A stretch of DNA of 64,000 nucleotides from Lunularia cruciata (Eukaryota > Streptophyta > Marchantiopsida > Lunulariales > Lunulariaceae): positions 23,058,732 to 23,122,731 of the forward strand of contig OX419757.1 in NCBI GenBank assembly GCA_948567375.1. Direction: 5' to 3'. Shown here piece after piece: positions 1-64,000 of the stretch; position 1 is the stretch's first letter; each line of letters opens with the position of its first letter. The notes under the pieces were generated by a model. The model was not told the origin of the DNA, searched no databases, and saw only the letters and a program-made list of their open reading frames with translations. A program made the translations under genes and the position numbers.

Positions 1-165
1 GTGTGTAGACCGTACAACTTGCATAGCTCGGATATCTTAGGTGCGGTAGGGCAGATTTCTCATACAGACTCTATTGGGGCTTAGCCCCATGTTACCTTTT
101 TTGTCTCTCCTTTGTACGGCTTGATGGGGTCTTCCCATCCTTCATTTTTCCTACGCGGTCGCCTT
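1..165 (+). repeat. LINE 3'-end fragment, copy 1
   Basis: Bases 1 to about 140 are nearly identical to 3993-4140, which is the 3' untranslated end of the LINE described at 2590-4170. The match includes the motifs ggatatcttaggtgcggtag and cttgatggggtcttcccatc. The coding part lies outside the window or is missing. The end runs into ctacgcggtcgcctt, which also follows the same tail in inverted orientation at 19736-19786. Confidence 0.7.
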
Positions 166-189
166 TTTCTCAGTTTAGAGAGGAAAACA

Positions 190-558
190 CAGTACCCAAC
201 TTTGGCACTTGGACTTAGCGGCACCCCAAGTTGGCAGTAAAAAGTTAACAATATCTTAAAGCATGATGTGGATTTTGTCAGTACGTGCTGGCACTGCACT
301 TTTCAGACAGCTAGACTTGGTTTGTGTGAACGTTCAATATTATATGGAGAGGCAACTCAGCATAGATGATCGCAGTTCGATGAAATTCCCAAATCCTAAT
401 TTAACTAAATAGACTGGTTAGAAGCAATCCCGCCTTGCACGAAAAGGTCTGAAGCAGTCCCGCATTCTCTGCCAACTAGGACAATCAGTTGCCACGTTGC
501 TCAACGTCTTTGGCCAACTTGGGTGCCGCTAAGTCTAAGTGCCAAAGTTGAGGTACTG
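190..558. mobile_element. Small inverted-repeat (MITE/foldback-like) element
   Basis: The two ends form an inverted repeat of about 45 bp. The left arm (190-235) starts cagtaccc and contains ggcacttggacttagcggca. The right arm (about 511-558) is its reverse complement with a few mismatches and ends ggtactg. The interior of about 275 bp has no coding potential. The size and structure fit a non-autonomous DNA transposon. I see no convincing target-site duplication at this boundary, so the superfamily is not assigned. Confidence 0.55.
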
Positions 559-1850
559 TTAAATAAATCCCTGGACAACGCATCTTTATGACGCAATCAT
601 CATGATTAGGAATTATATATGTCTTCTCAGCAATAGCATAGCACTCTTCGAAAAGAGTGTTATGCGTTCACGCGGTCGCCTTTCCTTCGAAAAGACCTCT
701 CAAATAGTGAAAAGGTCTTAAGTTTTGATTCGCGCCACTCACAAGTATTTGAGCATTTATTCTAATCTTAGACAACTATCCTGATGGTGGATACTGTCGA
801 AATTTCTAGATCTGTCTAGACCAGATGGATATAGCTTTGATGCCTATCTTAGTACCTTTTTCCTGGGCTCCTCGAGCAAAGTCTCTGCTCTTTCTCGGAA
901 CAGTTCTGCATAGAAGGATGAAAATACCAAATTCCGTCATTATTTCGCCCACTGAACCTGCAGTCTTAACGTCTAACAAATCATTTGAAGAATTTCACAG
1001 ACGGCAAGTAGTCAATCTGCTCCATACAAGTAATATTATTGTCTTTACTCGCCTTGCCTATTCCAACAAATGAATATCGTAGAGCCATCCGGTCAATCGT
1101 CCTAAACACATCTAAATGTGAGAGTCGAGTACCGCACAGGATTCTCCAGGTTTTTCCTAAGTCACATCGAAACGACAACCATACACTAAAGGCAACTGAA
1201 GTCGTCACTTACACAGATTTAAAGTTTTGTTGTTATGCCGAAGATATGTTACCATGTAATGTACCGTTCCAAAATTTTCTTAGAAAGAAGTCATGTACTT
1301 CAGATACATTTGGAATCGACCTCAAACCGTTAGATGTTCCAGTTAAGCACGCAGCTGTTATAGCTGTACCAGTTCCAATAAGTACCTATAACATTGTCAT
1401 TGCATGCAAATTATTTAGACCATTGCTTTCCTTACAGCTCAACCGGTGCTCTGGGCAAAGCCCGGACGATTGTGCAGTCGGGGAGAGAATCGATTCTCCC
1501 TTTAAAATCTTGTGGTTTCTAAGCTCCAGCTGAACCCCATCCGGATGATTGTGTAAGATTGTACATACGCTTGCTTACAAACCACCTGACCTCCATCGTG
1601 CAGCCAGAGGATGACTCGTTAATCATGAGAAACAAACAACAGAATGTACGGTGTTCAAATTGCGGGTTCATGACAATGCTCTATCTTAAATTCCAGCATC
1701 CAGAAGAAAATGAATTTAATTCACCGCATATTTTATTATGATATCCAAGAGAGAGAATTTAACACTATGAGAATCTTAAAGACTAAGTTTAGACTTATAG
1801 ACTTATTGCGACCCTAGAAAAGCGATTGGAGACTCACAACCACAGGGCAG
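559..1850. other. No recognisable gene
   Basis: Open frames here lack an ATG, have no recognisable domain and show no clear splice structure. A short perfect stem (cactcttcgaaaagagtg, about 651-668) is followed by acgcggtcgccttt, a string also seen next to two LINE 3' tails in this window. Confidence 0.4.
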
Positions 1851-1854
1851 ACTG

Positions 1855-2310
1855 TGTCGCAGTAGAGGAAGGCTCACCAACATTGAACAGTAGTGTTTCA
1901 GTAGAGTGAGACTCACCAATATTTTGCAGGAATCCAACCTCCAGCACAGTAAAGAATCCAGAAGAGAGAATGTAAACAAATCTGATCCATAATTTTGTTT
2001 TGCAGTAGAGGTTGGGATAGAGTTATCTTATTTACAGAATATTCATTAGCCCGCGTTGAGTAGAAAGAGGGTACTTAGGAGAGCAAAGTGAGAGAATGTG
2101 CAGAGGGTATTCACATAATACTTGACAGTGTTTGTCGCAGTAGAGTGAGAGTATGTAAGAGAGAGAATGTATAGCAATATCGGCAACTGTAGAGGGAGAG
2201 CATGAGAGAGAATGCGAACAAATAATACAATAGATTTTGCAGAGTCCATAGTTCGCAGTAGAGGGAGAGTACTTACAAGCCGTCTAAGAGAGAGAACTAC
2301 AGCTATATGC
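1855..2310. repeat. Degenerate tandem repeat (cagtagaGgGagag units)
   Basis: The phrase gcagtagagtgagagtatg, or a near variant followed by agagagagaatg, recurs about six times at uneven spacing of roughly 60-90 bp. No coding potential is evident. It looks like an old diverged minisatellite. Confidence 0.45.
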
Positions 2311-2589
2311 CGTGCATTCATTGTTCGAGTCACCGCGGAATTTCCGCCGTTATTTAATGCTTGTGTACACGTGTACAAGGGGGTTTGTTGAACAAATTAA
2401 ACCTTTGCTCTTAGACTAGCGATACACTACAGTATACGCTTTCGGTCGATAGATTGCCTAGTTACTATTTGGCAAAGACCACATCAGATTACTCATGTTG
2501 ACCTTACTAGAAACTGGAAATGAAAGAAGAAAGATGATCATATAAGCGCATGGTATCCCTCCCCACCTGGAATTTCCATAGGGGTGTAT

Positions 2590-4170
2590 CACATCCACGG
2601 ATGGACATCGTGTTCTTGGAGTGCCAATAGGATCGGAGGATTTTGTCACATGTTTCTTGGACGTTGCACTTGCAAAAGATGTTCTCCATGTGGATGACCT
2701 TCCATTACAAGGAGATCCGCAAGTGGCATTTGGTATACTCTTTTCTAGTATTGATCGCTGACTATCCTACCTCATCCGTACAGTTCTCCCCTCACCGTCC
2801 TTCCTATCATGTCTGAGAGTATTTGATAGGAGGATTATGGGAGTCTTTGGTGATATTATTGAACCAAGGACTTTTGAGTGTGTGACAAGGGATTTGGCAC
2901 GTAGACAGACGGCTCTACCGATCTCATGTGGTGGGGTTGGCTTGCTCTCTATAGAGGAGATGACACCTATAGCGTTTTTGGGTAGTTGGGCTCTCTCAAC
3001 ACCCCTACTTTCCTCTTGTTTTGTGGTTGTTGATAGGCCGGTTTTGGAGACTTATGTGACAGAGGTGGAGGGAGGAGCCTTTTCTCTCCAGGTGTTATTG
3101 CGGCAGACGAGAGATAGTCTATCCCCACGAGCACGAGAGTGTTTTCCACCATTTGCTTCACTATCGTCAGATTGGACTAGAGGTTTACAATCTTCCTTGA
3201 TGGAGCGATAGTGTGAGCATATGCTACATTCTCTCTTAGTTGACTTGTCCATTCCTCAGGCTACTAGAGCACATCTACGCTCTTGCTCCGGCAAGGGAGC
3301 AGGCTCGTGCATCCTAGCTCGACCGTGCATTAGGGCTTTTGGACTCGCACCAGCTACTTTCTTTACAGCAATGAAGTTTCGCCTAGGTTTGGTCCACCCA
3401 TCTGCATCTTCACTACTCACTTGTGAGTGTGGTTCTACACTAGATGCAGTGGCGGTCCACATGACACGTTGTCCTTTTGGAGGACTGAGGATAGCTACCC
3501 CTGATGCAATTAGAGACATAGTGTTTGCTATGGCGCGAGAGAGTGGATACTTGGCTTGGAGGGAGCGTTCGTATGCTTTGCGGACAACACGTGTCAGGGC
3601 AGACTTATACTTGGTCCGAGATGATCAGGTGACAGTAGCGGATGTCGTGGTCACACCCTACACGAGATATAGTTTCGGAGGGAGTGATTACCCATCCCCC
3701 TGGATGGACAGCGAGTGCAACAGTAGGTCGCAAGGTCTCCAAGTATAGGGGCATGCAGCAAGGTCACCTCTTTGTTCCTCCAGCCTTGGAGTTATATGGA
3801 GCGATGGACACGGCATTTGACACATTTGTCAGGGAGTGCGCAAGAGCTTATCATGTTAGGCGACAGGGGGTACCACTCTCACTCTTATACTTTGTAGCTT
3901 ATTCTAGACAACGTGTGTCTATTTTAGTGCAGTGGCTGGTGCAATCCATAGGAAAGCAATCACATTATGTGATGTTTCTTCGGATGCTCTAGTTGTGTGT
4001 AGACCGTACGACTTGCATAGCTCGGATATCTTAGGTGCGGTAGGGTAGATTTCTCATATTGACTCTATTGGGGCTTAGCCCCATGTTACACTTTTTGTCT
4101 CTCCCTTGTAAGGCTTGATGGGGTCTTCCCATCCTTCTTTTTCCCATCCTTCTTTTTTCTGCCTTTTACT
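2590..4170 (+). pseudogene. LINE: C-terminal RT region, zinc motif and restriction-like endonuclease, plus 3' UTR (decayed)
   Basis: This is the 3' half of a non-LTR retrotransposon. The first recognisable part (about 2600-2860, shifting frames) resembles the end of a LINE reverse transcriptase, with VFLGVPIGSEDFV and GDPQVAFGI. A frame from 2837 follows, with LPISCGGVGLLSIEEM, a stop at 3209-3211, then the same frame onward. Next comes a C-x-C-x9-H-x3-C zinc motif (CECGSTLDAVAVHMTRC, about 3420-3470). A restriction-like endonuclease segment follows, with RADLYL and then VADVVV (about 3590-3650). A frameshift near 3665 moves the tail (FVPPALELYGAMDTAF) to another frame. The CCHC-then-endonuclease order is typical of LINE clades with a restriction-like rather than AP-type endonuclease; clade is not assigned. 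The 5' part is missing, as expected of 5' truncation. The 3' UTR (3993-4170) ends in repeated cccatccttcttttt. Confidence 0.75.
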
Positions 4171-7100
4171 CACATGAAGTGTACACTGCAGTACGGTAAT
4201 CACAGGGAATCAATTACAGTACTTGCATAAATTAGAAGGAGCAGGGTAGGTGAAATGTCGATCTCTACATTGTACTCTGGATTGGATATGACATACTTCG
4301 ATTTCACCTGAATTCCACTTCCATTACCAGCAAAGTAACGTCCACATCTATCCGTTTGTAGCGAATTGGCTGATGAACTACGTTTGCTCAGTGGTAGACC
4401 CTCAACCAAACTTAAACCAAACAGCAATTAACATCAAAGTTACTGGAGATCCCTTAACAAGCGCATGTACGGTGTCTTTTCCCACTGCATTACGATCAGC
4501 ATATGTAATCTGCCTCGAACTTCTATCAACAAAACCAAGAATGGGATCATGAGCCTCTTTAACTTTCCACTGATTCTTATTAGATATTTTTGAATCCCAA
4601 AATAAGTAAATGTCAATGGAGATTCTTAGAACCGATGGAGAGTCATCATAAAACGCTTTTTGTTGAGGAAAATGCCTTTAATATTTCGTAGCTCTAGTTC
4701 TGTTCCCGGGTGGTCATTGCGTCTCAAGTGTTCTCTCTGAGTCTGTAGTTTTGGCTAAAGACACTGATAGAGGACACAAGCGTGCTGGCAGTTTCTGTGT
4801 ATGTTGGTTAAAGTTGAACACCTTTTGGCATGTTCAAACACTAGGTGTAGGGCTCAAGCCTCCTGATCATGTCTCTTCGGCAAATTTTAGATTTTAGCAT
4901 CTTTGCCAAATGTAAAAAGAGGTCTGACTTGCACTCAAACACGTTTAGGGCCAGATGTAGCTCTAAAATATGGAGACTGTCTTTAAGGTAAAACTAGGGT
5001 AGACTTTGTGCATGATGTACTTTGCAGAAATAACCCTTACAGGTATCCATTGTCTCTGTCGTGTCTAAAGATAATGCTGTTCATCATCCTCTGTACCTTT
5101 CTGTCATCATCCCGTTCCTTTTTCCATCCATCGTCCCTGTTCGTCGTTCTCATCCCGAGAGGTTGTTTAGTGTGTTTTCTGAACGTAGTCCATTGGCCCT
5201 CATCTAGAGACAGTTCTGTCCATCATTCGCATCCTAGAGATAATTCTGTACATTGTTCCGTCCATCATAACCGCCCTCAGCACTTGATCCCGCACCAAAT
5301 CTTCTTGATAGAATATGACCCAACGATTAGGAGTTATAAGAGGAATTTGCGTGTCGATTCAAATATCTATGTGCTTTTACATGTAGATGGGTGGTGTTCC
5401 ATCAATTCTCTCAATCAACCGTCAAATTGTCACGTTTTACTTCAGATTGGAAGATATGTCATAAAATGTGTAATATGGAACTTTATGAGGTTATCTAAAT
5501 TTAATGGGAGGGATTTAATTCTTGATTGCCCCTGAAGAATTCACCATTAGTTCAAAGTTAATTTAGAATGGTCTCACATTAAAATTAAAATGGTAAGCTG
5601 TGGTTAGGACGACAATTGATGTATTCACTTGCTTACATCCAGCGTGATATAACTTGCTGAAATATGTTTAAGTATGCGAAAGAGAGAGAACGGTGTGTTG
5701 GGATATGTTTAACCGTGTGAAAGAAAAATAGGGGACCTGAAGGGTACTGTAAAGTACGTGAATCTCTGATAATAGCTAACGGTAAATGAACATTGAACCC
5801 ATTACTCGAACCAAACTTCTGCACTCAAATAAGCTTTCCATCCGCGAGTGTGAATTATCAATACTGATCAAACCCCACTCTTGTCTCTCTATACCCTGTT
5901 GATCAACGTAAGTTTCAGTTGATAGTTATGAAGTGCTCATCTTGTGACTACCAATCCCCAGGAATGAATACAGTTGCAACGATTGCAATAAAAAACAATA
6001 GTACTGCCGTCTAAGTTTTAACTAAGTCTAAACAATAGTACAATTCGTGAACCCTGGTTGCCGTCTAAGTTTTAACTGAATTAGCATACAACCAGACTAT
6101 GCATAGTTTCCGTAGGAAAATATTGAAATGCGAATGTTACGAAGCCTAAACTAATTTGAGACAGGTTAATATGAAGATGTATATTATTTATATGTGATCA
6201 CATGTAGATCTAACTCCGATATGAAGCATTGCATACGGCCTGTTGAGATATGGGGGCGATTAATATAGTAGAAAACAGCAAAATATTTTCTCTTTTCAGT
6301 AGAACCTGGGTTAAGTTAACTAGCAGAACGGACCATAAAGCTTGCCGATCTATTTAAATCAATCCATTATTTGTTATTGTATTAGTTGTACCCAAGATAT
6401 GCAAAGACTTGATGTATTTGATTTACATAGAGGGTAAATTGGAGTATTTAAGAGAATCCTAACTTAAGGATATTAAGTTATTGAGGGATGTCAACTTATT
6501 AACTTAACCTAAATTTATGTCTTGAGCTTAATTCAACTATCCAAATATGGAGAATTAAAGTAAATATCTACGTGCGGAAACTTTTATGTATCCTTTGATA
6601 TGTGAAAATTAGAAATTTAGCTAAAATTTGTTTGATAAAACGTAATTAAAATCGTAAGAAAATTCTAACTGGAACCAGCTTTAAAATCATGTGATATTCA
6701 TTAGACGGTTTTTCTTTGAGGGTATCTCGTGGTGTAGAGATGCTCACTAGAAAGAGAATACCGAAGGGATATAGAGACTAGACTGGCTTACCGGGTTCAT
6801 AATGCTCACAAAATGCAACGGCATAGCCGTAAACGACGTTTTAGATTAGGATTAATTTAATTATTAATGAATTAGAGTTATATATTTAAACGTTTTCATC
6901 TTGAACTTAGGATGCTGAAGTATATGATTGGACACAAGGGAGTCCGATTATCATACATCCCGTTGTATCAATCATTTCTGGTTAATATTGAGCTATGCAA
7001 CATGTGCCTATATTTTTAAAGCCTCAATGAGAAGACCTATTCATAAGATTATTTTCTCCATAAAAATTTGGAGTACTTAAACTCCCATTCTAAGTATTCC

Positions 7101-7500
7101 AGGGATCCTATAACTCTTGTTACAATAGGAATAACTAGTGCTTGTAATGATCTCACATGGAGGAAGAATAAGCTCCAATGATGGAGCTTGAAAACTGTGA
7201 ATGCAGATATAGAAAGTCTTAGAGAGATGTGTAAATCGACTTGTTCCAGACTTGCAGCAAATGACTTTGTGATAATGGGGTACATGTTCTTGAAAAAAAA
7301 TGTTTTTTTCTTAAAGAAAATGTTTCTTTCAAGAATAAATTTCTGTTTTCTAAGTTCAATGTGTATAAGGATTTTAATCATGGTTCAAAGGTCCAGGTTT
7401 CATAACATTGAAGTCTTAGTTTTCAAGGGATTTTCTAGTCATGTGTATTGTCAACTAATATACGCCTATATAACATAGTACTGCCTTGTGGTGTTTGTAA
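4171..7500. other. Gene-free, AT-rich
   Basis: No conserved domain, RNA gene or full-length element is seen. A 175-codon frame at 5008-5535 begins with GTG, has no internal support and contains low-complexity 'ccatcatt/ctagagac' repetition, so it is not called a gene. Confidence 0.4.
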
Positions 7501-7502
7501 TA

Positions 7503-7504
<2 letters not shown>

Positions 7505-7580
<76 letters not shown>

Positions 7581-7582
7581 TA
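7505..7582. repeat. Compound microsatellite (TA)n then (TTTA)n
   Basis: About 45 bp of perfect TA dinucleotide (7505-7549) runs directly into about eight TTTA units (7549-7582). Confidence 0.97.
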
Positions 7583-8860
7583 TTTGGGTTATCTTGGGAT
7601 AGAAAAGAGTGCATAGTAATTCCTTCCACTTTGGTTAAATGTAATTACATAGTGTTCCATTGATATTCTATACTCTTTAATCAAGATAGTGTGTATACAT
7701 AGTGAGATATTAAGTCTCCACAAGAAGTTTCTAAGTTTCTAAATATACTTATATGAAGGAGTACTGATTGATTTCATCTTAGAAAAAAATTTCTTGAAAT
7801 GCAAAAGACGGGAGGTATGTAACTAAAATAATGTATAATGTAATATCAATTACTTCAATTGATTGAGACCCACCGTCCAACTTGAATCAGTCTTCTTGGA
7901 TTTGCCATAAATTGAGATATCATACTAATAGCATTTGTAATATTAAGCCTATTACTTGCAGGGTAAATTAAACTATCAACAAGTTTTTAATAGATTGAAT
8001 GTGCAAGTGCTTCCTCTTACTTTATAAAAGATAACACTTACCTTAGTGCCATTGGAAATGCACATACTAAAAATTTTATTTAGTTATTTGGTATTATACT
8101 TGGTTCTCTCCAAGTGGAACCCTTTGTTCTTGTGTTAGAGATTTTAGTTGTCTTATTGCTTAATGTTGTTGTATATTAAGAAACCTCACACAAATCCATC
8201 ATGATTATAGTGAATATGAAGTTTATGGTGACTCATTTTTGCCCAAATACTAGTAAAGTTGGTAAGAACATGTCATCCACTTGAGGATACAAGTTGGAAG
8301 TGACTAGAATGAAGTGAAACATCACTAAGTTATAGTTTTTTATTATTTCCTATTTAACCTATTGTGCAAGAACTACTCATAGAAGACTGTAATGTCACCC
8401 CCTATGGTGCACTACAAAAAAGAGAAAACTAAAGATTACTTTCAATTGCAAATAGATTCCAAATTAATCATGAAGGTGAACGTTCACTTTGCCCCAAAGA
8501 CATCAACTCCAAAGGCATGTTCTACGCTTCCCCAAAGGCATTACCCAAAGGTATCTTCCTATTGGCCAAATCTCCAACAACTTTCAAGGCAAAGTAATTG
8601 CAGAATTAGGTTGTATGCAAAAATTGCGTGAGAAAGTGAACTTTATTGGGCCAAAGCCTTATGTATAATTTCTTGCTTTGCCCCAAAGGGACTTAGTCGT
8701 TAAGCAGGTTTTGTTGTAATCTTCTATTTCTTCCTACATCACCTACTTAGGATTCCAATCATATCTTATCCTAATCTTCTCTAAACTAATTAAGCTCCTT
8801 ACATGTGTCAAGGAAGGTGTCAAGTCTTCTCCAAAGTCAATTTGAAATATGTATTCTTTG
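7583..8860. other. Gene-free, AT-rich
   Basis: No recognisable coding sequence. Towards the end, 'ccaaagg' strings foreshadow the minisatellite that follows. Confidence 0.4.
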
Positions 8861-9395
8861 GACTTACAACTCTGAACGCACTCCTTCTAAAGTAGTTACG
8901 TACAGATGCACTTCTCCTCCAAGGTCAGTAAAACTCCATAAGCACTCTTCCCAAAGGTGTTTACAATGCCAAGGACACTCCTCCTAAAGTATTTACATAT
9001 AGATGCACTTGTCCTCAAAGGTCTGTTCAACTCCAAAGGCAATCCTATTAAAGTATCTAGAATGCCAAATGCACTCCTTCTTATATATCTTTATATCTCT
9101 AAAGGCACTCCTCTTGAAGGTATTTACAACTCCGAGAGTACTCCTTTTGAAGATTTAGAACTCCAAAGGCCCCCCTTCCCCAAGGTATTTACAACTTTGA
9201 GTGCACTCCTCCCAAGGTATTTAAATTTCTGAGTGCACTCCTCCTTAAAGGTCTGTACAACCCCAAAGGCATTCCCCTTGAAGTATTTACAACTTTGTAG
9301 GCAATCCTCCCACCGTATTTACAACTCCAATGGCACTCCTCCACTAAGGTCTTTACAACTCTGAAGTCCTTCCTCCCACAAGGGTTTCTAGACCT
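8860..9395 (+). repeat. Degenerate minisatellite of about 33 bp, roughly 15 units
   Basis: The unit is close to gcactcctccCaaaggtatttacaact plus ccaaag, repeated with substitutions and small length changes. Because the period is near 33 bp, a frame such as 8957-9232 stays open and would encode a repeating ALLPKVFTTLK-like peptide. I see no evidence that it is expressed; a decayed tandem array is the simplest reading. Confidence 0.75.
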
Positions 9396-10730
9396 TCAAA
9401 TGCTACAAATTTGGTGTGATTAAAAATCCCTTGAGAAGACTCTCTTGACAAGATAAAGATCATAGATCACAAAGATTGCAACCTAATAGTGCATGTCTTT
9501 TCCCCACATTCCTTTGGGGAGAAGACTCTTTGTACTCTTCTTATTTGGATTCTTTGTAGCTTAATTTTCCTTAATTCTTTGTACCTACTCATGTTCTAAG
9601 ATGGACTTCAAGAGTTCAAAGAAAAAGGAATTCTACTTAAAACATGAAAGTATCTCTCCTTAATTACACAAAAAAGAAAGAAAAGATAAGTAAATTACAA
9701 ATTTTGCAAAAACTTGAGCACCATACATTAACAATTATCTTGCAATTATGTCTAAGTTGTTTGTATAAGTGCTTACTTTAAATACATCTTTTATACACGT
9801 TTGTTACTATTTTGTAGGTTGAAAGGGATAGACATTATCCTATCCAATTTGAAAATGCAACAAAATGTAAATACCAAGAGATGAAGATAAAATGTAATAA
9901 GTCTTCTTTGATAAGGAAAATATTATAATTATATGCATAAGATTAGTATTCAACTATATGTCTTCTCATCATGTAAATTCTTTTAAAGGATTAAAATTTA
10001 GTCTCAAAGAAACCCTGTAAATAATAGTTTCATATTTTATTATGATAATACTATAAGGCTATTGTATATAATAGCTATTTAATGTGTAAATAATCTTATA
10101 AAATATTTTTTCCAAAGTAGGCTAAGAAATATTAAATATAATTACATTCACAATATTATTATTTCTTACTTTCATCTAAGATGTCACTATTATAATCTTA
10201 GCAATTAGTTACTTATTAAGAGTAAAAAATTTGATCTTAGTTATCCATATTAATATAATCATATGAAATAATAAGATGATTAGTCAAATATAGACTAAGA
10301 GATCCTTAATTATTATAAAATTAAAAAATACAAAATGCAAGTCAAGTTAGACTAAAAGCTCATTTTTTTCTTAAATTCAATACTATTTATTATTTTCTTA
10401 AATACTATTCAAATAAGAGATGAAACTTATGAATACATTTAGTAGTAGATAGACTCTGATTTTTTCTATAGAAATTCAAGCATTTATTATAATTCATTAA
10501 TTCTTATTCATATGAATAAACTTTAAAATTGATATCAGCTTGAATTTAAATATTGTTTATATTTTTCAATTTTGATGCTAGTTAATCTAATGCTAAGTAT
10601 AAATAAAATTAATTTAATTCCATAATATTTAAAATATATGAATTTAAAAAATAATAATGTGAATATTTAATAATTTTAATTTCAATATTATTCCATGTTT
10701 AGTTTATTTTTCTTAAAATAAAGTTTTGAT

Positions 10731-10764
10731 TTAATTAATTAATTAATTAATTAATTAATTAATT
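10731..10764. repeat. (TTAA)n microsatellite
   Basis: About eight perfect ttaa tetramers. Confidence 0.95.
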
Positions 10765-12370
10765 TCATGCAAAGATTTTCTTTACAAGATTACAAAAAAT
10801 TCCATATTACATTTGAAATTAAAATGAGCATAAATACAACTTCAAAACTTTTATCTTCAGTTTTTGTGTAAATTTATAGCGGTACATATTGTTTGAATCT
10901 ACATAATATAATCAATGTGATCTATTAGAATTATATTAGAATTTTTTTAAATACAAATTATATATATAAAACATTATAATAGGTTTCATTTATATATAAT
11001 TATTATTTTTTGATATTAAAATCGATATTAAAATTTTATTATAAATATACTAGTACAACATCTTAGATATGTTTCACTTCAATAAGCACATATTTTGAAA
11101 ATCTTGGAAAGAGAATATACTTATATAATTACAAAATTTCTTATTATTAGATCAATTCTAATAGCAAGATTTCATTCAAATTTCATTTATTATATATATA
11201 TATATATATTATGATTTAATTTCAAGAGATTTTAATCAAATTAGATCTTATATTTAGTCCAATCCTAATAATATATAGCATAAAATTTAAATGAATTTTT
11301 TTAATATAGTAATGTTGATTAGATATCTATAAACTAAAAAAAATAGATAGAATAATATATTTATTTATTTATATTGTATCATCATGATTAACTCTTCGTT
11401 GATTCTTCTTTCTTATGAATATGATTTGATAAAGTTAGAAATTAGAAAGATATATCAAAATTTATCAAAAAATATTTAGATCTAATGTCAAATACACCTT
11501 TGATTAATCTATGTCAAAATAACTAGATTGCATTCTATGTCTATTACTTTTATGAATGCAATTAAAAGTTTTACAAAAGATAAAATAATGATATAATGAA
11601 GTAATTTTGTATTGACTATGCATATGAAGGGTACATGGTACTAGGGTACACTTGTACACTTGATATTGAATGTCGTGAGTAATACTTGATTAACTAAAAT
11701 TGAAAATATTTTTTCACTCAATATAAAAATATATTTGAATAATACATTAAAATTATAATTCCTATAGAAACCTACAAATTGGATGCTTGGATTTTAAAGA
11801 CACTTTACAAACATTTCTAGATCTAAAATGATTTTAAGTTAAGGGATTTGAATTGTTTCTCGGTCAAAACAATTGAAATGTTATAGCTTAACACTATGAT
11901 TCGGAGAGAAAGTCAATTAGAAAATAAATTCCAACCTCCAAATAGCTTGCATATCAATCAGCTTTTGCTAAGGTGTTTTTGTTTGTTTATAAATATATTG
12001 CATGCTTAATTCTATAATGCTTGATAATCTATGATAGATAAAGGTGTACTATATAAGAATCCTTTTTAATATTGTTAACTTTGAGCTTACTTACCTTTGA
12101 GAGATAGATTATATGATTATTAATATATAAATTATAGATTAAGCAATCATCTCAAAGGAAGCAATTAGCTAACAATACTCCATAACTAGTATATTTATGA
12201 GTATGAGTAACAAAAATAGACAAGTTTAAGCAATTTACAACTATAGATAGCAAGGTCTCTTAGAATTGTCATCTTGGATGGAAGTTTACTAGTTAATAAG
12301 TTAATCAATTATTTGAGGTGAAGGAAATATTAGTCAAAGTGGAAATTGAATGTAAGGAGATAGAATATCC

Positions 12371-12500
12371 AACAAGAGTGAAGAAGTCAAGGAGTACAAG
12401 CAAATATAAGAAAGGAGAATATTAAATTTGTTTTAACAAGAGTGGAGAAGAAGTCAAGGAGTACAAGCAAATATAAGCAGGAGAATATTAAATTTTTTAT
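12371..12500. repeat. Tandem duplication of about 65 bp
   Basis: Two adjacent near-identical copies share gtcaaggagtacaagcaaat and gagaatattaaatttt. The second starts near 12436. Confidence 0.8.
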
Positions 12501-14119
12501 AAAGAAGTGGTCAAGATGATCAAGTTGAATACAAGAGATAGTATATTTGGCTTATATGAAAAAGTAGCCAAGGAGTGAGTTGAATAATGAGAGGACAATG
12601 ATGTTTTTCTTTTAAGATGGGATAGTAAATGGTTGTTACCTTCAGATGAGTCCATATAGAGTATTCTGAACATAGATCAACAACAAAGCAAGCAAATCAC
12701 AAATAGAGAATCAACAAGCAACAGATTGCAAGCAAGGGTCATGTAAAAAGGGAGAATAACTACGCTATGCTATACAAATTTATTTTATTTATTTATGAAA
12801 TTAGGTGCTAGGATAATACTCTTGTAAACAATAATACTAAATATTGATTCTAGCATATTTTAAGTAAAAAAATAGCATAATCTAAAATAGATGAGAGAGT
12901 ACATATATCTATAAGTAGTTAAGCACTTTCACCATCTAATGAATAGAAAAGGCTAAATTAAACCAAAGAAATCTGAAAGCTAAAGAGTTTGGAAAGCATC
13001 ATAATGCTACAAAAGGTATACAAGATATATTTTAAGGTAAAATAAAATATACAAGTGAAGATTTGTATTTTAAGTTGAGTTGTTTTCTGAGTTTTATCAC
13101 AATTTTTTCTACATTTTATTCTTCAATTGTATTTTTCTTCTCCTTAACTTTGGAGGACCAATCAAACAGAAGCAAACAATAGAACCATAACAGGATTTTG
13201 TAAGAACAAGGGAATGAACTTATTTTGTTCTAGTGGATGTCAAATTAATTACAATTATGTTACACAGAATCACTACAAAGGGTCACCTTAGCTATGACAT
13301 TGTCTATGTCTCCCTAGCAGAATCTACCTCACCTACATTCTAATATCATCATATACCACCAATTGTTGGTACCTTGGATGAATCAACATATCAAGTTCAA
13401 AATTGTGTACAAATTTTGTCCAATCAAATATATTTTATAGAATTACAACACTATGTTTTCAGTGCTTAGTATGGAAATTCCTATGAACAATCACCAATAA
13501 TTTATTATATGATACCAAATATTGGCACAAATATTTTAATAATTAATGGTCCGAAGATAGTCCAGTATTCAAAGCTAGGATTGAGTATTGTTGCAAATAT
13601 ATTTTTACTAGTTAGAAAGATAGAGAACCAAATTGAAGGTATCCTAGTTTCAAAGCTATCACTTCTCGTTGTGGAGATGGACTATTGAGCAAGTAAAAAA
13701 AATGGTTAGTTTCACTAATTAAAAAGCCACGTTCACAAGATGTTTATACTTTAAGTTTTGAAATGCAAGTGTATATTTAAAATTTCCTCAAAGCTTCAAA
13801 GAAACTCTAGCATTGGAAGTAACAAGAGTGATTTTCTTGAGTGTAAGATGCTTAAGAAGTCTATGCTTTCAAACTTTACTTTATTTTATGTTTCAATTGT
13901 TCTGCTATTTACAAGATGCTCCTTGAGAAATGTAGTGAGGTATCAGGTTCCATTCAGTGTTAAAGAGGCCACAAATACCTATAACCTCAAATGTGGTAAT
14001 TGTGCAAATAGGTTATCATGCAAGTGCCAATTTTTACAAGCAAATTGTTTTCCTATCTATGATTTCTTTTCCAAATCACATATTAGTGATTTTGTTATTA
14101 ACTGCTAACTGATCTATAC

Positions 14120-14723
14120 AATCATTTGCCATACGGAGATTTTGGAATATAGCATTGATGGTTTGTTGGGACATATTCCAGTCTGCTCTACAATAGAAAT
14201 GAAGTCTTGAATGTTGAACCAACACAAAGATGCTTTGACCTGCCTATATTTGTTTCTACTCCCAACAAGAATATATCACAACCACAAAATATAGATATAT
14301 AGCCTTTTATGCAAGATCTTCAAAGATTGTTTGTTGATAGAGTTATGGTGATATATATATATGGTGATTGAGAGTAGTGAATCCCTTCTTTAATAGATAT
14401 ATATTAAGTTCAATATTAGTGCTCTTTCTCAAATATCATCCATCTAAATATAAGTTTGGTGGTTTGACCAATGGCAACTTTGCTGGGTGTAGTTACTGCA
14501 AAATACTTATAAAACTGGAAATAGCACTAGGTTGTGGCCTTAGGGGTTTATTGAGTACTCTTGTAATTGAGAAAAAAATAATCACCCCACCAAAATATAC
14601 ACCGGATGAGAGGTTCATCAAGCAACTGCATATGGAACTAATGCTCAACAAAAGGAAATTGCATATGAGTTTGTGTCAAGACATATTTATAACATTTGAG
14701 GCTGACGGATCCATATATGTTTA
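14120..14723 (+). pseudogene. Probable CACTA-type (tnp2 family) transposase remnant
   Basis: Two frames on the same strand resemble consecutive parts of plant En/Spm tnp2 transposase. The first (about 14170-14360) contains GTYSSLLYN, then NIDI-stop-PFMQDLQRLFVDRV, which parallels the family segment ending in NDIDVYLQPLxEELxxLW. The second (14368-14723) contains FNRYILSSILVLFLKYHP, then GLTNGNFAGCSYCKI, which parallels the tnp2 segment with a conserved xGxxACxxC. There are stops and a frame change. No CACTA termini were found. The assignment rests on pattern memory only and is moderate. Confidence 0.42.
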
Positions 14724-14961
14724 ACATTCTCTGTTATCTCACATTTGATGCTATGCACATTTTAGCATTGTGCTTATTCAAGAAACATGCTCAGATGATG
14801 AAAAAAGAGATGTTGAAAGTTGTTACCAAAAGGAAGTGCTAATAAACCACTCTAGATGACTTGTAAGTGAAAAGATCTTGATGGTAGATGGCCAAAACAC
14901 ATGTTTGAAAGCCTTAGCTATTTCATAAGCAAAGTAAGTTAATCAACCACATATATTATAT

Positions 14962-15085
14962 CAGTTTAACTTGCACAAAAGCACAACTACGGCTCAACTT
15001 GATAAGTTTAACTTCCATAAAAGCACAGCAAAGGCTCACTTGAAAGTTTAATTTACATAAAAGCACAGCAACGGCTCGACTTGAT
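14962..15085. repeat. Three tandem copies of a ~40-bp unit
   Basis: The phrase agtttaactt-cataaaagcacagc, ending ggctc-acttga, occurs three times in a row, starting near 14963, 15005 and 15044. Confidence 0.85.
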
Positions 15086-18000
15086 ATGTTGCGAGACATA
15101 AAATGATTCTCAACACATTCTCATCACAAAAATTCATTACAAAATTTAAAACATTTCCGCGAAAGACAACGTAATATGAATCCGTGGTAATGATAATGAT
15201 ACTTGAAATTCTATAATAATGATTAATAATGAGCCAAGATGAATAAGTTCTCTTCATACTGAATAATCTCTCCCCAGATTCGATACTTTGATTGTTAAAA
15301 ACGAAAATTGCAGACAATTCTAGGTCCATAAAGCGGTATTAACACGTTGGCGATGCTTTACGACCAAAGTCACTTCCTATATTTCTAAATTGCAAAAGCT
15401 TACCATTGAAACACTGAGTACTCCTCATCCGCATGTTTAGACAGAAGAACACATAAGTTTGAATAGTTTTGCACACGCGTTTCTTTGTTTGAGATCCTGA
15501 TCTCAAACAAAGAAACGCTATGTCTCGTACCCGGTAGGAGATACCATAAGGAGCGAAAGGGTGACATTAGCTACTAGAAGATACACTCTCCGGGAAAAAT
15601 ATTATGCTCCCCACGGGACCATACAAATTATGCGCCGTGATTTGAATATCTAGCCAAGTCGGACAACACCATTAGAGTGGTAGTCATAGTGATGCAGATG
15701 TAAATACTGGTACTTGATTTGTTCCAGTAGCTTTCCAGGACGTGCGTGAACTCTGCCGAAGTGACCGTTAACAGGCATCGGAATTAATTTAAAGAACTTT
15801 CAAATTCATGTAATAAACGTTAAGTGATTGAATCAATTCTAAGCTGTCCAGGGGAACAGAGTAAATTGGCTTCTTAATTTCCAGACAATCTTGAACTGTA
15901 TGTAATCATAGTCATTCGTGTAACATCATTCGAACCTCAATAATGATCACTCCAGTAACTTAAAGTAGACTCTCAAAAAGTTCCTACCACGAAACGCTGC
16001 TCCGAAACTTCATGTCTGGCTGCAAAATAGATGATCTGCGAACAACCTTACAAACTACCATTCATTCGAATATACATGAACTTCATTTTCAGTCGAAGCC
16101 ATCAATGAGAGTGTTGTGGACTGCGCATGCTGCTATTGATAGTTTTGAACAAGAACGAAGATCAAATACGAGTCGCATGCTGGCTGAGAACTATTGGAAA
16201 ATAATGACAGCAACCTTCTATAGCCTTGCAAGGAGAGTCAAGCAAAGTTGTACTCAGGAAACTGGATTTGTTCAAGTCTAGGATTCATCATCACCAAAGG
16301 CTGAGATCAATTTCGCAGATATTCCCTTCTGTTGGATGAACATCACAGACAATTTCAGACCTTGGGTTATGAAGCAGGATAAATATATCGATTTTTGCAC
16401 CTCCTTCGCATGGGTATGCGTTGGAAAATAATGTAAAATGTTGAATCTCTGAATTTCATACTACTATGGAACGGCAAATTTATCTTGTAGGGTTGCAACA
16501 GCATAATGAAGCGCTCACACCGCAGATTTTTGGTCCTTATTTGGTCGACGTAAGCGTAAGATATTATGCATGACGTGCTTCAACCTGTGAAACTATCTAG
16601 CATTGAAAGCCGGTAATCCCTCTGATCGTTAAGAACGAGGAATGGGTATTGCTTTCACGAGGAAACTTAGTACAAACTATTTCTCTGCTGGCAACGGCAA
16701 TAAAGACATAGTAGACACTGAAACTGATTATGATATATATCACGATCAGTGTCGGTAATGTACGTAGCATTTTATATTTCTCCAAGTTAAGTAAAACTGG
16801 AGGTCGCCTTCTCAAGGAGTCCTGTCAAAGAGATCCTCAATCCAAATCAAACTTTCGCCGCTTGTTTCATCGAAATAAGAGAGCTGTATCCTAGAAGCAA
16901 GCAGACTAGTTTGAATTATGAGGTATAAGACACCTACAAATGAGGAAGGGAGTCCATAATCAGAAACAAACTTCAACTATTAATTTAGCACTGAAAGTTT
17001 CACATCAAAAACCTTCTCCGAGCAGTATGCAGGAGCTGCGAAAGCTGTTACTGTTCGATCTGCCCTAGTTGCTTCCAGATTAACTATTGAGATCCTCTAC
17101 TGTGGAGCCGATTGAGATTTAACAAAGAAGAGAGCATCACATCAAAGAATCAGACTGACAATACAAGTGAAGATAGCCGGCTGGAACAAATTTTTTCGTA
17201 GTATATATTCTATTGGATGACCCATGTCTTATACGTACATTATACTCCGCACTATACGGAGGCAAGCATGAAATTGATAGTGTTATTGACAGGGTGTGGA
17301 CAAACAAAGGGTTTAACCAAGTGGAGCATCCAGACCGAACGCACTATTAGCTACAACTATGAGGAGTGAAACTCAAAAGTACGATCGAAAAATGAATTGC
17401 GTGCTATAGCAAGCCACCATGAAGGGGAGGGCCACTGCACGCTTGTGACGCGTTACTAGTTCGTAGAATAGAGAGAGCTAGGTTCAAAAACTAAACTTCT
17501 AATCTAAAATTCTCTGCCATGCCCGAGAACTTTAACACGGTAGCGGAATCCTGGTTTCAAGATGTTAATCGACAACCGACCTGATATAAGACTCGGATTG
17601 ATTCAGAGAAGGAAGAGGAAGTCGAGACATATCTATGTTCCCCCGAAGTTTAGAAAGAATATTTTTTCATCACTGGATCTATCTGACTGACTGGAAAACA
17701 TACCAAGTAACTTCAATTGTTGTTTAAAGCCATCAAATTACTTATCAAGCGTAGAATCTGTATATGTGGAAGTTATTAAGCTCCACATCCACCTGCACCT
17801 CGACTACTTCCACACAAAAAATATCTAAAGAGCAATGTGGACGAGCTAGTGTTCATTTTCTGATATATATCAGACATCTGGTATCTACTTGCTTTTAGCT
17901 ACTCAAGGAGTTCATATCTGTTCAACGAACCTTGAGAAGTGCAAGGTCGATAACTTATCAGAGAGGTAGAGTTCAAGTTACAGCAAACAATAGCAGGAAA

Positions 18001-19735
18001 ACTTAGAAGTAATTGGAAGCTCTTGTAGCAAGTGGCCTGCATCAAAGGCCTTCGCAGTGATTGTCCAATAGAGAAAGTTAGTGGAGAAACAGAATCCGCT
18101 TCGGAACTTGCCACAACGCTCATTATTGTGCGTGCTATGAGGGCTTCAACTTTCCCTTCATCGTACAGGTTTCTATTAGCGCTCATCTATGCATGGAGTC
18201 TCTATTGTTCGAGTTAATGTACTGGTTCAAACAGTTTTGTGAGACGACTAACGCAGCAAATGACACACGTACAATTGGTGTAGAGGTCGGAAGTCAATCG
18301 ACAGAGATTTCCTGTACTTTTTCCAACCTCACACTTACACTGTACGTCGTGGTCCTAGTCAAAGGTGAAAGCTAGATTTGGCGTTCGTGAGGCTAGATGG
18401 CAAGTCTAAACCTTGCAGACGAGGTTCAACTGATAAAACGCCCTTACTGGTTTCGCGTTACCATAAGATATAAACATTAAAAAGATCTGAGGATTAAACA
18501 CCGCTCTAAGTCGACGCTCGTTGTTTGCAGGCTCATCCTAGTAGTTTAATCTTAAAAGTGCAAGTCTTCATCGAACTTTCAGAATCAACGAGCATGGTAA
18601 CAATTCGACATATATTTGAGGCGGCCACTCTCTGAGTGATTTAACTTTAGTTCCTTCGACAAGGTCAATGTGTCTAACCGAGGATCTCAATTCATAAATT
18701 TCTATTTATTAAATGCCCAATGACACGCAAGTCACTTCCGGAAACAAACACAGCTAATGCAGCAAGCACTCCTGAAAGGCAGCCACAAAATGTACATGTC
18801 CGCACCTTCAAGAGAAATTCATGTCACGTCGATCCCCGTAACGGCACTTCGTGGGCGATCTACTCGGTCCTGTCCGCACGCAGAAAGTCTCCACTTGTTT
18901 TATGGAACTCCTTCGTAGTGCAGGCTAACCTGATATGCGCATGGCTATCAGCTGCTGCTTTCTTAGAGATAAACCTGAGCAGGCGTGGCCATCGAGGTCC
19001 AAGGGGGTGGTCAGTGACTATATTTCTTACATCATTCAAGAACATGCAGGATTCGCTTGTCAGTAACTCCTTCCATCGATCGTACGCTCTTACCAAATTG
19101 AACTATTTTTTCTTCTAATGTCCCGAAGTGGAAAGGAACTTCAGCTCCCCATCTACGACGTTCCGCTTACTATCCAACTGGCGTCTCCAACTAGCGAGGC
19201 TAAAACTATATAGTCCGTTTCCTGGAGTTCTTCCATCTGCTCTACATCACCTCGATTAGTATCATCAGGTTGTCATGAAGTTAAGGTGCTCCTCTGGTCG
19301 AGCTTTAGAACTCAAGAAGACAGAGAGAGAAATAGGTTTTAACTTTTATCAAATGCCCAGTGACGTAGATCGAAGCACTTTTTTTCTCTCGCTTAACTTT
19401 CTTTGGAGACACTGTGAGAAGCCTCGGACAAGAGACTCTTGTCGTCATTACTTTCAAGGGAGGTTTCAACTCTACGGTAGAAGTCCCGAGGAGAGGAAAA
19501 AGCCAGTCCTCTTTGGAATCTATCGGGGCCATCTTTCGTTCTCATTCTCCCTCCAACTCTCCCTCGGAGTCACTCCCACTCTCTCTCTCTTTCCAAACCG
19601 TACCTTATAAGATTAGGTGAGAGGTACCATTGAATAAAGTGGGCCCATAGTTGGGAAATCTAAAATCAGACCACCGGAAAGGCAGCCCGTCAGGCAGAGC
19701 ACTACACTACATTATCGTAGTAGTGAAGAGTAAGA
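15086..19735. other. Gene-free intergenic stretch
   Basis: Base composition is more balanced than in the stretch before it. Several open frames of 60-130 codons exist on both strands (for example 16012-16281 and 18720-19118, with 18860-19096 opposite), but none shows a known domain or splice structure. Confidence 0.4.
15477..15518. repeat. Perfect 20-bp inverted repeat with a 2-nt centre
   Basis: The left arm gcgtttctttgtttgagatc (15477-15496) is followed by ct, then its exact reverse complement (15499-15518). The stem is perfect over 20 bp. Confidence 0.95.
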
Positions 19736-19786
19736 AGGCGACCGCGTAGGAAAAACGAAGGATGGGAAGACCCCATCAAGCCATGA
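19736..19786 (-). repeat. LINE 3'-tail fragment, inverted copy
   Basis: This is the reverse complement of about 115-168: aaggatgggaagaccccatc and gaaggcgaccgcgtagg. Only about 50 bp are recognisable. It shares with copy 1 the junction between the LINE tail and the acgcggtcgcctt string. Confidence 0.65.
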
Positions 19787-20702
19787 GTGAATGAGTGAGT
19801 CCCAAGTCCAACTTCTTGTATCTGTAGTTTCTTCACGTAAATACGTTTAAGTCGTCAGTACAGTAGATGGAGCATCCAGTACAGTAGTCGCATACGCTGA
19901 GGGCTACTATATGTGCTTGGAGCGCTTATCAGGAGAATCGTTTTTACACCAAACCTTATACCACCTTGTTGGATCCTGGTATTCTGGTCCGAACATCCTG
20001 ATGGTCAAAGTCCAGATTATCCTGAATGCGAATATAGAGTACATCTTAAGTGTACGGGCTCTCTGATATCATGCGTCGCAGTCAAGAATCGTTCGGTAAA
20101 TCCTCGCACATCATTTGGCAGGGGGAACCCAATCGCATTCCTGCAGTGTCCAATCATAGCTAGAGTGCAGAAACTCTTGTAATTGCCAGGTTAATAGTGG
20201 AATGTAGGCCACTCGCCACCTGACTGCCTGAATCAATATCTTCCTGACAATTTGATGTAAACGTTTCGGAGAAGCAACTCTCCGTTGAGGATATGCCTTT
20301 TGGAAGTTAACTTATTTGGAGGTCGAAGTTACAGGACAAATTCTCTGATTTACGTCTTCCCCTATTTATCACTAACTACAAGACCCATTAGGAGTCTCCT
20401 CGTCAATTTCATGATTCAAGCTTCCGGCATTTAAGTAGAGGATTCGGGGCCAGCTACAATCGATGTCACGAGAACTAGCTGCTGAAAACAACTGCGTGTG
20501 CGCTTATGCTTGAATTTTGAGTGTGTGGAGCATCCTTATGCAGTGCTCTCTTGCAATACTCCAACTAAACTTCTCTAATATTGGATTTCGATGTAACTGC
20601 ATCCTACAACAATTAAAGAATATATCCTCTCTCCAAATATCGATTTCTCAAAATCTCTGTTCGATTATCCACTTCCGTCCTACTCATCATCTTGCAGGCA
20701 AT

Positions 20703-20744
20703 CCGGCCTTTTCCTCTGCCGATATCGGCTGAGGGAAAGGCTGG
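20703..20744. repeat. Near-perfect 42-bp palindrome
   Basis: The centre is gccgatatcggc. Flanking arms gccttttcctc and gagggaaaggc pair with few mismatches, and there is no unpaired loop. Confidence 0.8.
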
Positions 20745-21627
20745 CGCACGAGGACCGTACTTTACACAGGAGGAGAAACTAGAACTAAGCGTCATAAGTA
20801 GAGCGATATTGCATCGAGTGATGGGAAAGTTACTACGTCCGACACAAGTTCCTGTGAAGTATTACAGATCATTTGGTACTGTAGACGTAGACGTAGACGT
20901 AAGATTTTTGTTGATTAGAAGTTCAACGATGACGCATGCAAAGCTACAGTAGTTCCTGTCACGACCTTTATCGTGACGGCAGAGCCATCCAGTAACCCAT
21001 CCAGTAAAGTCCGGGAAAGCCCTGTTTGTCGGGGAAATTCAGTTTGGACTGGAATGTTCGTTAGGCGAAAAATTAGTTTATTTGAAGTTCAACTTATAGG
21101 TGGCGTCGCTTTCAGAAGTTGCCTGAAGACTCATGTGGATGAATTTCCGAGTTCTTTGAGGACTCCCAGACTGAATTTCAAGGCCACTGGAACTATCATA
21201 ACAAGGTGCTGTATGTATTTACAACAGAACAGTTGTCTGGAACAGGTCCTGCAAAGTTTTACTTGTGAGTCAGGGAAAGCTTTCCATTCAGTGAATAAAA
21301 GAGGACAAAAAACAACAATTGGCGGCGGCTGCTCCGTCAATTGTTTAGGAGGTGGATGAGTTACTGTTGTGCGTGGTACACAAACTTATGTAATACGAAT
21401 AAGGTTGTGTAGTATACATTTCGTGCGAACCGATGAGTAGGGTTTGATTATAGTATTTATCGGACAGTGTGATTGTCAAAAGCTGCGCACTAGTCGGTAA
21501 GAAGAAGCACAAACTTTTGGAATTATGATGATATCTGGAGTTGCGAATTGGTAGATGTCTGGCATCTGGCGGTGATGAGATGGGCACCCAGAGCACTGTC
21601 ATCATATCGCCGCGTGGGTGATCGGAG

Positions 21628-21653
21628 CTCTCTCTCTCTCTCTCTCTCTCTCT
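21628..21653. repeat. (CT)n microsatellite
   Basis: Thirteen or so CT units. Pyrimidine runs like this are common near plant transcription starts and in 5' leaders, and this one lies about 930 bp before the bHLH start codon. Confidence 0.95.
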
Positions 21654-22037
21654 GTCTGAGCTTAGATTAGATTGCCATGGTAGCATACGTAGGCCAGAGT
21701 ATCCTAAGAATACATTACCCATCGTGTTTCCTGTGGAGAAGAAGGAAATTACAAGAGGAAGGATACGCACAACAAAGTACTGCCTTACACGGCGTGCCTA
21801 GCTTGTCCGGGAGAGAAACAACATCACGCTGCCTGTCGAGTGAGATGGGAGCCGAGCAATCACCATATGGAGCGCGAACGGACTGGAGCATAGTCTACCT
21901 CGCAATGCCTATCGCACGATCCCATGAGTTACAGATTCTGCAGAGAAAACGTATAACACCTCGTCTGCCCTTGTGAGAAGACAGGTTTCTTGGAAGGTCT
22001 CCGCAGCAAACTTTCCTTTAGCTTGCGAAGGACGAAC

Positions 22038-22046
22038 CTATAAATT
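22038..22046 (+). promoter_or_regulatory. Candidate TATA box for the bHLH gene
   Basis: The motif tataaattc lies about 545 bp upstream of the ATG in a region with no better candidate. It is placed by eye only, and the start site is unknown. Confidence 0.25.
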
Positions 22047-22584
22047 CCAGTATTTTTCCGTTTGTGTTCTGCATGACCGACTCAAATGACGTTTTCTGGA
22101 TCAGAGTTGCTTAGGGTGGTTTGCAAGTTCTTCATGGCCTATAGTGTGTGACGTTTCTTGACTATAGAAATCAGTAGCAACATAGATATCTGTTGAGATT
22201 GATTTTGAGTGGAAGATGTAGTAAAGGAGTGGTCCAGAACATCTAGGGCAGAGGTTAGGTTGTTATGACACATATATGCGATTGATTCGAGATTTCTAGC
22301 TCGCCAAAAACTTACATACAACCCCAGCCGCTTCTGGACAGGAGGATTGTCGCAGGTGCTTTGTAGGAAGTAGTTCAGTCATTTTGTGATAATCTGGTCG
22401 TTACCTGACAGTTCAGGCTGGGGTGGAGAGTGAAACAAGTTGCGGATCAATCGGAGGAAGGAGGCACTATAATTGAAGCTATTCAACCTGGCTCAAGGGT
22501 TTTCAGGTTCCTTCTTCGCGCCAATCGATTGGCAATAGCTATATTCCCTTTGCTGCTGCTGCCTCGTTTGTATGCCATAAGCAA

Positions 22585-24753
22585 ATGATTCCATGGACAG
22601 ACTTCACTCGCGTCAGGTTCAATACTGCCAGCCTTTTGCATCCCATCGAAGGAGATCGGCAGCTGACTTCAACAATGGGATTGAACAAAGTCCAGATAGG
22701 CAATGGGCGCGCGCCATGGACAAGTCAGGTGGAGGGGACCACCTTTCTGAGCGAGTCCGGAACTTGCCTTCAGCCAACATACAGTCATGGAGGAGGCGAT
22801 TCTTGGCCTTCATTCAGCTTCTCTCCTGAGCAAATGGAGTATAGACAAGCTTCGGTATCAGTGGCAGGATCTACGCCCTCTACTCCTCCGCTAATGTATG
22901 ATACGGGCACACTTGGACCAATCGTTGACTGTTCCGGGGTGGCTGATCTGATTCTGGAGAAAGCCATAACGCCATTCTCAAAGGGAAAAGAGATTAGTGC
23001 ATCGAGTCGCATGATAAGTCCTGCGCCGGTGACGAGCAATGTCACGACCATGTCCGAGAGATTGATACCTCTTGATACATTTGGGAGAGGCAAGCACCCG
23101 GGAATAGTCGCGGATGGCCTACTGCAGGTGGGGAAGGACGATCAGGTGAAGAATTCGAATTTAGTATTAGGAGGCATAAATTGGTTACCTCCTGAGGGTG
23201 TGGGAGATGGGCAAGGTCACCAAATGGTCGACAGTTCCGCTGATAAGATTCCTAAGGCTAAGAGTGAACAGAGGAAGATGCAAGCGATGCCGGATGGTTA
23301 CATTAGAAACTACAGAAAGGATCGTCGTCCAGTCGTGACTTTGCAGAAATCTGATCACATGCGCCGGGAACGCGACAGAAGGATCGCCCTCAAGCTAATG
23401 TACAAAACACTTGACTCTATGATACCAAAGCCATCAAAAGTGAGTATGTATAGGAAAGGAATGAAGCATTGCCTTCTTGGCATCAACTACTGTACTTCGA
23501 TAGCTGATCCTTGCCATAATTTGCTGCAATCAATACTAGTGATTTATTTGGTGGTACGGATTGGTTGCTAAACAGAATTGGTTGGGCCAACAGAATTCTT
23601 AGGTGTTTCTTAGCTGGAAGGAACTCGAAGAGCTCAATGCTTCGTGAATAAATTTTCTCTGCATTGGACTTCCAGATCCAAACGTTCAATTCTTGAAAAT
23701 TTATTCACACAGTTCAATGCACCTCCACTCCTTGTAGTAAAAAAGATAGAGCGGACTATAACTTTTTTAATCGTGAAATGGCCTGTGACATTAGCCTCGT
23801 AGTTCCACTCACTTGTACGTTAATAGATGTACATGCAAGTCCTTACTTAGTTTTACACAGGTCTTTCATGAGCTAACATCTCCCTGGTTTAGCAGAAATC
23901 GAAACGGGATAGGACGGCTATCGTGGATGACGCATTGAAGTACGTAAGGGGTTTGCAGCAAAAGCTCGAGAAGCTTCGCGTAAAAGGTTTTGGAGTTCAT
24001 AGAAGCTCGACAATCATAGCAAGCAAATCGCTCGAGGCTGTACAGGAAAGCACAAGAGTTTGTAGTCCATCTGATTCGCCTAGTGGCTTAAGACAGGTGA
24101 CATCTGCCACAGGATCTGAGCAAGAAACAAAAGATGGAGTGACATCTGAAGATAAGGACGGTTTTGGAGCGGATTCTTTTGCACTCACAAACCCAGAGGT
24201 TGATGTTTTCCTGGGTTGTGGTAATGAAGTTATGATCAACATAACTTGTGGACCGAGGTCTGATTTGCTAAGCTGCGTGCTGGAAGCTTTGGAAATGCTT
24301 TGTCTGGAGGTTCTCCAGTACAGTTTTTCTCGATTGCTTGATGAAGTCGTGAATTGCAACTTCAGAGCTAAGGTACCGATCTCCAGTCCTAAACTATAAA
24401 TTTTGATTTGCCACGTTTCCGTCTAGACACTGACCTGTTAACGTCGCAGTCGAAACTGAACAAATCAGGACTGATATGTGAAGTGTAGCACTAGCAGAAT
24501 TAGGGACTCTCGGAAATACTGCCAAGTCTGTGAGCATTTCCACGGATCCTATTGCTTTCCGGATATGGCTATATTTTACACATTCTATCGCTTAAAGTTT
24601 CTTGACGAGAAAATGAGTTGCATGCCGAAGTCTTTCAAGTTCTTGACCTGAGCGTACATCTGCTCTGATGGTGATTTGCAGCTCAAAGAAGCATCTGACG
24701 ACACTCCAACTAAACCGATGATAGAAGAGATCATAAAGTCTGTACTCAACTGA
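22585..24753 (+). CDS. bHLH transcription factor with C-terminal ACT-like domain, ZHOUPI/RGE1-like group (three exons)
   Basis: The gene model is exon 1 at 22585-23439, exon 2 at 23896-24372 and exon 3 at 24682-24753. Both introns are phase 0 and GT-AG. The product is about 467 residues. I chose the ATG at 22585 because an in-frame stop lies upstream at 22474 and no earlier in-frame ATG follows it. Residues 1-250 are low-complexity and unmatched. The basic region (254-266) has HMRRERDRR with H258, E262 and R266, the H-E-R set that reads E-box/G-box DNA. Helix 1 ends SMIPKPSK at the exon junction, and helix 2 is RTAIVDDALKYVRGLQQKLE. The end (about 384-467) resembles the ACT-like dimerisation module of plant bHLHs (GNEVMINITCGPRSDLLSCV), completed by exon 3. 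The helix-2 form and tail are closest in my memory to the ZHOUPI/RGE1 (bHLH95) group, but the subgroup is uncertain. It is the only recognisable host gene here and is predicted nuclear. Confidence 0.8.
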
Positions 24754-25864
24754 CGAGTTTTGTTGAGGTGCCTATGTCCATCTTTATTGAAATTGCATCT
24801 TTAGGTGAAGATCGGTAACATAGTACCAGCTATCTGGGCAGATTGTGGAGCGATGACCATTGCAGAAGTAGTTGCAATGGAATTAGCTTTCGTCCTGGCC
24901 CCAAGGGATGTAGCGACAGTAGAAGAAAATAAATTCGACATTTAATATTGATCAGGTGGAAGCAGGAAAAGTTAGACGAAAGATACATCGTCATTTCTTG
25001 GTGGTATCACTTTTGGATCTCAAACCAGCGCCTTTCATGGTCAAAATGATATAGAAGTTGAGGTTTCTTGCCTTTGATTTTCATAGCATGTGCTGGGAAA
25101 AGCAGCAAACACTTCAAAGTTAAATGCTTGGCTATGTTGGAAAGTGGAGTAAGACTCGGGTTGGACCACTGAGATGACGCATCCACTGTCAATAATGTGG
25201 AGAGGGACGGTTCAAGATAACGTATTCATCCGAATCGAGCTCGAGGGAAGGAGCGCAATATGAGCCGAATGCAGGTTTTTAAAGTTGACAGTCCCCTCTA
25301 CCTATTTTCGACACTAAATGTTAGATATATAGTTCCTTATATTGTCACATTGGAAAGATCTGATATCTGTGGGTCCTGTTATGTTCCTCGAGTCTATCTG
25401 TGGATCTCCATAGCTCTTGGTAAATGGGGCTCGGTTTTAAGTATCAAACAACTATCATATCATACAAAGTGACCTACGTCATTTGACTTGTTTTCTTTTA
25501 CCTGACTTGACAGATAACTAACTACTCATAAGAACTTCACCAGAACAGCCTGACTTATTGGAATTGCAGTTTAATAAATTTCATTCTGGTGATGTTTACA
25601 TATTGCTTGCTGGCTTTCAGGGTTCATTCTGTTTTTCTTTTTGTGCGGTGTCCTTGCCCGACATATTTTGCTTTGAAGTGAGAGTACCAATAAATAGTGT
25701 AGTGCGTTATATTACTTACCCCAAAAGGTTGCAAACCTTCGAATTTATCTCTCGATAGTCTTTGGTTTGTCTGAGCATCATTATGATTCCAATTCAAGCC
25801 GTCGTAATACTTTGAAAGCTGAGTCCTTGCGCCATTATTTTACTTTTCAGCTACTTGTAAACAC
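24754..25864. other. 3' flank of the bHLH gene, no further gene
   Basis: This includes the likely 3' UTR, with a poly(A)-signal-like aataaa near 24929. No domain was recognised in short frames on either strand. Confidence 0.4.
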
Positions 25865-26195
25865 TGTCTGCTGCACGACTTCTCGCATCTTGGACCCTTG
25901 TGTAGCCTCCCCCTTGGTGTGGTTTGGAGGTCTTGGTCTCGCTGCGGTTTGTGCGCCTTAGGTTCCATTGGGCTCCGTATTCGGTTCCCTCTGCACTTTT
26001 TGGTGCTTTGTATTTCTTTCTTTCTTTCCTTTGGGGTATATATTTCCGTTTATTTCCATGTGCCTTCCATTTTCTGTGTTTTCTGCGCCTCTCAGGCTAA
26101 TCCTAGTTGTGCTTTACAATTTTTTTTGTAGTGGTGCATTCTCTCGACCATATTACACCCTCGTGCATGTGGGGCAATGTGTTTCATTAATATAA
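25865..26195 (+). repeat. Possible LINE 3'-end or other retroposed fragment
   Basis: A GC- and T-rich block (tcttggtctcgctgcggttt, then ttgggctccgtattcggttc, then tttctttctttcctttgggg) ends in a T-rich run and ttcattaatataac. In style it resembles 3' ends of plant L1-type LINEs, unlike the AT-rich sequence around it. No coding part is attached, so this is tentative. Confidence 0.3.
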
Positions 26196-26854
26196 CTCGT
26201 TTAACAAGAATTGTTTACTCATTGACTTTATAAGTAGATATTCTATTCAAAGTTTATCGTAGGTTTAAAATACAATCAGAACAGTTTCTGGAATAGTTGT
26301 AAATATTTAATTGTAAACTTAGGGAGCTTCCTCGAGTTAGGTATTTTTATGGATGTACAGATTCTAGATCTCTTTCCATGGATGCATGATTGTCCTTCTG
26401 TAAGAGATGCATTGCGTGTTTTGCCCATGACCATGAAATAAGTACGTATCTTCACGTTAAACCTCTTGGAAACTTAATTTTATACAATGGTGGCGAAGAT
26501 CCTGTCACCAGCCCGGAAAGCAACGTGGGATTCTATGTACTAATTGTCATATTTCAATCTATGAACAGGGAAGAATATATTTGTTGTACTGAATATTTGG
26601 TTGACTTTATACTTTTGTAAGATGCCGAATAAATTGAGACATTGACTTGAGTACTCTTTACCGGACAAGATTGTTCAAATAAATGTATTCATATAGACTT
26701 GAAGTAGTTGCTAAGCTAGAATAATATGGTTACCTATAGTTGAATTTTAAGGGTACTGCATTGACATATATGTAAGTCGCTAACCTTTTGGGAAAATCAA
26801 TACGATGTAAGCCTGAGCGTCATTGAAGGTATGGATCTCCTTGCATGTAGAACA

Positions 26855-27120
26855 TGGAATTTTCAAGAACTCAAGAAGTTCCACTCTGATTTTAATAACG
26901 AATGATGCAAGATCCGATAATACTTGCAAATTATTGGTTTCATATTGGATAAAGGATACCAAGTGGGATATGAGGTAGAAATTGTTAGTGATATTTGCAA
27001 GTGTAATATGAAGTTTTCAGGAGCTCCACTCTGGTTTTAATTATGAACGATGCAAAATCCTGTAATATTTCTATTTTCCTCCTTTCATATTGGCAAATGG
27101 ATACCAAGTGAACTGTAAAG
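26855..27120 (-). repeat. Imperfect direct repeat of ~105 bp whose copies stay open on the minus strand
   Basis: Copy A (about 26855-26975) and copy B (about 27005-27120) share ccactctgattttaat, gatgcaa and ggataccaagtg. On the minus strand both encode related peptides with the pattern ASF-IK-RVELL and then CK--H. Confidence 0.6.
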
Positions 27121-28049
27121 TACAACTTATAAAAGCGTCCGTGATACCTCCACACTACTTTGACGAGTATGTAGCACTTGCTACTCATTTTGAATTTAAA
27201 TATATCATGAGAATTTTTCTTTTACCAATTATTGAATTTTCTAATCTATTTACTCTTAGATAGAAATTTTTCTTGTAGAGCGGATTCCTTGCACCAGATT
27301 TTATTAGAATCTATCAAGTAAAGTAGTCTTGTATTCAAAATTATCCAAAGTTTCAAAGTTATAAATTGTCAAATAATTAAAATACTTAGTACATGATTTA
27401 AATGAAGAAATATTCAGTACATGATAGAGATATTGAGTACAGGACATACTCGGGACATAATCAAGATGAAGAATACTGTTGGCTATAATTTTGAGTAAAC
27501 TTTCCAAAAGTTTGTCTTCAAATCTCTAAAAGATATCCCTGTCTAAAAGAGGAATGGAAAAGAACTTTCAGTAGTTTTCAATATAATTCACACTATTATG
27601 TAACATCTCAAATATTGTAAGTGATTTTTTTATACTAGATATTCCATGCAATTCATTTAAATGAAAATCATAAATTACTAAAATAGCTAGATAGTTAAAA
27701 AAAATAATTCCTTTTATGATTTCACACTATTGCATTGGACACACCGGGAGTATAAGCCAAGACTTGAATGGCATCATTTTAAGGATATTTTAAGACATTT
27801 TGATAGTATATTTTTTGATCTTAAACCTTTTGTACCTTTCAGGTTCAAAATAAACCCAATGTGGAGAGGAAATTATTGCTCTTTCTGTACTGTCCTATTA
27901 ATTAATTAAAATTCCCTAGCTACTTTGAGATTAGGGTTATTGAATCAATTTCATTTATATTTTTAGATGCAAAAGCAAAATCTTGATGAAATATTATGTG
28001 ATGTCAATTATGCTGATTTTTGGTATATCTTCAATATTATGGATCTTTT

Positions 28050-28562
28050 AAACGTACTGATGTAAAATATTCCATATTTTGGAGTCCTTGTTAATTTTTA
28101 GAAAATTTTACATTTCATATTAATCTTAAAGTTTAACATTAAAATAATTTAAATTATATAGTAGAGAAAATAACTTATAAAATTCATTCTAAACATTTCG
28201 TGATTAATTTTCTTCTCTGTTTCTTTGCCTTCTCTCTTTACCTAACTTTATTCTCCTTTCATTTTCCTATTCACTTCCACTTTTAATTCTCTATTATGGA
28301 TATTGATGTAAAATATACTGTATTCTGGAATGCTAGTTAATTTTCAGAAAATTTTAGATTTTGCATTGAACTTAGTTTCAAATTATTAATTTTACTATTT
28401 ATAAAATTTAGATTTTAAAGAATGTAAACTATATAATAAAGAGATAACTTTCCAAATTGATTCTAAGCATTTTTCTGTCTCTTTGCCCTCTCTCTTTACT
28501 TAATGTTATTCACCTTTGATTTTCCTATCCACTTCCATTTTTAATTCTCTATTATGGATATT
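28050..28562. repeat. Tandem duplication of ~250 bp
   Basis: Two diverged adjacent copies, each beginning near tgatgtaaaatat (28058 and 28303) and ending near aattctctattatggatat (28290 and 28562). Confidence 0.7.
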
Positions 28563-30133
28563 TGCCACCATTCATCATATCTTAATTATTATTCTTGACA
28601 TTCCCTTCTTCCTCTCTAGTTTCTGAAGTTTGTGCTGCTCTACCTATATAATTCTTTTGTTTTGTTCTCTCTCCCTTCCTTTCTTTGTGAAATTTATATT
28701 TCTCTTTTCCTTTTGTATCTCTTTGCTTATTTCCTTTCTCTTAATTCTTGGGGGATTGTATAAGAGGAATGATGCTTAAAGTTGATGCATTGAGTTTGAT
28801 AAGATGAGAGATCTGGTGCACATATTTTTCAAATTTTTTTTAAAACAAAATGTTTCTTTTTTCCACAAAGATATGATGGAATAATTGCTTGTTCAAGAAA
28901 GGAAACCCCTTTATTGTGTTTTCTTTGGAGTTGTGCTTGTACATGCAAAGGTACAAAGGAAACAAGTACAAACCAGAAAATCCCTCCAAAGGAAGAATGC
29001 CAAAGATGTCAAGTTCAAAGGGTGATAGGAAGCAAAGAACTCAAGTACAAAGCTCCTTTGGACCCAAAGATTGTGTTGCAACCAAGATAAAGAACTACCA
29101 CCAGAGACCATTGATATTCTCCCAAAGGCTCATAAATGTGGAGAGTGACTGCTCACCTATTGACTGAAAAATCTTAGCTAATAAATCAATTACATTTGGA
29201 GCAATTTCACTTTCTGCCCGCAATTTCCAATCTCAAATCAAATAGTGAACAATAATCTAACACCTTCGTAGTTTGTGTAGACTTTCATAGACCTTTATAG
29301 TTGTTTTTTTAAAATTTTTGCACCTAATAGGAAATATGGTGTTTGTCCAAAAACACATGAGACAAATCCCTTAGGCAATCCTTTGTGCTCCAACGGTCAA
29401 CAAATAGGTGATTTATTGTAGAAGTGACTTGGTCCATAGCAAGCATCTCTCCTTCTTGCCATGGAACTAGGAGTTGAGTGATTTTGGAATCATCCATGAG
29501 ATGAAGGGGAGGAAGGATAAAGCAACAAAGGAGCTTTGAGGGAATTCCTTCTCTTGGATAGAGAAGAATTGGAGAAATGTTCTTGATTTGGATGCAAGAC
29601 AACTTGGGAGTATGATATTGGATACCAAATTTGGGCCTACAAACAAAGACATGAACACTCAAATCACTACATCCTTAGGAAAGAAAAGGTCTACCAATAA
29701 TGGTTGGAGGGTGGGTAATTACAAGGATCCAACTTGGAAGGCAATTATCAAAGTAGTTATGTAATTGTCTTGACTAAGAAGCTGACCTACATCAACAACA
29801 ACCAGGAAATCTTCATCAAGTATATGTATCAAGGAGAGCCAATTAATTGGGGAATAATGTTCTTCCACCATGCAAGGAGCATGTATAGAGAGGATAAAGA
29901 AGATAGTTGAGCAACATATCTAGCACATTTTCCATACACTTCTACTGATGCTTGACTTACTTACAAAGGAGCAATGTAAGAAGTTCCTCAACCATTGCCA
30001 TCTAGTAGGATACTTCACCTTATAGCCCAAAAGTCAATTGATCATCTACAAATACCAAGATGTAGACATGGAGTACAAGGAGACTAGAAGGTTTTGCTAG
30101 TAGATGAAGAAGGGATCATTACCACAACCAAGA

Positions 30134-30704
30134 TGTTGTGCGTATATACATTGCTACACAATATACATCGCTGTCAACATTATACACAATAGAAGCACAA
30201 CTCACACATAAGTCATACATAAACACTAAAGTGCCACAATAATCAGATCGTTTACCACAATAATCAGATCGTTTACCACAATAATCAATCAAACTCAGAT
30301 CAATACTTGATCTGATCCTCAACAACTTGCCAACAACAAGGCACTGATTAAGTCAAGCCACACCCACTCTAGCTAAGAGACTCCAGGTGATGCTTGCCGG
30401 CTTTTTGTCCACTCTAGCCAAGAACTCAAAGGCTCAACATCAGAGAAGTGAGCTCTCTGGAGCTGCACTCCTAGGGTATACCCCTGATTTTGACCTAGGT
30501 CTCCTCCCAACGGTCCCATTGACAGCACACCCAATGGTGCGGATGATGCAAGTGACGGTGGGCCCTGCCATGAAGTCAGTACCCTAAACCTGAAATCTGA
30601 CCATCGGAAAGTAGTCTATGAGTAACTAACAAAATGCCTCTAACTACTATCACTGGAACTCCAATGTCCAAGCATCTAGATGCAACACTACAAATGGTGT
30701 GACA
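30134..30704 (-). mobile_element. Solo terminal repeat (L-S) of the element M family
   Basis: Read on the minus strand it begins TGTCACACCATTTGTAG and ends ATATACGCACAACA. It aligns along its length with 53043-53597, the terminal L2+S2 of element M. It is flanked by AAGA at 30130-30133 and 30705-30708, a 4-bp target-site duplication. A 21-bp unit containing ccacaataatcagatcg is present three times at the L/S junction. It most likely arose by recombination between the 5' and 3' copies of L. Confidence 0.88.
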
Positions 30705-31062
30705 AAGAAGAAGAAGAAGAAGAAAGAAGAATGGCTCTATCAAGGTCTTAGAATCACGCCAAGAAGGAATCCAAATTAGATGTATCTTTGGAGGAGGAGG
30801 CAAAAGACTCCAAAGGCAAAGATCAAGAAGATGAAGGAGACTCATATACCTTGCAAGAATAAACTTCTAAGTTTGAAGATAATAAGTAGTACAAAGATGC
30901 ATAGTCTACACCATAAGAGGAAGAGCAAGATGAAGAACACAAAGATCAGGCCAAAGAAGAGCAAGAGTGGACCAAAGAACTCCTCAACCTGAATAGGGAA
31001 GAGGAAGGCCCCAAAGGAGAAAAGGAGGTGATTGAGGGCAGCCTAGAAGAAAAATTCCAAGT

Positions 31063-31067
31063 GAAGT
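31063..31067. other. Target-site duplication of element A, left copy (GAAGT)
   Basis: GAAGT here equals 55241-55245 on the far side of element A. A 5-bp duplication is the usual length for Ty3/gypsy integrases. Confidence 0.75.
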
Positions 31068-32133
31068 TATGACAACCCGGAAAATATTACTTTTGCGGTA
31101 ATTGGGTAAGTAAAGTTTGTTTCCGTAGAGATACTATGCAGAAATGTCCAAATACGAAGTCAAAAGTCACAATTGAAGTTCTTCTTGGTTTCTTCTTTAA
31201 TCTCTCAGGTAGAAACTACACCCAGAAGAGAGTAACAAGCTCACAATCTTGACAACTTGTCACGAATACACACACATAATCACATCATAGCAAATTCTGT
31301 CCAAACAACTCTTGATTGTGATGATTCAGATTCTCCTGAAGATGGCACTTCACTGCAAAGAACGATTTTGCCTCAGAATTGTGTTCCACCCTTCCACTGA
31401 AGGCACGACTTCTTCTATTGAAATTGCTTCACATCAACTTTGTGCTGCACTCACAAATGCAAAATACTACCAACACTACAATTTCTCTCAGATCTGTCAA
31501 GGCATTACTCCGATGCACTTCACTCAGGATCAAACACATAGAATGAAGATCAAGGCTGCAGATTCCAACATCCACAGACACACTGACTTGCTCTTTGGAA
31601 TTATCCACACACTCACAACTACAAACACAAAATTGACAATTGGAATTAAGCTTACGCGACGAGCACTAAAAACAACACTTTGCTTTATCTATCTTCAGAA
31701 ATATGAATACTGAACAATATTCTACTGCAAATGCTCCACTTAACTACTGAAGCAAACGGCAGACCTTCCTACCTATGCACCGCTTCCTAACATCTTTTCC
31801 TACTTGCAGATCCCAATTGACAATCTATCTCTTCATATTTGCCTCTTCCTATCTCAAAATTGATAATTATCCTGATCCGATGTCTACCTCATCATCGGCT
31901 TCCAAACCTGATGATCTTCCTACTACTTCTCCTTCTTCGGGTATAGCTAAGTCTACCAATTCCTTCACTAATTCTACTACTTCTACACTAGGAACTACAA
32001 TTGAGCTCAAGCGTGACTTATCTTACCCTCTATCTCTTGACCCACTCTTCTCTAATGTGTCAATTATCAAGTCCGATGATACTTGAATTCCTATTTCTGC
32101 GACATCAGGTTTCTACTCCAGTGTCACACTATT

Positions 32134-34394
32134 TCAAATCTTCTCTAACTCCGAATTGACGAAATCTAATCTAAGACTAACATTGTTCTCTAGTTCTAAC
32201 ATTTTCCTATCTATGCGTTCTCTCAATCGGATCAACAAGGTGTTCATGTCCACATCCTTGGCTTTTCTCTTCCGAGTTTCCTGCACAAGTAACTTCAACT
32301 CATGTAGGCGGGCTTCTTCTAATCTCCCTTCAGCCTCCATGCTTAAGATTGCTCTCAACTTCCCCGCAACTTCTCCCACTGATTCCGATGCATATCCTTG
32401 AGAGCGATCTACCTTCAACTCTTTGTGATACATCTTCAACTCGTCTTCATACTCTGCAGCGAGCATCTTCTTCTCCTCTGCATATTGCGTGCTTTGCCTT
32501 TTCGTGCTCCTGACAAGTTCTCGTAATCGTTCCTCTTCTTCTTGCCTGGCTGCCAACTCTCGCTGCCATGCTTGATCTTTCACCGCTGCACTCTTCTTCA
32601 AACTATCCAACTCCTGCTCCATTACGATAGTCATCGCCTTCAAATGGATATTCTCGATGCGCACATCACTCACTTCCTCCTTTATCTTGCTAAGCCACAT
32701 TGCCTGTTCCGTTAATTCTCCGACTCGCCTCTGTAGTTCTTTCTCTTTTACCTCACAACTTTCTTGTAACATGGTAAGAGTCTTCAAAGTTCTTCCACTT
32801 CCTCACTTCTTCGGACTTGTTGCTCTTGCAACTCCTTCACTTCACTCATCAAATGCATCACCACCTGCAACTCGTTCATCTCCTTCCTACGATCTTGGGG
32901 AATTACCTTCCGATGATCCTTTAGTAGCTCTAGCAATGGTGTGACCACCTTTGTTAAATACGATATCCCGCCAAAGTTACCTTCGTCTTCATTGCTGTCT
33001 TCGTCTTGAGTCTTCACCTCCGTCATCGGCTCCTTCATCCAAAGTTGCGATCTTTGTATCTTCATCGTTTTGGTACTTTTTTTTGTCTTTGCCTCTTGAA
33101 CTCGGCCCCGTGGGATTCTCCTCCTTCTCTTCTGGTCTTGGCTTGTTCACCACCATTGCTTGATAAGCCTCAATGACCGCCACCAATTGCTGAACTTCTA
33201 GCTCCCCATCACTATTGCTCCCGGACTCCTCACTTTTTAAGGCGAGCTCCTCTTCTTCGGATGCCTCCTCTTGCAATTTGGTTTCTTCCCCAGACTCCAA
33301 TCCCAATGATGCGTCTCTCACCATCTTCATATTCTTTAGAATTAGCCGCCGAGTCTTTCTTTGAGTGGGAGGCAACTTTGCTTCTTTGGGTTTGCCACAT
33401 TTCTTTGTCTTCAGACTGGTAATTTCTTTGACCTTCCACTGTCTGGTCTTTGAGAAATATTCATCGTTTGCTCAAAGATGTAGCATATACCGGCTCTCTT
33501 CCTCGTCTGCTTCTCGTCGTATTCCGGATGAACGTGGGACACCATACAATGACGCTCCTCGTCAATCAGCAGGTTCAATCTAAAGTAGAAATGTGTTGCA
33601 AACGGTGCAAAGTAATGCGGTGGCAAGCCCGTTTGCCAATTAACCACCATCTGCCTCGTTCAATGGTGGAAGCACTTCACCCAATTCACTGGAACTCTTG
33701 CAAACATCTGGTGGAAAAAGACGGCTTGCTGCATGTTCACATAGGTGGTTTGTTCTGGCTTGAACATGGCAATCATCACCCCCACAATGCTTCTTTGGAT
33801 TGGATCTCGATAGGACTCCACCTTGTATCCATTCGTCGTTCTTGGAGCAAAAAAGGAGTTGTGAATCTCCGCCGTCTCATGTGCAGCATCACACTTCCAA
33901 TAGAAGGTGATCCCCATCGGCTCTCTTGCTTCTCTCCCCAAGACTAACCTCCAATCCGACTCAGTCCATCGAGCCGGATTGCCTCTCTTCCCTTCCACCT
34001 TGGGACCCTCCTCACAATTACTGGCAGCAATCTCTACCATTACTCCCAGGAAATTGAAATTCCAGTTCCATGCTAAAAAGGTAATACGAAGTCTAGTCAA
34101 GACTTCAATTCTAGTTATTACATCTAATCTTTGGATTGCAAAACCTCGCACCGCCAGTGCATTGGCCACCTTCTTCGCCATGATCTGTTCTCTCATTCTA
34201 TGATGTTGGAAGATGAGACCCTCTGCTAGACAAGACACTCTAACTCCCTTGGGGTTTTGGAAAATCTCACTCTCGATGGGCTTCCAGACACGCATTACTA
34301 TAGGACGACTACTCAAAGGGATTGGAAATTTACTCGGAACATTCAACTTGTCCTTGCACAATCGCACTTTTATATTACCCCAAATTGCAATCAT
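32134..34394 (-). pseudogene. LTR-encoded ORF2, copy 1 (unknown function, coiled-coil C-terminus)
   Basis: The frame starts MIAIWGNIKV near 34394. The first ~245 codons are intact, with landmarks FLAWNWNFNF and YWKCDAAHE. A TGA at 33660 and later frameshifts break the remainder. The C-terminal part (32787-32134) is rich in E, K, L and R and should form a coiled coil (WQRELAARQEEEERLRELV). The family is unrecognised. The same protein is encoded in the second LTR and, diverged, in the plus-strand LTR at 58772-62518, so it is a conserved passenger of this LTR and not random sequence. A possible role in packaging or host interaction is speculation. Confidence 0.6.
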
Positions 34395-34730
34395 TCTTCA
34401 GTCAATTTCAGCTTCAAATTTCTCTCTTCTATGTGAAAATCTCGTGCACTGTCAAGACATGCTTCTTCTGCCCCCGCCGTTTCTTGAAATGTACTTTCTT
34501 GCCACATACCAAGGTTGTTAAATGGTCTTTGTAGCTCCTGCACCTTCCGAGCCGAAGACGGTGCTCTTTGGACCTTTTCCATTGTACTCCTTTTCCCGAG
34601 TACCTCCATCATCGGATCCGATGTCATCTTCTTTGAATGTCCTCCCAAGTTACTTTCAACCATTTTTTGTCCGCAATTCGACTTTAAGTGCTTACTTCTT
34701 CTCTTAAACACGAATAAACATAGAAAAACA
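34391..34730 (-). pseudogene. LTR-encoded ORF1, copy 1
   Basis: A lysine/serine-rich frame runs from the start of the LTR (FKRRSKHLKSNCGQKM, then MMEVLGKRSTMEKVQRA) and ends LKLKLTEE-stop. Its TGA overlaps the ATG of ORF2 in an atga arrangement. The counterpart in the other LTR (near 55180-54880) keeps most of the same sequence. There is no known domain. Confidence 0.45.
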
Positions 34731-34751
34731 AAAAAACATGGGTACAACATA

Positions 34752-34762
34752 CCCCCTCCCTC
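34752..34762 (-). promoter_or_regulatory. Element A polypurine tract
   Basis: The minus strand reads gagggaggggg, two bases before the 3' LTR. This is the expected plus-strand priming site. Confidence 0.8.
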
Positions 34763-36051
34763 AACTGTAAGCATCTCCGCAAACACCAATAATCAGGTTG
34801 TTATACAGAGTCAGGTTCAGGGTCCAATATTTTCTAACACTCCAACCGTTGACGCGAGTTGCAAAAAGATTGCCATCCAGGTCTGCGAGTTGAATAGAAC
34901 CATTAACATATATGTGCATCACACAATACGGTCCCATCCACCTCAGATGTAATTTCTTTGGAAAAAATATGCGGCGATTATTATATAGTACTACCAAGTC
35001 TCCCTCTTGAACAGCCACTGGTTTGATTCTTTTATTGTGCCTGACTTTCTGTTATTCTTGAATTTCCTTTGTAGTTTGCATTGCATCATCCCTTTGTTCT
35101 TCCAACCACATCAATTGATGGATCCAAAGATCTTGGCTTTCTTCCTCCGACAAACATTCTTCACAAAGTATTCTATATGTCGGTACTTCAAACTCAATTG
35201 GTAATATAGGATGCAATCCGTATGTCAAGAAATAAGGAGTTTGCTTGGTAGTAATCTTTTCAATTGTTTGATATGCCCAGGTAACTTTGTATCCCAATCA
35301 TAGGCATAATTGACTGTCACCTTATTCAAAATTTTGCACAGCAATCCATTGCTCTTCTTTGTGAGTCCATTCGCTTTTGGGTTGTAAGGCGTGGTCTTCC
35401 AATGTTTAATTTGGAAGTACTTGGTTAACGCTTCCACCATTGAGTTCAAAAAATGAGTTCCTTGATCACTGACCAATTCCAAAGGACACCCATAATAGGA
35501 AATGATGTTTCGGAAGAAAAATTCTGCCATTGTCTCTGCATCATCTCTTTGTGTTGCCTCTGCTTCCACCATCTTGGTGGCATAATCGGTACATACTAAG
35601 ATGTACCTCTTCCTCGTGACATGGGTTACTGGTTGAATAGGCCCCACAAAATCAATACCTCATTTCTCAAATGAGGCCAGAGGCAAATTGGTTTCAAAGG
35701 CCATTGAGAAGTTGCCGTCTGTTTCCATGTTCTTTGACAAGCATCACAACTCCGAATATGGGCATGAGTATCTTTATACATCGTAGGCCACCAATACCCT
35801 ACCAAAAGAATTTTCTTCACCGTATTTTTCAGGGCATAGTGTCCCCCCTATGCTTCCGAGTGTAAGGATTTGATGACTCCTCCTACTTTGTATGCTTCCA
35901 AACATCTCTGGAGTACTTCATCTTTGCCCATTTTAAACAAAATGTTGTGTTTCAATTGGTATGGTCCCATTTTCCAAAGAAAGACTGCCCTTTGTTCCGG
36001 GTCTAGCCTCTTAGGACAATGGCACATATGCAAATAGTGATATTCTGCCAC
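34761..36051 (-). pseudogene. Element A integrase (decayed)
   Basis: The N-terminal zinc region is present (GHYALKNTVKKILLVGYWWP, then SCDACQRT). The catalytic core runs through a frame break at about 35650, with DFVGPIQPV, then VSDQGTHFLNS. The third acidic residue seems lost: the family form is ANGxxEKxNG, but this copy reads ANGLTKKSNG. Since GAG-to-AAG is a single G-to-A change, this fits decay. The C-terminal segment (KLHLRWMGPYCVMHIY) is the usual gypsy tail. I see no chromodomain. Confidence 0.8.
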
Positions 36052-36054
36052 ATA

Positions 36055-37513
36055 CTATGTACTTCGAACAACCATTAAATGATATAGCTCTTCATCAGGA
36101 AACCAATCATCGATTTCCAAATCTTGGTCTTGAGTTTCTAACCTGGATAAGAAGTCCGCATTTGAATGCAAAGCTCCCTTCCTTACTTGTACAGTGTATG
36201 TGAATTCTTGTAACAACAAGATCCATTGTGCAATTTTCCCGGACAAATCTGCCTTCTTGACCAAGTGTTGCAGTGCATAATGGTCCACATAAAAAACAAA
36301 TTTGTATCCCAACATGTAGTGGCAAAATTTCTTGCAGGCATACAACATTCCGAGTGCTTCTTGTTCAGTTGTTGAATAATTCTTTTCTGCAACTGATAGT
36401 TGTCGGTTGGTGTAATATACCGAGTAGTCCTTCTTCTTCTTGTCCTTCTGACTTAAGACGACTCCGATGGCCATGGACAAAGTATCCACATATACATGAA
36501 AAGGGACATCCCAATTTGGGGCCCTCATAACTGGTGCTTCAACCAGTTTCTTCTTCAACACTTGGAAAGCTTCTTCTTGATTTGCTTCCCACAGACAATC
36601 TTTGGATTTCTTCAGAAGCTTGGTAAGTGGTGCAGCAAGCACCGCATAATTTGACACAAAGCGTATGTAGTATCCAACATGTCCCAAGAAGGCTCTCAGC
36701 TCCTGGATGTTCTTTGGGGATTCCAAAGCTGCAATTACTTTAACCTTCTTGACGTTGACTTCAATACCTCGGCTTGACACCCGATGCCCCAAAAGAATTC
36801 CATCCTTCATTATGAAGAAGCATTTCTCTAGGTGTATTGACAGGCCGGAAAAACAACACCTTTCAAAAGTTTGGCGAAGGTAATCTAAATGTACATCTCT
36901 TTGCCCAAACACACAAAAATCATCAATGAAGACTTCCACAAATTTGCGTAGAAAATCTTTGAATATTGAGTTCATCATCCGCTGGAAAGTAGCGAGAGCA
37001 TTACACAACCCAAAGGGAATTTGATTGTTAGCAAAACTGCCCCAATCCGTCGTGAATGTGGTTTTATCCTTGTCTTCTTCTCAAATGGATACTTGATTGT
37101 ACCCTGAAAATCCATTGAGAAAACTATAACATGAGTGACCAGCTACTTGGTCCAGAATTGTATCTGTAAACGGTAAAGGATGATGGTCCTTTCGGGTGAT
37201 TGCATTCAATTTGCGAACACTTGGCACACTCAAATTTTCCCTATCTTCTTCTTTGGAACGAGACAATGGGAGAAACCCACTCACTGCTTAGAATAGGGAA
37301 AATTATTCCGGCCCCTAAGTACTTATCAATTTCATCTTTTACCAAGAGGGAGTACTTCGGGTTCAGGCGGTATTGTCTTTGCCAAACCGGAACTACACCT
37401 TCAACCAGATCAATCCAGTGCTCTCCAAATTCTCGTGGAATTCTTGGCATTTGATCAATAGACCAGGCGAATACATCCTGGAACTCTATAAACAGGGCTG
37501 TGTATCCTGCCAA
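36055..37513 (-). pseudogene. Element A reverse transcriptase and RNase H (decayed)
   Basis: RT begins near 37513 (EFQDVFAWSIDQMPRIP) and proceeds through HHPLPFTDTILDQVAG. Motif A reads YSFLNGFSGYNQ, where the family has the catalytic Asp in FLDGFSGYNQ; Asn here would inactivate it. A stop and a frame change occur at about 37081-37010. The long frame 37008-36055 has motif C as FIDDFCVFG. The RNase H-like domain follows (VYVDTLSMAIGVVLSQ, STTEQEALGMLYACKKF, FYVDHYALQHLV), ending SNADFLSRLE. Confidence 0.88.
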
Positions 37514-37560
37514 CTCCTCTGCGGTGGCCGTCTTTGAAATCTTTGAAATCTTTTCTTCAG

Positions 37561-38276
37561 TTAAGCCACATCTTGACAGTCATCGAGGTTAGTGACACAT
37601 TTTATGTGACTTACTTGGCTTAATCCGAGACATACTGCTGTCAAACCCACTTCCTCCAAGTCTTGTTCACCCGAGGCAATGTCATATGGGTCTTTGTCTT
37701 TGACCTCTACCTCATAGCATTCCAGGTAATTAACTTGGATGTCATCTTTGGAGTCCTTGGAAGACAAAGACGATGAATCTTCGGATTCATCTTCATCTTC
37801 TGACAACATAGTTTCCCCAAGATGAGGAACCTTTGTCCAACTCACCATCACCAGCTTTTGCTCTTTAGACGAGATGTGTTTAAATCATAATTTTTGCTGG
37901 TGCCAATCCACCATGACTTGGGCACTATACAACCAGGGTCTCCCGATCAAGAGAGGGTAGCCAGTTTTGGTTATTGGTCATAACACAATGTAATTTAATT
38001 TGAAGGGCACCCCTCCTATAATTGTAGTGATATTCGACACCATGCCCAAGGGCCGTCTCCTGGTTTGATCCGCAAACTTTAGAATTTGGGGTGTTGGTTC
38101 AAACATTGTGTACCCCAGTCAATGTGCAGTGTCTTCTGTCATGACATTTACACCCAACCCCGAATCAATGGGTATCAATGTAATCATACAGCCTGCTATC
38201 TCCGCATCCACCTCAAGAGATCCCAAATCCTCCTGTTCAATATGATAAATTGCGGGCAAGTCTTTCTTGGTCATCG
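37561..38276 (-). pseudogene. Element A aspartic protease region
   Basis: The minus-strand frame reads LIPIDSGLGVNVM near 38165, a retropepsin active-site D-S-G, followed by an ILKFADQT-type flap region and GYPLLIGRPWL after a TAA. An acidic tail (SEDEDESEDSSSL) leads to RT. Confidence 0.7.
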
Positions 38277-38959
38277 CCTTACTTTCCTGAGGGCTGAACT
38301 TAGCTGCTTTTTATAAAGCTTATTGTCCTCCCATAATTGTTTAAATGTGACATTTGCACTTGTAGACGCCAAATCTGCCACAATATCGTACTGTGGAACT
38401 CCCCCCAATTTCACTTGCTTTGTCTTTGGCTTTGGTTCTAAATTTTGCACGTGTTCAAAACAAACTTTGGGATGCTTGAGGATGGTAATCGGAGTGCGTA
38501 TGTGCTTGACCTGATGATCATTGGGTTGACCAACTTTGGCTTGGATCAAGTCTTTTACTTCAGACCTGATATCCGCTGGAAATATTGGAGGTTGTGTCTT
38601 TGTATTTTCCTCCACACTCATCTCCCGCGTGCGTAGTACTGCTTCCTTAATTTCTTTCTGCAAGGCTTTTGCTTTAGCTTTTGCTAGGACCTTTTCCTCC
38701 TTCATAGAAAGGATAGCTTTTGGTTGCAGTCTCTTAATTTTCCGTGAGGAAGAAGACATAGTACTTGCTTCTTTGAAAGCTCAATTCTTCCTCTCCGTGC
38801 GAGTTTCTACCTTCAAAATTTTGAGGTCCGGCCAATCTCCTTCTGAAGCTGGACTCCCTTCTTGAGGCCTCTCTTCCTCAAGTGTGATACAATTTACATT
38901 AGTATCCCCCTTTGCTTGGAGCGTAGCATGCTCGGCGGGAGTCTGTACTGTGAGCCGGC
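38271..38959 (-). pseudogene. Element A gag-to-protease linker
   Basis: A charged, lysine-rich frame (KAKAKALQKEIKEAVLRTRE) with no known domain, continuous in direction with the protease that follows. A stop near 38760 separates it from CRLTVQTPAEHATLQA upstream, which once joined the knuckle region across the inserted LTR at 38961-39624. Confidence 0.55.
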
Positions 38960-38960
38960 A

Positions 38961-39624
38961 TGTCTCTCACTCAGGATGAACCTTTGATGGCTATTATAGT
39001 AGTGCACCATGGACTAAGAAGGCAAGGAATCCCAACTCCATCATACTCCTCCAAGGCTAACACTCCAAGACTCAAGACATTGATCACTAGAGAACTCAAT
39101 GAGAGAGAGATAGTTGCAAATGAAAGGATGATGAGTACCTCCTCACCCCTTGTTTATATACTTGTGAAATAGTTACGTACCAAAGTTACTAATTACCGTA
39201 GTAACTCAAGTTACTAGACTAAAAGTCAAGTAAAGTCAAAAAGTAGAAAGGAATATCTATTCACATGGGCATATTCCCCTAAGCATGTGGTCTTATCTTG
39301 ACCCAACCACTAAGTCAAGGATTCCTTCACATGGGCTATCCTTGGGCTAAAGAAGAATCCAAAACCCAAAGGCCCAAGAGTTCTCAACTCTTTCCTCAAA
39401 GCCAAACACCTAGGAATAATACCAAGTCAACACACTAAAGTCCAAAATAGTGGTGCTCATCTTTTCTACTTCCTCTAAAGTAAGGTCCCCTCTATCTTAG
39501 CTATGACTAACTTTAGCTAACCATGACTAATATAGAACCATCCTTTATCTCTATAATATGTCTTAAGTACTTATAATACCAAGTTAAATATCACAATACC
39601 ACACACATGCACAAATGGGTGTTA
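38961..39624 (-). mobile_element. Probable solo LTR of another retrotransposon, inside element A
   Basis: On the minus strand it begins TGTAACACCC, a common plant LTR start, and ends GAGAGACA. It has a TATATAAA-type box near 39150-39160. It breaks the element A frame between PPVKYV and CRLTVQ. No clear target-site duplication remains. Confidence 0.55.
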
Positions 39625-40227
39625 CAATACATACTTGACAGGGGGCTTTGGATTGGGTGGTTGTGGGCACTGATTTCTTGTGTGCCCCAATCCTTTACAA
39701 TTCCCACAAAGGGGCACGTACCCAATTTGTCGTCTTGGCTCTAGACAATTTGGAGACCAATGTCCCATCAAGCCACAATTGTAACAAGCACCTGGTGCAA
39801 CATTTTGAGATTTTTTTTGACCACCGATCGGAGGTCTTTGTGGGGGAGCAGTAGGATTATACTCCCGTGGTCCAAACCTGGGACCTTGATATGATGGGCT
39901 TGCTGGAGGTTGTATTTCTTGGGTTTGGTATACCGGCTCTTCTTCTTTGCCTTGATCCCATCCGGGAACCCAATCAATTTGTTGCATTGGAAATGCCGTG
40001 CGAGTTAAACACTCCGTATTAGCGTGGCCGGATTTACCACACGCAGTGCACCATACATTTGGTCGCCCAAATGACGGGGGTTTTCTTTGGTCCTTTGCCC
40101 CAATCATTTGGATCTTGAAATCCATGAACTCTTTAATAAGAGTTTCCAACTTTTGATCCGCCTTAGATACATTCTTTACTGGTAGTGTTATTGGCTTCTT
40201 TCCTCTGCATCTTCGTATTTTTCTCAA
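39622..40227 (-). pseudogene. Element A nucleocapsid: three CCHC zinc knuckles
   Basis: One open frame carries CTACGKSGHANTEC, CYNCGLMGHWSPNC and CGNCKGLGHTRNQC, each C-x2-C-x4-H-x4-C. It would bind element RNA. Three knuckles is more than the one or two usual in gypsy gags. The frame ends at the inserted solo LTR. Confidence 0.85.
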
Positions 40228-40383
40228 CTTGGGTTCTTTGTCAGATTCTAAAGAAGAACTAGAAGATGTGGAGGATTCCTCCGAAGAAGGAGAAGTGCTA
40301 CAAGAAGCTCTTTGTCTTGGCTTCTTGCTCTTCTTCTCACAATTTCTTTGGTTACTGGATGAGTTAGAATGAGCTGCCTCATA

Positions 40384-41560
40384 TCAGGTGACATGTTTGA
40401 GGACTTTGTCCAGGGAAGTTACATTCCTCTCCCTGCCAAAGATTTGAATCTTTGGTGAAAGCCCTCCGAGAAACCAGGTAATGGCTTGGGCATCAGAATA
40501 ACCCACCACACCGGATTGTTTTGGAACTTGGTTCAATAAGGCCATGAACCGCTCAGAGTAATCTCTCAATTTTTCCTTCTTTCCTTGATCCAAATCATTA
40601 AGTGCCACAAAGACACTCGTATCATAATCCACTTCCCAAAATCATTCCAGGAAGCCATTTTGTAAGTCTACCTAGTCTGCTGGTGTGAATCCTTTCTGCA
40701 TTACATGAGTATACCAGCTCCGAGCCTTCTTTCAGAGCAGACTTGGAAAAATCCGCAGTCAATCCACGGAATCATGTTCCTTGTTGGCAAAGGAAATGAC
40801 TTCAAATTCCTTGATGAATTCGTCAAGATCTTTGTCTTGCTCTGTACCTTTATACTTTTGATAAGCATGTCGGGTTACAGGTAATGAAGTCATTGTTTGG
40901 TGGGGCGGATTTGGTTGTGGTAAGGCTGAACTTATGGGAACCAAAGAGCTACTTGGTATGGACGCCGTGTTGTCTGCCCACGGGTTCCAATTCATCAAGT
41001 TCAAATTGGGATCTTCTTCGACAATTTCTTCTTCTCTTGTTGTGTCGACTTCAACCCAATCAGAAGTAAGAGGTTCCACAACTTCAATCTGGTCTTCGAA
41101 CCTTCTTTGGGATAACCAGGGAATTGTTCATACTAGATGTTGACACTCTTCTTCCGTAAGTGTTTGTGCTATCTTTTTGTGAACAAACTTCTTAATAAAA
41201 TCAACTTCCCTTAAAGCTTTAGGGGAAGTTGGTGTACTAGGTCGTAGTGCGTATGTCTGCCCGCTTGATTTTTTCTTTTTCTTGGAGACGGGGATGAAAA
41301 GTAGCCTTGCCACCCTCCTTCACGTCTCTTTTGGTCAAGTTCACAGAGGGCTTCTTGCACTTTGTGAAGGAGTTGAAAGTCCAACGCCTCTCATTCAATT
41401 TTGTCCAAAGTGGATGGAACTTTCAAACGTTTGTCTTCTTCATGCTGCAATGCTCATCTTTGAGCTCTCTCTTCCCATTATTCTCTTGATGTAGACATTC
41501 ATATTGCATTGACACCTAGTTTTGAATTTGGCTTCATATTCTTCCACTTCCGAGATTTGT
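40384..41560 (-). pseudogene. Element A gag (capsid), decayed
   Basis: Pieces include DLDEFIKEFEVISFANKEHD (41079-40759) and VDYDTSVFVALNDLDQGKKEKLRDYSERFMALLNQ (two overlapping stretches within 40632-40384). This is a retrotransposon-gag pattern. Stops lie between the pieces. The plus-strand copy at 62544-64000 encodes the same protein. The start lies just inside the PBS. Confidence 0.75.
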
Positions 41561-41561
41561 A

Positions 41562-41579
41562 TCCCCGGCAGCGGCGCCA
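41562..41579 (-). promoter_or_regulatory. Element A primer-binding site (tRNA-Asp)
   Basis: The minus strand reads tggcgccgctgccgggga, complementary to the 3' end of plant tRNA-Asp with one difference from the usual gttgcc form. It lies eight or so bases inside the 5' LTR. Confidence 0.85.
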
Positions 41580-42652
41580 AAAATCATATGACAACCCGGC
41601 AAATATCACTTTTGCGGTAATTGGGTAAGTAAAGTTCATTCCCGCATAGATACTATGCAGAAATGTCCAAATATGAAGTCAAAAGTCACAATTGCAGTTC
41701 TTCTTGGTTTCTTCTTTAATCTCTCAGGTAGAAACTACACCCAGAAGAGAGTAACAAGCTCACAATCTTGACAACTTGTCACGAATACACACACATAATC
41801 ACATCATAGCAAATTCTGTCCAAACAACTCTTGATTGTGATGATTCAGATTCTCCCAAAGACGGTACTTCACTGCAAAGAACGATTTTGCCTCAAAATTG
41901 TGTTCCACCCCTCCACTGAAGGCACAACTTCTTTGATCAAAATTGCTTCACATCAACTTTGTGCTGCACTCACAAATGCAGAATACTACCAACACTACAA
42001 TTCCTCTCAGATATGTCAAGGCATTACTCCGATGCACTTCACTCAGGATCAAACACACATAATGAAGATCAAGGCTATAGATTCCAACATCCACAAACAC
42101 ACTAACTTGCTCTTTGGAATTCTCCACTCACTCACAACTACAAACACGAAATTGACAATCGGAATTAAGCTTAAGCGATGAGCACTGAAAACAACACTTC
42201 ACTTTATCTATCTTAAGAAATATGAATATTGAACAATATTGTATTGCGAATGCTCCACTCAAATACTGAAGCAAATGGCAGACCTTCCTACCTATGCACC
42301 GCTTCCTAACATCTTTTCCTACTTGCAGATCCCAATTGACAATCTATCTCTTCATATTTGCCTCTTCTTATCTCAAAATTGATAATTATCCCGATCCGAT
42401 GTCTACCTCATCATCGGCTTCCAAGCCCAATGATCTTCTTACTACTTCTCCTTCTTTAGGTATAGCTTAGTCTACCAATTCCTTCACTAATTCTACTACT
42501 TCTACACTAGGAACTACAATTGAGCTCAAGAGTGACTTATCTAACTCTCTATCTCTTGACCCACTCTTCTCTAATGTGTCAATTATCAAGTCCGATGATA
42601 CTTGAATTCTTATTTTTGCGACATCGGGTTTCTGCTCCAGTGTCACATTATT

Positions 42653-43645
42653 TCAAATCTTCTCTAACTTTGAATTGACTAAATCTAATCTAAGACTAAC
42701 ATTGTTCTCTACTTCTAACATTTTCCTATCTATGCATTCTCTCAATCGGATCAACAAGGTGTTCATGTCCACATCCTTGGCTTTCCTCTTCCAAGTTTCC
42801 TGCACAAGTAACTTCAACTCATGTAGGCGGGCTTCTTCCAATCTCTCTTTAGCTTCCGTGCTTAAGATTGCTCTCAACTTCCTCGCAACTTCTCCCACTG
42901 ATTCCGATGCATATCCTTGAGAGCGATCTACCTTCAACTCTTCGCGATACATCTTCAACTCGTCTTTGTACTCCGCAGCGAGCATCTTCTTTTCCTCTGC
43001 ATATTGCGTGCTCTACCTTTCCGCACTCCTGACGAGTTCTTGTAATCGTTCCTCTTCTTCTTGCCTGGCTGCCAACTCTCGCTGCCATGCTTGATCTTTC
43101 GCCGCTGCACTCTTCTTCAAACTATCCAACTCCTGCTCCATTATGATGGTCATCGCCTTCAAATGGACATTCTTGATGTGCACATCACTCACTTCCTCCT
43201 TTTTCTTGCTGAGCCACATTGCCTATTCCGTTAATTCTCCGGCTCTCCTCTACAATTCTTTCTCTTTTTCCTCACAACTTTCTTGTAACATGGTAAGAGT
43301 CTTCTTCGTCAAGCCTTCCTCCCTCCAAAGTTCTTCCACTTCCTCACTTCTTTGGACTTGTTGCTCTTGCAACTTCTTCACTTCACTCATCAAATGCATC
43401 ACCACCTGCAACTCGTTCATCCCCTTCCTACAATCTTGGGGAATTACCTTCCAATTATCCTTTAGTAGCTCTAGCAATGATGTGACCACCTTTGTTAAAT
43501 ATGGTATCCCGCCAAAGTTCCCTTCCTCTTCATTGCTGTCTTTGTCTTGAGTCTTCACCTCCGTCATCGGCTCCTTCATCCAAAGTCGTGATCTTTGTAT
43601 CTTCATCGTTTTGGTACTTTTTTTGTCTTTGCCTCTTGAACTTGG
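42653..43645 (-). pseudogene. LTR-encoded ORF2, copy 2, C-terminal part
   Basis: The coiled-coil half of ORF2, in one frame with three internal stops. Landmarks are MNELQVVMHLMSEVKKLQEQ, DQAWQRELAARQEEEERLQE and EARLHELKLLVQETWKRKA. It joins the N-terminal part at 53602-54885 in the same frame once element M and one TTGG are subtracted, giving about 758 codons. Confidence 0.65.
43642..43645. other. Target-site duplication of element M, left copy (TTGG)
   Basis: TTGG matches 53598-53601. The empty site can be read in the other LTR of element A as aactcggccccgtggg near 33100. Confidence 0.85.
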
Positions 43646-44093
43646 TGTCACGCCATTTGTAGTTCTGCATCTAGATGCTCGGACACTGGAGTTCCAGTGA
43701 TGGTAGTTAGAGATATTCTAGCAGTTTCTCAGGGACTACTTTCCGACGGTTAGATTTCGTGTTTGGGGTGCTGACTTCACGGTGGGGCCCACCGTCACTT
43801 TGCACCGTTTGCACCGTCGAGTGTGCCGTCAGCGGGACCGTTAGGGTTTCAGGGCCAGCTCGAGTCCAGGGGGTATAGTTTCGAAGTGAGCTCCAGAGAG
43901 CTCACTTCTCTGATGTTGAGCCTTCGAGTTCCTGGCTATGGTGGACAGAGGCCGGCCAGCGTCACCTGGATTCTCTATGCTTGAGTGGGTGTGGCTTGAC
44001 TGTAATCAGTGCCCAGTTGTTGGCAATTTATAGAGTGACAGATCAAGTATTGATCTGAGTTGAGTTGAGTTGAAAGTGTTAAGCAATCTGATT
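43646..44093 (+). repeat. Element M terminal repeat L1 (5' end)
   Basis: Begins TGTCACGCCATTTGTAG and ends gcaatctgatta. It aligns closely with L2 at 53043-53490. After L1 comes catcagagaagtg, which weakly resembles the initiator-Met PBS (tggtatcagagc) in its atcagag core. The 107-bp S segment that follows L2 at the 3' end is absent here. Confidence 0.9.
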
Positions 44094-45577
44094 ACATCAG
44101 AGAAGTGAAGTCAGAAGGAAATCGGGTGCAGGAACGTTGAGTGTTGGTGGTATCTCCAAGCTCGGTGGATCGTGGTAGCTCGATTCAGGTTCGGTGTTTC
44201 CCTAGTGTGCAGAAGCTCGTGTAGTTGATGCAAATTTGGCAGTTAGGCGGGCGGTGTACGGAAGCGCTGGCCAAATTTCGAGCAAAGAAGGAGCAATTTT
44301 CGAGCAGTGTTGTGATTTTGAGCTCAGGAGGTGAAGGCAGGACCAATTTGCTGCGAGTTGGGCTCAGAAAGTGAAACTGAAGGTGGAGTTGGAAAGCTCT
44401 CCTCATGAAATTGTGATTTGGAAAAACCCGTTTTGTCAATTTGGCTCGAGTGGAAAGTTAGTGGGGGATTTGGCGGACATCCATCTTTAGGGTTTACGTC
44501 AGATTTTATGTCAGATTTACTGGGCCAGAATTGGAGGAGTTTTGCTGTTTGGCCAGATTTGGAGAAGTTTTGCTAGTTTGGAGGAGTTTCGCTGTTTGGC
44601 CAGATTTGGAGAAGTTTTGCTAGTTTGGAGGAGTTTCGCCAATTTTGGAGGAGGTTCGAAGTGGCAACAAGAAAGGCCTCATTTGGCTGAATTTTGGCGT
44701 TTCGAGGCTTCGAGGCATAGGGCTGTGGGCTATGAGAGGCTACGAAGGCCTAGAAGGGCAAGCAAGCCAGCTTGCTGGCGTGAGGCTAGCTAGTTTAGTG
44801 TAGATCTTGGTCATTGGTTGGCAAAATCTGCCTTTCTTGCTAGATTGTGCGCAACAGGGTTTGACCCCTAGATCTCTTTTTCCTAGACTGGTGCCCTAGC
44901 CAACTGGTCCACCCTCACTTGTTGTCATAGTGACTGTGCCACTGTTATCTATACACATGTAACTTTGGCTAGGAGAGGCAGTTTGATCCCATTCTTGGTG
45001 ATCCTGGTAGCTTAGGACTTAGATACAAACTACTCTTATGTCAAATGCCAAATGGTGGCAGAGTCAGTTCCGTGTTGTGTTATGAGATGGAGGGTTTTTG
45101 TTTAGATTTCTTGTGATTGGATCCCCTCCATTCTCTGCTTCCTGTTTGTGCACCACGTTTGTGTGAGGTGCCCTGACTTTTGAGCGTTGGTGCTCTGGTG
45201 TGCTCTCGGTGGTGAGGCTGGAGTGATGACCAGTCAGACTACCTTTGTTTCTCTCCGGTGAGGCAGGAAGTGATGACCTACAGACCGTGAGAGTGCGTGT
45301 TATGATGGCAGGTTACAGGTTGCCCTTCTCCTAGTGTAGTTATCTCGGTAGAGTTACATTAGTGGGTGGTGTTTAGTTGGTGTTGGCACGTGGTGGTGTT
45401 GGCACTTGGTGGGGTACTTGCGGTTGCGACTTGCGGTTGCAGTTGGTGGTTCGGGTTTGTTGTTGCAGTTACGTGGTCACGACGGAGTTCTTTGGAGATT
45501 CTAGAGGAGTTAGCCCTGCAGTACGCAGTGGATTTACTTGGAGTGGTACTCGGTATCAGCCTGTATCTCAGGTCCCA
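44094..45577 (+). other. Element M 5' leader with 49-bp tandem repeats and a tRNA-like segment
   Basis: About 1.5 kb without a supported ORF. Between about 44529 and 44660 a 49-bp unit (ctgtttggccagatttggag plus aagttttgctag) occurs twice plus a partial third. On the minus strand at about 44855-44930 the sequence has a box A-like tggaccagttggctagg and a box B-like ggggtcaaaccct, suggesting a degenerate tRNA-derived piece. Confidence 0.5.
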
Positions 45578-46501
45578 ATGAGGGAGGAGATTGACTCTGA
45601 GTTGGAGTTCGACACAGGAGCTGATTCAGTTGAGAGTGCACTTGGTGTGTCCGCACCGTTGTTGTGGGACATGGACAAGATTTATGGGGCCTCCAAAGGC
45701 CCTAGGCGTTACTCTGGTACAGTGGGTACCATTGAGTTGGATGACTTCATCCAGGAGTTCGATAGTTGGTGTGATCTGCAGCAGATGCGGAACCCGACTT
45801 TGTTCACACCTTTCATGGCATGGAAGGGGTTGTTTCAGCACTTGGAGGGTCCACCAATGGATGATTACCATGAGTTCAGGAGAGCTCATTTGGAGGAGAT
45901 TGAGTTATGGAGACAGTATTGGTCTCCACACTATGTCTCCATCACTTCAGGCTCGGTGGCCAGGAGTAGATCGGCTGTACCTACGAGTTCTAGCTCGAGT
46001 AGTGTGGGTGGAGCTAGTGGAGGTGCACTAGCTGGAGATAGTGCTACTACGAGTGGAGGTATCGCTGCAGGAGGTGGTGTGGTACCGGGGTTTAACCCTA
46101 TGGTTGAGTTCTTCCTATGTTTGAGGCAAAACTACCAGGGAGTACGGACTGACAAGCTGAGGAGCTTGCAGGAGTTCCAACGGAAGGCTGGAGAGAGCCT
46201 ACGCGAGGCATACACTCGCATGAGGCGGCTGATCAGTTTCACTCAGGGAGTTACTGAGGCCCAGGCAGTCCAGTTTTGGTATGGGATACTAGACAGGGAG
46301 TTGCGACATAGAGTTCGTGATGCTACGTTGTTGCAGGCTACTTCGCCCACTTTGGCAGTAGTCTTTGGTTTGGCTGAGCGTATTGAGCTCAACATGGTGG
46401 AGGAGAGAGTGGTGACAGCTGGATTTGGTAGAGAGACCTCATCCACGATTGTGACTTCTTCTAGAGTGCAGCAGAGTGCACCACGCCCAGTTGGTTTTTG
46501 A
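45578..46501 (+). pseudogene. Element M gag (capsid)
   Basis: Starts MREEIDSELEFDTGAD; this is the first ATG of the conserved frame after low-complexity upstream codons. The gag-like core is IELDDFIQEFDSWCD and then FMAWKGLFQHLEGPP. A Gly/Ser/Ala-rich linker follows, then FQRKAGESLREAYTRMRRLI and TEAQAVQFWYGILD, the usual retrotransposon-gag helices. It ends at a TGA (46499-46501) in what should be an Arg codon (CGA), and the same frame continues open, so the stop is probably decay and not a natural gag end. Confidence 0.8.
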
Positions 46502-48340
46502 GGACAGGGTGGACAGCCCAGATCCTATGGAGCGAGTGGAGGGCCTAGTGGAGTTAGACCCTTACCCTCATTTTTGGGTCAGCAGCAGCCAGTGAGTGGT
46601 GGTGTTGCTTGTTGGACTTGTGGTGGACCTCACCATAGGAGAGAGTGTACTCAAGGCAGCGGACCTGATACCTCTGGTGCATCACAGCCAGCACAGAGGC
46701 AATGTGAGCACTGCCATAGATTTGGTCATACTAGTGACCGGTGTTTTGACCTACACCCGGAGTTACGGAGTGGTAGGGCTGCTATGGCAGGTAGTAGAGG
46801 AGCTCCAGTTCATGGAGGACGAGGTGGTAGAGGTGGTGGTAGAGGATCTACACCTAGTAGGGGTGCAGTACCTGCCCTTACTTCTGACACAGCTATGGCT
46901 ACTCGGATTGAGCAATTGGAGCAGAGATTGGCTAGTATGGCTATTGCTCAGAGGAGATCAGATTCGGGTGCTGAGGCTTCCACCTCATATGCTGGTGATA
47001 GAGATGCTTTGGACTTCATGTGCGGAGCAGCACAGGTGGATGCATCTGCAGCAGTGACTAGGAGTGCAGTACGTGCTCCAGAGCCTAGAGGAGCATCAGT
47101 GGAGTTGGACCCACAGAGAGGAGAGGTTGGGAGACAGGTCAGACTTCCCCAGTCTTTCACGCTTTCTGAGGCATTGCAGACAACATCCATGGTTCCTAGA
47201 CGTCCCAGTGCAGGTGTGGTAGGTGGTGATGGAGTACCTACTAGTCAGTCACCTACTACTACACAGACTGAGTCTAGCATGATGTTGGGGGCGGCTCAGC
47301 TGATTATGCGGCATCCTTTATTTTCAGCCAGTGACTTGTTTACATTGGGAGTTGACCCAACCCTAGTGTTCCGGTTGGCTGCCACGTTGTGTGAGAGTAG
47401 GGATGGTGCGGTTCCTACTACTAGAGCAGAGGTGGTTGGTAGTGGAGCTGACTTGGTTGAGGAGCATGGGATCCGTTCAGCGACCAGTGGTTTATGGCAG
47501 GCAGTAGCGGCTAGACTGGAGGAGTTGCCAGCTAGACCGGCCTTTGAGAGGGCGCGGTTTACACTTGGTGTTGTCCTATTGGATAACCAGAGGGGGATCT
47601 TTCATTTAGTGGGACCTTTAGGGAAGGTCTATACACCACAAAGAGTCTTGTTAGACTCTGGTGCGCAGCCCCTTATGTTGGGGAAGGCTGCAGTTGTTGG
47701 TCTGGAGTTACGGAAGACCGATGTGGAGAGGTGTCCATTTCAGATCCAGACATCTCTTGGTGGTGGTTCGACACAGTACATCACACGTGGAGAGCTTGTT
47801 GTCCAGGTTCAGCGTGGTCATCCGACTGATAGCTCAGTGGTGAGAGCTCAGGCTATTGCGACGATAGCTGAGTCATATGATGTGCTAGTTGGAGGAGCAG
47901 TGTTATACCCCATGGGTTTCAGTATTGACTATTGGGAGGAGACAGCCTCTTATAGACCTGGTTGGCAGTCTGGTGAGGGACGGGTATGTCGCCTACCAGT
48001 ACGTTTCAGTAGTGGCAGTCTTGGCTCACTACAGTCCGGGACGATGGCAGCATCAGTTTTGGCTTTCAGCGGTGCAGTTACTTGGCCTGGTGACTTGTTG
48101 GAGAGGAACGCCCATGCAGAGGATACTCCAGTACCAGAGGAGATCACTCGGCTATGGAGTACGAGTGGGATTGTTCCATCCACCTTGGATGTTCCATTGT
48201 GGAGTTCAGAGGAGGCATTGCAGCAGCATGCAGATCAGTTGGTACAGCAGGCTTGGAGTGGAGCCTTCGTACCATCAGGGGATGAGTGTGAGGATGAGCC
48301 TCCAGAGGCGATTGCTTTGACACCTCTGGATACCACACTC
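46502..48340 (+). pseudogene. Element M nucleocapsid and aspartic protease
   Basis: Continues the gag frame. Two zinc knuckles appear: CWTCGGPHHRREC (about 46610) and CEHCHRFGHTSDRC (about 46705, a standard C-x2-C-x4-H-x4-C). A Gly/Arg-rich RNA-binding-like stretch follows (GGRGGRGGGRGSTPSRG). After about 250 unassigned residues, the retropepsin active site is VLLDSGAQPLMLGKAAV with its Asp codon at 47654-47656, and the flap/second-lobe region is ESYDVLVGGAVLYPMGFSI. About 100 residues then lead into the methyltransferase without a stop. Confidence 0.82.
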
Positions 48341-49340
48341 ATTGCTTGGCAGTATCCAGTAGAGGGGATATGCCTATTGGAGTTGTTTGGTGGGATCAGC
48401 ACCGGACTAGCTGCGGTGTTACAGGCGAGTATCCGAGTACAGAGGTACTTGTATGTAGAGAGAGATGAGACTGCTAGGCAAGTCTCTCTACATCATGTGG
48501 CACACTTGGCCTATCGGTATCCGGAGTTATTACCGATGTCAGCAGTCAGAGGTTACCAGAAGGCCTTACCAGGAGACATTTCCTTACTGGGGGCGCATGA
48601 CCTAGAGAGACATGGGCCTATTCACTTGGTGATTTCTGGATAGCCATGTCAGAGACATACATGTGCGGGCCGCGGTTTGGGTCTTCAGGATCCTCGTTCT
48701 GGTGTGTTTTGGGAGATGTTACGGATACTACGACATCTCCAGGTTCATCAGTCTGTTTCTCCAGCTTACCTTTTGGAGAATGTTCCTTTGTTGGGTGATT
48801 CTCGCACTAGAGTGGTGGCGAGTACACATCAGGTCCATTCTTGGATGGGACCTGTTGTATTGTTAGATGCAGCCAGAGTGGGATCACGGGCTCATCGTCT
48901 TTGTCTTTGGTGGACAAACCTCTTACCCAGAGAGGTTCTACAGCGTAGTTATGATGGGATTCAGCGACTAGACCACATTCTTGTTGATGATATCTTGGAT
49001 GCTGGACGTCAGTCTCAGACAGTGGTAGTGGCTGATAGGTCACCTATGGCAGTGGTGAACCTAGTTGGACAGCCTAGAGCTGCATTTCCCACACTCATGA
49101 GTTTCCCAAGCTCTCATGCTTTTCGAGAGGGAGGACCTGGACTTGTTTGGGACTCACAGTTACAGCAGTTGGTGGAGCCCAATGCTGATGAGAGAGAGCG
49201 GGCGATGGGTTTTCGCACCGGTATTACCGCTGTTCCAGCAATGTCAGAGGCATCCAAGCGTCAGGTGTTAGGTCAAGCTATGGACCTGAACTGTTTGACC
49301 TGGATTGTGAGCCTTGGTTTGGCAGAGCAGCGTAGGATGC
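48341..49340 (+). pseudogene. Element M C5 cytosine DNA methyltransferase domain (DNMT3-like)
   Basis: Predicted to transfer a methyl group from S-adenosylmethionine to C5 of cytosine. Motifs are seen in order. I: LLELFGGISTGLAAVL (about 48375). IV: SG-stop-PCQ (48635-48652), with the catalytic Cys present. Then GLGLQDPRSGVFWEMLRIL. VI: LLENVP (about 48773). VIII: LDAARVGSRAHRLCLWWTNL. IX: FPTLMSFPSS. X-like: VLGQAMDLNCLTWIV, with RAMGFRTG before it. The I-to-X order is not permuted, unlike plant DRM enzymes, and the IDA-AHR-R-FW-NLP pattern recalls DNMT3. The TAG at 48641-48643 replaces what is probably Trp (GWPCQ), so this copy would be truncated just before the catalytic Cys. It sits between protease and RT. 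I exclude a host gene fragment because it is in frame with gag-pol on both sides. Confidence 0.85.
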
Positions 49341-49654
49341 GCTTGATAGGCATCACCACTCGGACACTTGTGAGCCCTGTGCCGATCGAGATGATTCAGG
49401 CACATGCTGGGGGCGATGGACCGAGTGGACATGGTATTCTTGGGACACATCCAGTAGCTACTAGGGAGAGTGGTCTACTTGGAGTCCATCCAGGTGAGCG
49501 TGGGCTACTTGGATTACACCCTTGGTCCACATGGGATGCAGCCAGAGGACGTATGGAGCTTGCAGCTAGAGTGGAGGGAGTTTTTCACACAGAGGTTGGG
49601 AGATCTAGTGGTCGGGAGCATGACACTATTGCTCCCAAGGGCCCAGTGTAGTAG
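49341..49654 (+). pseudogene. Linker after the methyltransferase, ending in a double TAG
   Basis: Same frame. It contains a short repeated motif (GILGTHP, GLLGVHP, GLLGLHP). It ends at TAGTAG (49649-49654), after which the frame stays open into RT. The two TAGs could be CAG CAG altered by C-to-T, or a real boundary between a gag-PR-methyltransferase ORF and a pol ORF. Confidence 0.6.
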
Positions 49655-50760
49655 CCAGTCAGTACGTCTTCCACTCCTACTATAGTTACAGAGGATACTT
49701 GGGAGCCAGATCTTGGACCCAAGCTTATTGGAGAGGAAAGACGGAGGGTTTGGAGGTTCTTGAGGAGTCACACGAGTTGTTTTGCCTTCAGTATGAAGGA
49801 TTTGGGTGCTCTGAAGGGACCTGGTATACGGATTGAGCTGACTAGCGACACACCTATTTTCCGACGTCCTTATCGATATAGTGATATGGAGAGGACATTG
49901 ATTCAGAGCCGGAGTAGTGACCTTTTTGAGGTTGGTTTGGTGGAGATTTCACATGGAGAGTATGCATCAGCGACAGTGATGCCAGCCAAGAAGGATATGC
50001 ATGGCAACTATACAGATAGGCGGATGTGTGGAGATTACCGTCCTATCAACCGACAGACCAGGGCTGATCGGTATGCCATGCCTACACCGGAGGAGATTTT
50101 TGATGCGATTGGGCATGCAAAGGTCTTCAGTACTTTGGATCTTTGAGCGGGATATCATCAGTTGCCGATCAGGGAGGAGGATAAGTCCAAGACAACATTT
50201 TGGGCTATTGATTCTCACGGCAAGGATGTGTTATATCAGTGGAGGTTCTTACCATTTGGGTTAAAGAACGTTCCTGCTGAGTTCCAGAGGGTCATGGATA
50301 GGATCCTAGCTGGATTGGATTTTGCTCGGTGCTATATTGATGACATTTTGGTTTATAGCACTATTGTGGAGGAGCATGAGAGACAATTGTTGGAGGTGTT
50401 TGAGAGGTTGAGATCTCATGGACTCAAATGACATCCTGGGAAGTGTAGGTTCTTCCATGAGCAGGTTGAGTATTTGGGTCACATTATCTACCCCGGAGGA
50501 CTTGGTGTTCAGCAGACCAAGGTGGAGGCTATTGCACGTATTCCTCGGCCTACGGATGTGAGCAGAGTGCGAGCATTCCTTGGGTTGGCAAACTTCTATC
50601 GCCGCTATGTTAGAGGATTTAGTGCCATTGCCAAGGCCTTGACAAAGCTGACCAAGCTTACACAGGAGTGGTGTTGGGGAGATGAGCAGGAGAGAGCTTT
50701 TGTAGAGCTCAAGGAGAGGTTGACATCCGCTCCTATTTTGAGAAGACCGAATCAGGGGAC
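49655..50760 (+). pseudogene. Element M reverse transcriptase
   Basis: Same frame as gag-methyltransferase. It opens with EERRRVWRFLRSH and the region IFRRPYRYSDMERTLIQSR. RT motifs follow: RRMCGDYRPINRQTRADRYA, motif A FSTLDL-stop-AGYHQ, then FLPFGLKNVPAEFQRVMD, motif C CYIDDILVYS, and EYLGHIIYPGG. The connection region is VRAFLGLANFYRRYV. Stops at 50144-50146 and 50429-50431 are TGA where CGA (Arg) would fit. A frameshift occurs near 50758. Catalytic Asp residues of motifs A and C are intact. Confidence 0.92.
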
Positions 50761-51146
50761 GACCATTTCAGGTTCACACTGATTGGAGTATGTTGGGGCT
50801 TGGAGCGGTGCTCACCCAGCATGATGATGAGGAGAAGGAGTTTGTGGTGGCCTATGCTAGTCGCTCCAACAATTCAGCGGAGGCGAAGTATAGTTCATAT
50901 GAGGGAGAGTGCTTGGCAGCAGTTTGGGTAGTAGCACATTTCCGATGTTACCTATTTGGTAACCCCTTCACTCTCATCACTGATCATCAGCCGCTGAAGT
51001 GGTTGATGGAGTCCGACAAGCTTTCAGGGAAGCTTGCACGATGGGCTCTGATTTTACAGGAGTATGATTTCACGGTTGTTCACAGACCTGGAGTGGTGAA
51101 CCGTGATGCAGATGGGTTGAGTAGAAACCCATGTCCCAGCCAGTAG
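50761..51146 (+). pseudogene. Element M RNase H
   Basis: After the shift the frame reads TDWSMLGLGAVLTQ, then VAYASRSNNSAEAKYSSYEG, ECLAAVWVVAHFRCYLFG, ITDHQPLKWLM and NRDADGLSRNP. This is the gypsy RNase H-like domain that degrades the RNA strand. It ends in a TAG (51144-51146). Confidence 0.9.
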
Positions 51147-52570
51147 GATCAGACCGGAGCACGTTGGCATGGTGAGACAGATGAGGAGATGGTGCCAGGT
51201 TGGCATGCATCGGCCTTTCTGTGTATATTTGCAGAGACTTTGGTGGTATCTCTCTCAGCGCATACAGGAGGAGTTATTGAGCTCACAGATCCAGAGAGTG
51301 AAGATATTGGTACAGTTCAGCGAGACATTCTGATGATGTCTTAGTGATGGACTATCTTCGCATTGGTGTTGTGGGTGGCACAGTTGGGGCCAAGGAGAGA
51401 GACCGTGTTCTTCAGCAAGCCAGACGGTTCAGATTGGAGGGTAGACACCTTTTGCGTGTATGGGAGGATAGTAGAGTGCGAGTAGTACCACTTCCATCAC
51501 AGAGACCACAGTTGGTCCGTCATGCTCATGAGGAGCTAGGACATTTTGGAGTAAAGCGTACATATAGCTTACTCGAGAGTCATTATTGGTGGCGCGGTAT
51601 GCAGACCGAGGTACAGCAGTTTGTTGCCAGATGTGTGGTTTGTGACCAAGTTAGAGCATCATTCAATGCTCCTACGCCACAGTTACACCCATTACCTATC
51701 ATGGGATTGGGTTACCATTGGAGTTTGGACTTTGCCGGACCTTTACCGCTGACTGTGAGACATCATCGGTATGTTTTGGTGATGGTGGAGCACTTCTCCA
51801 AGTGGATTGAGTTGGTGGCACTTCCTGACAAGTCTAGTGAAGGGACAGCTTACTCGTTCCTGGATCGAGTTCTTAGTCATTTTGGTGCACCAGCTGAGGT
51901 TTTGACTGATCAGGGTACAGAGTTCTTGGGGAGAGTTTTAGGTCTTATGTGACAAGGCTTTGATTGATCATCGTACTACATCCCGAGATCACCCTGAGGC
52001 AGATGGCTTAGCAGAGAAAGTGGTTCAGACGGTGAAGAGAGGATTGCAAAAGTATGGTTTGCAGAGAGGCCACTTGGGAGATTGGGATCTCCAGTTACCT
52101 TGGTTGGCCATGGGCTATCGGTTCAGCCGGCAAGCCTCCTTAGCATCCTTCTCTCCCTACTTTCTACTCTATGGACGAGATCCAGATTTACCTGCAGCCA
52201 TTCGTCGAGATGCTACCGTAGTTTTGGACTTGGATGACCCCGATGTATGGATGAGTGCATGTTCTCAACGGGCAGAGATCTTTCGGAGAGTGATGCCGAT
52301 GGCCTTTGAGAACTTGGCGATTGCTCAGCATAGAGATACTTTACACTATGCTACCATTCGAGGAGGAGGTTATAGACCCTCGATCCGTCGATTTCATCCA
52401 AGCGACTATGTATATCTACAGCAGATAGCACCGACGACACTTGATGTTTCTACAGGCCGCACTATCTTGAGAGTGCGTGAGGTTTTGCCATCTGGAGTCC
52501 TTGTGTTAGAAGGACGTGATGGTGTTGTTTGGAAGGATCATGTGCGCAATTGTGCGCCATGCCACCTTCC
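51147..52570 (+). pseudogene. Element M integrase (zinc domain and DDE core)
   Basis: A short RH-IN linker is shifted near 51335. Then from 51344: zinc domain HAHEELGHFGVKRTYSLLES, followed by RCVVCDQ (HHCC). The DDE core has WSLDFAGPLP (first Asp), EVLTDQGTEFL (second Asp) and, after a frameshift near 51940, HPEADGLAEKVVQTVKRGLQ (Glu). The C-terminal part includes LASFSPYFLLYGRDP and RRFHPSDYVYLQ, then RTILRVREVLPSG. All three acidic residues are intact. Gypsy-type integrase would join the element ends to host DNA; the 4-bp TSD agrees. Confidence 0.9.
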
Positions 52571-52766
52571 AAACATTGATGGTACTATGGACCCAAGCTT
52601 GGTACTTGTACGTGCAGGCTTGAGGTGTATGTTATGTGGCTCTTCTGGTGGAGCTGCTACTATGTTAGTGTGTGATAGTTGTTCGAGAGGATGGCATATG
52701 GCATGTATGACTCCTCCCCTCACGATGGTTCCTCAGGGACAGTGGTTATGTCCTAGATGTACTTGA
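52571..52766 (+). CDS. PHD finger at the integrase C-terminus of element M
   Basis: In the integrase frame, the last ~47 residues form a C4-H-C3 zinc finger: CMLC, VCDSC, GWHMAC, and WLCPRC before the TGA at 52764-52766. The spacing (C-x2-C, x11, C-x2-C, x4, H-x2-C, x14, C-x2-C) fits a PHD finger, including the conserved Trp before the final Cys pair. PHD fingers often read histone H3 tails. By analogy with integrase chromodomains it could direct integration to certain chromatin. That role is inference. Confidence 0.85.
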
Positions 52767-52933
52767 CCTATAGCTAGTTCATTCTTTATATGGTATAGAT
52801 TGCAGACAGGCGACTAACGATGGGGCTCCATAGCACCCGGCCTCCTGATCTTTGCCCATTAGAGGGTATACCATATAATTAGAGTAGATGGCTATCTGGA
52901 GTTAGAGGGACCTAACCGCCAGCTAGGGGGGCG
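52767..52933 (+). other. Element M 3' untranslated internal end with purine tract
   Basis: Non-coding. It ends in ctaggggggcga (about 52923-52934), a purine-rich run directly before S1, in the place of a polypurine tract. A degraded reverse copy of this segment is found at about 55985-56137. Confidence 0.7.
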
Positions 52934-53597
52934 ATTGTGGCACTTTAGAGTCTATGTATGACTTATGTGTGAGTTGTGCTTTTATAGTGTATGATGTTGA
53001 CAGTGATGTATGTTGTGTAGTGATGTATATACGCACGACAACTGTCACGCCATTTGTAGTTCCGCATCTAGATGCTCGGACATTGGAGTTCCAGTGATGG
53101 TAGTTAGAGTTATTCTAGCAGTTTCTCAGGGACTACTTTCCGACGGTTAGATTTTGTGTTTGGGGTGCTGACTTCACGGTGGGGCCCACCGTCACTTTGC
53201 ACCATTTGCACCATCGAGTGTGCCGTCAGCGGGACCGTTAGGGTTTCAGGGCTAGCTCAAGTCCAGGGGGTATAGTTTCAAAGTGAGCTCCAGAGAGCTC
53301 ACTTCTCTGATGTTGAGCCTTCGAGTTCCTGGCTATGGTGGACAGAGGCCGGCGAGCGTCACCTGGATTCTCTATGCTTGAGTGGGTGTGGCTTGACTGT
53401 AATCAGTGCCCAGTTGTTGGCAGTTTATAGAGTGACAGATCAAGTATTGATCTGAGTTGAGTTGAGTTGAAAGTGTTAAGCAATCTGATTATTGTGGCAC
53501 TTTAGAGTCTATGTATGACTTATGTGTGAGTTGTGCTTTTATAGTGTATGATGTTGACAGCGATGTATGTTGTGTAGCGATGTATATACGCACGACA
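52934..53597 (+). repeat. Element M 3' end: S1-L2-S2
   Basis: S1 is 52934-53040 (attgtggcac to gcacgaca). It is followed by ac, then L2 at 53043-53490, then S2 at 53491-53597. S1 and S2 are both 107 bp and differ at two sites (t/c). L2 matches the 5' repeat L1. The true end, gcacgaca, is followed directly by the TTGG duplication. So the element is L-internal-S-L-S, not LTR-internal-LTR. Confidence 0.9.
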
Positions 53598-53601
53598 TTG
53601 G
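53598..53601. other. Target-site duplication of element M, right copy (TTGG)
   Basis: Repeats 43642-43645. Element A sequence resumes with ccccacggtattctcc. Confidence 0.85.
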
Positions 53602-54885
53602 CCCCACGGTATTCTCCTCCTTCTCTTCTAGTCTTGGCTTGTTCACCACTATTGCCTGACAAGCCTCATTGACCGCCACCAATTGCTGAACTTTTGGCTC
53701 CCCATTGCTCTTGGACTCCTCACTTTTTAAGGTGAGCTCCTCTTCTTTGGATTCCTCCTCTTGCAATTTGGTTTCTTCCCCAGACTCCGATCCTGATGAT
53801 ACGTCTCTCACCATCTTTGTATTCTTTAGAATCAGCCGCCGAGTCTTTCTTTGAGTGGGAGGTGACTTTGCTTCTTCGGGTTTGCCACGTTTCTTTGTCT
53901 TCGGACTAGTAATTTCTTTGACCTTCCATTGTCCGGTCTTTGAGAAATATTCATCGTTTGTTTGAAGATGCAGCATATACTGGCTCTCTTCCTTGTCTGC
54001 TTCCCGTCGTAAATCTGGATGAACGTAGGACACCATACAATGATGCTCCTCTTTGGTCAGCAGGTTCAATCCAAAGTAGAAATGTACTACAAACGGTGCA
54101 AAGTAATGCGGTGGCAAGCCCGTTCGCCAATTAACCACCATCTGCCTTGTTTGGTGGTGGAACCACTTTGCCCAATTCACTAGAACTCCTGCAAATATCT
54201 GGTGGAAAAAGATGGCTTGCTGCATGTTCACATAGGTGGTTTGTTCTGGCTTGAGCATGGCCATCATCGCTCCCACAATGCTTCTTTGGATTGGATCCCA
54301 ATAGGACTCCATCTTGTATCCATTCGTCGTTCTTGGAGCAAAAAACGAGTTGTGAATCTCCACCGTCTCCTGTGCAACATCACACTTCCAATAGAAGGTG
54401 ATCCTCGTCGGCTCTCCTGCTTCTCTCCCCAATACTAACCTCCAATCCGACTCAGTCCCTCGTGCCGGATTGCCTCTCTTCCCTTCCACCTCGAGACCCT
54501 CCTCACAATTACTGGCAGCAATCTCTGGCATTACTCCTGGGAAACTGAAATTCCAATTCCATGCTAAAAAGGTAATACAAAGTCTAGTCAAGACTTTGAT
54601 TCTAGCTATTACATCTAATCTTTGGATTGCGAAACCTTGCACCGCCAGCGCATTGGCCACCTTCTTTGCCATGATCTGTTCTCTCATTCTATGATGCTGG
54701 AAGATGAGACCCTCTCCTGGACGAGACACTCTAACTCCATCGGGGTTTTGGAAAATCTCACTCTTGATGGGCTTCTGGACATGCATTACTACAAGATGAC
54801 TACTCAAAGGGATTGGAAATTTACTTGGAACATTCAACTTGTCCCTGCGCAGTCACACTTTTATATTACCCCAAATTGCAATCAT
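53602..54885 (-). pseudogene. LTR-encoded ORF2, copy 2, N-terminal part
   Basis: Starts MIAIWGNIKV at 54885. A TGA shortly after (near 54859) stands where copy 1 has CGA. The remaining ~410 codons are open up to the element M insertion. Landmarks: FLAWNWNFSF, EQTTYVNMQQAIFFHQIFAG, VNWRTGLPPHYFAPFVVHFY, PTQRKTRRLILKN. The C-terminal stretch is acidic and Ser-rich before the coiled coil. No family was recognised. Confidence 0.65.
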
Positions 54886-55240
54886 TCTTCAGTCAATTTC
54901 TGCTTCAAATTTCTCTCTTCTATGTGAAAATCCCGGTCACTATCAAGACATGCTTCTTTTGCCTCCGCAAATTCTTGAAATGTACTTTCTTGCCGCGTAC
55001 CAAGGTTGTTAAACGGTCTTTGTATCTCCTATGCCTTCCGACCCAAAGATGGTGCTCTTTGGACTTTTTCCGTCATACTCCTTTTCCCGAGTACCTCCAT
55101 CATCGGATGCGATGTCATCTTCTTTGGATGTCCTCCGGAGTTACTTTTGTCCATTTTTTGTCCGCAATTTGACTTTCAGTGCTTACTTCTTCTCTTAAAC
55201 ACAAATAAACATAGAAAAACAAAAAAATGTGGGTATCACA
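53602..55240 (-). repeat. Element A 5' LTR, outer part
   Basis: Continues the LTR broken at 43645. On the minus strand it begins tgtgatacccac at 55240. Flanked by GAAGT at 55241-55245. Confidence 0.9.
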
Positions 55241-55245
55241 GAAGT

Positions 55246-55384
55246 GCAATAAGAGGCTTGAGAACAAGAGCAAGAAGCCAAAGGAGGAGTTAAAATCAAA
55301 GGAGAAGAAGAAGACCTTTTGAGTGGAAGAAGGAACCACTCAAGAATAAAGCATACCAATGAAGGAAGAGACCTTTTGTATATA
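55246..55384 (+). pseudogene. Old LTR-ORF relic, right part
   Basis: Continues the relic cut at 31067. The joined frame reads through the insertion point into CNKRLENKSKKPKEEL and ends at a TGA near 55319. Lysine-rich, no domain. Confidence 0.45.
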
Positions 55385-56137
55385 TTTGGTAGGTTTGGTA
55401 TCATAAAAATATACATAGCTACACAACATACATCATTGTCAATATCATAGACTATAGAAGCACAATCTGTATAAGAAGTCACACAAAAACTCCAAAGTGC
55501 CACCATGATGATAAGAAAATAGATCTCAACACTCAAACTTTTTGCCAATAGGCATTGATTACATCATCAAGCCATATCCACTCTAGCTAAGAGAATCCAT
55601 GTTCTACTTGCTAACCTTTGTCCACCATAGCCAAGAGCTCAAAGGCATAACATAGAAAAAATGATATCTCTAGAGCTACACTTCAAAGTATACTCCCTGG
55701 AGTGGCCTGAAAGTTCAGCCTTAACTATACATTTGACGGTGTGTCACAAACCCTAACATAGTAGACTATTGCCACCAAGTAACTCATGAATAGCTGTTGG
55801 TAAAATTTTGGCTGCCAAAATTCTCCCCTAATGTCCTAGTAAACTTTCTTGGTCTTTGAAAATGTCATGATAACTATTATTCAAATATACATTGCTACAC
55901 AACAAACAATGTTGTCAACATCATACACTATAGAAACACAACTCATATAAGGAGTCACACAAAAACTCCAAAATGCACAATTGCCTCCCTAGTTAGTGGT
56001 TAGTTCTCTCTAACTCTATAAAGCCATATACTCTAGGTATGTGATATACATTATGGTGAGCAAAGATCAAGAGGTTGGGTACTATTTAGCCTCTTTGTCA
56101 ATAGTCTATCTGCAGTCTATGCCACATAAGGAATGAA
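55385..56137 (-). mobile_element. Degraded 3' end of an element M relative (internal-S-L-S)
   Basis: Read on the minus strand from 56137: it matches the 3' non-coding end of element M (ccaacctcttgatctttgc, and gggaggcaattgtgca), then an S copy (about 55983-55870), a shortened diverged L (about 55865-55504) and a second S (about 55503-55395). It is strongly diverged, and no coding part remains. Confidence 0.65.
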
Positions 56138-56891
56138 TGTAATACCAATAGCTAGATATATTAGTTAGAGGTGAAATTTGGTTTGGTAACATCTGGGAGG
56201 ATGTTATGAATGATGGGTTAGGTAGATTAGATAGGGTGTCACCAAAAGAGTTCTATTACTAATAGGGCAAAAGCCAAAAGCAGCCTAAAGTTGTAATACC
56301 AATAGCTAGACATATTAGCTAGAGGTGAAAATTAGCTTGGTAACATCTAAAAGAATGTTATGTATGATTGGCTAGGTAGATCAGATAGAGATGTCACCAA
56401 AAGAAGACTTCTATCAATAGGGTAGGAGCCAAAAATAAACTAGAAACTTTAGAGCTAATTTTGGATACCTAAACAAATGAATTAGGCCTCAAAAATGTGT
56501 AAATTTTCTCTCCCCCTATTGGAGGAAAGACTGGCCTTCCCTCCCTTGGTTCGTCTCATCAAGAGCTTTCCAATGATACCTCACCCATGCAATTTGGAGA
56601 TTCCTACAAGAAGATTCTCTAAAGATTCCCTCCAGTCAAAGGTGGTTTCACCAACCAGATAGGATCAGGACTGACATGTCACCCATGCATGAAAGTAATC
56701 TAAGAGTAGAGACCAATGACATGTCACCCATCCATGTATCTGATCCAAGGGTAAAGGTTCCTTTGGGGTAGCCCCTTTTGCTATATAATATTGTCAAGGT
56801 GCTCCTTTGGGGCATTGGAGGTTTGAGTGTGAAATTGTGTGTTTCTCATTGTGTGTTTCTCTTCATGTCTCATATCCTCGGAGCATTATAA
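56138..56891 (+). repeat. 5' LTR region of an old gypsy-type element, with a ~157-bp tandem duplication
   Basis: Two tandem copies (from about 56138 and 56295) share aataccaatagctagaNatattag and a tgttatg-atgat-ggctaggtag block. A TATA-like ctatataata lies near 56780. The LTR is assumed to end just before the PBS at 56892. The exact 5' boundary is not determined. Confidence 0.5.
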
Positions 56892-56903
56892 TGGTATCAG
56901 AGC
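56892..56903 (+). promoter_or_regulatory. Primer-binding site (initiator tRNA-Met)
   Basis: Exact tggtatcagagc, the standard plant retrotransposon PBS. Confidence 0.9.
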
Positions 56904-58771
56904 AGGTGTTGTGAGAGAGTGAATCACACCTCTTGGAAGAACATGGGCTACTGAGACTGAGTAATTTTGAGGAGAGACACACTAGTGTAATTGATAGATT
57001 AGGAGTGTGCTAGAGAAAGGATGGAATGGAAGCTCCAAGAGGACAATATCCAGCCTTTCTTTTTGTTCTTGAATCCATTCCACATCAAGATTATGTACAT
57101 TCAGCGTGAGCAAGTGAGAGTGTATCTTGTTTTTCATTTTGGAGCAGAGTTCATGGATATAGTGATGAATTTGCCAAACCCGGTAACTCTACATGTGGTG
57201 ATCTATGATAGAGAGTGGGATTTGATGATGTACATTCTATTGGGATGGATCTGAATATTCCAAATCCCCTCCCTTTCAACACTCAAGTAGAAATCCATTA
57301 TGTGGTCAGACCAAAAGTGATGTTTAGGGATTTTGTAGTCCGCAATTTTGGTGAAGAACACTATCAACGAGGGATAGGCTTTGAAGTCCCCATGGTAGTT
57401 ACAATAGTCCGTACTCCTTCTTGCATGATCATATTAACCCTCAATTGAAGGAGGAAGGAGCAATTGTGTGTAGGAACCATGGATCCATAGTTGCAAGAAG
57501 TTGATGCAAAGAATGTTGAATGAGTTTTGAGAGATCAAGATGACCATAGAAGCGTTGCAAAGTCAAGTACATATCTTTAGGACGGATCAAGCAATACACA
57601 AAGTAGAGTCACTCATGCCAAAGGACACCTACCCCGGTCAACAATGAGGCCACATTGTTACTACAAATGAAGAAGACTTGGAACATTGAACCTTACAAGG
57701 AACAATGTTCATGGGAGTCATGGAAAATTGGATTTCAAGAATGAATTGATACTTTTGATTGTTCACAATGGAAATCACCAATCATTCTACTAGCATTTTT
57801 CATGTGGATATTTGATTGATAAAGCCTTCACATGGTACGATGCTTGGGAACGATCAATGTTGGGAAAGGAAGGGATGTCACTTGGATGGCCATGCAAGAA
57901 GGATTGTTGAAGAACTTCCAATTGGTGGATTTGGTATAGATGGCCCTAACCTGACTATGGGAATTAAAGCAAAAAAATAGTGTACAAGAATATGTGGAGG
58001 CATTCTTGGATTTATAGGTTGCAATAATTGACATGAGTCTTGTAGAAGCTCTTGACAATTTCAAACAAGGATTGAAAGAGCAAATCCGTCAAGAAGTGAT
58101 GGTATAAAACCCTTGCACGGTTTTTGAAGCCATTGCTTGTGCCCAGATAATAGCACGTGCATTAGGAGGAGGTGAAGGGGTCATTCTAACTCAACATTAT
58201 ATGGTGGAAACACAACCCTTTGGTGGACCGATTCTTATGGAATTGGGTAATATTAGATTCAAAGAACAAGGATCACTTTTGCCCCAAGGAGAACAAGGAC
58301 GAGTTGAAGAAAGAAGAGATAGGGTCCCACAAGGGGAAGGAACTTGGGCAAAACAACGTCATTGTTACAATAGTGGCCAAGTCAGACACCTTGCCATCAA
58401 TTGTAAAACTCATTTTCTTAGAGGCACTTAGGCTCCATGCAGGCAATATTTAAACAACATGGAGAGAAGAATTGAAGAGGAGATAGAAATCACCTCGGAA
58501 AACAAAGATTGCCAATAATTGTACCTTGCAGTCTTATTGGCTCAAGGGAAAAACAAAATAGTGGAGAAAGGAAGAAGACAAGGGCACATAAATTGAGAAA
58601 GACAAGCTCATAGTTGATTGTGGTAAACGGAGTCTTAGAAGGCAATAAGATGAGAGTATTGATAGATCTTAGAACAACAAAGAATTTCTTGTCTTGCTCT
58701 ATTACAATAAGATTGGGGATGGATCTAGAGAAGGATAAGAATGAGGAAGTAAAATTACCTAATGTGCAAAC
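56904..58771 (+). pseudogene. Decayed gag and protease of the old element
   Basis: Many stops. A gag-like DKAFTWYDAWERSMLGKEG lies near 57815-57870. One zinc knuckle remains as CYNSGQVRHLAINC (about 58360-58400), with Ser replacing the second Cys. A protease segment near 58610-58700 reads MRVLIDLRTTKNFLS, where the family has DSGAT; Asp remains but Ser, Gly and Ala are changed. The element is cut at 58771 by the LTR that follows. Confidence 0.65.
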
Positions 58772-61700
58772 TGTGGTACCCACATATTTTTTTCCTTAAT
58801 TTTAGAAGAAGTGTACAAATGAAGTCATATTGTACCTATATGGCATCAGAAGGCAAAGAATGGAGTCTTCGGGTTGTAACCCAAAGTAAAGTGACTTTGT
58901 GTTTCTTGTTAGCATTCAACCCAAAGTAAGGAGACTTTGGCTTGGGGGCGCTCAACTCAAGGCGAGGACAATGTAACAACTTCCCTTTGGGATTGAACAT
59001 TCAAGAAGGTACTGCACATAAAAAATGGCTGGCCTTGAGTAGGAGAACATTGACAGTGATATGTACATGCAAGAGGTATGATTTCTTTTGGTAGAAAACT
59101 CAAAGTGAAGAAAGACGGAGAAGGCGTGCTACTTTAAAGTTTGGGATAGAGACAAAGAGATGACAAGTAATTTTCCATCGCCATTAAGAAGTCATCCTAA
59201 GGGAGATCGTGGAAAAGGGAGTGTAGTAAGAGACACGTTGGTGTATTGAGAAGAAGCCAGGAGAGTTAGTCTGGGAATCAGTTGGAAGAGTAGTCACCAA
59301 CCTAGAGTAGAGGAGAGTAAGATAGGAGGTGGGAAGAAGAACTCAGAATTCACAGTGAGGAATAATGCAATTTGGAGATAAGATGTGATTGCAAGAATTG
59401 AAGTCTTGAGTAGACTTCAGATCACATTTCTGGCATGGAACTAGAACCTTAGCTTTCTAGGTTTCATGACCAAGATCATTGAGAGTAAATATCTCAATGG
59501 ACCCGAGGCAGAGGGTAAGAGAGGAAATCCGGCTTGCTGGATAGAGTCAGATTGGAGGTAAGTACTCGGAAGAGAGGCGGGTGATGAGCAAGGAGCCATG
59601 TTCTTGGGGAAAGGAGAAGTAGTTGAAGAAACCCAAGAAGTGCGAGACACCTTTTCTTCAAAATGCATGAAGAATGACTATAAAGTCAAGAGTTACAAGG
59701 ACCTAGTGAGGAGAGGCATCATAGGAGCAATGATTGCTATCTTCAAGCCAAAGCAAACTACTTATGTGATGAAACATCAAGCGGTGTTCTTCCATAAGAT
59801 GTTTGTAGGGAAACCAATCAATTGGGTGAACTGCTTCATCAGCACACAAGACAAATGGTGTGGAACTTGCGGGACAAGTTGCCTCCACACTACATTGTGC
59901 CATTTGCAGCCCACTTCTATTTGGATTGAATTTGCTAAACACGGCGGAAAGACACAAGATGGTGTTGCACTTCCATCTCGACTTGAGAAGAGATGCTGAT
60001 GTGGAAGAGCAGCAGTACATTCTGCAAATCAAAAGTAGTGACGAGTACTATGCATTGACGGTGCAAAGCGTGCATGGGGAGTTGAATACTCCAAAGTCAA
60101 AGAAGAGGAGTTGAAGAGGAGAAGAAGAAGAAGTAGCGGTGATGAGACCTCAAAAGATCAAAAAAGTAAACCCAAGGAAGGACTTGGTGGTTTGTGTCAT
60201 CAGGCAAAGAATCAAAAGGGGAAGCCAAGTACAAGTCAAAAGACTCAAAGAAGGAGGAAGAACGTGAACTCACATTGTAGAGTGATGAAGCAAGTAGCGA
60301 GAGTGAAGATGGAATGGAGATGCATCCTGTACTAGGAGAGGAAGAAGAAAAGCTAAAGATGGTAGAAGAAGGTAACCCGAGACAAGAAGATGAGGTTTCA
60401 GAGAAGGAGAAGAAGAGGGTGACCATTCAAAGAGGTGTATGTTCTAGAAGAAAGGTGATTTATGAGGCAAGACCAAGTAGAAGAAGAGAAGTGGAGAGTG
60501 GAAGTTCGGGGAGTGAAGAATCCATCCCAATAAGGCGACTTTGGCTGAGGAGAAGAGTGTCAAGTGAAGAAGGAGAAAATTCCACAAGTTGAGGTAAATC
60601 AGAGCGGAGGAGTGGAGTATCTATGAGAAGTTGTATGCTTGTTGTTAATGAAGTTGGAGGAGAAGAAGAGAGAAATGCAATTAGGGTGTCCGGACGTAAA
60701 AATTGTATTGCAAGTATTGGTAAAGTTAGAAGAAGAGAACTTGGAGTTGAAGAGGGTCATAACCCAAAGAGAGGAGCAGAAGGAAGTACTACAAGTAGAT
60801 GTTGTAGTACAAAGTCAAGTAATTGAAAATATAAAGAAGGAAGTGGGAAGTAAAGAGAGGATAATAGAGCATAATGTCATAGTGTGAAAAAGACAGATAG
60901 TAGAGTATGAAATCTCAAAACAGCAATTTGGTGATTCATGATTAGAAATCATTCATGCTATGGCAAGAGTAGTAGAGAAGTAGCAAGAGCTTGATAGAGT
61001 GATGGAGAGTGTAGAAGAGAAGAAGCAGCTTTGGCAAAGAGAGTTGATAGTAAGATAAAGAGAAGAAGAGAGATTGCGGGAGTTACTTCATAATCTAGAA
61101 GAGAAGATTGTTCAGAAGGAGAAGGAGAAGGAGAAGGAGAGGGTGAAAGCCAAATTTGAGGCAGAACTGGCAATGTATAGAGAAGATTGGCAAGTGGATC
61201 GAGAACAAGAGAGAAAGATGAGGCTCAAGCCATTGAAAAAGATTGTAATCAAGATGAATGCAATGTTGAGTACAGAAGTCAATGTGTGGATTGAAGAAAC
61301 AAGATTGCAAGAGACAAGGAGGAGAAATGCAAAGGGTAAAGATTTGAATGTGTTGTTGATCAGTCTCAGAACTTGTGTAGATAGGAAGATATTGGAAGTG
61401 GAAGACAATATCACGATTAGATAAGATTTAGTTAAGTTGGAGATAGATAAACTTTGGAAAGATGTAAGAGCAAAGCCCAAAGTCAATGAAGTAGGAGTAC
61501 AAATATCTTTGGAGTTACCATTGGAGATATTAGAGAAAGATGGGTTGGAAGATAAGGAGTTAGATAGATTACCTTCTAGTGTAATTGCAGATTTGAGTGA
61601 AGAAGTAGTAGAAGTAGTGAAGGATTTAGTAGACTCAGATAGACCCAAGGATAGAGTAGTATGTGAGGTTACTTCGGGATTGGAAGCCAAGGAAGAAGAA

Positions 61701-62518
61701 GACATCAGATCAGATTAGTAACAATTTTGAGATTTGAAGAGGCAAATATGAAGAGGTGCATTGCCATTTTGGATTTGTAGGTAGGAAGAGTTGTTAGGAA
61801 ATGGTATTTTTGTTAGTAATTGTCAAGTGCTTCACTTTTTAAAGGTGTCATTTGTAGTATGTTGTTGTTCAGTATTCATTATTATTGAGAATAGATAAAG
61901 TGCTGATCAGCAAAGTGCTGATTTTAGTACTCGTCGCTTGAGCTTGATTCCAAGTATCAACATTATGATTGTGTTTGTGAGTGTGTGAAGAATTTCAAAG
62001 TTCAAATCAGTGTGCTTGTTGGATGTTGGATTCCACATTCTTGATCTTTATTCTGTGTGTTTTATCTTGAGTGAAGTGCAATCAGAGCAATGCCTTGACA
62101 AATCTGAGAAGAATTGTGGTGTTGGTAGTATTTTGCAAGTGCAGTGCAAAGTTGATGTGAAGCAATTTCAATTGAGGAAGTTGTGCCTTCAATGGAGAGG
62201 TGGAACACAATTTTGAGGGAAAGTCGTTTTGCAATGAAGTGCCACTTTTAGGAGAATCTGAATAATCACAATCAAGATTGTTTGGAAAGATTTGATGAAG
62301 TTGTGATTATGTGTGACAAATTGTTGTGATAAGACTACGAGTCAGTGCTTGTTACTCTCTTCTAGGTGTAGTTGCTACTTGAGAGATTAAAGACAAAATC
62401 AAGAAGGATTACATTGTGACATTTGACTTTGTATTTGGGTATTTCTGAATAGTATCTCTACGGGAAAAAACTTTACTTACCTGATTACCGCAAAAGTGAT
62501 ATTTGCCAGGTTGTCGCA
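58772..62518 (+). repeat. Element A family 5' LTR, plus-strand copy (3747 bp)
   Basis: Starts tgtggtacccacat and ends gccaggttgtcgca. It is homologous along its length to the two LTRs of element A but more diverged. A PBS and gag follow directly, so it is a 5' LTR. The element runs out of the window. Confidence 0.8.
59380..61718 (+). pseudogene. LTR-encoded ORF2, copy 3 (decayed)
   Basis: Broken frames in order match copy 1. KNDYKVKSYKDLVRRGIIGA and KQTTYVMKHQAVFFHKMFVG lie in 59598-59999. A charged middle with EEENLELKRVI lies in 60639-60887. A coiled-coil part, KAKFEAELAMYREDWQVDRE and then RNAKGKDLNVLLISLRTCVD, lies in 61074-61424. A C-terminal tail VNEVGVQISLELPLEILEK lies in 61437-61718. 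The coding order and direction relative to the LTR agree with the other copies. Confidence 0.6.
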
Positions 62519-62525
62519 TGATTTT

Positions 62526-62543
62526 TGGTGCCACTACTGGGGA
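62526..62543 (+). promoter_or_regulatory. Degenerate tRNA-Asp primer-binding site
   Basis: Reads tggtgccactactgggga, aligned with the intact tggcgccgctgccgggga of element A. Three transitions (C/G to T/A) separate them. Confidence 0.7.
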
Positions 62544-64000
62544 TACAAATATTGGAAGTGGAAGAATATGAATCCAATTTCAAAACTGGGTTTCAAAGCA
62601 ATATGAATGTTTGCATTGAGAGAACAATGGGAAGAAAGATTTTGAAGAAGAAGAACGCCTCAAGATCCAATCCACTTTTGATGAAACCAAATGGGAGGCG
62701 TTGGACTTTCAACTTCTTCACAAAGTGCAAAAAGCCCTCCAAGAACTTGATCAAAAGAACACAAAGATAGTTGGCAAGGCAATTTCTTGTCTCCCTCTGC
62801 CAAGAAGAAGAAAGACTCAAGCAGGCAGACATATTCATTATGACCCAATACACCAACTTCCTCTAAAGCTATAAAGGAAGTCACATTTATCAAGAAATTT
62901 GTTCAAGAAAAGACAACATGAACTCTCACAAAAGAAGAGTGTCAACACCTTCTACGCATGATTTCTCTCACAGAAGAAGAGTGTCAACACCTTCTACGCA
63001 TGATTTCTTGATTGTCTCAAAGGAATTTCAAAAAATACTTTGAAGGTGTTGAACCTTTTGCTTCTACTTGGATTGAAGTTGATACAATCAAAGAGGAAGT
63101 AATTGTCAAAGAAGACCTGACATTGAACTCAACTAATTGGAATCCTTGGGCTGTCAATACGGCATCCATACCAGCCAGATCCTTGGTCCCCTCAAGTTCA
63201 ACTTTACTACAGCCAATTCCACTCAGTTGAACAATGACTTTGTTACCTATCACTTGACACGCGTATCAAAAGTATAAGGAGACAGAACAAGACAAAGACC
63301 CTGATGAATTCATCCAAGAATTCAAATTTATCTCCTTTGCTAATAAGGAACATGACATGGTGGATTGCCTTAGAATTTTCCCAAGTCTGCTCTGAAAGAA
63401 GGCTCGGAGTTGGTATATCATGTAACCCAAAAGGGGTTCATACCGGCAGATTGGGCGGACTTGAGAAACTATTTCATGGAGCCCTTTTGGGAAGTTGATT
63501 ACAACACAAGTGTCTTTGCAGCGCTCAACAATTTAAATAGAGGCAAGAAGGAGAAGTTGAGAGACTACTCTGAGTGGTTCATGGCGCTCTTGAACCGAGT
63601 CCCAAAGCAATTGAGTGTGGTGGGTTACTCTGATGCCCAAGCCATTACCTAGTTCCTAAGAGGACTTTCACCAGAGATTCGGATCTTTTCCAAGAAGAAG
63701 AATGTAATTTCCATGGATAAGGTACTCAAACATGTTGCCCGCTATGAGGCGGCTCACTCTCACTCTGTGGGGAATCAAAGAAATTAGGAGAAGAAAGGCA
63801 AGAAGCCCAAAAGAAGAGCTCTTTGCAATAATCCTCTTCTTTGGAGGAATGCTCCACATCCTCAATCTCTTCTTTGAAATCCAAAGAAGAATCAAAGCCA
63901 AGTAGGATACAAAGACATGGAGGCAAGAAACCATTAATAACCCCAACGAAGAGTGTACATAAGGCAGATACCAAGTTGGATGTTCTTATAAAAGAGTTTA
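62544..64000 (+). pseudogene. Element A family gag, plus-strand copy, cut by the window end
   Basis: Starts with LEVEEYESNFKTGFQSNMNV just inside the PBS, matching element A. Later parts include NWNPWAVNTASIPARSLVP, DEFIQEFKFISFANKEHD and KEKLRDYSEWFMALLNRVPK. Stops are present. A ~42-bp tandem duplication lies at about 62932-63007 (gaagagtgtcaacaccttct repeated). Confidence 0.7.

Follow-up and report, generated by a model that had tools for sequence, protein, structure and literature searches.

A DNMT3-type cytosine methyltransferase domain in a split-repeat Ty3/gypsy retrotransposon family of a bryophyte-like genome

A DNMT3-type C5-cytosine methyltransferase (DNMT) domain is a standing part of a Ty3/gypsy retrotransposon family that is abundant in a bryophyte-like genome and has relatives in named bryophytes and chlorophytes. 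The family is described here from one copy in the window, the whole 64,000-nucleotide stretch of DNA that was analysed (G000:C6:23058732-23122731 of the 566-Mb host genome). The preliminary description of this stretch had reported a methyltransferase inside a Ty3/gypsy element, and the host genome bears this out far beyond the single copy: a degenerate pattern for methyltransferase motif IV, allowing at most one mismatch, matched 2000 places genome-wide (control, 1). The element class is already known; the bryophyte-like host, the domain order, a conserved stop codon, a PHD finger and the seams between terminal repeats extend it.

Layout and abundance of the element

The element occupies window positions 43646-53597 on the forward (+) strand, as do all of its features given below. 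It is 9952 bp long and is flanked on either side by a matching 4-bp target duplication, TTGG (43642-43645 and 53598-53601). Pfam matches follow the order Gag, DNA_methylase, RVT_1, RNase H, integrase (H2C2/rve) and PHD finger; the Gag match is weak and under the Pfam cut-off, and the protease was assigned from a DSGA motif and its position between Gag and DNMT only. The Gag-protease-RT-RNase H-integrase order, the H2C2-rve integrase, the TG...CA ends and a target duplication within the 4-6 bp range all agree with a Ty3/gypsy element. The identical direct LTRs expected at both ends are not found, as the left end carries repeat A1 and the right end carries B1-A2-B2. DIRS elements have split repeats, and the A1-interior-B1-A2-B2 layout of the family is of that kind. 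However, the element has an rve integrase and 4-bp duplications rather than the tyrosine recombinase and lack of target duplication of a DIRS-like element.

ORF1 (45671-49648, with its start placed from Marchantia relatives) encodes Gag-CCHC, protease and the DNMT domain (48341-49340). It is followed by a UAG codon (49649-49651) and, in the window copy, by a second stop immediately after. ORF2 (49655-52766), which continues the ORF1 frame in open copies, encodes RT, RNase H, integrase and, after the integrase, a C-terminal PHD finger (52626-52760; PF00628, 1.4e-11). Both ORFs are broken in the window. Premature stops interrupt gag, RT and DNMT, where a TGA at 48641-48643 lies one codon ahead of the motif IV PC; the RNase H-integrase part has changes of frame. 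The window copy is a dead member of a large, recently active Ty3/gypsy family.

The size of the family is evident from two further patterns, one for RT (2707 places genome-wide with at most two mismatches; control, 0) and one for the A|B seam (4475 places with at most one mismatch; control, 0). On C1 below 21.4 Mb, 46 RT places matched exactly and were compared with the 75 DNMT places listed there with one mismatch; for 31 of the 46, motif IV matched about 1.69 kb away, as expected. In the 15 unpaired places motif IV may have more mismatches, or the domain may be absent. The genome-wide motif-IV, RT and paired places rule out a recent capture confined to the window copy. A1 and A2 differ by 0.2-3.5% in all but one of 17 copies (10% in the exception), and the low values indicate that the family moved recently.

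Conservation was followed in 21 copies, the window copy and 20 others chosen for long open frames from 123 scored methyltransferase matches, a choice that biases open-frame rates upward and gives no measure of how often the domain is lost. An in-frame stop lay inside the DNMT domain in 9 of the 21. All 21 retained PC in motif IV and EN in motif VI; copies with an intact motif IV, for which the preliminary description had proposed to search the host genome, are present. Its concern that other family copies might lack the domain is answered by the genome-wide places matched by the motif-IV and RT patterns. Pairwise pN/pS values, kappa-corrected for transition bias, were 0.48 for DNMT, 0.46 for RT, 0.47 for RNase H, 0.47 for protease, 0.40 for Gag and 0.26 for the PHD finger. 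The integrase value, 0.82, was well above the range of the other domains (0.26-0.48), and its pS was the lowest.

Other features of the window and of single copies were noted in passing. Two stretches within 55399-55981, at 82-83% to repeat B on the opposite strand and with A-like sequence at 55551-55701, are evidently the remains of another relative of the family. From an older relative (A 81% and B 93% to the family), a solo A-B repeat survives at 30133-30704 on the reverse (-) strand, with an apparent 4-bp duplication, TCTT, at its flanks; such a repeat is the expected product of recombination between A1 and A2. A 437-codon ORF (53542-54852, - strand) overlaps the right end of the element and has no Pfam match at 0.01. 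The G+C content falls to 19% at 10001-12000, and Rfam and tRNA scans of the whole window gave no match. Elsewhere in the genome, copy L042 (G000:C6:41213800-41223700), which has a CCCA duplication, lies inside sequence resembling repeat A of another copy and, judged by eye, looks like a nested insertion.

The methyltransferase domain, its reading frame and its relatives

All six C5-methyltransferase motifs claimed earlier were located in the window copy, in the claimed order and frame: I (48368-48409), IV (48635-48661), VI (48770-48787), VIII (48881-48913), IX (49187-49213) and X (49265-49294), under the motif numbers of the preliminary description. The part of the domain behind the premature stop scores 22.4 bits against Pfam DNA_methylase (cut-off 22), and the part ahead of it has no Pfam match at 0.01. 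An open copy from the host genome, in which the methyltransferase fold is complete, matches DNMT3A in the PDB at 8.5e-12, and a profile built from 11 relatives does so at 3.3e-23; none of the 11 aligned sequences departs from the catalytic Cys or from the motif VI EN. A chance resemblance to methyltransferases is ruled out by the two matches and the fold. The nearest solved relatives are DNMT3A/B, not DRM2, DNMT1 or HhaI, and the order I-IV-VI-VIII-IX-X is the unpermuted one of the DNMT3 type. A DRM enzyme would have motifs IX-X ahead of motif I, whereas the element domain starts with motif I. The element domain is 26% identical to the DNMT3A/DNMT3B catalytic domain over the alignment. It differs from these enzymes in having neither ADD nor PWWP, both of which are parts of DNMT3, and in being fused to Gag-protease.

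The UAG at the ORF1-ORF2 boundary is present in 21 of 21 copies. In all 20 fetched copies it is followed by CAG-YYA; the window copy differs, with its second stop there. CAR-YYA after UAG is the readthrough context of the tobacco-mosaic-virus type. Decay does not explain the stop that divides DNMT from RT in the window copy, since the 20 other copies share the UAG; its conservation puts DNMT together with Gag in the first of two ORFs. The longest ORF1 has 1428 codons and the longest ORF2 1037, measured stop to stop in one frame. From its context, we infer that ORF2 is probably reached by UAG readthrough. We also examined 32 hand-picked proteins of the Gag-side DNMT order (P0001 of the host genome and Marchantia, Sphagnum and metagenome relatives). 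Twenty-two end 72-141 residues past motif X without an RT, four gene models continue from DNMT into RT (P0006, P0007, P0012 and P0020), four end sooner, and in two motif X was unmatched. The placement of the UAG, together with proteins ending before RT, suggests that DNMT should be made in Gag amounts and RT by readthrough. The preliminary description had put DNMT in one frame with gag-protease and RT. The shared frame stands, as Gag, protease, DNMT and the start of RT do lie in one frame, but the single reading unit does not, since a conserved and probably leaky UAG precedes RT. The same placement turns the timing of methylation into a testable claim, namely that the methyltransferase would be in the particle at Gag level.

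The relatives of the domain, 44 matches, included Marchantia polymorpha (69% identity), Sphagnum fallax and Closterium. Haematococcus, Monoraphidium, Scenedesmus and many metagenome contigs appeared among the best 120 of 140 matches in another set, and Calypogeia, Riccia, Marchantia paleacea and more Sphagnum species among the best 120 of 279 in a third, where the nearest named relatives were bryophytes at 74% identity or less. No Klebsormidium protein was seen in the 44 matches, the best 120 of 140 or the best 120 of 279. In the IMG/VR scan 14 loci matched at 26-50% identity over short segments, and we read these as generic phage C5 methyltransferases. Among 153 proteins scanned for domain order, DNMT came after RNase H in 117 and after the protease or before RT in 22; 13 end before the order can be told, and one is a host ORF2 without DNMT. 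In a tree of RT-RNase H from 29 proteins, a single branch with 100/100 support parted the 5 rows of one order from the 24 of the other. Of the 152 proteins with a DNMT, 81 have GWECQ as motif IV by a simple pattern (P0023, P0041 and P0064, for example), an unusual change at the proline preceding the catalytic cysteine in chlorophyte-type elements. The abundance of the family here and the presence of relatives in both bryophytes and chlorophytes speak for an association of long standing rather than a late capture restricted to one lineage.

The host genome has its own CMT-, DRM- and DNMT3-like exons. The preliminary description had set the unpermuted element domain apart from plant DRM enzymes, and the permuted motif order of the host DRM exon (L002) agrees with this. 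The further contrast with the main de novo enzymes of the host is incomplete, because the genome also carries DNMT3-like exons (L001, and L004 as judged by eye). In a small tree all 44 retrotransposon DNMTs lay apart from 6 cellular DNMT3/DRM sequences, the cellular rows filling just 31-48% of the columns, so that the clustering within host genes that would mark a recent capture did not appear. With the same column coverage, this separation leads us to reject a nesting of the element DNMT within host DNMT3 or DRM. The base of the tree is less resolved, and P0150, P0046 and P0230 fall outside the two main groups.

Repeats, ends and the proposed replication route

Repeat A1 (43646-44093) begins with TGTCACG, is 97.6% identical to A2 (53043-53490) and would hold the RNA start and U5. 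B1 (52934-53040), the probable start of U3, is separated from A2 by the two bases AC (53041-53042), and B2 (53491-53597) ends in CGACA at the right end. Outside the TGTCACG...CGACA ends, 4-bp duplications were found in 12 of the 13 copies, out of 21, for which both ends were available, L043 being the exception. A primer-binding site (PBS, 44094-44108) directly follows A1. Its 15 nt are complementary to a stretch within A (43902-43916) that would be the 5' end of the RNA, given the presumed RNA start, compared with a maximum of 10 in 2000 control placements. The site abuts A1 with 14 nt exact in 18 of 21 copies; in the remainder this end is absent or altered. An RNA 5' end complementary to a PBS by the 5' repeat is the self-priming layout of Tf1, and we infer that the family RNA probably self-primes in a Tf1-like manner. 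A purine-rich tract (52925-52933 in the window copy) lies directly before B1 in 21 of 21 copies.

The positions of the PBS and the polypurine tract are such that reverse transcription would give B-A LTRs, not A-B. If the cDNA has B-A LTRs, the integrated form would be a circular permutation of it, and the A2|B2 seam would be U5 joined to U3. Genome-wide, 71 A|B seams carried extra bases (1-6 seen, up to 24 allowed). In 68 of them the insert was a prefix of the PBS (52 with a single A and 16 others, including one with a base lost), and in 3 it was not; without the 52 single-A seams the count is 16 of 19. PBS remnants at joined cDNA ends are typical of retroviral two-LTR circles. A single extra A is weak evidence for joined ends, and some inserted seams could be inherited rather than newly formed. 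The B1-A2 seam was matched in 15 copies, with GC (12 copies) or AC (3 copies) between the termini. Ten of these seams read as the palindrome GACAGCTGTC, the halves of which are the two ends of the element. These features suggest that the integration precursor is a two-LTR circle, which would be opened within an LTR at its B|A seam, and the A|B seams provide a direct test of circle use by a gypsy integrase.

Starting from what is read directly in the DNA, namely the domain and its conservation, the UAG, the repeats and the target duplications, we propose the following route. The upstream ORF would make Gag-protease-DNMT3, with RT-RNase H-integrase-PHD produced through UAG readthrough, and DNMT would enter the particle together with Gag and outnumber RT there. 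The RNA would prime itself, its 5' end pairing with the PBS, and yield a linear cDNA with B-A LTRs, the ends of which would be joined into a two-LTR circle with an A|B seam. Integrase would open this circle at the B|A seam within one LTR and insert it with a 4-bp duplication. Before or during integration the packaged DNMT would methylate the cDNA or the circle, so that free element DNA might resemble host DNA, and the PHD finger would read the histone H3 tail at the insertion site. Methylation of the circle or cDNA by a packaged DNMT is our best hypothesis for the domain. The scheme as a whole, from the Gag-linked DNMT3 to the reading of H3, is tentative and in our judgement falls just short of probable. 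Several observations count against it. If the circle can be cut at both of its B|A seams, a cut in the other LTR would yield A-B-A-interior-B copies as well, and none was found among the 13 copies with both ends. The integrase pN/pS of 0.82 and the yeast result for KnitGypsy-Dnmt3 described below also count against it.

Role of the methyltransferase and comparison with known systems

Fusion of a PHD finger to the integrase end in 115 of the 153 scanned proteins raises the question of whether the target of DNMT is the host chromatin into which the element inserts and not free cDNA. Integrase-PHD would then dock on nucleosomes, the flanks would become methylated, and the new copy would be hidden or steered into silent chromatin. 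The chlorophyte-type order, in which DNMT adjoins integrase, is in line with such a role. In the host genome, however, DNMT is on the Gag side of the stop and would enter the nucleus with Gag, not specifically with integrase, and we consider this role unlikely.

Less likely again is self-limitation, in which the element DNMT would promote the silencing of its own copies and lower the damage to the host. Differences between LTRs are mostly transitions (148 of 170), and CpG is over-represented among them (63 of the 148, compared with a CpG share of 16% among the C/G positions of repeat A). These CpG transitions fit methylated copies but fit host methylation equally well, and the CMT-, DRM- and DNMT3-like exons of the host can account for the decay. 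The CpG observed/expected ratio of the element, 0.49, lies between those of its two flanks (0.59 and 0.30) and says little. A family of thousands of copies does not look self-limited, and any single copy could readily lose a trait that silences it.

The domain might also be kept for a non-catalytic reason, such as nucleic-acid binding or particle structure, a reading that ranks below self-limitation and that we regard as improbable. Motif IV does vary in chlorophyte-type elements, with ECQ for PCQ. In the yeast assay reported in the main text of PMC5890265, two SymbioDIRS-Dnmt3 copies methylated CG, whereas isolated KnitGypsy-Dnmt3 and SymbioLINE-Dnmt domains gave no methylation; as human DNMT3B failed too, the authors draw no conclusion from this. 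The KnitGypsy-Dnmt3 result takes slightly more weight to the non-catalytic reading and slightly less to methylation of cDNA or circle. Nevertheless, the complete fold, the invariant catalytic Cys and motif VI EN in the 11 aligned sequences and the retention of PC and EN in all 21 host-genome copies count against this reading. That the split repeats are an accident, in which the founder of an ordinary A-B LTR element lost its left B and gained a B beside the right LTR, is highly improbable, for although an integrase commonly leaves TG...CA ends and a 4-bp duplication, the PBS abuts A (18/21) and the purine tract abuts B1 (21/21), so that reverse transcription would regenerate B-A at both ends, PBS bases occur in 68 of 71 inserted seams, and DIRS-like repeats are reported for the Klebsormidium element in the main text of PMC5890265.

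Methylation of cDNA or circle by the packaged enzyme can be extended to a broader claim, that a gypsy lineage of chlorophytes and bryophytes abandoned linear-LTR integration, joins the ends of its cDNA into a two-LTR circle, has its integrase open that circle at an LTR palindrome and carries a Gag-linked DNMT3 in order to methylate the free circle. With the repeat anatomy taken from the host genome only, this claim is doubtful. If true, it would explain the recurrence of methyltransferases among retroelements whose split repeats are of the DIRS type. Since relatives of the family occur in Marchantia, a tractable plant, the gain to a transposon from methylating DNA becomes testable.

DNMT-bearing retrotransposons are described in the main text of PMC5890265 (de Mendoza et al. 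2018) from dinoflagellates and one charophyte, and the authors judge the acquisitions independent. There, Dnmt3-related domains in the Pol polyprotein of Klebsormidium nitens gypsy elements (KnitGypsy-Dnmt3) are unpermuted, intronless and under purifying selection, and for Symbiodinium DIRS elements it is proposed that cDNA is methylated upon retrotranscription. None of the terms PHD, Marchantia, target site duplication and chlorophyte is used in that main text. Retrotransposons with adenine or cytosine methylases, in hosts including green algae and charophytes, are treated in PMC6338049 (2019), the available text of which states that they are absent from land plants such as tracheophytes. The literature covered on bryophyte or chlorophyte gypsy DNMTs, split-repeat gypsy elements and circle integration, from which most subscription papers fell outside the scope, held no description of the present anatomy or of bryophyte members, and neither is mentioned in the available text of PMC12477816, PMC10952607 and PMC6453930.

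The present family shares related DNMT, RT, integrase and PHD domains with the chlorophyte-type RT-RH-DNMT-IN-PHD polyproteins of Haematococcus, Monoraphidium and Scenedesmus, which differ in carrying DNMT between RNase H and integrase and mostly ECQ in motif IV. SymbioDIRS-Dnmt3 and SymbioLINE-Dnmt of Symbiodinium are likewise retrotransposon-borne DNMTs, as far as the published main text describes them, but in DIRS and LINE elements and not in gypsy. Self-primed gypsy elements of the Tf1/sushi type share the RNA 5' end complementary to a PBS beside the 5' repeat; they have ordinary LTRs and are not known to carry a DNMT. By its description, KnitGypsy-Dnmt3 resembles the present family in its unpermuted Dnmt3-related domain within an LTR gypsy element, its DIRS-type repeat layout and the purifying selection on the domain. 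In contrast to the Klebsormidium host, the host here is bryophyte-like and the copies number in the thousands. Beyond the main-text description of KnitGypsy-Dnmt3, the present family has a UAG between DNMT and RT, a PHD finger, a putative self-priming site, target duplications and the seams.
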